Source: an uncultured Porphyromonadaceae bacterium
Lineage (GTDB): Bacteria; Bacteroidota; Bacteroidia; Bacteroidales; Muribaculaceae
Direction: 5' to 3'
DNA length: 64,000 nucleotides
NCBI GenBank assembly: GCA_947575235.1
Contig: CANPMT010000003.1
Span: 25,079 to 89,078, forward strand
Under the pieces are notes generated by a model that saw only the letters and a list, made by a program, of their open reading frames with translations, was not told the DNA's origin and did no database searches. The translations under genes and the position numbers were made by a program. Shown in pieces: positions 1-64,000 of the stretch (position 1 is the stretch's first letter; each line of letters opens with the position of its first letter).

Positions 1-1567
1 CCTCGGCGTTTACGCTGCGGGCCATGTCGGTAACCTCCTCGGGACGTTCGTCGATGAGGAGCATAATGATATAGGTGTCGGGGTGATTCTCCGATATTGC
101 GTTGGCTATATCCTTGAGAAGGATAGTCTTACCTGTTTTGGGAGGTGCCACGATAAGTGCACGCTGTCCTTTGCCGATAGGTGAGAAGAGGTCGACAACA
201 CGGGTTGAGATGTTGCACGATTTCCCCTTCGTGAGGTTGAACTTCTCATCAGGGAAGAGGGGCACGAGATGCTCAAATGGTATACGGTCGCGCACTTTTG
301 CGGGTTCGAGGCCGTTGATTGAGATTACGTTTACAAGGGGATAATACTTGTCGCCTTCGCGCGGGGGACGTATAGAGGCCTCCACCACGTCGCCTGTCTT
401 GAGACCGAATTCCTTGATCTGATTCTGCGACACGTAGATATCATCGGGGCTGCTGAGATAATTGTAATCGCTTGAGCGGAGGAATCCGTAACCTTCGGGC
501 ATGATTTCGAGTACACCGTATGCGTCGAGGATTCCGCTGAAGTCGTAGGGCGACTCGTGAAGTAGCGATGTGGGGACAGGCTGGCCTTGCTGACGCATGA
601 GGCGCTGCTGTTTCTTAAGGATGGCTTTCTGCTGTTTGGTGAGGGGCTGCTGTGTGGTGGCCCCCGGTTCGCGTAGTGTTATGGGTGTGGCCTGTGGAGT
701 GGGAAGAGCCGAGAGGTCTTCCATATCCTCCCCCTGCATTGGCTGGGGCTGAGGAGTCTGCGGCTGGGGAGCCTGAGCGTTGCGTTGGTTGCGGGGAGTA
801 AACATTTTCCCTTTTGTGGGGGGGAATAGTGAAGTAAGTGAGGAGATGTCGCTCTGGCCTGATTTGTTGCGTGGAGTGAAGACCTTCAGTTTCGGGCGTT
901 CCGGCTCCTGGTTTTCTGCAATTGCGGGAGCCTCATCCTGCTGCGGTGCGTCCTGGGGAGTGTGGTCGGAGTTGTTGATGTTTTCAATAATATTATCGGC
1001 GGCGGTGTTCTCTTCGGCAATCATCGGAAGAGTGGGAATGTTTTCATTAGCTTCAGCGGCGGGAGTCTCTACGGGAGCGGGAGTCTCAGCCACCACTTTC
1101 TTAGGACGTCCTTTCTTTTTGGGAGCCGGAATTTCGGCTGCCACCTGCTGCGATTCGGGAGCGATTGATGCTGCGGCAGCCTGTTCGGCCTGTTGTTGCA
1201 GGAGGAGAGCCTTAGGTTTGCGTCCTCTCCTTTTGGGGAGGGGTAGAGTCTCCGGCAGGTCTGACGATACAGGTTGGTCAGAAGTCACATTATTGTTTTT
1301 AACAGTCTGGGCGGCTTTGTCGGCTGCGGCAGTTTCAGAAGCCGGCTTACGGCCTCGTTTGGCCTTGGGCTCCTTCTCCTTAGGTGCTTTTTTCTTATCA
1401 GCGTTTTTGGATACAAAATCTTTGGCGGTCTGTTCAGCCTGGAGGTCAAGAATCTGATTCTCGATCTCGTCGCGGGAGAGTGAAGAAACTTTTTTAATGC
1501 CCATGGATTCAGCTGTGCTTCTCAACTGGTCCTCCTCCATGTCTTTAAGATCATTTAAGTGGAACAT
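1..1567 (-). CDS. rho: Transcription termination factor Rho (N-terminal part, runs off window start), with long low-complexity basic insert
   Basis: Reverse-strand translation from ATG at 1567: [26 protein letters not shown]...; later ...[61 protein letters not shown]...[29 protein letters not shown]...[14 protein letters not shown], a Rho signature with Walker A. Not in the ORF track because it is open at the edge. Confidence 0.95.
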
Positions 1568-1620
1568 AAAAGATTTATGTTATAGGATGTTTGTCAACAG
1601 ACACAATCGAAGGATTACGA

Positions 1621-1671
1621 TTACTCATATTGCCCCATAAGCTCACCGTGCGGGTGAGAAGCTGGAATCAT
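1621..1671 (-). CDS. Candidate 16-aa upstream ORF in rho leader (MIPASHPHGELMGQYE*)
   Basis: Complete ATG..TAA frame read on the reverse strand, between the putative promoter (1810-1841) and the rho start (1567). It contains a CTCACC-CGCAC-GGTGAG stem-loop. Confidence 0.45.
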   Translation of the reverse strand: MIPASHPHGELMGQYE

Positions 1672-1809
1672 GCCTGTATGATAGAATTGATAATTTGAAT
1701 TAAAGAGGGTCTTCCAACCTGCGGAATTGCTAATAGGTGAGGGTAGGAAGGATAGTCTTCACGGCTGTGCCAGTAACCGACACTTGGCCTCAGGACTTTT
1801 GATTTAGTG

Positions 1810-1841
1810 CAAAGTTAGGAAAAAGAATTTATTTGCACAAA
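1810..1841 (-). promoter_or_regulatory. Putative Bacteroidetes-type promoter for rho
   Basis: Reverse strand TTTG (1838-1841) - 20 nt - TAACTTTG (1810-1817), matching the TTTG/TAnnTTTG consensus. Implies a leader of about 240 nt. Confidence 0.6.
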
Positions 1842-1947
1842 TATATAACGTGAAAAGGGTGTAAAATGTTGTGACGGAAGGGATGTAAAAAAAGGAAGGG
1901 GCGTGGATCATAAAAAATCCACGCCCCTGAATATATTTCTCTTATGA

Positions 1948-2502
1948 TTACTTGTTGCCGAAGTAACGGTTGTAAAGACCGAAGAAGCCGCGGCCATGAC
2001 GGGCCTCATCCTTAGCCATCTCATGAACGGTGTCGTGGATAGCGTCGAGGTTCTGGGCCTTGGCGTTCTTTGCGATGCGCATCTTATCCTCGTTGGCACC
2101 GGCCTCGGCATGCATACGCTTCTCAAGGTTGGTCTTTGTGTCCCAAACCATGTCGCCGAGAAGCTCAGCGAATTTGGCAGCGTGCTCAGCCTCCTCCCAA
2201 GCGTAACGCTTGAAAGCCTCGGCGATCTCGGGATAACCCTCGCGGTCGGCCTGACGAGACATTGCCAGGTACATGCCAACCTCGGTGCATTCGCCGGTGA
2301 AGTGGTTGTTGAGGTCTTTTATCATCTCCTCGTCGCAGCCCTTGGCCACGCCGATCTCATGCTCGGTCACAAATTTAAGAAGCTCAGCTTTGTCAAGCTC
2401 TTTAAACTTTGATGCGGGTGCGCCACACTGGGGGCACTTCGCAGGTGCTTCCTCACCCTCGGCTACATAGCCGCAGATGGTGCAGATCCATTCTTTTGCC
2501 AT
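1948..2502 (-). CDS. rbr: Reverse-type rubrerythrin (N-terminal rubredoxin domain, C-terminal ferritin-like domain)
   Basis: [25 protein letters not shown] rubredoxin CxxC pairs at the N-terminus, followed by ferritin-like helices with ExxH-type motifs. Confidence 0.9.
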
Positions 2503-2659
2503 AATTTTCAGTTATTAGTTATTAGTTGTGAGTTGGTTATATATTTACTTTATATTTTTCTCTTCTCTTTCTTTACAAAGTTAGTGATTTTTTCCTAATT
2601 TCGCAAGTAGAAATATCGGTTTAGTATCATCATTTCATATATTTTAAACTACATTAACT

Positions 2660-3640
2660 ATGGCAAGAGCAAGGTTCTCATCTCATCCTCTCGAAAAAGC
2701 TGTGGCGGAGGCGTGGCGGGGCGTCAGATTCCCGAAGGTGCTGGTGACTGTGAGCGGAGGCGCCGACAGTGTGGCGCTCCTTTCCTCGCTTAATGCCATC
2801 AGGGGGCCGGAATGTGTGGCCGCACATTGCAATTTTCATCTGAGGGGGGAGGAGAGCATGCGCGACCAGAGGGTGGTGGAGCGGCTCTGCCGTGAACTGG
2901 GCGTTGAACTCTTGGTAAAGGATTTCGATGTGCCGCTATATATTAAGGAGAGAAGGGGAGTGTCGGTCGAGATGGCTTGCCGTGAACTCAGATATGAGTG
3001 GTTTCGCAACCTGCTTGCCTACACCGGCGCCGCCCGGATAACCACAGGGCATAACGCCGACGATAACATCGAGACACTTCTCCTTAATCTGCTCCGAGGG
3101 TCGGGCACGTTGGGATTGAAGGGGATGGTGCCTGACACGGGTGAGATATGGCGTCCGCTTTTGGGGGTGCACCGCACTATGATTGTGGATTATCTTGAAT
3201 CGCGTGGTCTGACTTACATCACTGACTCATCGAATCTTTCAAGCGATTACCGTCGCAATTTCCTGCGTAATGAGATTATTCCGATGCTGAGAAGCCGCTG
3301 GGAGGGGTTTGACAAGGCCCTCGACCGCTCTTTGCTCTGTCTGCGCAGCGAGAATGCGGTGGTTGCCCATAGTGTGGCTATGGCTCTGCCGCCTGCCGGC
3401 CAACCGCTTGAGCGGAGCCGTGTGCTGGCCTTCCCGGATCCGGAACTGCTGGTGCGCCGGTTTATCGAACCGCTCTCACCATTCACCACCACGGCCTCCG
3501 AGATTGTGGCGGCCATGCGCGCCGACAAACCTGATGTGAAGCGGTGGCGGCTGCGCGGAGGGGTTGCGACGCTGAAAGGGGGGAGGCTCTCGCTCTCTCT
3601 GTCTGGCCGCACTGATTCTGTCAACGGCTCAGACGACTGA
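2660..3640 (+). CDS. tilS: tRNA(Ile)-lysidine synthetase TilS, short form
   Basis: PP-loop motif LVTVSGGADSVALL; CNFHLRGEES, TTGHNADDNIETLLLNLLRGSG and YRRNFLRNEIIPML motifs. 326 aa. Confidence 0.9.
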   Translation: MARARFSSHPLEKAVAEAWRGVRFPKVLVTVSGGADSVALLSSLNAIRGPECVAAHCNFHLRGEESMRDQRVVERLCRELGVELLVKDFDVPLYIKERRGVSVEMACRELRYEWFRNLLAYTGAARITTGHNADDNIETLLLNLLRGSGTLGLKGMVPDTGEIWRPLLGVHRTMIVDYLESRGLTYITDSSNLSSDYRRNFLRNEIIPMLRSRWEGFDKALDRSLLCLRSENAVVAHSVAMALPPAGQPLERSRVLAFPDPELLVRRFIEPLSPFTTTASEIVAAMRADKPDVKRWRLRGGVATLKGGRLSLSLSGRTDSVNGSDD

Positions 3641-4331
3641 AGAATTCCTCGCGGCGCGAGTCTGATATCGGTATGTAGACTTTCCCGAATACTATCCGGC
3701 CACGCTCCACAACCTCGATATTAGGGATATTGACGATAAACGAGCGGTGTACGCGCATGAAACTGTCGGCTGGGAGCTGCTCCTCGATATCCTTCAGACT
3801 CATCAGTGAGCTGACCTGCGATCCATCCTTACGGTTGAATATCACGCGGTCGTTCTGCACCTCGATATATGTAAGCTGGTCAGTGTGAATCTGCACGAGC
3901 CTGTAATCAGCCTTGACTGTTATGGTGTCTCTTGAGGGGCGGCGTGAATTACGGAAACTGTCGCGCATGGCAAACCATTCCACAGCTTTCCCCACGGCCC
4001 TGGAGAACTCGGCGAAGCTCACAGGTTTGAGAAGATAGTCGAGCGCGTTAACCTTGAAGCCGTCGACAGCATACTGCTGATAGGCGGTGATGAAGATGAT
4101 GCGTGTTGAGGCAGGTATGACCCCTGCGAAGTCTATGCCGTTGAGCAGGGGCATGTTTATGTCGAGAAACACCAGGTCGATGTCGCCGGCCACCACACTC
4201 TTTATGGCTTCGGCAGCCGATTCGTAGCAGCCCTGCAGCTGCAATACAGGAGTCTGCCCGATATAGCTCTTGATAAGTTCGCGAGCCAGAGGCTCATCGT
4301 CGACAAGTATACATTTCAGTGGTCTGGTCAT
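3621..4331 (-). CDS. LytTR-family response regulator
   Basis: REC domain (ILVDDEPLARELI, DLVFLDINMP) plus LytTR domain (DQLTYIEVQNDRVIF, FMRVHRSFIVN). Confidence 0.93.
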   Translation of the reverse strand: MTRPLKCILVDDEPLARELIKSYIGQTPVLQLQGCYESAAEAIKSVVAGDIDLVFLDINMPLLNGIDFAGVIPASTRIIFITAYQQYAVDGFKVNALDYLLKPVSFAEFSRAVGKAVEWFAMRDSFRNSRRPSRDTITVKADYRLVQIHTDQLTYIEVQNDRVIFNRKDGSQVSSLMSLKDIEEQLPADSFMRVHRSFIVNIPNIEVVERGRIVFGKVYIPISDSRREEFFSRLSR

Positions 4332-4375
4332 TTGCTGTAAAGTATTTGGGGGTGTTTTCTGTCAGGTGAGTATTA

Positions 4376-5479
4376 TTATTTCCCGAGTGCGTCAAGCGAT
4401 ATTTTCAGTTCGATGGCGAATATGCCGTCGGTCTTGTTCACTGTCAGCCGGTGGCTGTGAGGATAAAGAAGACCTAACTGCCGCTCCACATTCACAAGTC
4501 CCACGCCCGATTCCGTCCCTTTCTCACCATCGGTCTCCGGGTGAGAATCGGCCTCGGGGTTATAACTGTTGTCGACGCGGCAAATGAGCCAACCTTTCTC
4601 TACACCAATGACTATGGATATGAAACCTGACTGCCCGTTGGGGGCGGCATGCTTGAAAGCGTTCTCAATCAGAGTGAGAAGCAGGAGCGGAGCGATCTGG
4701 CAACCGGGGGCTGCCGTGACGTTGATGTCGCAGCTTAGTTGCATACCCCCGCTCAGACGCAGGCGCATAAGCTCGATATAATCAGATATGAACTGCATCT
4801 CCTTTTCAAGAGGCACATAAGGCATACCCGAGTCGTAAATCATGAACCTCAGCATATTGCTGAGGTCATGTAGAGCCTGGCGGGCACGCTCCGGAGCGAA
4901 TCCAATCAAGGCATAGATGTTGTTGAGAGTGTTGAAAAGGAAATGGGGATTGAGCTGGGCCTTGAGACTTTTCAGTTCAATCTGGCGTTTCTCGGCACTC
5001 AGCTCAAGTTCCTGACGCCTCACATTCTCATGCTCGCGAGAGAGACGCAAGGCGTATGCGAGCGCCACGGCAAGCACCATCATAATGCCGTCGCGGATAA
5101 GAAACCCGAAATAACCCAACAGATATTGTCCCAGCGAGAGGGTCACGTTTTTGAGCGGTTTGGGTCTCGGCAATCCGCCGTGAGTCTCGAACCATAGCGG
5201 AATCAGGGCGCAGACAATCACAATGATGCAGAAATTCACCAGAAAGAAGAGTGCGCGGCGGTCGTTATGAACCAGTGTCGCCGGGACGAGCCAGAAATAG
5301 TTAACCACAAACACCAGGGTGTAGAATGTGGCCATGAGCACCCCCATCACCATCCATGCCGTAGGTTCGCCGGAATGGCTGAAGATTGACAGGGCGGAGG
5401 GGAAATAAAACAGTACGAGCGACAGCAGGACCACTGTCGCCGTACCGGAGTAACGTTTCTTTGATAGATTGTCATTCAT
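4376..5479 (-). CDS. LytS-like sensor histidine kinase
   Basis: LKSLKAQLNPHFLFNTLNNIYALI His_kinase motif, LIENAFKHA N-box, TM segments at the N-terminus; adjacent to the LytTR regulator. Confidence 0.92.
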   Translation of the reverse strand: MNDNLSKKRYSGTATVVLLSLVLFYFPSALSIFSHSGEPTAWMVMGVLMATFYTLVFVVNYFWLVPATLVHNDRRALFFLVNFCIIVIVCALIPLWFETHGGLPRPKPLKNVTLSLGQYLLGYFGFLIRDGIMMVLAVALAYALRLSREHENVRRQELELSAEKRQIELKSLKAQLNPHFLFNTLNNIYALIGFAPERARQALHDLSNMLRFMIYDSGMPYVPLEKEMQFISDYIELMRLRLSGGMQLSCDINVTAAPGCQIAPLLLLTLIENAFKHAAPNGQSGFISIVIGVEKGWLICRVDNSYNPEADSHPETDGEKGTESGVGLVNVERQLGLLYPHSHRLTVNKTDGIFAIELKISLDALGK

Positions 5480-6692
5480 AACGTATGGCCTCTATGGGGT
5501 CAAGATTTGAGGCCTTCGCCGCCGGATAGAATCCGAAGATAATACCGATGACGGTGCAGACCAGGAATGAGAGGATGACCGACGAAGCCGACACCGTCAC
5601 AGGCCAGTGCGCGAAAGTGACAATCATCCAAGAAGCTAACGCGCCGAGGAGGATTCCTATTATACCGCCGGTGACCGAAATTATGACAGCCTCTATGAGG
5701 AACTGGGTCATGATGTCGCGCCCGGTGGCGCCGATGCTCATGCGCAGACCAATCTCGCGGGTGCGCTCGGTGACGCTCACAATCATGATGTTCATGATGC
5801 CGATACCGCCCACGAGGAGCGAGATACCCGCCACGGCTGCCAGCAGGACGGTCATCATGGAGGAGGTGGATGAAATCATCTCGGCAAGCTCCTGCATTGA
5901 GCGGATGGTGAAGTTATCCTCGTCGCCGTCGCGCAGTTTATGCTGCGTGCGGAGAATGTCGGTGATTTCGTCGATGGTCTTCTCCGTCTGCTCCTCATCT
6001 ATGGCCGAAGCCTGGATTCCCTGCAGATAGTCGATGGCCAGCATACGCTTCATGACCGTGGTGTAGGGCACCAGTGCGAGGTCGTCCTGGTCCTGCCCCA
6101 TGGTGTTGTAGCCCTTCTCCTCAAGCACGCCGATCACGGTGAGGGGCACTTTCCCGAAGCGCACCACCTTCCCTATCGGGTCAGAGCCATCCGGGAAGAG
6201 GTTGTCTACGAGAGTCTTGCCGAGCACGCATACTTTGGCGGCGTTCTTGACATCAGTCTCTGTAAAGAAATCTCCCTCGGCCACGCTGCGCTGGCGAATG
6301 TCGAGATATTGCGTGTTGACACCCTGCGCCTGCGAGGGGTAGTTGCTGTTGCCATATATCCACTGTCCGGAACTGCTGACAGTCGGGGTAATGTTGGCGA
6401 TAGTTGAGGCCTGGGTGACGAGCGCCTCATAGTCGGCCGGTTTCAGTGTCTGCATGTCATCGCTGCTCTGGCGCACGCCACCTCTCTTGTCGGCACCCGG
6501 GAAGATCATAATCATGTTGCTGCCCATCTCGGAGATCTGCGCCTTGATAGAGTCTTTCGACCCCTGGCCGATGGCGAGCATGGCAATCACCGCCCCCACG
6601 CCGATAATGACGCCGAGCATGGTGAGGAAGCATCTCATCTTGTTGTTGTTGAGAGCTTTCAACGCTATTTTCAGTAGGTTCTGTATATTCAT
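5472..6692 (-). CDS. MacB-type ABC transporter permease
   Basis: MRCFLTMLGVIIGVGAVIAMLAIGQGSK; VGGIGIMNIMIVSVTERTREIGLRMSIGA; C-terminal FtsX-like domain. Confidence 0.93.
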   Translation of the reverse strand: MNIQNLLKIALKALNNNKMRCFLTMLGVIIGVGAVIAMLAIGQGSKDSIKAQISEMGSNMIMIFPGADKRGGVRQSSDDMQTLKPADYEALVTQASTIANITPTVSSSGQWIYGNSNYPSQAQGVNTQYLDIRQRSVAEGDFFTETDVKNAAKVCVLGKTLVDNLFPDGSDPIGKVVRFGKVPLTVIGVLEEKGYNTMGQDQDDLALVPYTTVMKRMLAIDYLQGIQASAIDEEQTEKTIDEITDILRTQHKLRDGDEDNFTIRSMQELAEMISSTSSMMTVLLAAVAGISLLVGGIGIMNIMIVSVTERTREIGLRMSIGATGRDIMTQFLIEAVIISVTGGIIGILLGALASWMIVTFAHWPVTVSASSVILSFLVCTVIGIIFGFYPAAKASNLDPIEAIRYE

Positions 6693-6704
6693 GACTCAAA
6701 CTCA

Positions 6705-7451
6705 TTATTCCTCCTGGGGAAGATTACGGTAGACCTCCTCGGCCGATTTGATATCGTAGTTATACTCATCGCTGACAATATGTCCGTCGCGCAGCATTAT
6801 GTTGCGTGAGGAGTAGAGTGCCAGTTCGGGATTATGCGTCACGAAGATGATTGTCTTCCCCTCGTTATAGAGTTTCTGGAAGAGTGTCAATATGGAGAAT
6901 GACGTGCGCGTGTCGAGGTTGCCGGTGGCCTCGTCGGCGAGTATTATCACCGGGTTGTTTACCAGGGCGCGTGCTATGGCCACACGCTGCTGCTGCCCTC
7001 CCGACATCTGGTTGCTCTTATGATAGAGGCGATCGCCCAGCCCGACGGCCCGCAGGCATTTCTCAGCCCTCTCGGCCCTCTCCTTTGCCGACACCCCGGA
7101 ATTGTAGAGCAACGGCAGCTCCACATTCTCAAGGGCAGTCGTCTTTGGGAGCAGGTTATAGTTCTGGAATATGAAGCCGATCTTGCGGTTGCGTATCCTG
7201 GCCCGTTCATTCTTGCCCATATCCTGCACGGAGATTCCGTCAAGGAGATACTGCCCCGATGTAGGGGTGTCAAGACATCCCAAGGTGTTGAGGAGGGTTG
7301 ACTTGCCCGATCCCGACGTGCCCATAATTGTTACGAACTCACCCTCATAGATGGTGAACGAGACGCCCCGCAGGGCTTTGACAGTCTCGTCACCAACTTT
7401 GAAGTAGCGTTTAAGATCGACAATCTTTATTATCTCTTTCTCTTTAGCCAT
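6705..7451 (-). CDS. MacB-type ABC transporter ATP-binding protein
   Basis: Walker [13 protein letters not shown], signature [15 protein letters not shown], Walker [14 protein letters not shown]. Confidence 0.95.
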
Positions 7452-7459
7452 AATTCAGT

Positions 7460-8617
7460 TTATTTTTTCTTGGCACCCGGCGGTTTGGGCATGAAGGGAT
7501 TCTCTTCGGTGGGGGTATCCTTCTGCTTGGCCTGTATCACATTATATTGCAGAGCCACTTTGTCGCCGTTCTTGAGTCCGGAAGTGATCTGCTGATAGGC
7601 GCTGTTGGCCATTCCGAGTTCCACGGGGGTCTGGATAAGCTTGCCGTCGCGTTCCACCCAAACCGATTTCCCCTCACTCTCTTTAGCCGGCACAGGGGTG
7701 GGGAGTCCGGAATCCTTCTCACCCTCGAAAGGCTGGAACTTCAGCGCTTTCAGGGGCACGGCCAGCACGTTGTCAAGCTCAAGGGTATAGATGGTGAGAT
7801 TGGCCGTCATACCCGGAATCAGCTTCTGGTCGGGGTTGGGTGCAGCCACGATCACCTCATAGGTCACCACATTTGATGTGGTGGTGGGGTTGAGGCGCAC
7901 CTGGGTAACAGTGCCCGAGAAGGTGTCGTTGGGGAAGGCGTCGACGGTGAAAGTGACATGCTGTCCAACCTTCACCTGACCTATGTCGGCCTCATCCACA
8001 TCACCGACCACCTGCATGTTGTCAAGGTCGGCTATAGTGTAGAGATTGGCCACAGTCATGTTGGACACCACCGTCTGACCCACCTCTACCTCACGCGAGA
8101 TGATGATGCCATCGATAGGGGAATAGATCTGGGCATAGTTCAGGTTCTTTGCGGCCCTTACACGGTCGGCCTGTGTTTTCTCATATGCCAGGCGCGCAAC
8201 GTCATAATCCTTCTTTGAGGTCTGGAACTCATAGTCGGAGATCAGCTGCTCATCATGCAGGGCCTTGTCGCGTTCATAATTCTTTTTTGTGTATTCATAC
8301 GTGGCTTTTGCCGAGGCCATGTTGGCATCCGCGCTCTTTAGGTCGCTGTCGAGCAGAGTCTTCTCCAGTTCGGCGAGGAGCTGTCCCTGGGTCACGTGGT
8401 CGTTATAGTCGACATACAGTTTGTCGATTATGCCGGTGACCTGTGTGCCGACATCCACCTGTGTTACAGACTCCATCGTGCCTGTGGCGGTCACCACTTC
8501 CGACATGGAGGTAGGCTCAACGGTATACGTCTCCACCTCCATCCGGTCTTTCTTCTCGCACGAGGTCACGAGAGCGAGCGTGACCAGTGCCGGTATTGTA
8601 ATTTTTAAGTAATCCAT
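7460..8617 (-). CDS. MacA-like periplasmic adaptor (HlyD/RND family)
   Basis: Lipoprotein-like N-terminus (LVTSCEKK); TGTMESVTQVDVGTQVTGIIDKLYVDYNDHVTQGQLLAEL biotinyl-lipoyl-like motif. Confidence 0.92.
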   Translation of the reverse strand: MDYLKITIPALVTLALVTSCEKKDRMEVETYTVEPTSMSEVVTATGTMESVTQVDVGTQVTGIIDKLYVDYNDHVTQGQLLAELEKTLLDSDLKSADANMASAKATYEYTKKNYERDKALHDEQLISDYEFQTSKKDYDVARLAYEKTQADRVRAAKNLNYAQIYSPIDGIIISREVEVGQTVVSNMTVANLYTIADLDNMQVVGDVDEADIGQVKVGQHVTFTVDAFPNDTFSGTVTQVRLNPTTTSNVVTYEVIVAAPNPDQKLIPGMTANLTIYTLELDNVLAVPLKALKFQPFEGEKDSGLPTPVPAKESEGKSVWVERDGKLIQTPVELGMANSAYQQITSGLKNGDKVALQYNVIQAKQKDTPTEENPFMPKPPGAKKK

Positions 8618-8639
8618 ATGGTTGGGTTAAAGTTTATTG

Positions 8640-10013
8640 TCAGGGTATAGCCACCTCCTGTGTGGCATAGAAGGTGATTGTCTTGTTAGAGAGAATCGCC
8701 ATGAACTTGCTTTGCAGCAGTTCGAGACGGGCATTGAAGAGATTGTTGTGGGCGGTGAGCAGGTCGAGAGGATTCACGTAGCCGAGTTCAAACTGACGGT
8801 CGACGAGCTGTGCCGTGAGTTCGGTGGCCTCCAATTGGGTGAGACCGCTCTGGTATTTGGCCTTGGCATTCTCGGCGTCGATATATAGATTCTCGATTGT
8901 CTGTGAGAGGTCGTTGAGGAGCTGGTCGCGGTTGATGTCATATTCCAGGGCGGCCAACTTCGCCTTGGCAACGGCCCTTTTAGTGGAATTGGCATCGTAG
9001 ATAGGCACCGAGAGCGACAGACCTATATTCTCGTTGAAGCCATGACCCATCTGGCTCCCCCAAGATGGTCCGCCGGAGGTGTAGCCTGTGCCCACACCCC
9101 CCTGCAGGGCGACCTGAGGGAGTTTCCCGGCCTTGGCAATCTTGATATCATTGTCATATATCTCCTTGCTCAGCTCGTTGCTTCTTATTCCCGGCAGCCA
9201 GTTGGCGGCATACTCATAGGTAGAGTTGATGGCAGGGAGAGGGGTGAGGATATCGGAGTCAGAGAATTTCACCTCGGCAATCTCAAGGTTATAGTCGAGG
9301 CCGAGGGTGAGGAGCTTTTTCAGAGTCATCTTTGCCGAGGCATAGTTGCTCTGCGTCTGCACCAGATTATACTCATCCTGTGCCTTCTGGCTCTCAATCT
9401 GGGCATACTCCACTTTGGAGGAGCGGCCTGATTCCATCAGTTTCCTTGCGCGTTCAGTCTGCGAGGAGCTCACCTCGAGAGTCTTGCGTGCAATCTCCAC
9501 CGCCTCACGGGCATACATGATGTTGAGATAAGCCTGGAGCACACCAAGCTTCAGGTCCTTTATCACGTCATCACCGGCGAGCAGTTTCTGTTCACGCATC
9601 ACCTTTGACGACTCCAGCCGGTACTTGCGCACATTCCCTTCCCATACGGTCCAGGCCGCGTTAATGCCGTAAGAGCTGCCATAGACATTACCGTTGACAC
9701 CCGATTCAGGAGAGGGACGGTTGGTGAAATTCTGTGTTGTGGAGAATCCCACGGTAGGGAGCCATGCGTCCTTGGCCACGTTGATATCCTCGTCGGCCTG
9801 CAGAATCGCGAGCAGCGACTGGCGGACATCGGTGCTGTTGCCGATAGCCCAGTCAAGACAGTCGTTGAAACTCCAGGGGGAGGTCTTCAGAGAGTCGCGT
9901 GGGGCCGTGATATCCTCCGTTGTGATGTCAGCGAGTGCCACCTCATGCTGTGCCGCACAAGGGAGGAGCGAAGCTGAGAGCGCAATGAAGGAGAAAAGGT
10001 CTCGTCTATTCAT
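8640..10013 (-). CDS. TolC-family outer membrane efflux protein
   Basis: Signal peptide, paired OEP repeats (NIGLSLSVPIYDANSTKRAVAKAKL; ELGYVNPLDLLTAHNNLFNARLELLQSKF); operon position next to MacA/MacB. Confidence 0.92.
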   Translation of the reverse strand: MNRRDLFSFIALSASLLPCAAQHEVALADITTEDITAPRDSLKTSPWSFNDCLDWAIGNSTDVRQSLLAILQADEDINVAKDAWLPTVGFSTTQNFTNRPSPESGVNGNVYGSSYGINAAWTVWEGNVRKYRLESSKVMREQKLLAGDDVIKDLKLGVLQAYLNIMYAREAVEIARKTLEVSSSQTERARKLMESGRSSKVEYAQIESQKAQDEYNLVQTQSNYASAKMTLKKLLTLGLDYNLEIAEVKFSDSDILTPLPAINSTYEYAANWLPGIRSNELSKEIYDNDIKIAKAGKLPQVALQGGVGTGYTSGGPSWGSQMGHGFNENIGLSLSVPIYDANSTKRAVAKAKLAALEYDINRDQLLNDLSQTIENLYIDAENAKAKYQSGLTQLEATELTAQLVDRQFELGYVNPLDLLTAHNNLFNARLELLQSKFMAILSNKTITFYATQEVAIP

Positions 10014-10226
10014 ATAGTTTATCTGTTTGGATATTATTTTCTACCTGCAAAATTAGATGCTGAATAAAGAATAAGCAATTAAAGTCTGAATATGGGTTCA
10101 AATCCGGGGTAAAGAGGTGGATTTAGGGTTTTAACAAGATAAAAGGTGAACCGTTTGTTAAAATCTGTTAACAGATGATGAATAACCGGTCTGAAATGGC
10201 TAAATTTGTAAATAAACTAATGTGAT

Positions 10227-10646
10227 ATGGCGAGAATATTAGCTGTTGATTATGGAAGGAAGCGTTGCGGAGTGGCAGTGACCGATGTGCTGAAGATATC
10301 GGCCAACGGATTGCCTACGGTGCGCAGCTGCGACCTCATGGCTTTCCTGAAAGATTACTGCAGCCGCGAAAGTGTTGAGGAGATAGTGGTGGGCGAACCG
10401 CGCGACATGCACGGCAATCCGAGCGAGAGCATGCGCTACATAGAGCCATTTCTCAAACAGCTCCGCAAAGAGATGCCCGATATGAAAATAGTGATGGTTG
10501 ATGAGCGTTTCACCTCATCCATTGCCCACCGTGAGATGCTTGCCGGAGGCTTCACCAGGAAGCAGCGGGCAGAGAAAGGGAAGGCTGACGAGATGGCCGC
10601 TGTGCTGATTCTCACAAGCTATCTCGACAGCCTCCGGATGTTCTGA
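10227..10646 (+). CDS. ruvX: Putative pre-16S rRNA nuclease / Holliday junction resolvase-like RuvX (YqgF)
   Basis: RILAVDYGRKRCGVAVTD; VGEPRDMHGN; VDERFTSSIAHREM; KGKADEMAAVLIL. Confidence 0.95.
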   Translation: MARILAVDYGRKRCGVAVTDVLKISANGLPTVRSCDLMAFLKDYCSRESVEEIVVGEPRDMHGNPSESMRYIEPFLKQLRKEMPDMKIVMVDERFTSSIAHREMLAGGFTRKQRAEKGKADEMAAVLILTSYLDSLRMF

Positions 10647-10671
10647 GTTATATTCTTGTCAGCGTTATAGC

Positions 10672-11652
10672 TTATTTTCTTGTTGGCTTTATAATAGAAG
10701 TCGGGTCGGCGGTGATTGTGTAGGGATGTCCCTTGCTTTTGTCGACGTTGAGGGTTATGATGCGTGTGCGTCGTGGGTTAGCTTTCTCATCGCTGTTGTG
10801 CACATGATAAACGTATCGCATATTGCCGTCATTATCGAAGAATACGTCACCGTGTCCTGAGCCTCTCTCACCAACGATTTTGGTGTTGATAATCGGGGAA
10901 GCGTCGCATTTGGTCCACGGTCCGGTAGGAGAGGGAGCCACTGCGTAGCCTACGGCATAGTCCGGGCTCATGAAATGGTTGGCTGAATAGAAGAGGTAAT
11001 ACATGCCGTCGAGTTTTATCACAGTCGGACCCTCCATGATAGGTACACTCGGATAAGCATCGGTATTTTCCCAAGGCCGGTCGTTGTTGAGGCATTGTGA
11101 GAGGGTTCCCTCCACGATATTGCCGTTCTCCATATCATATTCCCCCACCCATATGAAATTGCCATTGTTGAAACGCACATGGTAGAGATACCATTTTCCG
11201 TTGTCATACAGCAGGAAAGGGTCGATATTTCCGGCCGAGCCATCTACGGGGCGTATATTCTTCTGGGTGAAGAGAGTGGTAAGACGGGGAGCTTCGGCAA
11301 TTGCCACCTGTTCATTGGCGGTGTAAGCCAATTTATAGGAGCCGTCGTCAAGTTTGATGATTTGTGGGGCCCAGAAACCCTTGTCGCCGAAAGAGCCGCG
11401 GCCTTTTACTATAGGCATAGAGTCGGTAGGGTTGGCGGTGTGCCAGTTGAGGAGGTCAGACGATTCAAGGAGTGCGAAGCCCTCCGGACGGCCCCAGCGT
11501 GTTCCTGATAGATAGTATTTGCCATTTTCTGTATATACCGTAGGGTCGGCATAAAAGATTTCGTTGGTTTCAGTCATAGCGGAAGAATCGCCTGCCTGGT
11601 GAGCCGCAGCGGTCAGAGCACCGACGGCCATAAGGAATGAAAACCATTTCAT
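10672..11652 (-). CDS. Secreted glycoside hydrolase family 43-like protein
   Basis: Signal peptide; FYADPTVYTENGKYYLSGT, GSAGNIDPFLLYDNGKWYLYHV, IMEGPTVIKLDGMYYLFYSAN five-blade propeller motifs. Confidence 0.85.
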   Translation of the reverse strand: MKWFSFLMAVGALTAAAHQAGDSSAMTETNEIFYADPTVYTENGKYYLSGTRWGRPEGFALLESSDLLNWHTANPTDSMPIVKGRGSFGDKGFWAPQIIKLDDGSYKLAYTANEQVAIAEAPRLTTLFTQKNIRPVDGSAGNIDPFLLYDNGKWYLYHVRFNNGNFIWVGEYDMENGNIVEGTLSQCLNNDRPWENTDAYPSVPIMEGPTVIKLDGMYYLFYSANHFMSPDYAVGYAVAPSPTGPWTKCDASPIINTKIVGERGSGHGDVFFDNDGNMRYVYHVHNSDEKANPRRTRIITLNVDKSKGHPYTITADPTSIIKPTRK

Positions 11653-11686
11653 GTGTGGAAAAGGTGTTTAGTTAGGTTGATATTAA

Positions 11687-11719
11687 AAAACTGCGCCTCA
11701 TCGTCATGGGCGCAGTTTT
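11687..11719 (-). terminator. Rho-independent terminator downstream of rpmE2
   Basis: Perfect 11-bp arms aaaactgcgcc / ggcgcagtttt. Confidence 0.7.
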
Positions 11720-11750
11720 ATTTACGGAATCCTTTTGAGTCCGTGAAGTC

Positions 11751-12005
11751 TTATTTCTTTGAGCGGTTGCCGTAGCGGCTGCGGAATTTGTCGACGCGAC
11801 CTGCGGTGTCGACGAGTTTCTGCTTGCCGGTGAAGAAGGGGTGAGAAGAAGAGGTGATCTCAAGCTTTACAAGGGGATATTCCTTGCCGTCAACCTCAAT
11901 GGTCTCACGGGTGGCAACTGTTGAACGTGTGATGAAGATCTCTTCGTTCGACATGTCTTTGAATACAACCTCACGGTAGTTCTCGGGATGAATTTTTGCT
12001 TTCAT
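11751..12005 (-). CDS. rpmE2: 50S ribosomal protein L31 type B
   Basis: [30 protein letters not shown]...[28 protein letters not shown]; lacks zinc-binding cysteines. Confidence 0.96.
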
Positions 12006-12044
12006 TTTAATTTTCTGCAGTTAAAATTAATTTTTAGTTTGGGC

Positions 12045-12067
12045 TTGACAGGTCGCGATCCCGTCAA
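12045..12067 (-). promoter_or_regulatory. Candidate L31 leader hairpin
   Basis: RNA-sense UUGACGGG-AUCGCGA-CCUGUCAA, 8-bp stem with one G-U, located in the 5' UTR of rpmE2. Confidence 0.5.
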
Positions 12068-12075
12068 TTGGCCTG

Positions 12076-12107
12076 CAAAGTTACTAATTTTTTTTTAACC
12101 TCACAAA
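12076..12107 (-). promoter_or_regulatory. Putative promoter for rpmE2
   Basis: Reverse strand TTTG (12104-12107) - 20 nt - TAACTTTG (12076-12083). Confidence 0.65.
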
Positions 12108-12141
12108 TTTTGACACGTATGACGTTAAAAATCGTCATGAT

Positions 12142-12726
12142 TCACCTGTCTATCTGTAGCTTATCAATTACCTTCCAGAAATCGGAATATGATTCGCCGG
12201 AATGTCCAAGACGTTTAGCTCGGTTCAAAGCATCGGTCATCTTATCACAGTCAATCATTGAAGACACCCATTTCTCCTGACGCAGGAACACTTCTTTCTT
12301 ATCGAAGTTCGGTATATGCTTCCTTAGAACTTGAATAACCTTATTAGATGTACCGAAAAATCTGTTTGTATTTTCATAGTGAAGAAGAAACCAATATTCG
12401 ATTGATGGCATGCTACTCGCTATCACAACTTGGTTGTCGTGATCATATCGGCTATGAATCTCATTCATACGTATTCTCTCAACATCATTCCATTGGCGTA
12501 TATCTTCATCAAACACACAGATCACAGACGCACCTCCCGAAACGGCCTCTTGAATTCTTTGCTGGATGGTCTGCATTGACTCATCTCCAAAAAGGCTTGG
12601 CTGTAATACATAGGTATAGTGCCGAAGCTTTTTCAAGTGTTTGAGATACCAGTATTCTGTGATTCCGGCGCCGACTACAATTGTACGCGGATGACGTTGG
12701 TCTCTGACGTTTATCTTTCTTGCCAT
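12142..12726 (-). CDS. RloB-like (TOPRIM-related) protein
   Basis: TIVVGAGITEYWYLKHLKK (acidic position near N-terminus), VICVFDEDIRQWND acidic motif, SSMPSIEYWFLLHYENTNRFF, matching the RloB family pattern; downstream of an AAA_15-type ATPase. Confidence 0.8.
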   Translation of the reverse strand: MARKINVRDQRHPRTIVVGAGITEYWYLKHLKKLRHYTYVLQPSLFGDESMQTIQQRIQEAVSGGASVICVFDEDIRQWNDVERIRMNEIHSRYDHDNQVVIASSMPSIEYWFLLHYENTNRFFGTSNKVIQVLRKHIPNFDKKEVFLRQEKWVSSMIDCDKMTDALNRAKRLGHSGESYSDFWKVIDKLQIDR

Positions 12727-12729
12727 AGA

Positions 12730-13929
12730 TCAGTCTTTGATTTGAGGGAGTGCACCGAACACGCCATTCCTATATGCTTTGTCAAGATGTGTTATTTTGC
12801 TTAATCCTTTGAACTCGACTAAAGAATAAAGTTGTGAAGCTCCGGATTTATCTTTCTCGGTAAACCAGATATTGTCTTTTCTGATAAGATCATTGACCGT
12901 ACGCAACAGTCCATCGTAGTGGGTGGTAATCAGGAGTTGGCTCTGCGAGGATTCAAGAAGGAACTGACGGAGTATATACTCCATGATGTCAGGATGCAGG
13001 GAAGCATCCATTTCATCAATCATAAGAAATGAGCCGTTGCGACACAAATCAAACACGGCCGCCTCTATCCCAAGCAATCGGCGGGTGCCGTTGCTCTGAT
13101 GTCGTAAGTTCAATTCATATTTCTCCTTGCCGTGCTCATTTTCCACAGTATGTTCGAAGCCGAGTTTACGCAAGCCTCCATCATCAGGATGTTCATTCAA
13201 TCCGGTTATATTGAAGTCTGCCATATTCAGAAAATTAAGCATATAAGTTTTAAAATCCTGATTATCTTTTAGCAGACCTCTTGCAAATTTTGTCATATCA
13301 GTTTCCGGATATACAGTAGGCATAACCCCGTCATGTATCCACTTGCGGAAACTATCGACGTGATTGAATTTCATGTTCACGCGCCCCCGGGCAGCAAATA
13401 CCGACATATTTGGAAGGCAATTAAGAGATAATATCTTCAATGTCTCGCTGTCAATCTTCTGAACAGTCGGATTTGTCCTGATTATGGACTGTCCATCCTC
13501 ATACATACGTTCAAAAACCATGATCGGTTGGGTTGTCTTGTAGAAAGATAAACGTTCAAACAGGACAACTTTTTCCGTCAACCGAAGCTGATACCAGTAT
13601 CTGATACCCTCTATCCATATTTTAATATTGAACTCCGAAGGGGTATCGGGAGTAGAGCGGTCAAGCATGAAGGGTTCAATTCCTGTCTTACAGTCCATAT
13701 TTGAGGGATTGAATTTCCAGAAATTATGCAGTTCTTCAAGAGCATAAAGAAGATTGCTTTTCCCACTTGCGTTTGCGCCAAGCACAAGCGCAAGTCGTAA
13801 AAGCCTTGTTCCGTTAGACATTTCCACGACATGAGAAGCCTCGATACTTTTATCAGCAGTGGCTTCAAAGCTCAATACCGTTTCATTTTTGAACGATAGG
13901 ATATTCCTGAAAGATATTTCCTCAATCAT
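12730..13929 (-). CDS. RloA-like AAA/ABC-type ATPase (COG1106-like)
   Basis: ISFRNILSFKNETVLSFEA; Walker A LVLGANASGKSNLLYAL; Walker B-like SFLMIDEMDASLHPDIMEYILRQF; QLLITTHYDGLL. Confidence 0.85.
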   Translation of the reverse strand: MIEEISFRNILSFKNETVLSFEATADKSIEASHVVEMSNGTRLLRLALVLGANASGKSNLLYALEELHNFWKFNPSNMDCKTGIEPFMLDRSTPDTPSEFNIKIWIEGIRYWYQLRLTEKVVLFERLSFYKTTQPIMVFERMYEDGQSIIRTNPTVQKIDSETLKILSLNCLPNMSVFAARGRVNMKFNHVDSFRKWIHDGVMPTVYPETDMTKFARGLLKDNQDFKTYMLNFLNMADFNITGLNEHPDDGGLRKLGFEHTVENEHGKEKYELNLRHQSNGTRRLLGIEAAVFDLCRNGSFLMIDEMDASLHPDIMEYILRQFLLESSQSQLLITTHYDGLLRTVNDLIRKDNIWFTEKDKSGASQLYSLVEFKGLSKITHLDKAYRNGVFGALPQIKD

Positions 13930-14066
13930 ATATCGGGATTTTATTTATGCAAAATTAGTAAAAACGTCCGGATTTAAAAATAGAATTCAAAAATATTGTG
14001 ATTTTATTTTATGTGTCAAGTCACTTAGTGATGTCTGGCTTGGTATTTTATATCTGATTAGAAGCG

Positions 14067-14098
14067 AATCGGGGGACGGTCTATACCGTCCCCCGATT
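14067..14098 (-). terminator. Terminator hairpin downstream of the 14136-16484 gene
   Basis: aatcgggggacggt-ctat-accgtcccccgatt, perfect 14-bp arms. Confidence 0.75.
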
Positions 14099-14135
14099 TA
14101 TTAGAAACTGTTTCTTTGAAATTATGAATGCTTAC

Positions 14136-16484
14136 TTATTTCTTCACGATTTTTCTTACGGTGCCGTCTGAGTATTTCACTACGTATACGCCGGAGGCGT
14201 CGGTCGAGGTTACTTTGGCGCCGTCAAGGGTGTAGATGCCGGTGACGGCCGCGTCTGAGCCGATGGCTACGGGACAGATACCGTTGGTCTTCTCCGACAC
14301 CTTGATTCTCTTCTCGACACCGGGGGCGGATATGGTGAGGTCGCCATCCACAATCGCTGTAGTGTCATCGTGCGAGAGAATGAGACGGGCATCGCCATAA
14401 CGACCCTCTACCTTAGCTGTAAGACCGGTGAGCTGGCTCAATTCAAGCTCTGAACCGTCATAATAAGAGCCAAGTGCAACTTCTGTCACAGCACCGTCAG
14501 ATGTCACGATTGCCTCCTCTGTGTCGCAGGTGAGCCAGGGATAATAACCTTCGAGATTGATTGCGAAGGCGTTGTAGCAATCGCCATACTGACCCTCTAC
14601 ATAAGCCATCGGGGTGTAGCTTGTGCGGAAAACAGGGCTGTCAATCTTGATTTGCTTCTCAAGCCAGCCGTGGCAGAGATAGTTGGCATTCGGAATCATT
14701 GACTGGAGAGGAACGAAATACTCCACATTCTCTGAGTGGAAACCTGAGAACTTCGCGATATATGCCATATGCGAGTCGTCGATTACAGCCGGAGTGTCGA
14801 AAGTGAAAGGAATTGTGAGAGAATTCCAGGGGAGGTCGGTCTCAAGCTGGAGGATATCGGCATACTTGCAGACTGCAGTGGCGATAGCCTCATCCATAGG
14901 TTCGTACTCGTCGGTGCAAGGGATAATCTCGATTTTGAACTCGGCATTCTCGTTCATGGTGCCGAACCCGTTCACATGTACGCCAGTCACAACGAGAGGT
15001 GCCGTGGGGGCATAGATGAAGTTGAGGATAGACGTCACCTTCACCTCGTCACCCTCCGAGGGTTTCTCACCGTTGAGGGTGTAGGTGAGCCAGTAGAGGT
15101 CGGAGTTCACACTGTAGCCGAATACGGGGAGCGCGGGGTCGCCGATCTCCTCGGCATCGATGGTGAGTATGCCGAAACCGTCATTATTGAGGTCGAAGGG
15201 GAGAAGACCGAACTCATATAAGTTGCCGCCGCTTGAGAATTCCGGTTTGCCACCCATCTGCAGGTAGGTGACGGGCATAGAATAGCTGCCTGGGGAGGCA
15301 CCTTCGGCCGAGGCATTGAGCACCGGAGGATAAACGAAGTTGTTGCGGCATGTGTACTCGTCAGAGTAATCAGGGAAGTATGAGAGTGTGAGGAGATCCT
15401 CATTGTCAGACGTAGCGTTGCCGTAGGTCTCCGGGTCAGTGTAAGTCCATGAATAGGTGGCCTCACTGTTCTCCCAGTTGTTATACCATGTCACGGGTGC
15501 GAGCACGGGATACTGTGCTATGGAGGAATTCAGGGCAAGCCAGTCGGCCGAATTATCGAATCCCCAGTAGAGGGTCTCGAAAGGTGAGGTATAGGAGATA
15601 TCGGTGAGGGAGGGGAGACCCACACTCACGCAGTCAATAAAGACAGAGTTACAGTCAACGGCCTCATAGCGGAACGCTATCTCGATCTCCTGTCCGGCAA
15701 ATTCGTTGAGCGGCACGGTGTAGGGCTCGAAGCTGTCGAGGTAAAGAAGGTCAGTGGGCGACATATCCTGGAAACAATCCATCATGTTCCAGATTTGCTT
15801 CCAGTTCCCGTCTTCACCCTTCACCATTACGTAGAGGTTGCCATTCGTTTTACGGTCGCCGACGAACTCCATTGTGTCGAAATCAAGGTTGCCCAGGTCA
15901 TAGAAGAATAGTGGCCCGGTCATGAGCTGGAACGAGAGCTGTTCGTTGGCATTGGGTGTGATTTTAGGCATTATGAGCCATTCATCCTGTGGCAGAGCAT
16001 CCTGGCTGAAGCTGATGCCGACGGCGTAATTGCCATCCGGCACGCTGCTGAGGATAAAACCGTCGACAGTGGTTACGCCCCATTGCGCGGCTAAGTCGAG
16101 TTCGGGATCGCCGTTTGATACAACCGACCATCCTTCGGGAATCCAGTTCACGACGTTCAGGTCGCAACCTTCGAAGCTCTCCCAGAACTGCATTCCTTCA
16201 GGCATGGAGTCGGCAGCCTTGGCTTTTTTCATGCGGGCAGGATTGATTGTCGCCTGCAGGTCGATTGTGTTGAGTTTACGCAGACTGACCCCCTTGGAAT
16301 TGGAGAAAGTCTCGACAGAGGCTTTCGATGAGAGTTTTTTAACGGTGGAGGGGGAGAGCGCACGTCCTGTCTGTACTTTGGCAGCCGACACATTACGTAG
16401 AGGTGTGGCTGTAACTTCCGGAGCAGCAGCAAGGGCTGAGAACGCCAGCGACGATGCAAGGCCTAAGAGTAAAGCTTGTTTCAT
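14136..16484 (-). CDS. Secreted multidomain protein with T9SS-type C-terminal sorting-like domain (choice-of-anchor J-like N-terminal half)
   Basis: Signal peptide; MQFWESFEGCDLNVVNWIPEGWSVVSNG...DEWLIMPKITPNANEQLSF; C-term AAVTGIYTLDGAKVTSTDASGVYVVKYSDGTVRKIVKK. Confidence 0.75.
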   Translation of the reverse strand: MKQALLLGLASSLAFSALAAAPEVTATPLRNVSAAKVQTGRALSPSTVKKLSSKASVETFSNSKGVSLRKLNTIDLQATINPARMKKAKAADSMPEGMQFWESFEGCDLNVVNWIPEGWSVVSNGDPELDLAAQWGVTTVDGFILSSVPDGNYAVGISFSQDALPQDEWLIMPKITPNANEQLSFQLMTGPLFFYDLGNLDFDTMEFVGDRKTNGNLYVMVKGEDGNWKQIWNMMDCFQDMSPTDLLYLDSFEPYTVPLNEFAGQEIEIAFRYEAVDCNSVFIDCVSVGLPSLTDISYTSPFETLYWGFDNSADWLALNSSIAQYPVLAPVTWYNNWENSEATYSWTYTDPETYGNATSDNEDLLTLSYFPDYSDEYTCRNNFVYPPVLNASAEGASPGSYSMPVTYLQMGGKPEFSSGGNLYEFGLLPFDLNNDGFGILTIDAEEIGDPALPVFGYSVNSDLYWLTYTLNGEKPSEGDEVKVTSILNFIYAPTAPLVVTGVHVNGFGTMNENAEFKIEIIPCTDEYEPMDEAIATAVCKYADILQLETDLPWNSLTIPFTFDTPAVIDDSHMAYIAKFSGFHSENVEYFVPLQSMIPNANYLCHGWLEKQIKIDSPVFRTSYTPMAYVEGQYGDCYNAFAINLEGYYPWLTCDTEEAIVTSDGAVTEVALGSYYDGSELELSQLTGLTAKVEGRYGDARLILSHDDTTAIVDGDLTISAPGVEKRIKVSEKTNGICPVAIGSDAAVTGIYTLDGAKVTSTDASGVYVVKYSDGTVRKIVKK

Positions 16485-16806
16485 AAAAATGAGAGTTTAG
16501 TTGAATGACGGTGCACATGGTCAATGAGTATCTGAGTATGGGGATAACCTCATAAACAGGTGCCGATGTCAATTAAAAACAAATTTAGATAAACTTTCTT
16601 AAACAGCCAAAATAATTGGTGATAAATATTATGAAGCGGTTAAATAATGTAATATTCAATTACTTTTAAATGCTGTATAATTGAGGGTATGGAGATTGAG
16701 TTAAGTGGCAATATGACGTTTTATTGGGTGATGGATTGAGAGTGTAAAAGTAGCTGATTGCAATTTGATAAAATGAATACTAAGAAGCGGCTCCCCTGAC
16801 TTCACC

Positions 16807-16837
16807 TTTGAGAATATTGTAAAATGTAGTATCTTTG
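16807..16837 (+). promoter_or_regulatory. Putative promoter for the cobQ operon
   Basis: TTTG (16807-16810) - 19 nt - TATCTTTG (16830-16837), about 40 nt upstream of the cobQ ATG. Confidence 0.6.
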
Positions 16838-16877
16838 TGAAAAATTCTCTCCCCACAGATTGGAATAAAGGAAAGAC

Positions 16878-18362
16878 ATGAAAAAGTTATCCGCGATAAT
16901 GTTGGCCGGAACCGGAAGTGATGTAGGGAAGAGTCTTATTGCTACCGGATTGTGCCGTATATTCCGTCAGGACGGCTATCGTCCGGCTCCTTTCAAGGCC
17001 CAGAACATGGCTCTCAATTCTTATGCTACCCCCGACGGTCTTGAGATAGGGCGCGCCCAGGCAGTGCAGGCTGAGGCCGCAGGCCTCCCTTGCATGGTGG
17101 AGATGAATCCTATTCTTCTCAAACCGTCGGGCGAGCACACCTCGCAAGTGGTGCTCAACGGCAAGCCGTGCGGCAACCGCGATGCCTACACCTATTTCCG
17201 CAAAGAGGGTAGGGAGGAGCTTCGCAAGATTGCCCATGAGGCTTTCGACCGGCTTGGGAAAAGCTATAACCCCGTTGTCATGGAGGGGGCGGGAAGTATC
17301 TCCGAGCTTAATCTGCGCGAGGGTGACATCGTGAATATGTCGATGGCCCGATATGCCGATGCCAAGGTGATACTGGTGGCTGATATCGACCGCGGTGGTG
17401 TCTTCGCAAGCGCCTACGGCTCGATAATGCTGCAGACACCTGACGACCGTAAGCGGATAAGGGGGATAATCATAAATAAATTCCGTGGTGACCTGCGCCT
17501 GTTTGAGGATGGGCGCAAGATTATGGAGGAGATATGCGGTGTGCCGGTGTTGGGGGTAGTGCCTATGGCCAGCCATATCCATATAGATGAGGAGGATTCC
17601 GTGGCATTGGCTGCCAAAGACCGTCATGCGGTGAATGGCGAGGTTAATGTGGCTGTGGTTCTTCTGAAACATATATCCAACTTCACCGATTTCAATGTGC
17701 TGGAACGTCATCCACATGTAAATCTCTACTACGCCGCCTCACCTGATGACCTTGTAGATGCCGATATCATAATTCTCCCCGGCAGCAAGAACACACTCTC
17801 CGACCTGCTTGAGATCAGGCGCAGCGGTATGGCAAAAGCCATATGCAAGGCCAGGGAGGATGGCAAGAGCGTGATAGGGATATGCGGTGGATATCAGATG
17901 ATGGGGATGAGGGTGAGCGACCCGGCAGGGATAGAGGGTTCGGTAGCCGCTCTGCCAGGACTGGGGCTCCTCCCTGTAGAGACTGAAATCTCCGACAGCA
18001 AGACCACCCGTCAGGTTGAATTCCGCTTTTTGGATGATGGGAGGATATGCCGCGGTTATGAGATACATATGGGACGCACCTCGACACCCCGTCCGTTCAT
18101 TACGTTTGACGACGGTTCGCGCGAGGGTTGCATGGCAGATGAGAGATGTTTCGGCAGCTATCTGCATGGCATACTCGACAATGCCGCTGTGATTGACCAT
18201 CTGCTGAAGCCGTATCTCAGTGGAGAGTCAAAAGGTGAGGATTCACGAGAGGGTTTTGACGCTCAAGCGTTCAGAGAGAATCAGTATGACCTTCTTGCAG
18301 AATGGCTCCGTGAGTATATCGATATTCCCCGTCTTTATAAAATAATGGAGGAGGATGATTGA
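16878..18362 (+). CDS. cobQ: Cobyric acid synthase
   Basis: IMLAGTGSDVGKSLIATGLCRIFRQDGYRPAPFKAQNMALNSYAT; GICGGYQMMG glutaminase motif; YEIHMGRT; SYLHGILDN. Confidence 0.97.
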   Translation: MKKLSAIMLAGTGSDVGKSLIATGLCRIFRQDGYRPAPFKAQNMALNSYATPDGLEIGRAQAVQAEAAGLPCMVEMNPILLKPSGEHTSQVVLNGKPCGNRDAYTYFRKEGREELRKIAHEAFDRLGKSYNPVVMEGAGSISELNLREGDIVNMSMARYADAKVILVADIDRGGVFASAYGSIMLQTPDDRKRIRGIIINKFRGDLRLFEDGRKIMEEICGVPVLGVVPMASHIHIDEEDSVALAAKDRHAVNGEVNVAVVLLKHISNFTDFNVLERHPHVNLYYAASPDDLVDADIIILPGSKNTLSDLLEIRRSGMAKAICKAREDGKSVIGICGGYQMMGMRVSDPAGIEGSVAALPGLGLLPVETEISDSKTTRQVEFRFLDDGRICRGYEIHMGRTSTPRPFITFDDGSREGCMADERCFGSYLHGILDNAAVIDHLLKPYLSGESKGEDSREGFDAQAFRENQYDLLAEWLREYIDIPRLYKIMEEDD

Positions 18363-19371
18363 GGGGCATGGAGACGATATTTTCCGCTACGGCGGAAAAG
18401 TGAGGGTGAATTTCAGCACCAACATACCGCAGAGTGTCGACCATTCAGGACTGATGGCCCATCTTGCGGCGAAGGGTGACATCTTCCGCAATTATCCCGA
18501 ACCGACACCGGGGAGTGTGGAGCGAAAGCTGGCCCGGATGCACGGTGTGAGGCCGGAGAATGTACTGGTGGCTAACGGTGCTACCGAGATAATATATCTT
18601 ATAGCGCATGCTTACCGCTCAGGGAGGTCGGCTATTCTCTCTCCTACATTCACAGAGTATCAGGATGCCTGCCGTATGTTCGGGCATTCGGTGAGTTTTA
18701 TGGAATGTCCGGAGGAGATGCCGGAGGGGATGGATACGGTGTGGATTTGCAATCCCAACAATCCCACAGGGGAGGTCATTGAGAGGGGGCTGCTCCTCTC
18801 GGTGATTGACGCACATCCGCAGACTCTGTTTGTGGTTGACCAGGCCTATGCCTCATATTCAGTCAAGGAGGTGGCGGGAGTTGCCGACGTAATGGAGCGT
18901 GGGAATGTGGTGATGCTTCAGTCGCTCACAAAGCAATTCGTCGTGCCCGGACTGCGTATCGGCTATGCCATAGGGAGCGGCGAAGTGCTCGGACGATTGC
19001 GTGGGCTGCTCATGCCGTGGTCGGTAAGTTCAATAGCCATTGAAGCGGCCCACTATCTCCTTGACCATGCAGCCTCATATAGTATAGACTCCGTCACACT
19101 GCATTCGGAGGCGTTGAGGTTGGCTGAGAGGCTTCGGGCGTGCGGAATGACCGTAAGCGACACAGATTGTAACTTTATCCTTGCACGTCTTCCTCACGGC
19201 GAGGCCCGTGAACTTAAGGAATGGCTGGTGGAGAGATATGGGCTTTTGATACGCGATGCCTCGAACTTCGAGGGTCTTACGCCGCAACATTTCCGGGTGG
19301 CAGCCCAGACCTCCGGAGAGAACGATTTACTTATAAATGCAATTGAAGAATGGATTTCATCATATCGGTAA
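18355..19371 (+). CDS. cobD: Threonine-phosphate decarboxylase-like PLP aminotransferase (CobD/HisC-like)
   Basis: HGDDIFRYGGKVRVNFSTNIPQSV; WICNPNNPTGEVI; LTKQFVVPGLRIGYAIG; overlaps cobQ stop and precedes cbiB. Confidence 0.88.
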   Translation: MIEGHGDDIFRYGGKVRVNFSTNIPQSVDHSGLMAHLAAKGDIFRNYPEPTPGSVERKLARMHGVRPENVLVANGATEIIYLIAHAYRSGRSAILSPTFTEYQDACRMFGHSVSFMECPEEMPEGMDTVWICNPNNPTGEVIERGLLLSVIDAHPQTLFVVDQAYASYSVKEVAGVADVMERGNVVMLQSLTKQFVVPGLRIGYAIGSGEVLGRLRGLLMPWSVSSIAIEAAHYLLDHAASYSIDSVTLHSEALRLAERLRACGMTVSDTDCNFILARLPHGEARELKEWLVERYGLLIRDASNFEGLTPQHFRVAAQTSGENDLLINAIEEWISSYR

Positions 19372-20285
19372 CCCCACTGATAGTGGCATGGTGTTTTGAT
19401 TATATTCTTGGCGATCCGGCATGGCTGTCGCATCCCGTGATATGGTTTGGCCGGGCCATAAGTTTCTGCGAACACCGTCTCAACAAGGGGAATCACCGAC
19501 GCCTGAAGGGTGGCGTGACAGCGGTGGTGTTGATAGCGGCCACCTATCTTCTCACATGGTGGCTGATGCAGGCATTGTCGCCATATCTGTGGCTCAATCT
19601 GGCGGTGCAGACGTTGCTGATATTCTATTGTCTGGCCGGCACCACTCTCATACGCGAGGTGAGGATGGTGTTCAGCGCCACCGACCGTAGTCTTGAGGAG
19701 GGACGGCGTCAGGTAGGGCGTATAGTTGGGCGCGACACGGCGCATCTCTCCGCGCAGGAGATACGCACGGCCGGTCTGGAGACCCTTGCCGAGAATCTGA
19801 GCGACGGTGTAGTGGCCCCTCTCTTCTGGTATCTCCTTCTCGGTGTGCCGGGAATGATGGCCTACAAGATGGTCAACACGCTCGACTCAATGATTGGCTA
19901 CCGCAGCGAACGTTACCGTCAGTTCGGCACTGTGGCAGCGCGTATAGATGATGTGGCCAATTACATCCCTGCCCGGTTGACGGCATGGCTTATGGTGATT
20001 GTGTCGGGCCGGTTCAGTCTGTTCGGCTTTGTGCGGCGGTATGGACCGCGTCATGCGAGTCCCAACAGCGGGTATCCTGAGGCGGCATTGGCCGGTGTGC
20101 TGGATTGTCGTTTCGGCGGTCCGCATGATTATTTCGGCGAGACGGTCTATAAGCCCTATATCGGAGAGAGGGAGCGCGATTTCAGCTATGCCGACATGCT
20201 ACGGGCCACACGTCTTAACAGGAAGGTAGAGATTGCCGCGGTTATCGCGGTGGCGCTTGTAAAAGCCCTGTTCTGTTATTGGTAA
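19350..20285 (+). CDS. cbiB: Adenosylcobinamide-phosphate synthase
   Basis: DYILGDPAWLSHPVIWFGRAI; VGRDTAHLSAQEIRTAGLETLAENLSDGVVAPLFWYLLLG; AYKMVNTLDSMIGYRSERY. Confidence 0.96.
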   Translation: MDFIISVTPLIVAWCFDYILGDPAWLSHPVIWFGRAISFCEHRLNKGNHRRLKGGVTAVVLIAATYLLTWWLMQALSPYLWLNLAVQTLLIFYCLAGTTLIREVRMVFSATDRSLEEGRRQVGRIVGRDTAHLSAQEIRTAGLETLAENLSDGVVAPLFWYLLLGVPGMMAYKMVNTLDSMIGYRSERYRQFGTVAARIDDVANYIPARLTAWLMVIVSGRFSLFGFVRRYGPRHASPNSGYPEAALAGVLDCRFGGPHDYFGETVYKPYIGERERDFSYADMLRATRLNRKVEIAAVIAVALVKALFCYW

Positions 20286-20305
20286 GTTGCGCCGGAATCC
20301 TGCGA

Positions 20306-20345
20306 AAATAAAATCCGTGGGTCGGCCGACCCACGGATTTTATTT
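20306..20345. terminator. Bidirectional terminator: perfect 40-nt palindrome overlapping the TRIC-family gene stop codon
   Basis: aaataaaatccgtgggtcgg|ccgacccacggattttattt, self-complementary over 40 nt, between convergent cbiB and the 20340-20966 gene. Confidence 0.8.
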
Positions 20346-20966
20346 CGACTTGTTTGTAACGTTGGCGTTTTCCGAAAGGATGGGGAGAGAGAGATTATAT
20401 TTGAGCGTCAGAAACCGCAGAATTATGATAGTGGCGGCGCAGCTGAGCTGACTGAGCTCCTGGGCCCCTCCGGCCACGTTGATCAGCCAATAGACCAACG
20501 CTCCCGCCAGACAGGCCGTGGCGTATATATCCTTGCGGAAAATCAACGGTTCCTCATTGATGAGGATGTCGCGGATGATACCTCCGAAGGCGCCTGTGAT
20601 AATGCCCATGATGACAGCCACCCACATCGGATAGTCGATGGCCAGGGTCTTGTCGATACCAATCACGCAGAACATCGCCAGACCGATACTGTCGAATATG
20701 AAAAGGATCCTGTCCTTGCTTACGAGCAGATTACGGAAAATAATCACCGTCAGCAGAGAGAGGGCAGTCACACCGAGATACCACCATGTCTGCATCCAGA
20801 ACACCGGTATGTCAAGGAGAAGGTCGCGGAGCGTACCGCCGCCGATGGCTGTCACGAGTCCGATGATATAGGCTCCGAACCAGTCGAAATTCTTAGTGGC
20901 GGCGAGACGGATGCCGCTTATGGCACATGCTACCGTGCCGATTACTTCCAGAATGAATGAGAGCAT
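20340..20966 (-). CDS. Trimeric intracellular cation channel (TRIC/UPF0126) family membrane protein
   Basis: GTVACAISGIRLAATKNFDWFGAYIIGLVTAIGGGTLRDLLLD and GIITGAFGGIIRDILINEEPLIF duplicated glycine-rich motifs. Confidence 0.92.
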   Translation of the reverse strand: MLSFILEVIGTVACAISGIRLAATKNFDWFGAYIIGLVTAIGGGTLRDLLLDIPVFWMQTWWYLGVTALSLLTVIIFRNLLVSKDRILFIFDSIGLAMFCVIGIDKTLAIDYPMWVAVIMGIITGAFGGIIRDILINEEPLIFRKDIYATACLAGALVYWLINVAGGAQELSQLSCAATIIILRFLTLKYNLSLPILSENANVTNKSK

Positions 20967-21010
20967 TCCTGTTTATGTGTGTTGTTTGTGTGATTGAAAT
21001 GTCTTAGTCA

Positions 21011-21044
21011 AAATAAAGGCGTGAGGTGAGTCACGCCTTTATTT
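21011..21044 (-). terminator. Hairpin terminator downstream of the AspT-like transporter
   Basis: aaataaaggcgtga-ggtgag-tcacgcctttattt, 14-bp perfect arms. Confidence 0.65.
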
Positions 21045-21070
21045 GTGTTTATTGTTGGTTTAATCTCGGT

Positions 21071-21090
21071 GGACGCGCCGCGGCGCGTCC
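21071..21090. repeat. REP-like GC-rich palindrome
   Basis: ggacgcgccg|cggcgcgtcc, perfect 20-nt palindrome in intergenic DNA. Confidence 0.4.
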
Positions 21091-21123
21091 CTACATGCGG
21101 ATGTGCAGTGTGAGAAAAAATTA

Positions 21124-22818
21124 TTATTCGAGGAAACAGAGCACAATCACTTGCGCCACGATCACTCGCATGAACATCGTCAGAGGGTATACGGTTGAGT
21201 ATGCCACGGCGGGGGCGTCGTTGTTGGCCACCTTGTTGCCGTAGGCGAGTGCCGGGGGATCGGTGTAGCCACCGCTCATCATACCCATGATGGAGAGATA
21301 GTTCATCTTGTATTTGCCACGGGCGATGCAGCCTACGATAATAAGAGGAACCACCGTTATTACGAAACCGTAACCTACCCAGAGGGCACCTTTCATGTTG
21401 AACACCGTTGCGACGAAGTCTTTTCCGGCCGCTATGCCCACAGATGCGAGGAAGAGACAGATGCCTATCTCGCGGAGCAGCAGGTTGGCCGAGGAGTTGG
21501 TGTAAGTGACAAGATGAATCTTATGTCCGTATGCACTGATAAGGATAGCCACCACGAGGGGACCTCCGGCGAGACCTAACTTCATAGGCACCGACATGCC
21601 GGGGAACTGGATGGGAAGGCTTCCTAAAATGATGCCGAGGAAGATGCCGATGAACATCGTCACGAGGTTAGGCTCGTTGAGACGCTTCATGGAGTTGCCG
21701 AGTTTCTCGGCGAGGTGATGGATATCATCGAGTTTGCCGACAACAGTGACACGGTCGCCCATCTGAAGACGGAGGTTGGGGCTGGCGAGAAGGTCTACGC
21801 CTGCACGGTTGACGCGAGTAACGTTAAGCTGGTATGCGGCATGGAGACGGAGTGAACCGAGCTTGACGCCGTTGAACTCAGTCTTGGTGACGAGAATGCG
21901 GCGCGACACTACTGGACCTTTGTCCATAGGCCACTCCTTCTCGATCTTCGGACCGATGAAACGCTCGAAAATCTCCTCATCCTGGAGCGAGCATACAATC
22001 AGCACTGTGTCGCCGATCTCGATGGCTGTCTGTGACGTGGGGATGATGACCTGTCCGTCGGGACGCTCGATACGTGAGCATACATAGTCGTTCGAGATAA
22101 GTGTGTGCAGCTTCTGCATGTTGAGGCCGGCCACCAGTTCGTTGGTGACTTTGAAAGTGGCCATGTGGGGAGCAAGTGTCGAATCCGATTTCTCGTTCTC
22201 GATCTCCTCGATCTCCTTCTCCACATTCACCTTGAAGACCATCTTGATGATAATCATGGTGAGGATGATGCCGATCACACCGAGGGGATAGGCGGCAGCG
22301 TAACCCATCGACATCTGCTGGCTCGCGCCATAAGCGTCGGGGTTGACCTGAAGGATGGTCTGCTGTGCGGCACCGAGGCCGGGGGTGTTGGTGACGGCAC
22401 CGCTCATCACGCCCACCATCTCCACGATTGATGACATACCTTCGGAGCCACCCTGCAGGAAATAGATGATGAGGCAGATGGCCACGTTAAGGCCAATGCC
22501 GAGCATGGCAAGCATGTTCATGCGTATGCCACCCTCCTTGAACGACGAGAAGAAACCGGGGCCTACCTGCATACCTATCGAGAAGATAAACAGGATGAGG
22601 CCGAACTCTCTGAGGAAATGAAGTGTGTTTGCCTCCACTCCATAACCGAAATGACCGAGAATGATACCCACGAACAGCACGAACGTCACACCCAGCGACA
22701 CACCCAGTATCTTGACTTTTCCAAGATAGATACCGGCGAATATCACGAATGAGTAGAGCAGGATCGTGCTGGCAAGGGACATATTTCCCGGCGTAAACAG
22801 ATCAATGAACCACGTCAT
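21124..22818 (-). CDS. Putative transporter, AspT/YidE/YbjL family (AAE) with two TrkA-C domains
   Basis: Duplicated TM halves; FGLILFIFSIGMQVGPGFFSSF; GAVTNTPGLGAAQQTI; GGYTDPPALAYGNKVA; central RCK_C regions. Confidence 0.92.
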   Translation of the reverse strand: MTWFIDLFTPGNMSLASTILLYSFVIFAGIYLGKVKILGVSLGVTFVLFVGIILGHFGYGVEANTLHFLREFGLILFIFSIGMQVGPGFFSSFKEGGIRMNMLAMLGIGLNVAICLIIYFLQGGSEGMSSIVEMVGVMSGAVTNTPGLGAAQQTILQVNPDAYGASQQMSMGYAAAYPLGVIGIILTMIIIKMVFKVNVEKEIEEIENEKSDSTLAPHMATFKVTNELVAGLNMQKLHTLISNDYVCSRIERPDGQVIIPTSQTAIEIGDTVLIVCSLQDEEIFERFIGPKIEKEWPMDKGPVVSRRILVTKTEFNGVKLGSLRLHAAYQLNVTRVNRAGVDLLASPNLRLQMGDRVTVVGKLDDIHHLAEKLGNSMKRLNEPNLVTMFIGIFLGIILGSLPIQFPGMSVPMKLGLAGGPLVVAILISAYGHKIHLVTYTNSSANLLLREIGICLFLASVGIAAGKDFVATVFNMKGALWVGYGFVITVVPLIIVGCIARGKYKMNYLSIMGMMSGGYTDPPALAYGNKVANNDAPAVAYSTVYPLTMFMRVIVAQVIVLCFLE

Positions 22819-23054
22819 AAATAACCGATAATGTATTAATTAAGTTAGTTGAATTTCAGCTACACATGAGGAGATGCGGGGGAGAGTGCTCAAAAACGAC
22901 TGCAAAATTACTCATTTTTTGTTATATATTTAGTACTTTTGCATTGTAAAATTTTTTCAATTCATCTTTCGCCCCTCTCAGAGAGTGTTTGAATCTGACG
23001 CGCGTTAAATCCAGACGCCCTCCCGGAGTGGGTGAAACTCAAATTTATTAAGCT

Positions 23055-23948
23055 ATGAAGAAGATAAGAGCGGCCGTGGTGGGCTTCGGCAACATAGGCC
23101 GTTATTCACTGCAGGCTCTGGAGGAAGCTCCTGATTTCGAGGTGGCGGGCATAGTGCGCCGCGACCCTACCGACCGCACCGACGTGCCCGATTTCATCAA
23201 AGTTGTGGGTGACATCTCCGAACTCGGCGATGTTGACGTGGCCATTCTTGCCACACCTACCCGTAAGGTGGAGGAGCACGCCGTGAAATGCCTTGAGATG
23301 GGCATCAACACTGTCGACAGCTTTGATATCCACACCAAGATAGCCGAACTGCGTGCCAATCTTGGCAAGGTGGCACGTGAGCATGGCACTGTGTCGGTAA
23401 TCTCAGCAGGATGGGATCCGGGAAGCGACTCTGTGGTGCGCGCTCTGCTTGAGGCTGTGGCTCCGAAGGGTATCACATACACTAATTTCGGCCCCGGCAT
23501 GAGCATGGGCCATACTGTGGCCGTGAAGGCTATCGAGGGTGTGAAGGCGGCTCTCTCCATGACTATCCCCGTAGGCACCGGCATACACCGCCGCATGGTG
23601 TATGTGGAGATTGAACCGGGCTACGACTTCGAGAAGGTTGCCGCCGCCATCAAGGCTGACCCCTATTTCGCCTCTGACGAGACACACGTCATGAACGTGG
23701 AGAGTGTGGATGCGCTCAAGGATATGGGACACGGTGTGAATCTCACCCGCAAGGGTGTGAGCGGGTGTACCCAGAACCAGCTGTTCGAGTTTGACATGAA
23801 GATCAACAATCCGGCCCTTACCGGCCAGATTCTTGTGTGCGCGGCACGTGCGGCCATGCGGCAGCAGCCTGGGTGCTACACCATGATAGAGATTCCGGTG
23901 ATCGACCTTCTTCCGGGCGACCGCGACCAGTGGATTCACCTTGTGTGA
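23055..23948 (+). CDS. ddh: meso-Diaminopimelate D-dehydrogenase
   Basis: MKKIRAAVVGFGNIGRYSLQALEEAPDFEVAGIVRR; SAGWDPGSDSVVRALLEAVAP; FGPGMSMGHTVAVKAIEGVK. Confidence 0.95.
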   Translation: MKKIRAAVVGFGNIGRYSLQALEEAPDFEVAGIVRRDPTDRTDVPDFIKVVGDISELGDVDVAILATPTRKVEEHAVKCLEMGINTVDSFDIHTKIAELRANLGKVAREHGTVSVISAGWDPGSDSVVRALLEAVAPKGITYTNFGPGMSMGHTVAVKAIEGVKAALSMTIPVGTGIHRRMVYVEIEPGYDFEKVAAAIKADPYFASDETHVMNVESVDALKDMGHGVNLTRKGVSGCTQNQLFEFDMKINNPALTGQILVCAARAAMRQQPGCYTMIEIPVIDLLPGDRDQWIHLV

Positions 23949-23951
23949 CCC

Positions 23952-24013
23952 TGTGTGATGGATAAATAAAAAGAGCGACCCGACGGTCGCTCTTTTTATT
24001 TATCCATCACACA
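23952..24013. terminator. Long bidirectional terminator (29-bp perfect arms) between convergent ddh and ettA
   Basis: tgtgtgatggataaataaaaagagcgacc-cgac-ggtcgctctttttatttatccatcacaca; right arm overlaps the ettA stop codon (24007-24009). Confidence 0.85.
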
Positions 24014-25689
24014 AGTTTGCGGTAGCGTATGCGGTGGGGGGTGTCGTTGCCGTCGCGCTTGCGCTTGAACTCCTCATAGTCGGAATAGCTTCCCTCGTAG
24101 TAGGTCACCTGGCTGTCACCCTCGAAAGCGAGGATGTGGGTGGCGATACGGTCGAGGAACCAGCGGTCGTGGCTTACGACAACGGCGCAGCCGGCGAAGT
24201 TCTCCAGACCCTCCTCAAGTGCGCGGAGCGTGTTGACGTCGATATCATTGGTGGGCTCGTCGAGCAGAAGCACGTTACCCTCCTCCTTCAAAGCCATGGC
24301 AAGATGCAGACGGTTACGCTCACCACCGGAGAGCACACCGATCTTCTTCTCCTGGTCGGCACCTGTGAAGTTGAACTTCGAGAGATATGCGCGTGCGTTC
24401 ATGTCGCGTCCGCCCATGCGGAAGGAGTCGACTCCCTGCGAGATCACCTCATAGACAGTCTTTTCGGGTGAGAGATCCTTATGGTTCTGGTCGACATAAG
24501 CGATCTTCACAGTCTCGCCAACCTCAAACTCACCCTTATCCTGTTTCTCCAGACCCATTATAAGGCGGAAGAGGGTAGTCTTTCCGGCGCCGTTAGGACC
24601 GATCACGCCCACAATACCGTTGGGGGGGAGCATGAAATTGAGGTCGGTGAATAGAGCCTTGTCGTCATAAGCCTTGGCAAGGTTCTTGGCCTCGATAACC
24701 TTGTTGCCGAGACGCGGGCCGTTGGGGATGAAGATCTCGAGTTTCTCCTCGCGTTCCTTCTGGTCCTCGTTAAGAAGGCGGTCGTAGCTTGAGAGACGGG
24801 CCTTACCCTTGGCCTGGCGGGCTTTGGGAGCCATGCGCACCCATTCCAGCTCACGTTCGAGAGTCTTGCGGCGTTTGCTGGCCTGCTTCTCCTCCTGAGC
24901 CATACGTTTGGTCTTCTGGTCGAGCCATGAGCTGTAGTTGCCCTTCCAGGGGATACCTTCGCCACGGTCGAGTTCAAGAATCCAGCCTGCCACATGGTCG
25001 AGGAAGTAACGGTCGTGAGTGACGGCGATTACAGTGCCGGGGTATTGCTGGAGGTGTTGTTCGAGCCAGTCGATGCTCTCGGCGTCAAGGTGGTTGGTAG
25101 GCTCGTCGAGAAGGAGGATATCGGGTTGCTGGAGCAGCAGACGGCAGAGGGCCACACGGCGGCGTTCGCCACCGGAGAGCACTGCAATCTTCTTATCGTC
25201 AGGGGGACAGCGCAGGGCATCCATGGCACGTTCGAGCTTATTGTCGATATTCCATGCGTCGCATGCGTCGAGCTTATCCTGAAGCTCAGCCTGACGGTTG
25301 ATGAGCGCATCCATCTTGTCGGGATTCTCAAGCACTTCCGGGTCGGCGAAAGCGTTGTTCACCTCGTCATACTCCTTGAGCAGGTCCATGACAGGCTGCA
25401 CACCCTCCTGCACCACCTCCTTGACTGTCTTCTCGGGGTCGAGTTTCGGGTCCTGTTCGAGATAGCCGACAGAATAACCGGGTGAGAACACCACGTTACC
25501 CTGATAGCTCTTGTCGATTCCGGCGATGATTTTAAGGAGTGTGGACTTTCCGGAGCCGTTCAGACCGATGATGCCGATCTTGGCGCCATAGAAGAATGAA
25601 AGATATATATCCTTCAGAATCTGTCGCTGGGGAGGTATGATTTTGCTTACCCCCACCATTGAGAAAATAATTTTCTTGTCGTCTGCCAT
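24007..25689 (-). CDS. ettA: ABC-F protein, energy-dependent translational throttle EttA
   Basis: Two ABC domains ([62 protein letters not shown]). The track ORF extends to 25719, but ATG at 25689 (MADDKKIIFSMVGV) overlapping the def stop is the likelier start. Confidence 0.95.
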   Translation of the reverse strand: MADDKKIIFSMVGVSKIIPPQRQILKDIYLSFFYGAKIGIIGLNGSGKSTLLKIIAGIDKSYQGNVVFSPGYSVGYLEQDPKLDPEKTVKEVVQEGVQPVMDLLKEYDEVNNAFADPEVLENPDKMDALINRQAELQDKLDACDAWNIDNKLERAMDALRCPPDDKKIAVLSGGERRRVALCRLLLQQPDILLLDEPTNHLDAESIDWLEQHLQQYPGTVIAVTHDRYFLDHVAGWILELDRGEGIPWKGNYSSWLDQKTKRMAQEEKQASKRRKTLERELEWVRMAPKARQAKGKARLSSYDRLLNEDQKEREEKLEIFIPNGPRLGNKVIEAKNLAKAYDDKALFTDLNFMLPPNGIVGVIGPNGAGKTTLFRLIMGLEKQDKGEFEVGETVKIAYVDQNHKDLSPEKTVYEVISQGVDSFRMGGRDMNARAYLSKFNFTGADQEKKIGVLSGGERNRLHLAMALKEEGNVLLLDEPTNDIDVNTLRALEEGLENFAGCAVVVSHDRWFLDRIATHILAFEGDSQVTYYEGSYSDYEEFKRKRDGNDTPHRIRYRKLV

Positions 25690-26246
25690 TATGCGTTCTT
25701 TTTTGTGCGGTATTCGCACTTTACTTTACCTTTGGCTATATTGTTAAGTTTGTTGCGTATCATCTGTTTGCGGATGGGAGATACGCGGTCGGTATATACC
25801 GTGCCCAGCAGATGGTCGAACTCATGCTGGATGATGCGGGCTGCGAAGCCGGTGAATTCCTTCTCATGCTCCACGAAGTCTTCGTCGAGCCAGTTGAGAC
25901 GCACATGCTCGTGGCGCTTCACCGGTTCGGAGAGTCCCGGGAGGGATAGGCAACCCTCCTCGCGCGAAACAGGGTCGGCGTCCTCGATAATCTCAAGGTC
26001 GGGGTTGATCAGGGCCATCTTGAGGTCGGCGCATTCCGGGAAGCGGTCGGCGAGCACCGAGCCGTCGATTACAATCACACTGATGGGGAGCCCGATCTGC
26101 GGGGCGGCCAGTCCCACTCCGTCAGAATGGTACATGGTCTCGAACATATCCTCGATGAGTTTCTTCAGCTGAGGATAATCCGGTTCGATATCTTCTGCTT
26201 CCTGGCGCAGCACAGGCTGGCCGTAAAGATAAATCGGTAATATCAT
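25689..26246 (-). CDS. def: Peptide deformylase
   Basis: GVGLAAPQIGLPISVIVID; EEGCLSLPGL; IQHEFDHLLGTVYTDR metal motif. Confidence 0.97.
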   Translation of the reverse strand: MILPIYLYGQPVLRQEAEDIEPDYPQLKKLIEDMFETMYHSDGVGLAAPQIGLPISVIVIDGSVLADRFPECADLKMALINPDLEIIEDADPVSREEGCLSLPGLSEPVKRHEHVRLNWLDEDFVEHEKEFTGFAARIIQHEFDHLLGTVYTDRVSPIRKQMIRNKLNNIAKGKVKCEYRTKKNA

Positions 26247-26402
26247 TTATATGTTAATTATTAATTACTTATTATGAGGCAGAACTAAAAACGTAATTAT
26301 ATTGTCGTTTTCGTTGTTCTTGCGAAACAGGTTTTGCCCTATTATTCTATACGGTTTTAATTCTGATTTTATTGTTTCTGAATACGATTAGCCTACCAGT
26401 GC

Positions 26403-29400
26403 TTAGAACTTTCCTGTCACTTCAAGTTCAGTCATGGAATGAGCAGTGATGTAGAGGTATAACGTCGTGACGATTCGGGACGAGGCGATAATTTCTTCTT
26501 CCGAAGCATCCGGAGTAACATGACTCTCGTCGTTGCGCAGATTGCGCATGGTGTCGAGATAACCGTACATGCGCTGGTATTTCTTCCGTTCTTTGAACTT
26601 TAGAGATTTCAGTTCCTCAAATGCAAAGATACAATCAGCCAACGTGGGTGTTTTCTCCGGGTCGCGGTTATTTCTCAATTCCTTGCCATTGATCAGCCAA
26701 TAAAGTTTCTTCAGATAGGTCTCAAACTTGGTGAGGATGGTGTTGAAATGACGGCGACGGTCTACAATAGTCAGTTTCTTGTCGTTGAAGAGTCTGTTGA
26801 ATGAATCCGTCAGAAGATCATTTGCACCGTCAAGGGTTGGCAAAGATTTCGCCTGAAGTACTTTCACAAATACATCAATCACTTCGTTGAGCGGACGAAG
26901 GCCGGGGAAGTCGGCAAATTCATCGTTGAAGTTCATATATAAAGCCTTTCTGAAAGCTTCCGGATCGAATATCAACGGGGCATCACGGAAATGATCGTAG
27001 AGAGCAGCTGCCATCTGCGACATTATCTGACGGTATTTCTCACCATTATCGAACAGAGCTTTGAACGCCTCGGTCTGTTCTTCGTAGAGGGTGGTGGCCA
27101 CATCATCGAATACACCGGGGAACACAGCCTCCATGAATTGCTGCTTGCCGTTGTTGTTTGCCTTCTTCGAGAGTTTTTTCGCCTCCTTTGTATTGGTGAG
27201 ACGATTCACTATAGCCTCGACAATCACCCGGTCCGCCTCTGAGAAATCTCCTTTATAGAGAATGTTGATTTTGTCGATGATGTTTCCGAGCAGGTCTCGT
27301 TTCTTCTCCGGTTTTCCGCTACCGTTGCCAGATTCACCCTTTACGGTCTTGTTGCCTTCCAGTGTGATTGCCACAGTCTCGCCTTGCTTGAACTGCGAGT
27401 TTACAAGCATGATTTTCTTCGACAGGTCCGGTTTCTCATGCGGTGTCTTTGGCAGAAGTTTGTAGAGCGTATCTGCAAAGATATACGCCTTATACAGTGG
27501 ACGATCGAAAGTGCGGGCTATCTGCGCCATATAGGAATAGAACCTCACGAAGTTCTTTATCTTGGAGCGCAACTCAAAACGCTTCTCCTCCTCCAGCGCA
27601 TCAAACCGCGACATTATAGGCTTGAAGAAACCTGACAGCGCTGCCAAGGCATTCTTCTTGCCCCGATATTTCTTGTAAATCTCATAGAAAGCCTCTTCTT
27701 CTGTCTCGCTCCAGATATGATACTGTGCAATATCCTTGCGGAAGCGATAGACGTAGTTCACATCTACCGGTTCGACAAGGTCGGTACCTTTATAGAATGG
27801 CTCAAATGCCTTCTTGATTTCATCGGCTGTGTTGGAGAAGTCGAACACGAAAGTATCCTTCTTCAGTTTTTGCCAACGGTTTAGACGCGAGAGAGTCTGG
27901 ACCGCCTTTACGTTCTTTAACCGTTTGTCAACAAACATCGTGTGCAGTTTTGGCTCATCAAAACCGGTCTGATACTTGTCGGCTACAATCAGTACGTTAT
28001 AGAGGTCGCTCGCAAAATACAGAGGCAACCGCTCCTCGCTGATTCTCCGCTCGGGAGTGGAGTTGAGCTGCGACTCTGTGTAGGTGTCACCGCCGAATTC
28101 GAGTTTGCCTGAGAAGGCCACAAGCGGACGTATGTCATCATATCCGTTCTGCTTGCAATACTCCTTCATGGCAAGAAAATATCGCAGGGCGTGGGCACGA
28201 CTGGCGCAGACTATCATTGCCTTCGCCTCGCCGTCCATTCGTTGGAGTGTCACCTCGCGCATCTTCTCAACCATAATTTCAACCTTCTGGTCAATCACAT
28301 GCTGATGGTTGTCATGGTAAGCCTTTATGGCACGTGTAGCTGGAGTCTCTTCATAGTCGGGATTCTCGGCGATGTTCTTTGCTATCTCGTATGCTGTGCC
28401 AATCGGAGTGAAATTCTGCAACACATCCTTGATGAAGCCCTCCTCGATGGCCTGTTGCATCGAATAGATATGATATGGCTTATGCTTCATCTTGCCCGGC
28501 TTCTCCGGGTCGGGATAGGGAATGCCGAATGTCTGCAATGTCTTAGGTTTTGGGGTAGCGGTAAAGGCATAGAAGGAGATGTTGCCATGCTGTCCTTGCG
28601 TGAGCAGGTCTTCCATCAGCGCATCCTTCTCCTTCTCGAGTTGTTCCACCTCTTTGTCCTCGATTTCGGCGAGTTCGCGCAGAGCCTCGTCGGTATCGGC
28701 AAGGGCAGCTTTGGTTTTCTCTGCGTTCTTTCCGCTCTGACTGCTGTGAGCCTCATCGACAACCACAGCATAACGGCGCCCGCTCTGACTACCTACCTTA
28801 TCATAGATATATGGGAAACGATGCAGGGTGCAGATTACTATACGGGCATTACCGTCGCGGATTATGTCACCGAGTTTTGAAGACGGGTCGCCATCTTTTA
28901 TCACCTCGACTTGGCCGAGGCGATGGTCAAATCCGAGCACCGTGTTCTGCAACTGCTGGTTAAGAACACGGCGGTCGGTAATTACGAAGACTGTGTTGAA
29001 CACATCCTTTTGCTCCGCATCGTGGAGTGAGGCAAGGCGGTAAGTGAGCCATGCAATCGAATTACTCTTGCCAGAACCTGCCGAATGCTGGATGAGATAA
29101 TTGTGTCCGGCACCGTTGGCGGCGGTGTCGGCAGTCAATTTCTCAACCACATCGAGCTGATGGAAGCGAGGAAATATTATCTTGGTAGATTCCTCCTTTA
29201 CCTCCTTCTCCTTACCATGCTTGTTGACAACTATCTTGATTCTTTCCTCTTTCTGAACGGAGATATAACGTTGCAGGATAGAGAGAAGCGCGTCACGTTG
29301 AAGCACCTGCTTCCAGAAATAGCCTGTTACATATTCACTTTCCGGCACATCCGGGTTTCCTGCACCCCCTGTGTTTCCCGCGCCATTATTTCCCTGGTTG

Positions 29401-30056
29401 AAGGGAATAAAGAAGGTTTTATCCTTTTGCAGTTGTGTGGTCATGGCAACCTCATAGAGGTCAACCCCGAAATAGGCGAGTATACGGTTGTTGAAATGGA
29501 ACAGCAACTCGTTAGGTTCGCGATCCTCCATCCACTGTCGTTTGCTCTCCTCCACGCTTTGTCCGGTGAGCTGATTTTTAAGCTCAATTGCTATCACTGG
29601 AATACCGTTGAGCATCAGCACCATATCGATTGTATTGTGATGCTTTGAAGAATAAGAGAATTGCCTGATAATGTGCAAGCGATTTGCTCGGTATTTTCGC
29701 ATAAGGTCTTCGTTCAGTTCCGAAGCTGGAGCGAAATATGCTATGCGTAGCTTTTCCCCATGCAGGACATGATCGTCAAGACCGTTGCGTAAAACATAAA
29801 TCAGCCCATACCGTGCTATATCCTCCTGAAGGATTTTATATAGATGTTCAGACGCATTTTCCGTACCATAGATTTTCAGATATCTCGCCCACAATTTGGG
29901 TTGCGTTTCCGTAATAAAATCGCGAAGCACGGTCAGGTCAATGGCCGCGTCCTTATTATATGTGAACTGGAAGCCACGCTCATATCCACCCTCTTCAAGC
30001 AGCCAGCGTTCGATGTCATCCTCAAAGTCCTTCTCCTTCAGATTCTCCTTATCCAT
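26403..30056 (-). CDS. hsdR: Type I restriction endonuclease subunit R
   Basis: N-terminal nuclease motif DMVLMLNGIPVIAIELKNQLTGQ; helicase motifs QHSAGSGKSNSIAWL, VVVDEAHSSQSG, FTATPKPKTL, YQTGFDEPKLHTMFVDK. Confidence 0.96.
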   Translation of the reverse strand: MDKENLKEKDFEDDIERWLLEEGGYERGFQFTYNKDAAIDLTVLRDFITETQPKLWARYLKIYGTENASEHLYKILQEDIARYGLIYVLRNGLDDHVLHGEKLRIAYFAPASELNEDLMRKYRANRLHIIRQFSYSSKHHNTIDMVLMLNGIPVIAIELKNQLTGQSVEESKRQWMEDREPNELLFHFNNRILAYFGVDLYEVAMTTQLQKDKTFFIPFNQGNNGAGNTGGAGNPDVPESEYVTGYFWKQVLQRDALLSILQRYISVQKEERIKIVVNKHGKEKEVKEESTKIIFPRFHQLDVVEKLTADTAANGAGHNYLIQHSAGSGKSNSIAWLTYRLASLHDAEQKDVFNTVFVITDRRVLNQQLQNTVLGFDHRLGQVEVIKDGDPSSKLGDIIRDGNARIVICTLHRFPYIYDKVGSQSGRRYAVVVDEAHSSQSGKNAEKTKAALADTDEALRELAEIEDKEVEQLEKEKDALMEDLLTQGQHGNISFYAFTATPKPKTLQTFGIPYPDPEKPGKMKHKPYHIYSMQQAIEEGFIKDVLQNFTPIGTAYEIAKNIAENPDYEETPATRAIKAYHDNHQHVIDQKVEIMVEKMREVTLQRMDGEAKAMIVCASRAHALRYFLAMKEYCKQNGYDDIRPLVAFSGKLEFGGDTYTESQLNSTPERRISEERLPLYFASDLYNVLIVADKYQTGFDEPKLHTMFVDKRLKNVKAVQTLSRLNRWQKLKKDTFVFDFSNTADEIKKAFEPFYKGTDLVEPVDVNYVYRFRKDIAQYHIWSETEEEAFYEIYKKYRGKKNALAALSGFFKPIMSRFDALEEEKRFELRSKIKNFVRFYSYMAQIARTFDRPLYKAYIFADTLYKLLPKTPHEKPDLSKKIMLVNSQFKQGETVAITLEGNKTVKGESGNGSGKPEKKRDLLGNIIDKINILYKGDFSEADRVIVEAIVNRLTNTKEAKKLSKKANNNGKQQFMEAVFPGVFDDVATTLYEEQTEAFKALFDNGEKYRQIMSQMAAALYDHFRDAPLIFDPEAFRKALYMNFNDEFADFPGLRPLNEVIDVFVKVLQAKSLPTLDGANDLLTDSFNRLFNDKKLTIVDRRRHFNTILTKFETYLKKLYWLINGKELRNNRDPEKTPTLADCIFAFEELKSLKFKERKKYQRMYGYLDTMRNLRNDESHVTPDASEEEIIASSRIVTTLYLYITAHSMTELEVTGKF

Positions 30057-30062
30057 AACCTT

Positions 30063-31481
30063 TTATTTAATTGTGGTTTTACCGGTAACGGCTTCGAGTA
30101 TTAGGCTTTGACGATACTGCCTAAGCGTCTCAATCTTCTCTTGCGTTACTATTATCAATTCGTCAATCTCAGCACATTTCGCGTCAAGAAATGCCGCTAT
30201 CTCCTGCTGCTCTGAAAGAGGAGGAGTTGGCACAATGAAATTTTTAACGCAAGCCATATCTGCATATGGGAACGTAGTACCGATTGCGGTTTCCCGACAG
30301 AACTTACCCAAGATAAACATGTAGTAGAAAATGTATTGCTTATCTACTCGGTTGTCCAGCGATTTACGAATCTTTAGATTCGTAAATCGCTGATTCGCAA
30401 GCGAATCAGCAATTAGCATTGCGTGCTCTCCTATGGAGGCTGTGCATATCGCCAGAATGTAAGAACCGGCTTCAAACATGCCACCATTTTTTACGGCTTC
30501 GGGAGTGATGTATTGAATTGATTCGTTTAGTTTACGTCCGGATTTACGAATATCTTCCATTCTGTACCAAGGAATAGTTCCATTGGTCCAAAATGAAGTC
30601 TCAGATTTTGAAGGTGTATAACCATTTCTGAATTCAAAGAAATGTTGTACAGGTATTGCCTCCCAACCTAACGGGACATCTCCAATCCATTCGGAGCCGG
30701 AATAGCGAACCGGCGTGTCAGAATTGAGGCCGTGGGTTACGGCTTCTGTGATGACGGCTTGGCGGTAGGCTTCGAGGTCGGAAATCATCTGCTGCTCAAC
30801 TTCTATAAGTTCGTCAATCTCGCCACACTTACCGTCAAGCCATGTGGCTATCCGCTCCTGCTCTTCCAAAGGCGGTAAATAAAAGGATAGATTTAGAAAA
30901 AAATCAGAAGAAACGCGCGGCATTTTAGTGCCATAGACAGAGCTTACGACAATTTTAGTAAATCCGTCGGAAAGCAGTATATATTTCACATATGCGGGAT
31001 TGCAATTATTTTTGCAACGAAATACAAAAAAATCGCCCACCGCATTACCTTCAAATTCTGCCTGCCATACTTTCATCAAATATGGACGGAGTTTTCCATA
31101 TACAATATCATTTTTAGAAAACGCGGTGCCATTACCATCAAACTTAGAATTTGATGCAATGTATTTTCCAGTTCCCGACTCAATATTTTCTAAACCTATC
31201 TTTGTTAAAGAATCAGATGCCGTTGTATTCAAGGATAAAAAATCTTTGAATCTACATAGAATCCAATGTTCAGGTGTATCGCCGATCCAAGGGATGCCGC
31301 TGTCTTTGAGTTTTGCAGATTTCTCACTGCAATCCAACCCGTGACAATTTGTCACGGGTTCGCCGATTTGAACATGGGTACAACTTGTACCCATGTTCAA
31401 ATCCAAGTCGCTACAGTTTCTAACTATTCCAACGACCTTTTTCAAATGGTTACAATTTGTTACCGGTTGATTTTCCTTCAT
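30063..31481 (-). CDS. hsdS: Type I restriction specificity subunit S with palindrome-encoded N-terminal extension
   Basis: Two TRD halves each starting with SGIPWIGDTPEHW / SGSEWIGDVPLGW and ending in LPPLEEQERIATWLDGKCGEIDELI / TPPLSEQQEIAAFLDAKCAEIDELI. Confidence 0.95.
   Translation of the reverse strand: MKENQPVTNCNHLKKVVGIVRNCSDLDLNMGTSCTHVQIGEPVTNCHGLDCSEKSAKLKDSGIPWIGDTPEHWILCRFKDFLSLNTTASDSLTKIGLENIESGTGKYIASNSKFDGNGTAFSKNDIVYGKLRPYLMKVWQAEFEGNAVGDFFVFRCKNNCNPAYVKYILLSDGFTKIVVSSVYGTKMPRVSSDFFLNLSFYLPPLEEQERIATWLDGKCGEIDELIEVEQQMISDLEAYRQAVITEAVTHGLNSDTPVRYSGSEWIGDVPLGWEAIPVQHFFEFRNGYTPSKSETSFWTNGTIPWYRMEDIRKSGRKLNESIQYITPEAVKNGGMFEAGSYILAICTASIGEHAMLIADSLANQRFTNLKIRKSLDNRVDKQYIFYYMFILGKFCRETAIGTTFPYADMACVKNFIVPTPPLSEQQEIAAFLDAKCAEIDELIIVTQEKIETLRQYRQSLILEAVTGKTTIK
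30357..30392. repeat. Palindrome inside hsdS TRD2 (17-bp arms, 2-nt loop)
   Basis: cagcgatttacgaatct-tt-agattcgtaaatcgctg. Confidence 0.85.
30389..30410. repeat. Second palindrome abutting the first inside hsdS (10-bp arms, 2-nt loop)
   Basis: gctgattcgc-aa-gcgaatcagc. Confidence 0.8.
31336..31360. repeat. Odd-length palindrome in hsdS N-terminal coding region (12-bp arms, 1-nt centre)
   Basis: aacccgtgacaa-t-ttgtcacgggtt. Confidence 0.9.
31365..31403. repeat. Odd-length palindrome in hsdS N-terminal coding region (19-bp arms, 1-nt centre)
   Basis: gatttgaacatgggtacaa-c-ttgtacccatgttcaaatc. Confidence 0.93.
31448..31464. repeat. Imperfect palindrome, first unit of the HsdS N-terminal repeat
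   Basis: ggttacaa-t-ttgttacc (one mismatch), same acaa-N-ttgt core as the two neighbouring palindromes. Confidence 0.6.
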
Positions 31482-32572
31482 AACTTTTTCTCCTTCCCTT
31501 CAATCCGACAGACACTGTCTGTTGAATTCATTTTTTTGAGTCTGGCGCTTATTGAGGCGTTCAGAGCGTTTTCCAAGTCGTATGAAGCTACACCAAGGGG
31601 CTTGGCAATGTCACTCAGCGACCACTCCACTGTAGTCTTGTCTTTATCCCGACATATAAGTAACCCCACAGTCGGGTTGTCATCATCCCCTTTAAGTAAT
31701 TCATCAACAGCTTTCACATAAAAGTTGAGTTTGCCAGCATGTTCCGGTTGAAAGGATGTACGCTTCAATTCACACACCACAAAACTTTTAATCCTATAGT
31801 GATAAAAAATTAAATCGGGATAATATGATGTCCCATCGGGCATACGAAGTTCCATCTGACGACCGACGAATGCAAAGCCTTTGCCAAGTTCCAATAGAAA
31901 CCGCGTTATATCGTTCACCAAGGCATCTTCAAGATCCTTCTCTACATACTCCTCTGGAAGCTGAACAAAGTCAAAATAGTATTGGTCTTTAAGAATGGAG
32001 GTGGCTTTTTCAGCGAATTCAGTAGGTAACTTTTCGTTGAAGTTGGTTATCGCCTTTCCTTGCGATTTGTAAAGATTGGCCAAAAGCTTGTCTTTCAATG
32101 CAGGTCGGCTCCAATTGTTTTGAATTGTCGATTCAATATAAAATAGGGCCTCGTCAATAGAGATACATTTTGAGACAATATCAATATGGTGCCCCCAGGG
32201 AACTTTCCCGAAATCTACGGGCATCTCTAATTGGTCAACGACTCGTTGACCAATTTCTATGCCTTGATTATAAAATGAATACCATCTTGCTGTATACTTG
32301 ATATTGGTAACTGAAAACCCTGAGACATTAGGAAAGGAGGTTCTTAGATCAAGGCTAATTTGCTGCACCACCTTAGCTCCCCATTTTTGCTCTGCTTTCA
32401 TGCACACAATGTCTCTGCCCAATTCCCAATAAAATTGGAGCATCTCCGTGTTGACTCTTATCGCTGCTTTTGTCTGACTAGCATGATAGCGCAACTTGAC
32501 TTGCTCAATCCACGCATAATAGCCTGGGTCGATATTCAGTCTTGACTTGTTTACAAAACTTGGCTTTTCCAT
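31478..32572 (-). CDS. DUF1016/YhcG-family PDDEXK nuclease-domain protein encoded within the hsd operon
   Basis: N-terminal DUF1016_N pattern (YYAWIEQVKLRYHASQTKAAIRVNTEMLQFYWELGRDIV), FGKVPWGHHIDIVSKC, C-terminal nuclease-like region PDLIFYHYRIKSFVVCELKRTSFQPEHAGKLNFY. Confidence 0.93.
   Translation of the reverse strand: MEKPSFVNKSRLNIDPGYYAWIEQVKLRYHASQTKAAIRVNTEMLQFYWELGRDIVCMKAEQKWGAKVVQQISLDLRTSFPNVSGFSVTNIKYTARWYSFYNQGIEIGQRVVDQLEMPVDFGKVPWGHHIDIVSKCISIDEALFYIESTIQNNWSRPALKDKLLANLYKSQGKAITNFNEKLPTEFAEKATSILKDQYYFDFVQLPEEYVEKDLEDALVNDITRFLLELGKGFAFVGRQMELRMPDGTSYYPDLIFYHYRIKSFVVCELKRTSFQPEHAGKLNFYVKAVDELLKGDDDNPTVGLLICRDKDKTTVEWSLSDIAKPLGVASYDLENALNASISARLKKMNSTDSVCRIEGKEKKL
32229..32255. 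repeat. Odd-length palindrome in the DUF1016 gene (13-bp arms, 1-nt centre)
   Basis: aattggtcaacga-c-tcgttgaccaatt. Confidence 0.9.
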
Positions 32573-34575
32573 TACTTGCCTAAGATTTTGGACATCAACT
32601 CCTGTTCACGCTCACCGAGGGTGCGGAAATGCTCGAAGATCTCGGCGGCAGGGCGTGGTGCCGTGTAGCGGTAAAACTCACGGGTGAAGGGTATCTCGTA
32701 GCCGATTTTGGTTTCATCGTCGTTATACCAAAAATCGGGAGCGTATGGACGCACGTTGGCTTCGAGGAATTCATCGGGGTCGGTTTTCCACGGAATTATC
32801 TCACTGTCCTTTAGGTCGGGGTCTGGAGCAATACTGCTATCCATCTTAGTGGGCTTTACGCGGCACTCCATCTTCTGGTCGGCATCCTTGACACCGAAAT
32901 AGTTGCGCACCAACGCGACCTTACCCTGCGGTATCTTGATTTTTGCTTTCTCAAACTCATAGAAGAATGAGAAGTCGGGAAATGCGGGATTTCCGTTCGG
33001 AAAGATTGATTGCCAATAGTCGGCAAGTTTTTTAAGCAAGGGGCGGTCTGCGGACTTTACGCCCATTGCCTCGCATTTCTCCTCGGAATATTCAACTTTA
33101 GAGTATGTCAACCGCAGAGGACGGTAGGTAAAGACCTTGCGGTACTTGAAGTCGTCTGTGTCCTTGATGCGACTCTCTACTCGGGTGTCACCATCGGTGT
33201 ACTCCCAGTTGGCAAAATCCTTGTATGCCTTGACTATGAGGTCACGGCAACGGTCGGTAATCTCCACGCGCTTGTTGCCGAGGCTCTTGCGGCGTTTTTC
33301 AAAGCATTGACTCGCGTCAATCAGTTGAACTTTGCCACGACGGTCCTCCGGCTTCTCTTTTGAGATAACCCAGATGTATGTGGCTATTCCTGTGTTATAG
33401 AATAGATCGTTGGGAAGTTGAATGATAGCGTCGAGTCAGTCGTTTTCAAGAAGGAATCCACGGATGTTGCTTTCGCCACCTTCGGCATCGCCCTTGAATA
33501 GCGGTGAACCATTTTGGATAATAGCCATGCGACCGGAGTCTTTGAGCTTGGACACACCATTGAGTGTGAACAGCATCTGCCCGTCGCCAATGGCGGGTAG
33601 CCCAGCGGCAAAGCGGTCGCCTTCGCCGGTTTCTTTCTCAACCTGAGCTTTTGATGTCTTCCACTCGATGCCGAAGGGAGGATTGGAAATGATATAGTCA
33701 AACTCATACCCCTTGAACTGGTCGTTGCCGAGAGTGTCACCCTGACGCATATTTTCAGCATTGCCGCCCTTGATGAGGGTGTCGGCTTTTGCGATGGCAA
33801 ATGTCTGATTGTTCAGTTCCTGACCGTGTGAGGTGATGTCGGCATCCTCATCAAGCTGTAGCAGACGGTCAGAAAGACAACCGAGCATCTGCGACGTGCC
33901 CATAGCCATATCGTAAATGTCAACGCTAACACCCTCTTCAGCGAGACGCTGCTCATCGCCAGCAATGAGAATGTCGGCCATGACATTGATGATGTCTCGG
34001 GCGGTAAAGTGCGCACCGGCCTGTTCATCGTAGCTTTCGGAGAATTTACGGACAAGTTCCTCAAAGATGTATCCCATATCTACGGACGATATACGGTCGG
34101 TACCGAGATATGCCCTGTCACTGTTGAATTCCTTTATTATAAGGTAAAGCAGACCATTCTCCTCCAGTTTGCTTATTTCCTTGTCAAACTCAAAACGGCG
34201 GATTATATCAATCACATTTTCTGAAAAGTGCTGTAGGTAATCATCAAAATTGTCAGAAATATTATCCGGGTCGGCGAGAAGATTCTGGAAAGTGAACTTT
34301 GATGTATTGTAGAATTGCTGTTTAGATGCTTTAGAGAGAAAAGGAGACTTCAATACCGCATCCATATCGCCAAGTTCTTCATTACGTTTCCACACGGCTT
34401 GGCGTGTTGGTGCAAGTGTATCCTCAAAACGTTTGATGACACACATAGGCAATATGACATTGCCATATTCATGCGGCTTGTAGACACCTACAAGTTTATC
34501 AGCAATAGCCCAGATGAGAGCGGCTTTTTCCTGTCGGTTTATGGTGGTGAGCCTTTCGGCAGTTTGACTGTTCAT
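32572..34575 (-). pseudogene. hsdM: Type I RM DNA methyltransferase subunit M, interrupted by a single in-frame TGA at 33436-33438
   Basis: Upstream part (track ORF 33436..34611; likely start MNSQTAERL at 34575) includes IISNPPFGIEW and [14 protein letters not shown]. The same frame continues [65 protein letters not shown]... to the stop at 32572. Confidence 0.9.
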
Positions 34576-34607
34576 GACGATGATTTTACTACCTTGTATT
34601 GGATTGG

Positions 34608-37001
34608 TCACTCAAAGAAGCTGTCGGTCACTTCCTCCTCCTCGACTGTGCCGTTGCCTACGTATACCTCGCCGCCGCAAGCGGAGAAGTCGGCCGGGAA
34701 TTCAAACTTGGCGTCCTGCTTGTAGGGGAGGGAGCGGTCGGCGTAGACCTTCTGCATGTATATGCCATAGATAGGCAACGCTGCACGTGCTCCCTGGCCG
34801 AGAGCCATGGTGTTGAAGTGGATGTAGCGCTCCTCGCCACCTACCCAAACGCCTGTCACCAGGTCGGGGGTGAAGCCCATGAACCAGGAGTCTGAGTTGG
34901 AGTTGGTCGTACCGGTCTTGCCACCCATCTGGGCTGTGATACCGAAACGGCTGCGGAGACTCGCCGCCGTACCGCTGTCTACCACATTGAGCAGAATCGA
35001 GAGAATCTTGTAGTAGGCATCCTCGCTTGTCACCTCACTGCGGTGGGGCGTGGCCGAGTAGATGAGGTTACCCTGGTTATCCTCGATGCGGGTCACGAAT
35101 ACCGGGTCAACACGCATACCCTTGTTGGCGAAAGTGGTATAGGCCGACACCATCTCCTTGACGGGGACGTCAACCGTTCCCAAAGCGAGCGGTAGAGTGG
35201 CGTCGATATGGCCCGTGACACCGAACATTCTCATCTTGTTGGCAAGGTTTTTCGCTCCAAGTTCATTTACAAGACGGGCGGAAATCCAGTTGTTGGAGTT
35301 GGTGAGAGCCCAGCGTAGGTCTACCATCTCCCCGATACGGGCTGAGCCGGAGTTACGGGGCGACCAGTTGCCGAAGGTAGGCTGCGAGTTGAGGAACTGC
35401 GAGCAGGGGGTATAATCCTGTTCCATGGCCAGTGTGTAGAGGAAAGGCTTGGCCGTAGAACCGATCTGGCGCTTTCCGCGCGACACCATGTCATACTGGA
35501 AGAAGTTGAAGTCGGGACCGCCGACATAAGCCTTCACATAACCGTTGTGGGGGTCCATACTCATAAGACCGGTGCGCAGGATTGACTTCATGTAAAGCAG
35601 AGAGTCGTAAGGGGTCATGGTGACGGTCTTTGTGCCGGGACGGTATTTCCCGTTCTCCTTGACGTATGTGAAGATATCCATCTGGTAGGAATGATGGAAA
35701 GTCTTCTCGATCTCACTCTCCGGCACTCCGGCATTCTTGAGCACGCGCCATCTTTCGGTCTGCTTCATGGCGTTCTTGATGAGGTTCATCACTCCGGAAC
35801 GGCTGAGCTCCGAGGTATTGGTGGTGTATGGGCCTGTGGGCTGCCCTTTCTTCTCATTGAAGAAAGCGGGCTGGAGGGTGCCGCCGAGATGCTGGTTTAC
35901 AGCCTCTTCGGCATATTCCTGCATACGCACGTCGATAGCGGTGTAGATTTTGAGACCGTCAGTATAAATGTTGTAATACGATCCGTCCGGTTTAGGGTTC
36001 TTGAGAATCCAGCCATACATCGGGTTATCCTCCCACTGGGTGGAATCAGTGTTATACTGACCCATGGAGAGTATGTAGGCCATTTCCGACTTATACTTTG
36101 AACGGTCGGGGCGAACCGGTTTCTTTGCATTCATGAGCATACGGATCTCCTCGCGCAGGTAAGGGGCACCCCCTTCGCGGTGGTCAACCTTGTGATAGTC
36201 AAGGCCGAGGGGGAGCTGTTTGAGCGAATCGGCTTCCTCACGTGAGATTTTTCCCGCCTTCACCATCTGGTCGATCACCACATTTCGGCGGTCGCGTGTA
36301 CGTTCCGGGTGACGGAGGGGGTTGTAATAGCTCGGGTTCTTGAGCATGCCCACCAGCATGGCAGCCTCCTCAGCCTTAAGGTCGGCCGGCTGCTTGTTGA
36401 AATAGACATTGGCGGCAGTCTTTATGCCCACTGCGTTATTGAGGAAGTCGAAGCGGTTGAGATACATATTGATAATCTCCTGCTTGGTGTAGAAACGCTC
36501 GAGTTTGATGGCGATCATCCACTCTATAGGTTTCTGCATGGCACGTTTCAGCATATTGCTTGACGGGCGGGAATAGAGCTGTTTTGCAAGCTGCTGTGTG
36601 ATGGTAGAGCCACCACCCGACGACTTGTCGCCCATAAGGAGGGTCTTGACGCCGGTGCGGCCGAGTGCAATGAAGTCAATGCCGGAATGGCTCATGAAAC
36701 GTTCATCCTCGGTAGAGATGAGGGCGTCGATCACGTAAGGGGAGACAGTCTTATAGTCGGAATTGACACGATTGCCCGCTCCGGCGAAGTAACGGCCTAA
36801 TTCAGTGGTGCCGTCAGAGGCGATCACCACTGATGCGAGTTTATCGTGAGGGTCTTCCAGCTCCTCGATAGGGGGCATGTATCCGATTACACCATTGTAG
36901 ATAAGGAGGAGGAAAAGGGCAATTACTGCTCCCAGGCCCAGGAACGATATCCAGAGCCATTTCACTATGCTGCGGTTGCGGGCGAGTTTCTTATCGGTCA
37001 T
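34608..37001 (-). CDS. Penicillin-binding protein 1A (bifunctional transglycosylase/transpeptidase)
   Basis: EDERFMSHSGID; GGSTITQQLAKQLYSRPSS; KRQIGSTAKPFLYTLAME (SxxK), TNSNNWIS (SxN), GKTGTTNSNSDSWFMGF (KTG). Confidence 0.95.
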   Translation of the reverse strand: MTDKKLARNRSIVKWLWISFLGLGAVIALFLLLIYNGVIGYMPPIEELEDPHDKLASVVIASDGTTELGRYFAGAGNRVNSDYKTVSPYVIDALISTEDERFMSHSGIDFIALGRTGVKTLLMGDKSSGGGSTITQQLAKQLYSRPSSNMLKRAMQKPIEWMIAIKLERFYTKQEIINMYLNRFDFLNNAVGIKTAANVYFNKQPADLKAEEAAMLVGMLKNPSYYNPLRHPERTRDRRNVVIDQMVKAGKISREEADSLKQLPLGLDYHKVDHREGGAPYLREEIRMLMNAKKPVRPDRSKYKSEMAYILSMGQYNTDSTQWEDNPMYGWILKNPKPDGSYYNIYTDGLKIYTAIDVRMQEYAEEAVNQHLGGTLQPAFFNEKKGQPTGPYTTNTSELSRSGVMNLIKNAMKQTERWRVLKNAGVPESEIEKTFHHSYQMDIFTYVKENGKYRPGTKTVTMTPYDSLLYMKSILRTGLMSMDPHNGYVKAYVGGPDFNFFQYDMVSRGKRQIGSTAKPFLYTLAMEQDYTPCSQFLNSQPTFGNWSPRNSGSARIGEMVDLRWALTNSNNWISARLVNELGAKNLANKMRMFGVTGHIDATLPLALGTVDVPVKEMVSAYTTFANKGMRVDPVFVTRIEDNQGNLIYSATPHRSEVTSEDAYYKILSILLNVVDSGTAASLRSRFGITAQMGGKTGTTNSNSDSWFMGFTPDLVTGVWVGGEERYIHFNTMALGQGARAALPIYGIYMQKVYADRSLPYKQDAKFEFPADFSACGGEVYVGNGTVEEEEVTDSFFE

Positions 37002-37091
37002 TTTCTTAATTTATTTCAGATGCAAAATTACAAAAAAATCCCGAAAAGACCTACAGGTAACGCCCGGTTACAGCGTGGCAGGTGTGAAATA

Positions 37092-37694
37092 CTACAATTT
37101 TATGTCGGAGAGGTCAACTATCTTGTTGACAATGGCATAAATTGTGAGGCCTGTGGCAGAGTGTATCTCCAGTTTGCGGGCAATGTTGCGACGGTGGGTT
37201 ATGACGGTATGTATTGAGATGAAAAGCTTGTCGGCGATTTCCTGATTTGTCATACCCTTCACAACAAGCGAGATAATCTCCTTCTCGCGCTGCGAGAGAT
37301 TCTCTTTCTCATCTCCCTGTTCCTTGGAGAGGGTGCAGAGTGCCTTCACCTTGTTGCCGATAGTCTCGAGGTCGTCGATCACAGAGATGACATCCTCATA
37401 GAGTGCGGCTGCCTGCTTGTTGAGTTTACCCACCTCGATGGCAAGTATTTTCAGTTCCGCCTCGCCGACTTCGGCGCGCAGCTGCACGGGGTTGAAGAGG
37501 CCTCCGAAGGTAGGGTTTACGAGAATAAGGTCAGGGAGGCTGGCCTTCACACAGGTGATCAGGTCGTCGGGGTTCTTGACTTCCAGGATATTGGCTTGTA
37601 TGCCGGGGATTCTGCGCAGGCACTGTGAAAAACCGGCGGAAAGAACGGGAGAGGTCTCGGCGATGATAATATTGACTTTTTCTTCGCGTGACAT
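37092..37694 (-). CDS. LuxR/NarL-type HTH response-regulator-like protein
   Basis: C-terminal LSQREKEIISLVVKGMTNQEIADKLFISIHTVITHRRNIARKLEIHSATGLTIYAI. Confidence 0.88.
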   Translation of the reverse strand: MSREEKVNIIIAETSPVLSAGFSQCLRRIPGIQANILEVKNPDDLITCVKASLPDLILVNPTFGGLFNPVQLRAEVGEAELKILAIEVGKLNKQAAALYEDVISVIDDLETIGNKVKALCTLSKEQGDEKENLSQREKEIISLVVKGMTNQEIADKLFISIHTVITHRRNIARKLEIHSATGLTIYAIVNKIVDLSDIKL

Positions 37695-37698
37695 GATG

Positions 37699-38412
37699 TT
37701 ATCGGTCGTGTTCCGTTATCAATCTTTCTTTCTCTCTTTTCTCGAGGCGCATGATCGCGGGCACGAGAAGACAGTCCTCGACGTGGCAATGGCTTTCGAG
37801 TTCCTCCTCGCATCGGTAGATGTCGTAGAGGGCGGCGTTGAGCAGGTTAATGTTGGCGTCGGTGGGGCAGTATTTTATGATGATGCTTTTCAGCTCCTTA
37901 AGCTTGGAGCCCACCTGGTCGTGGTGGTCGCTGTAGGTTGTTATTTTATAATTCTCGACCGATTCGCCTGAGAGGAGGGCCGATACGTAGGCGAATACAG
38001 TCTCATCCTCATAGTTCATATGTGTTGTGACCTCCTTGACATACTCGTCGAAGAGTTTCAGTATAAGGAACGAAACGTCGGAAGTGCGCAGCTGTATGCT
38101 GTCGAGCAGTTTGCGGCGTATGGCCGGTAGGCAGTATTCCAGGAAATAAACATGGCTCTGGCGGAGAAACTGCAGCAGGGCCTGCACGGAGATTTCGGCC
38201 GAGGAGTCGAAATTGTTATACCCGTTGACAATGAAATTCACCACGGCGAGGAAGGAGTCGCAGTCAACGCCGGAGTCTTGGCAGACCTCGGCCACGGTTT
38301 TGTCGCTGAAGCCCATGGGTATGCCGAACCGGCTCAGCACCTGTATGAGCTGGTAGTTGTCGGCAATGAGCGACACCATCTTGTCGGTAGGGTGATATTT
38401 ACGTTCAATCAT
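37699..38412 (-). CDS. Hemerythrin HHE domain-containing protein
   Basis: Spaced H/E residues: HVYFLEYCLPAIRRKL, THMNYEDETVFAYV, YSDHHDQVG, CHVEDCLLVPAI. Confidence 0.85.
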   Translation of the reverse strand: MIERKYHPTDKMVSLIADNYQLIQVLSRFGIPMGFSDKTVAEVCQDSGVDCDSFLAVVNFIVNGYNNFDSSAEISVQALLQFLRQSHVYFLEYCLPAIRRKLLDSIQLRTSDVSFLILKLFDEYVKEVTTHMNYEDETVFAYVSALLSGESVENYKITTYSDHHDQVGSKLKELKSIIIKYCPTDANINLLNAALYDIYRCEEELESHCHVEDCLLVPAIMRLEKREKERLITEHDR

Positions 38413-38443
38413 CTGTTTTTGGGTTTTATGTAAGGGTTAGAAA

Positions 38444-38520
38444 TGGCTATGTGGCGCAAGTCCGCAGACTGCGCCACTAAGAATCTTCATTATGGATCCG
38501 ACAGACCGAAGCCATAGCCA
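38444..38520 (-). promoter_or_regulatory. Structured leader upstream of hemerythrin/LuxR operon
   Basis: Outer stem tggctatg (38444-38451) / catagcca (38513-38520); inner hairpin gtggcgca (38451-38458) / tgcgccac (38470-38477). A -7-like TAACTTTG lies at 38587-38594 on the reverse strand. Confidence 0.5.
38477..38515 (-). CDS. Candidate 12-aa upstream ORF in hemerythrin operon leader (MASVCRIHNEDS*)
   Basis: ATG GCT TCG GTC TGT CGG ATC CAT AAT GAA GAT TCT TAG on the reverse strand; embedded in the leader secondary structure. Confidence 0.35.
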   Translation of the reverse strand: MASVCRIHNEDS

Positions 38521-38681
38521 AACTAACTCTAATAACTCTAATAACTAATAACTAAAAAGCTGCTTGATCGTCTACTTTTACGGTTGCAAAGTTACAACGA
38601 AAAACCATCCCCCGCAATCCCTATTAGTAGGTATATTGCAGGGGAGTGTGTTTCTGTTCATGATTTGTAAGCGGGGAGTGT

Positions 38682-39254
38682 TCAGGATTTCTTGACTGAG
38701 AATCCGAATTTCCCGATTATCTCTCCCAAAGAGAAGTATTGTCCGTGGGAGTAGGCGAGGAGGTTTGCCTGCTCGAGATTGAAGCGGCCGGTATCGGGGT
38801 CGAGGTAGCGGCTGTCGGCTCTTACGTTCACCACTTCGGATATGAACATGTCGTGAGTGCCGAGATGAGTCACAGATTTCACGCGGCATTCAATGCTGAG
38901 TGGGGATTGTTCAATCGTTGGTGATGCCACTTTCTCACCGGGGAGTGGAGTTAGTCCGGTCTCTTTCCATTTGTCGTAGTCGCGTCCGGAGCGCACCCCT
39001 GCCCAATCGGTTGCGCGAGCCATCTCAACCGTCGTGAGATTGATGGTAAACTCCATATTATTCATGATGAGCGGGTAGGAGGCTCTTTCGGGTCGTACGG
39101 AGATGAAACACATCGCCGGGTCGGAACAGATGGTTCCGGTCCATGCAATTGTGAGCATATTCCAGTTTTCAGGAGAGTCACCGCAGGTTACGAGCACAGC
39201 GGGGAGTGGATAGATCTGCGTTCCGGGACGCCAGGATACTTTTGCCATAATCAA
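38682..39254 (-). CDS. Flavin reductase family protein (FMN-binding split barrel)
   Basis: PLPAVLVTCGDSPENWNMLTIAWTGTICSDPAMCFISVRPERASYPLI; the N-terminal start is likely MAKVSW. Confidence 0.9.
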   Translation of the reverse strand: MIMAKVSWRPGTQIYPLPAVLVTCGDSPENWNMLTIAWTGTICSDPAMCFISVRPERASYPLIMNNMEFTINLTTVEMARATDWAGVRSGRDYDKWKETGLTPLPGEKVASPTIEQSPLSIECRVKSVTHLGTHDMFISEVVNVRADSRYLDPDTGRFNLEQANLLAYSHGQYFSLGEIIGKFGFSVKKS

Positions 39255-39512
39255 TATTTTTGCAAAGAAAATGGTTGCCGAGTCCGGTTATAACAGTTCC
39301 GGTTCTCTAAGGCACCCATCTTTAGAGGATACAAAGGTAGCCATTCTCCGCGGATTATACAAGATGCCGGAGTGTATCAATAAGTCGCCGGAAGTGCGCG
39401 GTTGTTACCACAATATCACGCTGACACATCTGAAACGACTTCTTTCGGTGCATCGCGCATATAAAATCAGAGTAAATATCCGTTAGATATGTATTGACAA
39501 CTCGTATAGACA

Positions 39513-41159
39513 ATGAAAGGATATATTATAATACTAATAAGCTTCTTATTGCTTGTAGGTGGCTCTTGTTCCAAAACTAAGAGAACATTGGAGAGCGTTG
39601 AGAAGGAGATGATTGATAATCCGGTTAATGCCCTTCAGACATTGATTGCCATGGACACGCTTTCTATGTCTGAATCACAAAAGTCCAGGAGAGCATTGTT
39701 ACAGGCTTATCTCGCAATCGTATGGATTATCACGACTGACATGACTCCTGCCGATTTGAATCGTTCAGTTACTGCTTTCGAAGGCCAATGCACAACCGAC
39801 GAAGTAAAATCTCTCATTATAAAATCAGAGTTTGCCAAGGCCAACGGGAATCCTGTTGTCAGATTGGAATTATTGAAAGATGCGGAGTTTCTGGCATCAC
39901 AATTAGACGATGACCAGGACTTGGCATTTGTCTATCTGTATCTGTCGCAAGTCTACCGTAACGGTTTCAATGGCTCTGTCAGTCAATACTATGCCAATAA
40001 AGCGTTGGCTCTCTTTAATAAACTGGGCTATCGGAAACAAAGTATCGATGCAAGAATGGCGATAGTGGGTGGATTGGTAGTTAGCCGGGACTATGCCACA
40101 GCACTTGATTCTTTGTTGGCAATGGAAAGCGATGTGCAGGCATACTCAACTAATAGTTATAAGGAATATTTCCGTGATACGCTCGCCCGGGCTTTATCTG
40201 AAAATAATAGAAGTGAAGAAGCTATAGAAATCTGGCGAGGTATTATAGATGTGGACAATACCACCTCAAATATTCTTGCTCATTGGGCGAATGCCTATCT
40301 TTATACCAACCAACCAGACAGTGCGGAAATACTCATAAATAAAGCAATTGTTCTACCGCACAATTCCTCAGATGAATACCTTTGCCGCAATGTCCAGTAT
40401 GCGATTGTGGAACGACTGGGACGCAGAGCTGAACTCCCTCATATAGACAGCCTAAGAAGCAAGGCAGCCCATGCAGACTACTATGAACGTAAAATTGAAG
40501 AATCAAGTCTGGCTCTTAACGAGAAGTATGAATCTGTAACCAGCTCTGCGTGGAAAGAGATAGAGAGTGCGAAGAACCGAGCCCTCATAATATTTTTCGT
40601 TTTCACAATCCTTTTGCTGGTGATGATTGGTGGCATCCTCTTTTATCGAAAACGTACGCAATTGTTGAAGGTGGAAAATGAGAACAATCTTCTGAAACTT
40701 CAGAAGATTGAGCATAATATGTTTGAGAACGAACGTAAGCATAATGAAGTCTCCGAAAAAATTGCCGCCTTATTCAAGTCCAGATTCAACACCATTGATC
40801 AGCTCGCTTCTGCATATTTTGAATGCAAGGAGACCAGGCAGGAACAGAAACGTATTTTCGGAGAAGCCAAATCGGTCATAGACGCATTTGGATCCAATGA
40901 ATCATTGCGTGAGCTGGAAGAAATAGTCAACACCTCGAATGACAACCTTATGTTGTCATTCGACACCGACTTCCCAAAGCTTTCCATCTCACAGCGAAAG
41001 CTCGCACTATTTATCTTCTGCGGCCTGTCACTGCAATCAATAAGTGTTTTCTTGGGGACAGACTTGCGTAACCTCTACGTATATAAATCGCGTCTAAAGA
41101 ACCTCATCTCAAAAAGTGACAGTCTGAAAAAGGAGATATATCTGAGTTATTTCTCATAA
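39513..41159 (+). CDS. Lipoprotein/TPR-like membrane-anchored protein with C-terminal HTH-like region
   Basis: Lipobox-like LLLVGGSCSK; TPR-like helical repeats; single TM RALIIFFVFTILLLVMIGGILFY; coiled-coil; C-term LSISQRKLALFIFCGLSLQSISVFLGTDLRNLYVYKSRLKNLI. Confidence 0.75.
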   Translation: MKGYIIILISFLLLVGGSCSKTKRTLESVEKEMIDNPVNALQTLIAMDTLSMSESQKSRRALLQAYLAIVWIITTDMTPADLNRSVTAFEGQCTTDEVKSLIIKSEFAKANGNPVVRLELLKDAEFLASQLDDDQDLAFVYLYLSQVYRNGFNGSVSQYYANKALALFNKLGYRKQSIDARMAIVGGLVVSRDYATALDSLLAMESDVQAYSTNSYKEYFRDTLARALSENNRSEEAIEIWRGIIDVDNTTSNILAHWANAYLYTNQPDSAEILINKAIVLPHNSSDEYLCRNVQYAIVERLGRRAELPHIDSLRSKAAHADYYERKIEESSLALNEKYESVTSSAWKEIESAKNRALIIFFVFTILLLVMIGGILFYRKRTQLLKVENENNLLKLQKIEHNMFENERKHNEVSEKIAALFKSRFNTIDQLASAYFECKETRQEQKRIFGEAKSVIDAFGSNESLRELEEIVNTSNDNLMLSFDTDFPKLSISQRKLALFIFCGLSLQSISVFLGTDLRNLYVYKSRLKNLISKSDSLKKEIYLSYFS

Positions 41160-41339
41160 ATTGCCCACTGGTTGGGTGATGTAAGATTATTGATTTTTAT
41201 ATACTTGAATATTAGCTGTTTAAATCAATAAATGTAAGGTGTTGTAGTTTGTGGTCAGCCGTATTTCGGGTAATTTTGCAGAGTAATTCTAACCGAAAAA
41301 CGTATGAGGCAAAACCTAAAACAAACTTCAACTGATATG

Positions 41340-44138
41340 ATTAAAAAGTTTCTAACTTTGGCTCTGATGCTCATCTGCATCTGCATAGCCAACGCACAAC
41401 AGCCACTGCCGCTCAATCCGGAGGTGAAGCATGGAGTGCTGCCCAATGGGTTGACTTACTACATCCTTCACAACGAACATCCTCAGAACCGTGCCAATTT
41501 CTATATTGCGCAGAAAGTCGGTTCTGCATTGGAGACGCCTGAGCAATATGGACTGGCTCACTTCTTGGAGCACATGGCGTTCAACGGTACCAAGCACTAT
41601 CCCGGTGACTCGATGTTGCGTTACCTTGAATCGAATGGTATAAGGTTCGGCGCAGATGTCAATGCCTATACCGACTATGAGGAAACGGTGTATAACATCG
41701 ACAATGTTCCTACGACAAATGTGGCACTTATGGACAGTGTACTGCTTTGTCTGCGCGACTGGAGTTGCGACCTTCTGCTTGAAGATAAGGAGATTGATGC
41801 CGAGCGTAAGGTGATTCAGGAGGAGTGGCGTATGCGCAACGACCCTAATCATCGCTTCCGTGTGGCAATGGCGCCAGTAATCTTTTCAGAACCACAATAC
41901 CAGTTGACTCCAATCGGTACGATGGATGTTGTAATGAACTTTCCCTACAAGGCACTTCGCGACTACTATCACAAGTGGTATCGCCCCGACCAGCAGGGTA
42001 TTATCGTAGTGGGGGATTTCGATGCAGCCGAGATGGAAAAGAAAGTCATCGCCACATTCTCCGACGTACCGATGCCGGAGAATGCCGCAGCACGTGAATA
42101 TGTAAAAGTAAGCGATAATGAACAACCGTTATTCTTCGCATTCGAGGATCCGGAACTAAAAAGCGGGCGCGTGGATTTCCAAGTGAAATTTGACAAGATA
42201 CCTCTTGAATACCAGAACACTGATATTGCCTTCATAAATTATTTAATTCAAGAGATACTGGCTGAGATGATTAACAACCGACTGTATGAACACAGTCAGG
42301 ATGCTGATTGCCGCTATGCCAATGCAGGGGTATATTTCACTGATATGTATCCATCAAAGACTAAGGGTATTTTCAATGTCGCGGCTATAGCCAAAGATGA
42401 TGAAATAAGTGCTTTTGAAGATGCTTTTGCCATTGTCGCAAGAGCCTGTGCCACTGGATTCACCCAATCGGAACTTGATCGTGCAATCGCAGAAATACAA
42501 GCGCAGTATGATAAACGATACAATGAAAGGAACAATACAAATACTTCTGTCGTAGCCAAAGAACTCATCAATGCATTCAAAGACCGCACACCGGCCATGG
42601 GAATTGAAGCTGAGAGAGACTTTTTCAACAATATCATAGTTCAGATTCCTCTCCAAGGCTATAATCAGGCTGTCGCGCAAGTCATTACTCCTAATAATCA
42701 GGTGCTACTCATCCAGCAACAGAAAAAGGAGGGAAAGAGATTACCTGAAAAAGGTGCAGCTCTCGCATTGGTCAATGATGTTTTGAGTCGGCAATATGAG
42801 GCATATGCCGATGAGACAATCACCGACCCTCTGATTGAAAACCTCCCGGCCAAAGGGAGTATCAAGGAAATAAAGGAAGGGAAGTTCGGCACAACTGAAT
42901 TTCTGCTCTCAAATGGGGTGAAGGTCATTGTGAAGCCTACTGATTACAAAGAGGACGAGATTCTGTTCCAGGCATTCAAGGATGGAGGGGCAGCCTCATA
43001 TCCGGTAAGCGAAGCGAATAACGTGCTTCTCTTGGGGAATGCTTTTCAGCTCTCCGATATGGGCAAATTCGACCAAAAGAAACTTTACCGTTATCTGACG
43101 GGGAAAACTGTCGGACTTGGATATGGTGTCGGTCAGTTCTCAAATTATTTCCAAGGGAATTCTACAGTCAAGGATCTTCCGACATTGATGGAGCTGATCT
43201 ATACAGCCTTTACCAACATCAACCCTAACGAAGAGACCTACGATAGTTTTATTTCCAGAATTATACCTCAATATGAGGCAGCTGAGAAATCACCCGAATT
43301 CATTTTTGAGCAACACAAGCAGAACGCCACCTACGGCAACAATCCACTTACGCAAGTAGTCACGGCCGATGTGATGCGTGGAGCTGACTATACCAGGATA
43401 CTGCAACTCTATAGAGAGTCAGTGGCAGAACCATCCGATTATACCTTCCTGTTCACCGGCAATGTGGATGTAGATGCCATTAAACCGTTGTTGGAACAGT
43501 ATATCGCTACCCTTCCACTCTCTGGTGAACAACCAAAAAGCGTTTCAGTCACTCCAATTGAAAACCCCGAAGGGGAGGTGGTTGACAACTTCACCATAGA
43601 GATGTCTGCCCCGGCAGATTGGCTATATGGATTTTACAGCGATGACAATCTCAAAGCCTCAATAGAGAATGATGTGAAAGTGTCGCTTGTGGGAGATATA
43701 CTTGGAATACTTTATCATGACATTCTCCGTGAGAAAGAGGGTGGGGTCTATAGTCCTCAGGTTGGTTCAACATATAATATAAGCACTGGCAGATGGAACC
43801 TTGTCTACTTTCTCCAGACCAATGAAGGACAGTCAGCGCAGATGCTGCAGCTCGCAGACGAATTGTTTGTCAATCTGTTGAAAGATGGAGCTACCCCCGA
43901 GCAATTCAACCGTATGAAAAGTGCGATGCTGTCGCAGTATGAAAATTCCATCCGTACCAATTCATATTGGCACAACAATATCCGGATATATGAAATGCTT
44001 GACCTTGACCTTATCACAAAACATCGTGAGGCTATTGAGAATCTAACTCTTGAAGAGTTCAATGATTTCATGCGTACACTTTATGACGGTAAAAACCGTA
44101 TTCAGGTGAATATGCACGGAGTCGAAGGACAATCTTAG
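41340..44138 (+). CDS. M16 family (insulinase/pitrilysin) zinc peptidase, secreted
   Basis: Signal peptide from MIKKFLTLALMLICICIANAQ; HFLEHMAFNGTKHYPGDS HxxEH motif; duplicated M16 halves. The track ORF starts at 41304. Confidence 0.95.
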   Translation: MKKFLTLALMLICICIANAQQPLPLNPEVKHGVLPNGLTYYILHNEHPQNRANFYIAQKVGSALETPEQYGLAHFLEHMAFNGTKHYPGDSMLRYLESNGIRFGADVNAYTDYEETVYNIDNVPTTNVALMDSVLLCLRDWSCDLLLEDKEIDAERKVIQEEWRMRNDPNHRFRVAMAPVIFSEPQYQLTPIGTMDVVMNFPYKALRDYYHKWYRPDQQGIIVVGDFDAAEMEKKVIATFSDVPMPENAAAREYVKVSDNEQPLFFAFEDPELKSGRVDFQVKFDKIPLEYQNTDIAFINYLIQEILAEMINNRLYEHSQDADCRYANAGVYFTDMYPSKTKGIFNVAAIAKDDEISAFEDAFAIVARACATGFTQSELDRAIAEIQAQYDKRYNERNNTNTSVVAKELINAFKDRTPAMGIEAERDFFNNIIVQIPLQGYNQAVAQVITPNNQVLLIQQQKKEGKRLPEKGAALALVNDVLSRQYEAYADETITDPLIENLPAKGSIKEIKEGKFGTTEFLLSNGVKVIVKPTDYKEDEILFQAFKDGGAASYPVSEANNVLLLGNAFQLSDMGKFDQKKLYRYLTGKTVGLGYGVGQFSNYFQGNSTVKDLPTLMELIYTAFTNINPNEETYDSFISRIIPQYEAAEKSPEFIFEQHKQNATYGNNPLTQVVTADVMRGADYTRILQLYRESVAEPSDYTFLFTGNVDVDAIKPLLEQYIATLPLSGEQPKSVSVTPIENPEGEVVDNFTIEMSAPADWLYGFYSDDNLKASIENDVKVSLVGDILGILYHDILREKEGGVYSPQVGSTYNISTGRWNLVYFLQTNEGQSAQMLQLADELFVNLLKDGATPEQFNRMKSAMLSQYENSIRTNSYWHNNIRIYEMLDLDLITKHREAIENLTLEEFNDFMRTLYDGKNRIQVNMHGVEGQS

Positions 44139-45616
44139 AATTTATAGCTCAGCATGAGGGAGAGGGCCGAGGAGTGGGAATGTACGTCGGCGTAGTAATG
44201 ATAATGTGAGGTGCGGACGTAGTTGGTGAAGAGGGCGGTGGCGTAGAGATGGCGCCAGAGGCGGAAATCGGCGCGTACCTCCGTCATGTTGAGCGAGGCC
44301 ACTGATTTGTCGCCCATGGCGTTGAGCGTGCGGAAGTCAACAAGACGCAGGTCAGTGCCAAGAGGATACCCTTTCCAGGTGAAGAGCCTGAAATAATTGT
44401 GCGAGAGGGATATGGCGATACGGCTCTTGTCGAACTCAAGATTGAACCCTCCCTTGAGAGAGAATCCCGACGCCCAGTTGTAATTGCGTTCGTCGGTCTG
44501 GTAATGGTCGGATAGAATCGAGCCGAGCAATATTCCGTTGGCATGCGCGTAGAGGTCGAACACCCATTTCCTCATCTCAACGCCGCGATATAGAAATCCC
44601 GCTCCCACACAGGCCGGTATGCCTAATTTGAACGGCACCTTCTTAAGGTCGCCGATAGTGTCACTGTCGTAGAAATCGAAATGCTGATACAGACCGATGC
44701 TCCCCTGTGAGGCGAAATTGTCAAACAACTCACGTGCCAGGAGGCGTCCTTTGATCTCAACCTGCGTAAGAAGCGGCTGGGTCTTCATGACCTGAAGCTG
44801 CGCCTTGAAGGTGAAGTAATCATAAGGCTTTGTCGATTTCACCTCGAAACGGTCGCCATACTCCGCATCAACCTGAATGGCCACCCCCTGGTGATTGTCG
44901 CGATATTTGCTGTTGTAGACCAGAAACTTATATCCGAGCGAGGCCCGCAGCGCGAAAGCGGGCGAGCCGAACTGTCGCCCCATGGTGGGACGCACGCGCC
45001 ACATGTCGCCAGTGACGAGACGGTTTATACCACGCATCGGCGATATTATGAAGGCCGCCAACTCACGGCCGGCACGTTCAACGCCGCGCGAACGGTCGTC
45101 GAGCACGGCATCTGACGAGCGGTAGAAAATCTCGCCCAATGCCGCGCCTCCGATAGGGGTGGCGATGAAATCATTTGTCGAGGGGTATTCCCGCTCCATG
45201 AACACCTCCCACATGCCGCTCCCCGCGATGGCGAATAGTTCCGACTGCCAGAAATTGAAGCCGTTGGAACGTCCGGCATTGAAATACAGACTGCCGTTAT
45301 AGGGATGAAGGAATGTGTTGGTGCCGAGTTTGTCATTGTCCCATTTGAAGCCTGAGGTGATGTTGCGTTTCATCGAGCTCCAAGAGATATAGGCGAAGTC
45401 CCCCTTCTGCACATAGCGGTCGAACGCCCAGAGCCCCATATTGAAACCGAACACCTCCGCGGCGGCCCTCCAGAAATGACGTTTCTCCATACGGACAACG
45501 TCAGTTGAATCCGGAGGTGCCGAGGGGAAGGAATGAAGCTTTATGGGAATCTGTCCCAGACAGCCGATAACTGCGGCAATTGTGAATATGAGGGATAATA
45601 ATGCTCTACGCATGGA
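44135..45616 (-). CDS. DUF3943-like outer-membrane-associated protein
   Basis: Signal peptide MRRALLSLIFTIAAVIGCLGQ; GSGMWEVFMEREYPSTNDFIATPIGGAALGEIFYRSSDAVLDD motif. The track ORF extends to 45709. Confidence 0.75.
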   Translation of the reverse strand, partial: SMRRALLSLIFTIAAVIGCLGQIPIKLHSFPSAPPDSTDVVRMEKRHFWRAAAEVFGFNMGLWAFDRYVQKGDFAYISWSSMKRNITSGFKWDNDKLGTNTFLHPYNGSLYFNAGRSNGFNFWQSELFAIAGSGMWEVFMEREYPSTNDFIATPIGGAALGEIFYRSSDAVLDDRSRGVERAGRELAAFIISPMRGINRLVTGDMWRVRPTMGRQFGSPAFALRASLGYKFLVYNSKYRDNHQGVAIQVDAEYGDRFEVKSTKPYDYFTFKAQLQVMKTQPLLTQVEIKGRLLARELFDNFASQGSIGLYQHFDFYDSDTIGDLKKVPFKLGIPACVGAGFLYRGVEMRKWVFDLYAHANGILLGSILSDHYQTDERNYNWASGFSLKGGFNLEFDKSRIAISLSHNYFRLFTWKGYPLGTDLRLVDFRTLNAMGDKSVASLNMTEVRADFRLWRHLYATALFTNYVRTSHYHYYADVHSHSSALSLMLSYKF

Positions 45617-45655
45617 AAGAATATAGATATAAGTGGAATTTGTTATCTCAACAAA

Positions 45656-45691
45656 AAAATCCGGCGTATGGTTTGCCATACACCGGATTTT
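45656..45691 (-). terminator. Terminator downstream of the phosphoglucomutase gene
   Basis: aaaatccggcgtatgg-tttg-ccatacaccggatttt (one mismatch/wobble). Confidence 0.7.
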
Positions 45692-45727
45692 CATCAATAA
45701 AAAAAACAATTAATATGAAAAAGTTGA

Positions 45728-47479
45728 TTATTTCACGCCGAGATCTGCGAGAACTTTCTCAATCTTCTCCTCAGCCTTAACGACTGTCTCCTCATACTTG
45801 TCGGTCGACTCGAGATTCTCGCGTACCTCGACATAGAACTTGATCTTAGGCTCTGTGCCTGAGGGGCGTACAGAAACCTTGTCGCCGGCCTCGGTGAAGA
45901 ATTGGAGCACGTTGGAGGTGGTGGGGAAGTTCATCTTCTCAACCTCGCCGGTCTTGAGATTGCGGCAGTTGAGGTCGGAGTAATCCTTGATGGTCACGAT
46001 AGGTGAGCCTGCAAGTTCCTTGGGAGGATTCTCGCGGAAATTCTTCATCATGGCCACGATTTCTTCGGCACCGGTCTTGCCCGGGCGAACCACGCTCACG
46101 CCACGCTCGCGAGAGAAGCCATACTCCATATAGATATCCTTGAGCAGGTCATAGAGGGTCATGCCCTTCTCGGCAGCCCATGCAGCGATCTCACACATCA
46201 GGGTGATTGATGAAACGGCATCCTTGTCGCGTACGAAAGTCTCGGGGAGGAAGCCGTAGCTCTCCTCGCCGCCGCCGAGATAACGCTCTTTCCCTTCGAG
46301 ATTGCGCATTACGTCAGCAATCCACTTGAAGCCGGTGAAGCAGTCGTAGCAGGTCACATTGTTAGCCTCTGCGATGCGCTTGATGGTCTCGGTGGTGACG
46401 ATGGTCTTCACGCAATACTCCTTGCCGGTGAGTTTGCCGAGCTCGCGGTTGCGTGTGATGAGATAATAGAGGAAGATCATGACAATCTGGTTGCCATTGA
46501 CAAGCTGATACTCACCCTTGCCGTCGCGAACCACGAGACCGATACGGTCAGAGTCGGGGTCGGAAGCCACAACGATGCTTGCGCCTGTCTCCTTGGCCTT
46601 GGCAACCGCCATAGCCATAGCCTCGGCATTCTCAGGGTTGGGAGACGCCACTGTGGGGAAGTCGCCGCTCTGGACATCCTGCTCCGGCACATGGATCACA
46701 TTCTCGAAGCCCCATTTTTTGAGAGAATCGAAAATCAGCATACCACCTGTGCCGTGGATCGGGGTGTAGACAATCTTCATGTCGGCATGCTTCTTGTCAG
46801 CCTCAGGTGAGAGGGAGAGAGTCTTGATATCGTCGAGATACTGCTCGTCGATCTCCTTGCCGATAATCTGGATAAGGTCTTTGTTAGGGGTGAACTTGAT
46901 CTGGTCGACCGAAGTGATGGCGTTGACATAAGCGATAGTCTCCACATCGTGGGGGGCGATCATCTGAGCGCCGTCGCTCCAGTAAGCCTTGTAGCCGTTA
47001 TACTCCTTCGGGTTGTGGCTTGCAGTCACCATTACGCCGCTCTGGGTGCCGAGTTTGCGGATGGTGTAAGATACCTCCGGCACGGGGCGGCAAGACTCGA
47101 AGAGGTAAACCTTTATGCCGTTTGCAGAGAAGATGTCGGCTGCGAGTTCGGCAAACTTGCGGGAGTTGTTGCGCACGTCATGGCCGATTACAACCGAGAT
47201 CTGGGGCTCCTCCTTGAACACCTCGTTGAGGTAGTTGGCCAGACCCTGGGTAGCGGCACCCACGGTATAGATGTTCATACGGTTTGAGCCGGCACCCATG
47301 ATGCCGCGCAGACCGCCTGTTCCGAATTCAAGGTCTTTATAGAAAGCGTCGATGAGAGCGGTTTTGTCGTCAGAGTCGAGCATAGCCTGGACTGCGGCGC
47401 GGGTTTCAGCGTCATACTGGGGACCGAGCCATTTTTCCGCCTTTTCCTTGACGGTTTTCAATAATTCGTCGTTGTTCAT
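45728..47479 (-). CDS. Phospho-sugar mutase (phosphoglucomutase/phosphomannomutase)
   Basis: FGTGGLRGIMGAGSNRMN; VMVTASHNPKEYNGYKAYW; ASDPDSDRIG; GGGEESYGFL; VRPSGTEPKIKFYVEV. The track ORF extends to 47512. Confidence 0.95.
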   Translation of the reverse strand: MNNDELLKTVKEKAEKWLGPQYDAETRAAVQAMLDSDDKTALIDAFYKDLEFGTGGLRGIMGAGSNRMNIYTVGAATQGLANYLNEVFKEEPQISVVIGHDVRNNSRKFAELAADIFSANGIKVYLFESCRPVPEVSYTIRKLGTQSGVMVTASHNPKEYNGYKAYWSDGAQMIAPHDVETIAYVNAITSVDQIKFTPNKDLIQIIGKEIDEQYLDDIKTLSLSPEADKKHADMKIVYTPIHGTGGMLIFDSLKKWGFENVIHVPEQDVQSGDFPTVASPNPENAEAMAMAVAKAKETGASIVVASDPDSDRIGLVVRDGKGEYQLVNGNQIVMIFLYYLITRNRELGKLTGKEYCVKTIVTTETIKRIAEANNVTCYDCFTGFKWIADVMRNLEGKERYLGGGEESYGFLPETFVRDKDAVSSITLMCEIAAWAAEKGMTLYDLLKDIYMEYGFSRERGVSVVRPGKTGAEEIVAMMKNFRENPPKELAGSPIVTIKDYSDLNCRNLKTGEVEKMNFPTTSNVLQFFTEAGDKVSVRPSGTEPKIKFYVEVRENLESTDKYEETVVKAEEKIEKVLADLGVK

Positions 47480-47775
47480 TTTTCTTGTATATAATTGGGT
47501 TATTTGGTTCAACCGGTTATTTTTAAGTAGTTAACAATTCGCATCGGGGGGCTCCCCGGTGTAAGAGGAGGGAGCTATTGTGACTGTGTGATTCACAAAC
47601 TAAACGCAAAGCTAATCAAAAAAGCTGAAAAACGAAAGTTAAATATACAAAAAAAGTGCCGTATAAGATAGAAACCCCTGAATTCACGCATCTGAATTGT
47701 CCATCTGAAAAGCTGCATTCAGATGTGTGGGGGTATGAAAAATCAAAATGGAGAGGATGAAATTGGGGTTGACAC

Positions 47776-47806
47776 TTTGGGAGATTATGGAAAAGTATTA
47801 AATTTG
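47776..47806 (+). promoter_or_regulatory. Putative promoter for the yicC operon
   Basis: TTTG (47776-47779) - 19 nt - TAAATTTG (47799-47806). Confidence 0.6.
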
Positions 47807-47874
47807 CAAATTAAAACCATAATCCTCCTGAATCGGGAGGTAGTCCCAATAGTAAAGGAGATAACCCAAGAGAT

Positions 47875-48762
47875 ATGATTTCATCAATGACAGGATTCGG
47901 ACGCGGTTGCGCCCAGACTCCCAGCAAAAGGATAAAGGTGGAGATTAAGTCGCTCAACAGCAAACAGCTTGACCTGTCGCTGAGAGTGCCCGCTTCTTAC
48001 AAGGAGATGGAAGTTGCCTTGCGCACACCCATAGCCGCCGCTCTCGAGCGTGGCAAGGTGGAGGTGTTCGCTACAGTCGAGAATATTGTGCCCGAGGCCA
48101 CGGCTACGGTCAATGTGGAGCTGCTCGGCGTCTACAAAGCCCAGATCGAGGATATGGCAGCCCGTCTTTCCCTCCCTTTGCCCCAGGATTGGTATGCCGT
48201 GCTGATGCGTATGCCTGAAGCTATGAAGATGGATGTCGCCACTGTCGACGAGGAGGAGACCGAGGCTTTCCACGCCGCCTGCCGCGAGGCTCTCGATGCC
48301 CTTGTCGAATTCCGTCGCCGCGAAGGACGCAAGCTCTACGGATTCTTCGTGGAGAAAATCAACCGCATAGCCGCCCTTCTCAAAGAGGTGGAGCCGCTTG
48401 AGGCGGAGAGGGTGCCCAAGATACGCGAACGCCTTGAAGACCAGCTCAGCCGTCTGCAGTCGATCGAATACGACAAGGGTCGCCTTGAGCAGGAACTCAT
48501 ATTCTACATCGAGAAGCTCGATGTCAACGAGGAGAAACTCCGTCTCGCCACCCATCTCAACTACTTCCTTGAGACACTCGGCGCCGAGGATAGCTATCCC
48601 GAGAGCGGCCAGGGTAAGAAACTCGGTTTCATAGCCCAGGAGATCGGCCGTGAGATAAACACCCTCGGCTCAAAGTCAAACCATGCCGGGATGCAGAAGA
48701 TTGTGGTGATGATGAAAGATGAACTCGAACAGATAAAGGAGCAGGTGCTCAACGTGCTCTGA
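47875..48762 (+). CDS. yicC: YicC family protein
   Basis: MISSMTGFGRGCAQTPSKRIKVEIKSLNSKQLDLSLRVP; C-term EINTLGSKSNHAGMQKIVVMMKDELEQIKEQVLNVL. Confidence 0.96.
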   Translation: MISSMTGFGRGCAQTPSKRIKVEIKSLNSKQLDLSLRVPASYKEMEVALRTPIAAALERGKVEVFATVENIVPEATATVNVELLGVYKAQIEDMAARLSLPLPQDWYAVLMRMPEAMKMDVATVDEEETEAFHAACREALDALVEFRRREGRKLYGFFVEKINRIAALLKEVEPLEAERVPKIRERLEDQLSRLQSIEYDKGRLEQELIFYIEKLDVNEEKLRLATHLNYFLETLGAEDSYPESGQGKKLGFIAQEIGREINTLGSKSNHAGMQKIVVMMKDELEQIKEQVLNVL

Positions 48763-48781
48763 CAAAACCCGCCAACCCCGT

Positions 48782-49354
48782 ATGAAAGGAAAGATAATAA
48801 TACTCTCAGCCCCTTCGGGCACAGGGAAATCCACCATCATAAGCCGTCTGATGCAGGATGAGTCGCTCTGCCTCTCATTCTCGATCTCGGCCACCAGCCG
48901 CAAGCCACGCGGCCAGGAACAGCACGGCCGTGAATACTACTTCCTTACAGAGGAGGAGTTCCAGACCCGTGTCGACAACGGTGAGTTTGTGGAATGGGAG
49001 GAGGTATACGCCGGAACACGCTACGGCACACTCGAGAGTGAGGTGAACCGTGTGGTGGGGGCCGGACGCAACCTTATCATGGATATAGATGTTAAGGGTG
49101 CCCTCAACATCAAGAAGCGCTTCGGCGATGACGCCCTCTCCATCTTTATCATGCCTCCCGGCATAGAGGCGCTCGCAGAGCGTCTCCGTGCGCGTGCCAC
49201 CGATTCGGAGGAGACAATAGCCCGGCGTCTGGCAAAGGCGGAATACGAGATGGGCTTTTCACAGAATTTTGACGAGGTTGTCGTAAATGACGACCTTGAC
49301 ACGGCAGTGGCCGAGGTGGGGGAGAAGATCCGCCGCTATGCCTGTGGCTGCTGA
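48782..49354 (+). CDS. gmk: Guanylate kinase
   Basis: KIIILSAPSGTGKSTIISRLMQ; SATSRKPRGQEQHGREYYFLTEEEF. Confidence 0.97.
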   Translation: MKGKIIILSAPSGTGKSTIISRLMQDESLCLSFSISATSRKPRGQEQHGREYYFLTEEEFQTRVDNGEFVEWEEVYAGTRYGTLESEVNRVVGAGRNLIMDIDVKGALNIKKRFGDDALSIFIMPPGIEALAERLRARATDSEETIARRLAKAEYEMGFSQNFDEVVVNDDLDTAVAEVGEKIRRYACGC

Positions 49355-49378
49355 CCGCGCAATAACATCCATACGATT

Positions 49379-49960
49379 ATGAGAATAGGTATATACAGCG
49401 GAAGTTTCGATCCCATACATTGCGGACACGCGATGGTGGCCAACTACGCGTCGCAATGGGGGGGCGTAGATGAGGTGTGGCTCATGGTGAGCCGCCTCAA
49501 TCCCCTGAAGAAGGATGGCTGCCCTCCGGCAGCCGATGCCCACCGCCTGCGCATGGCGCAGATGGTGGCCGAAGAATGCAATGGTGTCAAGGCCTCCGAC
49601 TTTGAGTTGGAGCTGCCCGAACCCTCCTACACCTACGTCACACTCAAGAAACTTCAGGAACACTATCCCGAACATTCATTCGTGCTCATAATAGGGAGCG
49701 ACAACTGGGTGAACTTAGGCCGATGGCGCGACGCCGGGAAGATAATCCGCGAGTTCGGTCTGCTGATATACCCGCGTCCCGGATTCGAGACCCCGCACAC
49801 GCCTCCTCCGGGGGTGACGGTGCTCGGCGACGGCCCCACGGCCCATATCTCGTCGAGCTTCGTTCGCCAGGCCATAGGCGAAGGTGCCAACATAAACTTT
49901 TTTGTGCCTGTAAGGGTTGCAGAATATATAACCACCCATAATCTGTATGAACATGAATGA
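49379..49960 (+). CDS. nadD: Nicotinate-nucleotide adenylyltransferase
   Basis: MRIGIYSGSFDPIHCGHAMVANYA; ISSSFVRQAIGEG. Confidence 0.95.
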   Translation: MRIGIYSGSFDPIHCGHAMVANYASQWGGVDEVWLMVSRLNPLKKDGCPPAADAHRLRMAQMVAEECNGVKASDFELELPEPSYTYVTLKKLQEHYPEHSFVLIIGSDNWVNLGRWRDAGKIIREFGLLIYPRPGFETPHTPPPGVTVLGDGPTAHISSSFVRQAIGEGANINFFVPVRVAEYITTHNLYEHE

Positions 49961-50465
49961 AGATAACATACGCACCCGGCTGCTATCAGTGACGCAGCTC
50001 GCCGCCGGTTACTGCGCCCTTTGCGAGAATGCCACCGAGATGGAGAAGGAGGAGTTTGTTGACCGTATGCTCGACTCCCTCCCGCGGATATACTGGGAAT
50101 TTTTCGACATCACAGCCGAAGACCTTGTCACGCTTGAGGAGTCGGACTACCGTCCTGACTACGTCGACGAGGATTATTACGACAGCATCCGCCGCCATAT
50201 CGAGGCTGTGCTCGGACCCGACGACATGTTTCTCGAGACTTTCGAGGAGGATATGAAATACAGCGACACGCCGATAGCCGCCTCCATCGCCGAATCATTG
50301 GCCGACATCTTCCAGCCCCTCTTCAATTTCATCTCAGTGGTGAAAGACACCGATGGCGACAGCCTCGTAGAGGCTTACCTGCAGTGCAAGGAGGATTTCG
50401 TGACCTACTGGAGCCAGACGCTCTGCAATGTGCTCCGCGCACTCAATCATATCAAATACAGTTGA
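49947..50465 (+). CDS. DUF5063-like conserved protein
   Basis: Acidic helical protein overlapping the nadD end: LLSVTQLAAGYCALCENATEMEKEEFVDRMLDSLPRIYWEFFDI. Confidence 0.7.
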   Translation: MNMNEDNIRTRLLSVTQLAAGYCALCENATEMEKEEFVDRMLDSLPRIYWEFFDITAEDLVTLEESDYRPDYVDEDYYDSIRRHIEAVLGPDDMFLETFEEDMKYSDTPIAASIAESLADIFQPLFNFISVVKDTDGDSLVEAYLQCKEDFVTYWSQTLCNVLRALNHIKYS

Positions 50466-50482
50466 CCTGAAAAATTTAACCA

Positions 50483-51799
50483 ATGGATAATGAGACAATA
50501 TTGCAGTTGCTCGAATGGCTCGACGCCTCGACCTGCAACTTTCTTGCCGTGAAAACAATCACTTCCGAACTGGATAAGGCCGGATTCGCCGCGCTCAATC
50601 CCTCGGAGGGATGGGATATAAAACCGGGTGGGAAATATTATGTGGTGAAGAACGGCAGCGCCGTGTTCGCTTTCGTGGCCGGCACGGCATCCCCCGCCGA
50701 GGCCGGGTTCCGTCTGGTGGCCGCCCACAGCGACAGCCCCTGCTTCAAGATAAAGCCGAATGCCGAGATTCTCGGCGACGGGGGAGTGGTGGCTCTCAAT
50801 GTCGAGAAATATGGGGGCGGTATTCTCTACACATGGTTTGACCGGCCGCTCTCGATTTCAGGACGTGTGATGGTGGATTCAGGCGATCCCTTGAATCCCG
50901 AAACAAGACTCTTCGACCTGCGCCGCCCCGTGGCCACCATACCGCACCTCGCCATACATTTCAACCGAAGTGTCAACGAAGGGAATCCGCTCAGCGTGCA
51001 GAAAGATATGAAGCCGGTGATCGGCTACTTCTCGCGCGAGGAGGTGATGGACACTGCCAAGAAAGGTGGTTTCGTGAAGGTGATGATTGCTGAATCGCTC
51101 GGTATAGAGCCCACCGATATCATCGACTACGAGGCCAATCTCTATCCCTTCGAGAAAGCCGGGGTGTGCGGTGTCAACGATGAATATATGCAATCGGCGC
51201 GTATCGACGACCTCTCCATGGCCTTCGCCGGACTACGCGCCATGCTCGACACCTGCGACAAGCCTTGTGCCGCCACAAGGGTGCTCGCCGTGTTTGACAA
51301 TGAGGAGACCGGTTCAGGCACCAAGCAAGGCGCCGCCTCACCGGTGCTGCGCAATATGCTCGACCGTATTGTCACCCTCTACGGCGGCGAGGCCGACGCT
51401 TTCTACCGTAGCATAGCCCGGTCGTTCATGATCTCGGCCGACGACGCCCACGCATGGCATCCCAACTACGGCGAGAAATATGATCCCACCAACCATCCCG
51501 TCATCGGAGGTGGACCCGTGGTGAAAATCAACTCCAACTGCAAATATATGACCGATGCCGAAAGTTCGGCCATATTCCGCAATATCTGCCGCGTGGCAGA
51601 TGTGCAGTGCCAGTATTTCGTCAACCATTCAGACGTGGCAGGAGGTTCCACCTTAGGGAACATACTCACCTCACAGATCGACATAAAAGGTGTCGACATG
51701 GGTAACGCGATATGGGCGATGCATTCCGCCAGGGAGACAGCCGGGACATCCGACCATGTGGAGACCGTGAAAGTCTTCACCACCTTCTTCACCCTCTGA
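50483..51799 (+). CDS. M18 family aminopeptidase
   Basis: RLVAAHSDSPCFKIKPNAE; VLAVFDNEETGSGTKQGA; SADDAHAWHPNYGEKYDPTNHPVIGGGPVVKIN. Confidence 0.95.
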   Translation: MDNETILQLLEWLDASTCNFLAVKTITSELDKAGFAALNPSEGWDIKPGGKYYVVKNGSAVFAFVAGTASPAEAGFRLVAAHSDSPCFKIKPNAEILGDGGVVALNVEKYGGGILYTWFDRPLSISGRVMVDSGDPLNPETRLFDLRRPVATIPHLAIHFNRSVNEGNPLSVQKDMKPVIGYFSREEVMDTAKKGGFVKVMIAESLGIEPTDIIDYEANLYPFEKAGVCGVNDEYMQSARIDDLSMAFAGLRAMLDTCDKPCAATRVLAVFDNEETGSGTKQGAASPVLRNMLDRIVTLYGGEADAFYRSIARSFMISADDAHAWHPNYGEKYDPTNHPVIGGGPVVKINSNCKYMTDAESSAIFRNICRVADVQCQYFVNHSDVAGGSTLGNILTSQIDIKGVDMGNAIWAMHSARETAGTSDHVETVKVFTTFFTL

Positions 51800-51832
51800 A
51801 AAGGGCAGAAATTGCGTAGAATCGCCTTAAAA

Positions 51833-51864
51833 TTTGCTGAAAAAAATAAAATTTAATATCTTTG
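51833..51864 (+). promoter_or_regulatory. Putative promoter for tig
   Basis: TTTG (51833-51836) - 20 nt - TATCTTTG (51857-51864). Confidence 0.65.
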
Positions 51865-51956
51865 CAGCCGGAATTGCCGTAAACGGCCCTGCCACAACCA
51901 CAGGAACCGGCGGCCTACACTGGTAAAATACATAAAATTATACAGATACAGTCAAA

Positions 51957-53318
51957 ATGAACGTAAATTACGACAAACTCGGTAACGTAAACGGTGAGAT
52001 TACCGTGACAATCGAGGAGAAAGACTACGCCGACAAAGTACAGAAACAGCTCAAGCAGATTGGCAAGACCCACTCTGAGCCCGGTTTCCGTCCGGGTCAC
52101 GTACCCGCCGGCCTCATCGCCAAGAAATATGGCACAGCTGTGAAATATGACGTCATCAACAAAGAGGTGGCCGACGCTGTGTTCAACTATATCAAAGAGA
52201 ACAAACTTCAGGTTCTTGGCCAGCCCATCCCCGAGGCTGACAACCACATCGATATCGACAAGACTGAATTCACTTTCAAATTCAAGGTGGGCCTCGCTCC
52301 CGAGTTTGACAACCACGTCAACAAAGACCTCCATGTTCCTTTCTACAACATCCAGGTTACTGACGAGATGGTAAACGAACAGGTTGAGGGTCTCCGCAAG
52401 CGCTTCGGCCGTCAGGTGCCGGGTGAGGAGACTGAGCCCAACTGCGTGATCAAGGGTGAGATTGCCGAGCTCAACGAGGATGGCTCTGTAAAAGAGGGTG
52501 GCATCGTGGTTGAGAATGGAATCATCGCTCCTATCCACTTCAAGAACGACGACCAGAAGAAGCTCTTCGAGGCAAAGAAAGTTGGCGACAGCATCGTGTT
52601 CAACCCTGCCGTGGCTTGCGACAACAGCGAGATCGAGCTCTCTTCAATGCTCAATATCGACAAAGAGCAGGTTGAGGAGCACAAGGGTGACTTCCGTTTC
52701 ACAATCAAGGAGATCATCGTGCTCAAACCCGCTGACTTCGACCAGGAATTCTTCGACAACTCCGTAGGCAAGGATAAAGCCCACAACGAGGAGGAGTTCC
52801 GCGCGGCCATCAAGGAGCTCATCGGCATCAACTTCGAGAACGACGCGAACTACCGCTTCTCAATCGACGCCAAAGAGGCTGTCGAGAATGCAGTAGGCCA
52901 GCTTGAGTATCCCGAGGAGATTCTCAAGGATTTCCTCATGCGCCAGAACGAGAAACTCACCAAGGAGAATATCGACGAGGAGTTTGAGAAGATGCGCGGC
53001 ACACTCACCTGGGATCTTATCCGCGACAACATCGCAGCCAAGTTTGAGGTGAAGGTGACTGAGGAGGATATCCTCGACGAGGCACGTGGCGCCGTGGCAC
53101 GCCAGCTGATGCAGTATGGCCCCAACGCACTCGCCGAGCAGATGATCGAGAAGTACGCAGCCGAGGTTGTGAAAGATGACAAGAACCGCGAGATGCTCTT
53201 CAACAACGCCCTTACACGCAAGGTGTTCGAGACCATCAAGGAGAACGTGACCCTCGACAACAAGGACGTTACCGTAGAGGAATTCCGCCAGCTCTTCGCT
53301 CCCAAGGCCGAGGCCTGA
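51957..53318 (+). CDS. tig: Trigger factor
   Basis: YADKVQKQLKQIGKTHSEPGFRPGHVPAGLIAKKYG ribosome-binding motif; overall length, and upstream of clpP/clpX. Confidence 0.93.
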   Translation: MNVNYDKLGNVNGEITVTIEEKDYADKVQKQLKQIGKTHSEPGFRPGHVPAGLIAKKYGTAVKYDVINKEVADAVFNYIKENKLQVLGQPIPEADNHIDIDKTEFTFKFKVGLAPEFDNHVNKDLHVPFYNIQVTDEMVNEQVEGLRKRFGRQVPGEETEPNCVIKGEIAELNEDGSVKEGGIVVENGIIAPIHFKNDDQKKLFEAKKVGDSIVFNPAVACDNSEIELSSMLNIDKEQVEEHKGDFRFTIKEIIVLKPADFDQEFFDNSVGKDKAHNEEEFRAAIKELIGINFENDANYRFSIDAKEAVENAVGQLEYPEEILKDFLMRQNEKLTKENIDEEFEKMRGTLTWDLIRDNIAAKFEVKVTEEDILDEARGAVARQLMQYGPNALAEQMIEKYAAEVVKDDKNREMLFNNALTRKVFETIKENVTLDNKDVTVEEFRQLFAPKAEA

Positions 53319-53344
53319 GCCGCAGCTGAGGTAAAGATATGACC

Positions 53345-53380
53345 CGACCCGGCTGAGCGTGCCACGCTCAAGCCGGGTCG
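53345..53380 (+). terminator. Terminator downstream of tig
   Basis: cgacccggctgagcgtg...cacgctcaagccgggtcg stem followed by a T-rich tract. Confidence 0.75.
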
Positions 53381-53477
53381 ATTCGCTTTTTTGGCACGCT
53401 TTTTGCTGAAATTCAATGCCGGGTCAAGATATTTTTACCCTCCCGGAGCGTTATAAACGTAAAGTACTATTATTATT

Positions 53478-54194
53478 ATGCAGAACGATTTTAGAAATTT
53501 CGCTGTCAACCATCTTGGAATCAACTCCAACACACTTGACAGCTATACCCGCTATATCGACAGAAACGCCACTAACGTGAGCCTCACTCCGTCGGCCGAT
53601 TACATGAATCCCTATATCCTTGAGGAGCGCCAGCTCAACGTCACCCAGATGGACGTTTTCTCGCGTCTGATGATGGACCGCATCATCTTCCTCGGCACAC
53701 AGGTGAGCGACACCAGCGCCAACATCATCCAGGCGCAGCTGCTCTATCTTGACTCGGTTGACCCCGAGAAGGATATCTCACTCTACATTAACTCACCCGG
53801 CGGTTCGGTATATGCCGGACTCGGAATCTACGACACAATGCAGTATGTATCGAGCGACGTATCGACCATCTGCACCGGCATGGCCGCCTCAATGGCCGCT
53901 GTGCTTCTCGTGGCCGGCCAGCATGGGAAACGCTTCGCGCTTCCACATTCGAGAGTGATGATTCACCAGCCGATGGGTGGCATCCAGGGTCAGGCCTCCG
54001 ATATCGAGATCACAGCCCGCGAGATTCTCAAACTCAAGGAGGAACTCTACCGTATCATCTCCGACCACTCGGGACAGCCCTTCGAGAAGGTCGAGGCCGA
54101 TTCCGACCGCGACTACTGGATGATAGCACGCGAGGCCAAGGAATACGGCATGATCGACAAGATTCTCATTAACCCTAAAAAGGAGGAGAAATAA
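53478..54194 (+). CDS. clpP: ATP-dependent Clp protease proteolytic subunit
   Basis: [63 protein letters not shown]. Confidence 0.97.
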
Positions 54195-54199
54195 GAGAG

Positions 54200-55453
54200 A
54201 TGGCAGGTAAAAAGAACGGACTCGTATGTTCGATGTGCGGGGCACATGATTCCTCGGCCAATCCCGTCGTGACGGTGTTCGAGGGTCTTAACCTCTGCAC
54301 GGACTGCATCAAATTTATCGACGACGCACGCGACGCCCAGCTCAAGAAGGGTGCGCGTGCCGAGTCAAAGGGCACGGAGGGTGAGAACTCCATACCGAAA
54401 CCCCAGGAGATAAAGAAATTTCTGGATGAATATATCATCGGCCAGGAGGAGGCTAAGAAATACCTCTCTGTGGCAGTCTACAACCATTACAAGCGCATAG
54501 CCCAGGCTGCCGCTCCCGATGATGTGGATATCGAGAAATCGAATATCATCCTCGTGGGGCCTACAGGCACCGGCAAAACACTTCTCGCCAAGACCATAGC
54601 CCGTCTGCTCGACGTACCCTTCACCATAGTAGACGCCACGGTTCTCACCGAGGCAGGATATGTGGGCGAGGATATAGAGTCGCTGCTGACCCGTCTGCTC
54701 CAGGCCTGCGACTATGATGTGGAGCGTGCCGAGAAGGGTATAGTATTCATCGACGAAATCGACAAGATAGCCCGTAAGAGCGACAACCCGTCGATTACCC
54801 GTGACGTCAGCGGCGAGGGTGTTCAGCAGGGTCTGCTGAAACTTCTCGAAGGCTCGACCGTGCTCGTGCCGCCAAACGGGGGCCGCAAGCATCCCGAGCA
54901 GAAGATGATACCGGTCGACACCAAGAATATCCTCTTCATCTGCGGCGGAGCTTTTGACGGAATCGAGCGCAAGATAGCCTCGCGCCTCAACACCCACGTG
55001 GTAGGTTACGGCCACGACGAGTCAGGCCGCAAGAAACAGCGCGAGAACCTGATGCGTTATGTCATGCCGCAAGACCTCAAGTCGTTCGGTCTTATCCCCG
55101 AGATTATCGGCCGTCTGCCGGTGCTCACCAGTCTTGAGCCGCTCGACAAAGCCGCCCTGCGCCGCATTCTCACCGAGCCCAAGAATGCAATAACCCGCCA
55201 GTACAAGAAGCTTTTCCTTCTCGACGGTGTGGAGCTTGAGTTCAGCGACGATGCCCTCGACCTGATAGTGGACAAAGCCATAGAATATAAACTCGGAGCC
55301 CGCGGACTGCGTTCAATCGTGGAGACCATCATGGTTGACGCCATGTATGAGGTGCCCTCGCAGCCCGTCAAGACCTTCACGGTGGATGCCGCCTACGTGC
55401 AGCAGCAGCTTGAGAAGGCACATTTCGAGAAAACCCGCATATCCGAGAAATAA
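54200..55453 (+). CDS. clpX: ATP-dependent Clp protease ATP-binding subunit ClpX
   Basis: Zinc finger [67 protein letters not shown]. Confidence 0.98.
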
Positions 55454-55477
55454 CCCCTCGGCAGAGAGATGCAAAAG

Positions 55478-55512
55478 AGGCGGCCACAGGAGATTAAACC
55501 CTGTGGCCGCCT
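55478..55512 (+). terminator. Terminator downstream of clpX
   Basis: aggcggccacagg...cctgtggccgcct, 13-bp perfect arms. Confidence 0.75.
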
Positions 55513-55717
55513 TTGTTGGGAGTGGGGTGAAAGGGGTAATAGAGAGGGTGAGCGGAGAGGGGAAACGATCAGGATTTGAAAAAAATGATTCGTGATTATG
55601 ATATTTCAAGATTTTTTTTTAATTTTGTAATAAACTCCGTTCTCCGGGTGTGTGCCGAAAGCCGGCACTCACTGAGAGAGGGGGGAATGTTTTCCATAAT
55701 CTTCGAACCTCACAACC

Positions 55718-57898
55718 ATGGCAGACATCAAAGCGATATACGGAGCCTTGAAACATAACTTCGGCTTCGACAACTTTAAAGGGAACCAGCTTGAGATAAT
55801 AAGCACACTTCTTGATGGAGAGGATGTGTTTGTGCTGATGCCCACAGGAGGGGGCAAATCCCTGTGCTATCAGCTTCCGGCGCTCATGTCGGAAGGAACG
55901 GCTATAGTGATTTCCCCGCTCATCGCCCTGATGAAGAATCAGGTCGATGCCATGCGTCATTACGGCGAGGATGACGGAATAGCCCATTTCCTCAACTCCT
56001 CGCTCAATAAGGCGATGGCCGACAAAGTGAAGAATGACGTGCTTTCGGGGCGCACCAAACTCCTGTATGTGGCTCCGGAATCATTCACGAAAGAGGAGAC
56101 GATGAATTTCATGCGTCTCGTCAACATCTCGTTCTATGCTGTGGACGAGGCGCACTGCATATCGGAATGGGGGCATGATTTCCGTCCGGAATACCGTCGC
56201 ATCCGCAACATCATCAACGAGGTGGGCACACGTCCGCTCATAGCGTTGACCGCCACCGCCACCCCCAAGGTGCAGCACGACATACAGAAGAACCTCGGCA
56301 TGCTTGATGCCAAGGTCTTCAAATCGAGCTTCAACCGCTCCAACCTCTACTATGAGGTGCGTCCCAAGACAAAGGATATCGACCGCTACATCATCCGTTT
56401 CATAAAAGGTAACGAGGGGAAGTCGGGCATAATCTACTGTCTGAGCCGCAAGAGGGTTGAGGAGCTGGCCGAGACACTGCGCCTCAACGACATACGTGTG
56501 TTACCCTATCATGCCGGGATGGATTCCGTGACCCGCTCCGACAATCAGGACGCCTTCCTTCATGAGAAGGTCGACGTGATAGTGGCCACGATAGCCTTCG
56601 GCATGGGTATCGACAAACCCGACGTCAGGTATGTGATACACTACGACATCCCCAAGAGTCTGGAGGGTTACTACCAGGAGACCGGTCGTGCCGGACGCGA
56701 CGGCGGGGAAGGGCGCTGCATAACGTATTATACAAATAAAGATCTTCAGAAACTCGACAAACTGATGCAGAGCAAGACGGCGACCGAACAGGAAATCGGA
56801 CGTCATCTGCTTGCGGAGACAGCAAGCTATGCCGAGTCTTCAGTTTGCCGACGAAAAATACTCTTACATTATTTCGGTGAGCAATATGAGGCAGACAACT
56901 GCGGCAATTGCGACAATTGTTTAAATCCTAAAAAACAAGTGGAAGCTAAAGAAGAACTTTGCGCCGTCATAGAGACGGTTATTGCACTGAAAGAGAAATT
57001 TAATCCCGATTATCTGGTGAACGTCATGATCGGCAGGGCCACCGACGAGGTGCGCTCCTACCATCACAATGAAATTGATGAGTTCGGTTGCCTGACCGGC
57101 GCTGACGAGAAGATGCTCTCATCCGTGATACGTCAGGGCGCCATAGCCGGTTATCTTGAGAAAGATGTTGAGAATTACGGGATTATTCATGTCACACCCA
57201 AGGGGAAGAAATACTTGAAGAAGCCAACTTCTTTCAAGATTGTCGAAGACAATGACTTCGCCGATATGGAGGTGGAGCCCCAGATAAAGGGTGGCGCCTC
57301 ATGTGCGGCCGACCCGATGCTCTACAATATGCTGAAGGACCTCCGCAAGAAGATGGCAAAGAAACTCGACCTCCCCCCGTATGTGATTTTCCAGGATCCG
57401 AGTCTTGAGGCCATGGCCACGACTTATCCCATCACAGTGGATGAACTGGCCAACATACCGGGCGTGGGAGCCGGAAAGGCCAAACGTTACGGCGAGGAGT
57501 TTGTGAAACTCATCAAACTTCATGTGGATGAGAATGAGATCGAGCGTCCCGAGGATATCCGCGTGCGCTCCGTAGCCAACAAGAGCAAGCTCAAGATTTC
57601 AATCATACACAGCATCGACCGCAAGATCGACCTCGAGGAGCTGGCCGAGAGCAAAGGTCTGGAATTCGGCGAGCTCATCGACGAACTTGAGGCTATAGTG
57701 GACGCCGGCACCAAGATCAACATCGATTACTTCCTCCAGGAGATAATGGACGAGGACCACGAGCTCGACATCATCGACTTCTTCAAAGAGAGCCAGGAGG
57801 ATGACCTTGAGGCCGCCATTCAGGAACTCGGAGATGAATTCACCGAGGAGGAGATACGTCTTGTGAGGGTGAAATTCCTCTCGGAGATGGGTAATTGA
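55718..57898 (+). CDS. recQ: ATP-dependent DNA helicase RecQ
   Basis: FKGNQLEIISTLLDGEDVFVLMPTGGGKSLCYQLPA; VDEAHCISEWGHDFRPEYR; YYQETGRAGRDGG; zinc-binding cysteines CRRKILLHYFGEQ...CGNCDNC; HRDC region. Confidence 0.97.
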   Translation: MADIKAIYGALKHNFGFDNFKGNQLEIISTLLDGEDVFVLMPTGGGKSLCYQLPALMSEGTAIVISPLIALMKNQVDAMRHYGEDDGIAHFLNSSLNKAMADKVKNDVLSGRTKLLYVAPESFTKEETMNFMRLVNISFYAVDEAHCISEWGHDFRPEYRRIRNIINEVGTRPLIALTATATPKVQHDIQKNLGMLDAKVFKSSFNRSNLYYEVRPKTKDIDRYIIRFIKGNEGKSGIIYCLSRKRVEELAETLRLNDIRVLPYHAGMDSVTRSDNQDAFLHEKVDVIVATIAFGMGIDKPDVRYVIHYDIPKSLEGYYQETGRAGRDGGEGRCITYYTNKDLQKLDKLMQSKTATEQEIGRHLLAETASYAESSVCRRKILLHYFGEQYEADNCGNCDNCLNPKKQVEAKEELCAVIETVIALKEKFNPDYLVNVMIGRATDEVRSYHHNEIDEFGCLTGADEKMLSSVIRQGAIAGYLEKDVENYGIIHVTPKGKKYLKKPTSFKIVEDNDFADMEVEPQIKGGASCAADPMLYNMLKDLRKKMAKKLDLPPYVIFQDPSLEAMATTYPITVDELANIPGVGAGKAKRYGEEFVKLIKLHVDENEIERPEDIRVRSVANKSKLKISIIHSIDRKIDLEELAESKGLEFGELIDELEAIVDAGTKINIDYFLQEIMDEDHELDIIDFFKESQEDDLEAAIQELGDEFTEEEIRLVRVKFLSEMGN

Positions 57899-57981
57899 CC
57901 CACTCTTGACAAGGCGCGATATAATTTTATCCGATTCCTGACGTTAATGGATATATAACGATAACAAACTTCTCATAGCAG

Positions 57982-59916
57982 ATGAAGAACAAGATCCTTC
58001 TTGGAGCGGGACTTTCAGCCTGTGCGTTGGCCTGGGCGGCAAAAGACCCTGTCATACTGACGGTAAACGGAATAGACGTTCCCAAATCAGAATTTGAATA
58101 CCTGTATCACAAGAACAGCCAGCAGCAGCTTTCTCCGCAGCCATTGAAGGAGTATGTGGAGATGTTCAAGATATACAAGATGAAGGTGGCCGACGCAAAG
58201 GCCGCCGGCATCGACACGACTGCCGGATTCATCAAAGAGATGGCGCAGTACCGCAAGGAACTGGCCTCACCCTATATGAACGATTCCACGTTCTTCACCA
58301 AGCTTGTAGAGGAGGCTGTGGAGCGTGGAAAGGAGGAGGTCGAGACAAGCCACATCATGATGATGAAGACACGCTCCGGAGCCGAGAACCGCAAGCTGCG
58401 CCAGCGTCTTGACAGCATACGCACCGAGATTCTCAACGGTGCCGACTTCGGCGAGATGGCCATGCGATATTCGCAAGACCGTTCAGCGGCCACCAATAAA
58501 GGTAATCTTGGCTGGCTTGTGGCCAACCGTTATCCGTATGCCTTCGAGATGGCAGCGTATGCCACTCCCGAGGGGACAGTGTCGGAGATTGTGGAGTCGC
58601 CCGCCGGCTATCATATCATAAAGACCGGTAAGCGCCGTCCCGCACAGGGTAAGGTGCAGGCTTCGCACATCATGAAGATGGCACGCAAGGGTGCCACTCC
58701 CGAGGAGATGGCCCGTGCCAAGGAGCAGATCGACAGTATCTATGCCATCGTGAAGGCCGACCCCTCGAAGTTTGCCGAGATCGCCAAGGCAGATTCAGAC
58801 GACAAGGGCAGCGCCGTGAACGGCGGGCAGCTTCCGTGGTTCGGGCCCGGCGAGATGGTGCCTGAATTCGAGGCAGCTGCCTTCGCCCTGGAGGATGGCC
58901 AGGTGTCGGAGCCGGTGCAGAGCATGGATGGCTGGCATATAATCCTCAAGACCGGAAAGCGCGGAGCGCCCGGATTCGAGGAGGTGAAGGCCGACCTTCA
59001 GCGCAGGGTTGCCTCTCCGCAGGATGGCCGCATGCCCCTTATCCGCAAGGACCAGAGCGCGCGTCTTGCTGCAAAACATAAGGCCCGCATGGAGAATGCC
59101 GCCTTGGAGGGGATGAAGAGATACGTGCGTGAGCATAACGGTCTTGACTCGACTTTTGTGGCCGCATACTCTGTGGCACCCCTCGCCAACACCACCATAG
59201 CGGTGATCGACGGCAAGAAACTCCCCGCCTCAAAATATGTGACAATGCTCGGAAAAACCTCGATAGCCGATGCTGAGGATGCAGTGGATGCAATCGAGAA
59301 CTCGACCGATGTGTGGTTTTACAACCAGCTCACAGAGGCTGAGGAGGACTGGCTCTACGCCAATAATGCCGACTACCGCAATCTTCTCAACGAATACCGC
59401 GACGGCAGCCTTCTTTATGAGATAAGCGTGCAGAAGGTATGGGATAAGGCCGCAAAAGATAAGGAGGGTCTTGAAAAATATTTCAACGACCATCGTTCGG
59501 AATATGCCTGGACCTCGCCCCGTGTGAAGGGTATCCTGGTGCAGGCCGCCAATGATTCAGTGGCAGGTGTGGTGAAGAGCCGCATGGACGCTCTTCCCGC
59601 CGACTCCGTAATGCCCCAGATCCGCAAGGAATTCAAAGGTAAGGTGCAGTTGGAGAGAGTATTGGTGGAGAAAGGTGCCAATCCGATGGTCGACAATCTG
59701 ATGTTTGACGGTCCGGCCGTAAAACCCAACTCACCGGCTTTCACCACCTATTTTCTGTTTGAGCCCCGTGTGCTCACAGCCCCTGAGGAGGTGGGTGATG
59801 TCCGCGGCCAGGTTACGAGCGACTATCAGAATGAACTTGAGGCCGGCTGGATTCAGGAGATGAAATCCAGATATCCGGTGAAGGTAAATGAGAAAGAACT
59901 TAAAAAAGTGAAATAA
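57982..59916 (+). CDS. Parvulin-type peptidylprolyl isomerase (two rotamase domains)
   Basis: SHIMMMKTRSG..DFGEMAMRYSQDRSAATNKGNLGWLVANRYPYAFEMAAYATPEGTVSEIVESPAGYHIIKTGKRR, repeated again as SHIMKMARKG...GWHIILKTGKR. Confidence 0.93.
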   Translation: MKNKILLGAGLSACALAWAAKDPVILTVNGIDVPKSEFEYLYHKNSQQQLSPQPLKEYVEMFKIYKMKVADAKAAGIDTTAGFIKEMAQYRKELASPYMNDSTFFTKLVEEAVERGKEEVETSHIMMMKTRSGAENRKLRQRLDSIRTEILNGADFGEMAMRYSQDRSAATNKGNLGWLVANRYPYAFEMAAYATPEGTVSEIVESPAGYHIIKTGKRRPAQGKVQASHIMKMARKGATPEEMARAKEQIDSIYAIVKADPSKFAEIAKADSDDKGSAVNGGQLPWFGPGEMVPEFEAAAFALEDGQVSEPVQSMDGWHIILKTGKRGAPGFEEVKADLQRRVASPQDGRMPLIRKDQSARLAAKHKARMENAALEGMKRYVREHNGLDSTFVAAYSVAPLANTTIAVIDGKKLPASKYVTMLGKTSIADAEDAVDAIENSTDVWFYNQLTEAEEDWLYANNADYRNLLNEYRDGSLLYEISVQKVWDKAAKDKEGLEKYFNDHRSEYAWTSPRVKGILVQAANDSVAGVVKSRMDALPADSVMPQIRKEFKGKVQLERVLVEKGANPMVDNLMFDGPAVKPNSPAFTTYFLFEPRVLTAPEEVGDVRGQVTSDYQNELEAGWIQEMKSRYPVKVNEKELKKVK

Positions 59917-60006
59917 TTTCAGCGAATGAAGCTCCCTCTTCACCTGAAAGAGACAATAGAGCGCGGTGACAGGCATAAAATCCGGTCATCGCGCTTCCCC
60001 ACGCCT

Positions 60007-60921
60007 ATGAAGGTGATGGCTCTGGCAGCCTTCACGCTTCTCGCGGCCGGTTGCCACAAGGCTCCGCCACCCGACGACAGAGATATACTCATAAGTGTGG
60101 GCGACTCTGTGCTGACCCTCAGCGACGTGGTGTCGAGGATACCGGTGGGGCTTGAGAGCGCCGACAGCGCCGCACTCTTCCATAAGATTGTCGACAAATG
60201 GGTGGAGGGGATGGTGTTGTCGCAACTCGCAGAGGAGAAACTTCCGCAGCTTCCCGAGATAGAACGGAAAGTGGCCGACTACCGCAACCGGCTCATAACC
60301 ACAGAATATCTGAAGAGGATGCGCGAGGGGAAGGAGGTGAAGGTGAGTCCCGACAGCATACGCTCCTTCTACGAGGCGCACCGGAGTGAATTTGTGGCGG
60401 AGACCCCCCTGGTGAAGGGGATCTACATAAAGGTTCCGGCCAATTCCACCGGACTCGACGATATCCGGAGATGTGTGTTCACTGCCGATGACGCCAGCAT
60501 CGACGAACTTGAACGCAACTGGATAGGAGAGGCCCTCCAGTATGAGTTTTTCGTCAACACATGGATCGACTGGGAGACGATAGCCGACCAGATACCCTAC
60601 CGGTTTTACGATCCGGATGCTTTCCTGAACGCCAATAATAATTTCGAGACCACCGGCAACGGGTCGGTATATCTGCTGCCCGTGTCGGAATTTCTCCCCA
60701 CCGGCAGCGAACAGCCCTACGACTTCGCGGCTCCGCGCATAGGCTCCATGATGGAGCAGGCCAAGATGGCCTCATATGAGGAATCGCTTGTGAAGTCGCT
60801 CATAAAGGAGGCCATCGGCGACCATCGGCTTGTGGCTGTAGGATACGACCCGGTTACCCACCGGATGATGGAACAGAAGAATGATAAAAAGAAATTGAAC
60901 CAGAAAGATGAAAAAGAGTAA
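60007..60921 (+). CDS. Lipoprotein of the PPIase/SurA-N type without an obvious parvulin domain
   Basis: Lipobox FTLLAAGCHK; sits between two PPIases. The track ORF begins at 59926; the signal-peptide start is at 60007 (MKVMALAAFTLLAAGC). Confidence 0.75.
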   Translation: MKVMALAAFTLLAAGCHKAPPPDDRDILISVGDSVLTLSDVVSRIPVGLESADSAALFHKIVDKWVEGMVLSQLAEEKLPQLPEIERKVADYRNRLITTEYLKRMREGKEVKVSPDSIRSFYEAHRSEFVAETPLVKGIYIKVPANSTGLDDIRRCVFTADDASIDELERNWIGEALQYEFFVNTWIDWETIADQIPYRFYDPDAFLNANNNFETTGNGSVYLLPVSEFLPTGSEQPYDFAAPRIGSMMEQAKMASYEESLVKSLIKEAIGDHRLVAVGYDPVTHRMMEQKNDKKKLNQKDEKE

Positions 60922-62275
60922 GATATTGATTCCTGTGATGGCCGCGGCCTCTCTGACAGGTATATATTCATTTGCCCAGCCCGCCCGCAATGTAGTGGAT
61001 GAAGTGGCATGGGTGGTGGGCGACGAGGCCATTTTCCGCTCAGACGTCGAGGAGATGTATCAGCAACTCCGTTCGGAGGGTGAGGTGATAGCCGGCGACC
61101 CCTACTGTGTGCTCCCCGAGAGAATCGCTGTGGAGAAGCTTTACCTGCATCAGGCCAAGATTGACACAATCGAGGCCCCTGAGAGCACGGTGCATGCCAA
61201 TGTCGACCAGCGAATCAACTTCTTCATCGCCAACCTCGGTTCAAAGGAGAAGGTGGAGGAGTATTTCCGTAAGTCGATTCCGCAGCTGCGCGAGCAGTTC
61301 CTCGACCTTGTGCGTAACCAGTATATCGTGCAGCAGGTGCAGCGTGAGATCACCAAGGATGTCAAGGCCACACCCAAGGAGGTGAGACGCTACTTCGACT
61401 CACTCCCCGCCGACAGCATACCCTACGTGCCGATGCAGGTTGAGACCCAGATCATCACCCTGAATCCCAACATCCCGCGTCAGGAGATCGAGGATGTAAA
61501 GGCCCGTCTGCGCGACTATGCCGACCGTATCAACCGGGGCGACGCATCATTCTCGACACTGGCAATCGCCTACAGCGAGGATGGAAGCAACATGCAGGGT
61601 GGCGAGCTCGGATTCCACGGACGTGCCGACTTTGTGCCGGAATTCTCGAATGTGGCGTTCAACCTCAGCGACCCCAAGAAGGTGTCGCGTATTGTGGAGA
61701 CAGAATACGGCTACCACATCATCCAGCTTATCGAGAAACGTGGCGACCAGGTGAACGTGCGTCACATCCTGTTGCGTCCGAAAGTGAGCACACAGGATCT
61801 CATAGATGCCACCACACGTCTTGACTCAATCCGCAAGGAGATTGTGGGTGGAGCCTTCCCCTTCGACGAGGCCGCCCGCTACATCTCGCAGGATAAGGAC
61901 ACCCGCAACAACAAGGGTATTATGATGAACCAGAACACCGGAAGCAGCCGTTTCGAGATGCAGGAGCTCCCCCCCGAGATAGCGCAGCGTGTCGAGAAGA
62001 TGAACCCCGGTGATATCAGCGAGGCCTTCATAATGAAAGATGCGGCGAAGAACAAGGATGTAGTGGCCATAGTGCGACTCACCAACCGTGTGCCCGGCCA
62101 CCGCGCCAATCTCTCTGACGACTTCAACATGATCAAAGAGATGTATGAGACCCACCAGCGCCAGGAGATACTCAAGGAGTGGCTGGAGAAGAAGATAAAA
62201 GATACGTATGTCAGGATCGAGGATGGCTGGAGCGGCTGCGACTTCCGCTACAACGGCTGGATAAAGGAGAACTGA
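60908..62275 (+). CDS. surA: SurA-like periplasmic peptidylprolyl isomerase
   Basis: VVDEVAWVVGDEAIFRSDVEEMYQQL; FSTLAIAYSEDGSNMQGGELGFHGRADFVPEFSNVAFNLSDPKKVSRIVETEYGYHIIQLIEKRGDQVNVRHILLRP. Confidence 0.9.
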   Translation: MKKSKILIPVMAAASLTGIYSFAQPARNVVDEVAWVVGDEAIFRSDVEEMYQQLRSEGEVIAGDPYCVLPERIAVEKLYLHQAKIDTIEAPESTVHANVDQRINFFIANLGSKEKVEEYFRKSIPQLREQFLDLVRNQYIVQQVQREITKDVKATPKEVRRYFDSLPADSIPYVPMQVETQIITLNPNIPRQEIEDVKARLRDYADRINRGDASFSTLAIAYSEDGSNMQGGELGFHGRADFVPEFSNVAFNLSDPKKVSRIVETEYGYHIIQLIEKRGDQVNVRHILLRPKVSTQDLIDATTRLDSIRKEIVGGAFPFDEAARYISQDKDTRNNKGIMMNQNTGSSRFEMQELPPEIAQRVEKMNPGDISEAFIMKDAAKNKDVVAIVRLTNRVPGHRANLSDDFNMIKEMYETHQRQEILKEWLEKKIKDTYVRIEDGWSGCDFRYNGWIKEN

Positions 62276-62312
62276 TCATACTTGAAAGAATTAACAGAGG
62301 AGAAGCTGACTG

Positions 62313-64000
62313 ATGAGGATAAGTCTTCTTGACCGGAAAACAAGAGTGGCCGCCGCCGTGGGAATGGTGGCGGCAGGTTTTGTCGTGAACATAGGGATGC
62401 AGGCTTATGCCCGCCAGGCGGCTGCCCGGGAGGTCGACAAGGATGAGACGTACACACGTCCCAAGCCGACGCGCCCGATACAGCCCGAGATACCTTCGGC
62501 CAACCGCTACCGCGACGACAAGGTATTCCTGGAGTATGCCGACAGTCTGTTCCGCGTGGAGACTCGCGACACTGTGGAGCGCCAGATAGTGAAGGGTAAC
62601 GTCAAGTTCCGCCAGGCGGGTATGTGGATGTTCTGCGACTCGGCCTATTATTACCCCAACCTTAACTCGCTCGATGCCTTCGGCAACGTAAGGATGGAGC
62701 AGGGTGACACACTCTTCGTGTATGCCGACAAACTCTATTACGAGGGTAATGAGCGCATGGCCCGGCTCAAGAACGGACCCTCATGCCAGAAGGTGCGTCT
62801 TGTGAACAAGGATGTGACTCTCACCACCGACAGCCTTGACTACAGCATAGCCATGGAGTTGGGTTGGTATGAGCAATGGGGCATCATCGACGACAAGGTG
62901 AATAATCTCACCTCGCTCTACGGCGAATATTCACCCGGCACGAAGAACGCCGAGTTCTATCATGATGTGGTGCTTGTAAACAACAAGGATGGTTTCACAC
63001 TCCTCACCGACACCCTCCATTACAACACCGCCACCCATATAGCGCGTATCGAGAGCCAGACCGAGATACAGGGAGCGAATGACACAATCCTCACAACCCG
63101 GGGAATCTACAACACGGAGGCCGGCAATGCCGAGTTGCTGAGCCGCTCGATGATAATTCACCGCGACTCCAACAACAATGTCACGACTCTCGAGGGGGAT
63201 TCGATTATCTACGATAACGCCACCCGTATCAGCCGTGCATATATGTTCCGCGACCCTAACCGTCACCCGATGCCGATGGTGCTTACCGACACCACCCACA
63301 AGACGACGCTTATCGGCGGATTCGGCATATACAACGACTCCACACGCGAGGCAATGGCCTGCGAGTATCCCCTCCTTATGGAATATTCGCAGAGCGACAC
63401 CCTCTTCCTGCGTGCCGACACAATACGCACCTATATCATAACGGAGATGGTGGCCGCACGGCATAAATGGACCCTCTCCGGATTTCCGGAATTCAACGGC
63501 GATATCACTGTGAAGGATGATGACGGACTCCTTTGGATTTCAGAGAGATTCTTCAAGGTGATAGCACCCCTTGTGGAGGCACCCGTGAGATGGCTCGCGG
63601 CTGCCATGCCGAAAACCACACCGCCTCCCTCGCCCGCTCCCGCAGTGCCACAGCCCCTCAATCCGCAGCTTGAGCTGAAAGCCGGAATAGCAGAGGAGAG
63701 AGGAGACTCACTTGCAGACGCCGCCATGGATGAGGTGATACATGGCTTGCCTGCTGACACAGTGGCCTCCGAACCGGCGGATTCGGTGCCCGGGATGCCT
63801 GTGGATTCAGTGCCGATGGTGCCGAAAGAATTCCATGTGGCTCTGGCCTACCATAGAGGCCGGTTCTTCAAGCAGGATATACAGGGTGTCGCCGACTCGT
63901 TGGTGTTTGTTGAGCGCGACTCCATGATGTATATGTTCCGCAAGCCAATAGTCTGGACCGGGGAACGTCAGGTGACAGGTAACCGTATAGACGTGCATTT
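62313..64000 (+). CDS. OstA-like protein (LptA/LptD-N-like OstA repeats), truncated by window end
   Basis: Forward translation from ATG 62313: MRISLLDRKTRVAAAVGMVAAGFVVNIGMQAYAR...RQIVKGNVKFRQAGMWMFCDSAYYYPNLNSLDAFGNVRMEQGDTLFVYADKLYYEGNERMARL. Open at the window end, so absent from the track. Confidence 0.85.
   Translation, partial: MRISLLDRKTRVAAAVGMVAAGFVVNIGMQAYARQAAAREVDKDETYTRPKPTRPIQPEIPSANRYRDDKVFLEYADSLFRVETRDTVERQIVKGNVKFRQAGMWMFCDSAYYYPNLNSLDAFGNVRMEQGDTLFVYADKLYYEGNERMARLKNGPSCQKVRLVNKDVTLTTDSLDYSIAMELGWYEQWGIIDDKVNNLTSLYGEYSPGTKNAEFYHDVVLVNNKDGFTLLTDTLHYNTATHIARIESQTEIQGANDTILTTRGIYNTEAGNAELLSRSMIIHRDSNNNVTTLEGDSIIYDNATRISRAYMFRDPNRHPMPMVLTDTTHKTTLIGGFGIYNDSTREAMACEYPLLMEYSQSDTLFLRADTIRTYIITEMVAARHKWTLSGFPEFNGDITVKDDDGLLWISERFFKVIAPLVEAPVRWLAAAMPKTTPPPSPAPAVPQPLNPQLELKAGIAEERGDSLADAAMDEVIHGLPADTVASEPADSVPGMPVDSVPMVPKEFHVALAYHRGRFFKQDIQGVADSLVFVERDSMMYMFRKPIVWTGERQVTGNRIDVH

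Follow-up and report, generated by a model that had tools for sequence, protein, structure and literature searches.

Introduction

The hsdS gene of the locus studied here opens with a series of palindromes that lie in frame and would be translated as an N-terminal extension of HsdS. This raises the question of what these palindromes are and whether the peptide, the transcript or the DNA itself is under constraint. Among the known palindromic elements of bacteria, the RPEs of Rickettsia have a sequence that is common within a family and are dispersed among unrelated genes. REPs are extragenic short hairpin palindromes with a high copy number.

Palindromic DNA in coding genes has already been described, mainly in Rickettsia, in PARCEL proteins and in some mitochondria. 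RPEs comprise about 100-150 nt (PMC4316617), PARCEL elements are HMM-defined repeats of 25 residues (75 nt) located mostly in membrane-targeted ORFs (PMC2996958), and perfect inverted repeats of up to 284 bp lie within the coding genes of Nematomorpha mitochondria (PMC6649704). No report on palindromes in DUF1016, ORF6N or Bro-N genes was found in the open-access literature, and the search for a solved structure matching DUF1016 also gave no result.

Palindromic units at the DUF1016-hsdS junction

The window, i.e. the whole stretch of 64 kb of DNA that was analyzed, carries the genes and palindromes listed in Table 1. The first-pass annotation had described four units at the head of hsdS, two of them perfect and two degenerate, with centres 36, 33 and 39 nt apart. 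These units, their arm lengths and spacings as well as the peptide given for them were all recovered. For unit C, the number of paired positions is only a little higher than the roughly 3 expected by chance. The count of four was nevertheless incomplete, since unit E, located within the last codons of the upstream DUF1016/YhcG gene, and a further palindrome inside that gene had been overlooked. The array of five units straddles the DUF1016-hsdS junction.

Table 1. Genes and palindromic units of the locus (window coordinates)
Feature	Position	Strand	Description
hsdR	26403..30056	-	1217 aa
hsdS	30063..31481	-	472 aa, Methylase_S, N-terminal extension
Unit A	31336..31360	-	odd palindrome, single-base centre 31348, perfect arms of 12 nt; peptide PVTNCHG
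Unit B	31365..31403	-	odd palindrome, centre 31384, perfect arms of 19 nt; peptide DLNMGTSCTHVQI
Unit C	31405..31429	-	centre 31417, degenerate; 6/12 paired ungapped, hairpin only if an indel is allowed
Unit D	31444..31468	-	centre 31456, imperfect, 9/12 paired; peptide PVTNCNHL
DUF1016/YhcG	31478..32572	-	PD-(D/E)XK nuclease gene; overlap with hsdS is ATGA
Unit E	31502..31528	-	centre 31515, 10/12 paired; core CAGACANTGTCTG as in E. coli yhcG; 3' end of DUF1016
DUF1016-internal palindrome	32229..32255	-	AATTGGTCAACGAGTCGTTGACCAATT, centre 32242, arms of 13 nt; domain place common to the family
hsdM	32572..34611	-	in-frame TGA at 33436-33438, resulting in ORFs of 391 aa and 231 aa

Units A and D of hsdS have the core GTnACAAnTTGTnAC, which also occurs in genes of the ORF6N and Bro-N families; in unit B, the core is the shorter ACAANTTGT. 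Units A and B have ACAANTTGT in common and differ at six arm positions, all in a compensated way, as had been proposed for the arms.

To judge these palindromes against the coding constraint, the first 57 codons of hsdS were subjected to 20,000 synonymous recodings in which the peptide was kept. One arm of at least 12 nt arose in 32 of them, and an arm of 19 nt in none. Because two arms of at least 12 nt were never obtained, the palindromes at the head of hsdS are real and not due to chance. Besides the two in hsdS and the one at 32242 in DUF1016, the window contains no odd palindrome whose arms reach 11 nt. Folded as single-stranded DNA, positions 31330-31530 reach -44.4 kcal/mol (z = -8.2 versus shuffles) and form five hairpins, each with a 3-nt loop. 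The units are 25-39 nt long, with an odd, single-base centre and a self-complementarity of the arms beyond that imposed by the peptide.

The restriction locus and its orthologs

The HsdS protein starts with MKENQPVTNCNHLKKVVGIVRNCSDLDLNMGTSCTHVQIGEPVTNCHGLDCSEKSAKLKDSGIPWIG. Its reading frame is open through the array, and the ATG at 31481 has an SD-like AAGGAG upstream; the array codons are predicted to be translated as the N-terminus of HsdS. In a genome of the same genus (G100), whose HsdM is 90% identical in the C-terminal part, hsdS starts with ATGAAGGAAACAAAACTCAAAGACAGC. No DUF1016 gene is present there, and the non-coding stretch that separates hsdM from the ATG of hsdS contains two palindromes with a distance of 34 nt. 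In the nearest relative, the palindromes are located in the non-coding leader of hsdS. The hsdS gene of G097 starts with MEQKLKDS and is devoid of a palindrome, and the hsdM-hsdS gap of G555 contains two palindromes 54 nt apart. From this comparison of orthologs, the array is to be read, at the level of sequence, as having been inserted in frame between KLKDS and the region of the start codon; units of this type recur at the junction. The insertion into the head of hsdS assumed by the first-pass annotation agrees with this, as the orthologs of G100 and G097 begin directly at M-KETKLKDS and M-EQKLKDS. The same annotation had considered that translation might start downstream and the region be a mere leader. 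The relatives do begin at KLKDS, yet the window has no ATG between the array and KLKDS.

The in-frame TGA of hsdM in the window corresponds to a Trp codon in two relatives (L327 and L328). With hsdM interrupted in this way, the type I system of this genome may be inactive; alternatively, the TGA may be an assembly error.

A second hsdM-DUF1016-hsdS locus exists in the same genome (L351, contig C45), with one palindrome inside DUF1016 at 2071 and another at 2800, near the 3' end of DUF1016 and about 30 nt ahead of hsdS. A scan of genome contigs for the core in the vicinity of the GIPWIG motif of hsdS returned 3 matches, which were judged to be chance.

Distribution of the units

Only three matches to the hsdS core occur in the genome of the window, two of them in the array itself. 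In a broader search, the core GGTNACAANTTGTNACC was detected in 102 of 393 Bacteroidales genomes, as compared to only three matches of the reversed pattern in the same set, so that the core is clearly carried by other loci and genomes. Of the GGTNACAANTTGTNACC matches inspected, most belong to ORF6N or Bro-N genes, where they occupy a fixed position in the domain. DUF1016/YhcG genes harbor one to four tandem in-frame palindromes at a single place of DUF1016_N, mostly spaced by 36-54 nt (33-39 nt in hsdS), and 33 of 90 scanned DUF1016 genes showed no unit at a strict cut-off. Plasmid-borne DUF1016 homologs with units belong to Pseudomonadota, Cyanobacteriota, Fusobacteriota and Campylobacterota.

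As judged from sequence comparison, related units recur at fixed places of YhcG/DUF1016, ORF6N and Bro-N genes as well as in some of the hsdM-hsdS gaps, and the array is a member of this family. Two expectations of the first-pass annotation have to be given up here. The units are not mainly a feature of HsdS, which is a rare host next to the chief hosts DUF1016, ORF6N and Bro-N: among 397 genomes of the family, only the window genome and G100 were found to have a core palindrome immediately preceding the HsdS start motif. Nor are they mainly a feature of Bacteroidota, as DUF1016 carries them in several phyla including E. coli.

Further palindromes were noticed elsewhere. On another contig of the same genome (L004, contig C39), ORF6N-type genes at about 5797 and 8264 have N-terminal palindromes of the VTNC type, one of them with 21-nt arms in a gene remnant. 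Viral contigs (L080-L196) contain GGTNACAANTTGTNACC copies with paired arms between genes, in 45 co-directional or convergent gaps versus 1 divergent gap, which is a placement as terminators would have. In six viral loci (L101, L106, L113, L126, L128 and L131), in-frame palindromes reading GDKLSP or GDNLSP occur in genes resembling viral replication initiators, sometimes as two copies 39-57 nt apart; these are possibly origin iterons.

Level of constraint

The number of palindromes expected from the peptides was determined by a null in which the peptide was held fixed and codons were drawn at random. DUF1016 has 81 palindromic sites versus 5.8 expected (69 genes), ORF6N has 24 versus 1.3 (27 genes) and Bro-N 18 versus 1.4 (29 genes), that is, 123 palindromes in 125 genes of the three families versus about 8.5. 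An excess was also observed for plasmid-borne DUF1016 from several phyla (9 versus 0.9, 11 genes) and for E. coli yhcG (3 versus 0.3).

In a covariation test, positions were picked by an anchor and not by palindromy and compared with column shuffles that leave sequence relatedness in. With this relatedness included, DUF1016 arms form 8.4 of 12 pairs versus 5.0 +/- 0.24, and covariation of the ORF6N arms amounts to 251 versus 195 +/- 5. The ORF6N segment occurs, among other forms, as LRSQIVTS, LRFHFGTS, LKSQFATS and LVSQIVIP, and in each variant the complementary codons match. Units at the ORF6N site are read in two frames (LRSQIVTS and ELVTNCDR), and in L270 and L274 one DNA unit is read in two frames of a single gene. 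Because symmetry is lost with randomized codons, the arms covary and the same unit is read in two frames, these sequence data show that the constraint is on the self-complementarity of the DNA and neither on the peptide nor on the exact sequence.

The centres of the palindromes are odd in 82 cases and even in 7, and the position adjoining the centre pairs near the expectation from base composition, as for a 3-nt loop. Units of a single gene have different outer arms, each unit staying self-complementary. When units of the same gene are compared, 65 differences are compensated and 67, about as many, affect one side only; thus, symmetry decays too.

Turnover of units in E. coli yhcG

The yhcG gene of E. 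coli K-12 has three units, 39 nt apart. Strains of O145:H28 and O26:H11 have one unit each, the O145:H28 gene being shorter by exactly 78 nt, which equals two units, and a further E. coli lineage has two units with arms that are different but again complementary. The units of one array are a mix of identical, compensated and decayed positions. At the level of sequence, units are hence shown to be gained, lost or exchanged as blocks. In some of the strains among the E. coli yhcG matches H111-H116, the match ends at the last palindrome unit and the gene is annotated only as the N-terminal domain.

Discussion

Comparison with known elements

The first-pass annotation had likened the palindromes to RPEs, which holds in kind. 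In both cases palindromic DNA is found between genes as well as in frame within protein-coding sequences, and an in-frame insertion into a coding gene is apparent here from the open frame and from the G100 and G097 orthologs without an array between start and KLKDS. Size and dispersal set them apart. The units are much shorter than the length given for RPEs in PMC4316617, and they are tandem, with sequence-free arms, in few gene families at one place and with only three core matches in the genome. With PARCEL the units share tandem in-frame repeats and DNA dyad symmetry, but they occupy 11-16 codons and not 75 nt, and their hosts are DNA-binding, nuclease or restriction genes. The Nematomorpha case likewise has inverted repeats in coding genes but differs in being mitochondrial and in its size. 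Short hairpin palindromes are shared with REP/RAYT systems, whose extragenic location and many copies were not found. The YhcG/DUF1016 PD-(D/E)XK family (PMC1189080, PMC1913061) is host to the units and the neighbor of hsdS here; the available portions of these two papers do not mention palindromes.

Because the size and dispersal of RPEs and the period of PARCEL do not apply, the units are set apart from these known kinds and are best read as RPE-like modules whose location is fixed and whose sequence is free. As far as the open-access literature goes, what appears to be new is not coding palindromes as such but fixed-place units in DUF1016, ORF6N and Bro-N genes.

Origin and function of the units

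We favor the explanation, with a probability of about one half, that the extension of HsdS stems from hairpin-capable DNA palindromes arrayed in tandem across the DUF1016-hsdS junction, with the hsdS frame open through them by coincidence, and that the DNA structure is what is recognized. The DNA strands would fold out as cruciforms or single-stranded hairpins with a 3-nt loop, and the units would multiply and convert through replication slippage or recombination. The structure would be recognized by its shape, the most plausible readers being nucleases or DNA-binding proteins encoded at the same loci. This would lead to self-regulation or to spread of the units, and the peptide would be tolerated as a loop or leader. 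YhcG is a candidate for the reader, since its nuclease domain is predicted to resemble Holliday-junction resolvases (PMC1189080), although we regard this assignment as doubtful; it cannot be the sole reader because ORF6N and Bro-N are not nucleases. A wider proposal, which is tentative and which we consider rather improbable, is that YhcG, ORF6N and Bro-N genes carry sequence-free, symmetry-kept DNA hairpin units as a structured target of proteins of the same locus. Such a self-addressed module, present even in E. coli K-12, might be able to copy itself to a neighbor gene such as hsdS.

The units might instead be operators, i.e. dimer-binding sites that mediate autorepression of the ORF6N, Bro-N and DUF1016 genes by their products and also repression of hsdS, with specificity diverging between paralogs. 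Each of the three host families has a domain that binds or putatively binds DNA, the units of an array have largely similar cores (ACAANTTGT in hsdS, CAGACANTGTCTG in yhcG), and the hsdS core recurs in ORF6N and Bro-N units. One cognate dimer would, however, not need outer arms that differ within one gene while each remains self-complementary, and the viral intergenic GGTNACAANTTGTNACC copies lie behind genes and not at promoters, which renders this account unlikely. Against the explanation favored here, dimeric proteins with fast-changing specificity could also leave compensated palindromes. About equally improbable is a mutational by-product without function, in which template switching at the replication fork perfects imperfect palindromes in tolerant protein loops. 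The compensated block changes together with the mix of perfect and decayed units are the pattern of quasi-palindrome correction, and copy number does vary in E. coli; but the restriction to few gene families and one domain place in several phyla, as well as the strong bias to single-base centres, are left unexplained unless one ancient unit was ancestral.

The transcript and the peptide account for less. Sense-RNA hairpins could tune hsdS and the other genes by attenuation, stability or translation, and the array indeed folds strongly as RNA (-64.6 kcal/mol) and non-coding palindromes occur in hsdS leaders. This reading is disfavored, and we consider it very improbable, because mismatches at DUF1016 stem positions show no preference for G.U on the coding strand (G.U 9, A.C 20, other 38). 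A protein module of VTNC-type segments with merely incidental palindromes would fit the in-frame spacing and the recurrence of the VTNC peptide in Bro-N, ORF6N and HsdS, but it is hardly credible given that symmetry vanishes when codons are randomized at fixed peptide and that one DNA unit can be read in more than one frame.

Constraint on DNA structure, the explanation favored here, bears on protein analysis as well. Residues such as S/V, F/G and T/R covary through DNA complementarity and not through protein contacts, which could mislead covariation-based approaches. In three phage- or restriction-linked families, a palindrome is retained at a constant position of the domain, for DUF1016 across several phyla. 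The units also offer a handle on YhcG, a common nuclease family, and E. coli K-12 is directly tractable for a test.
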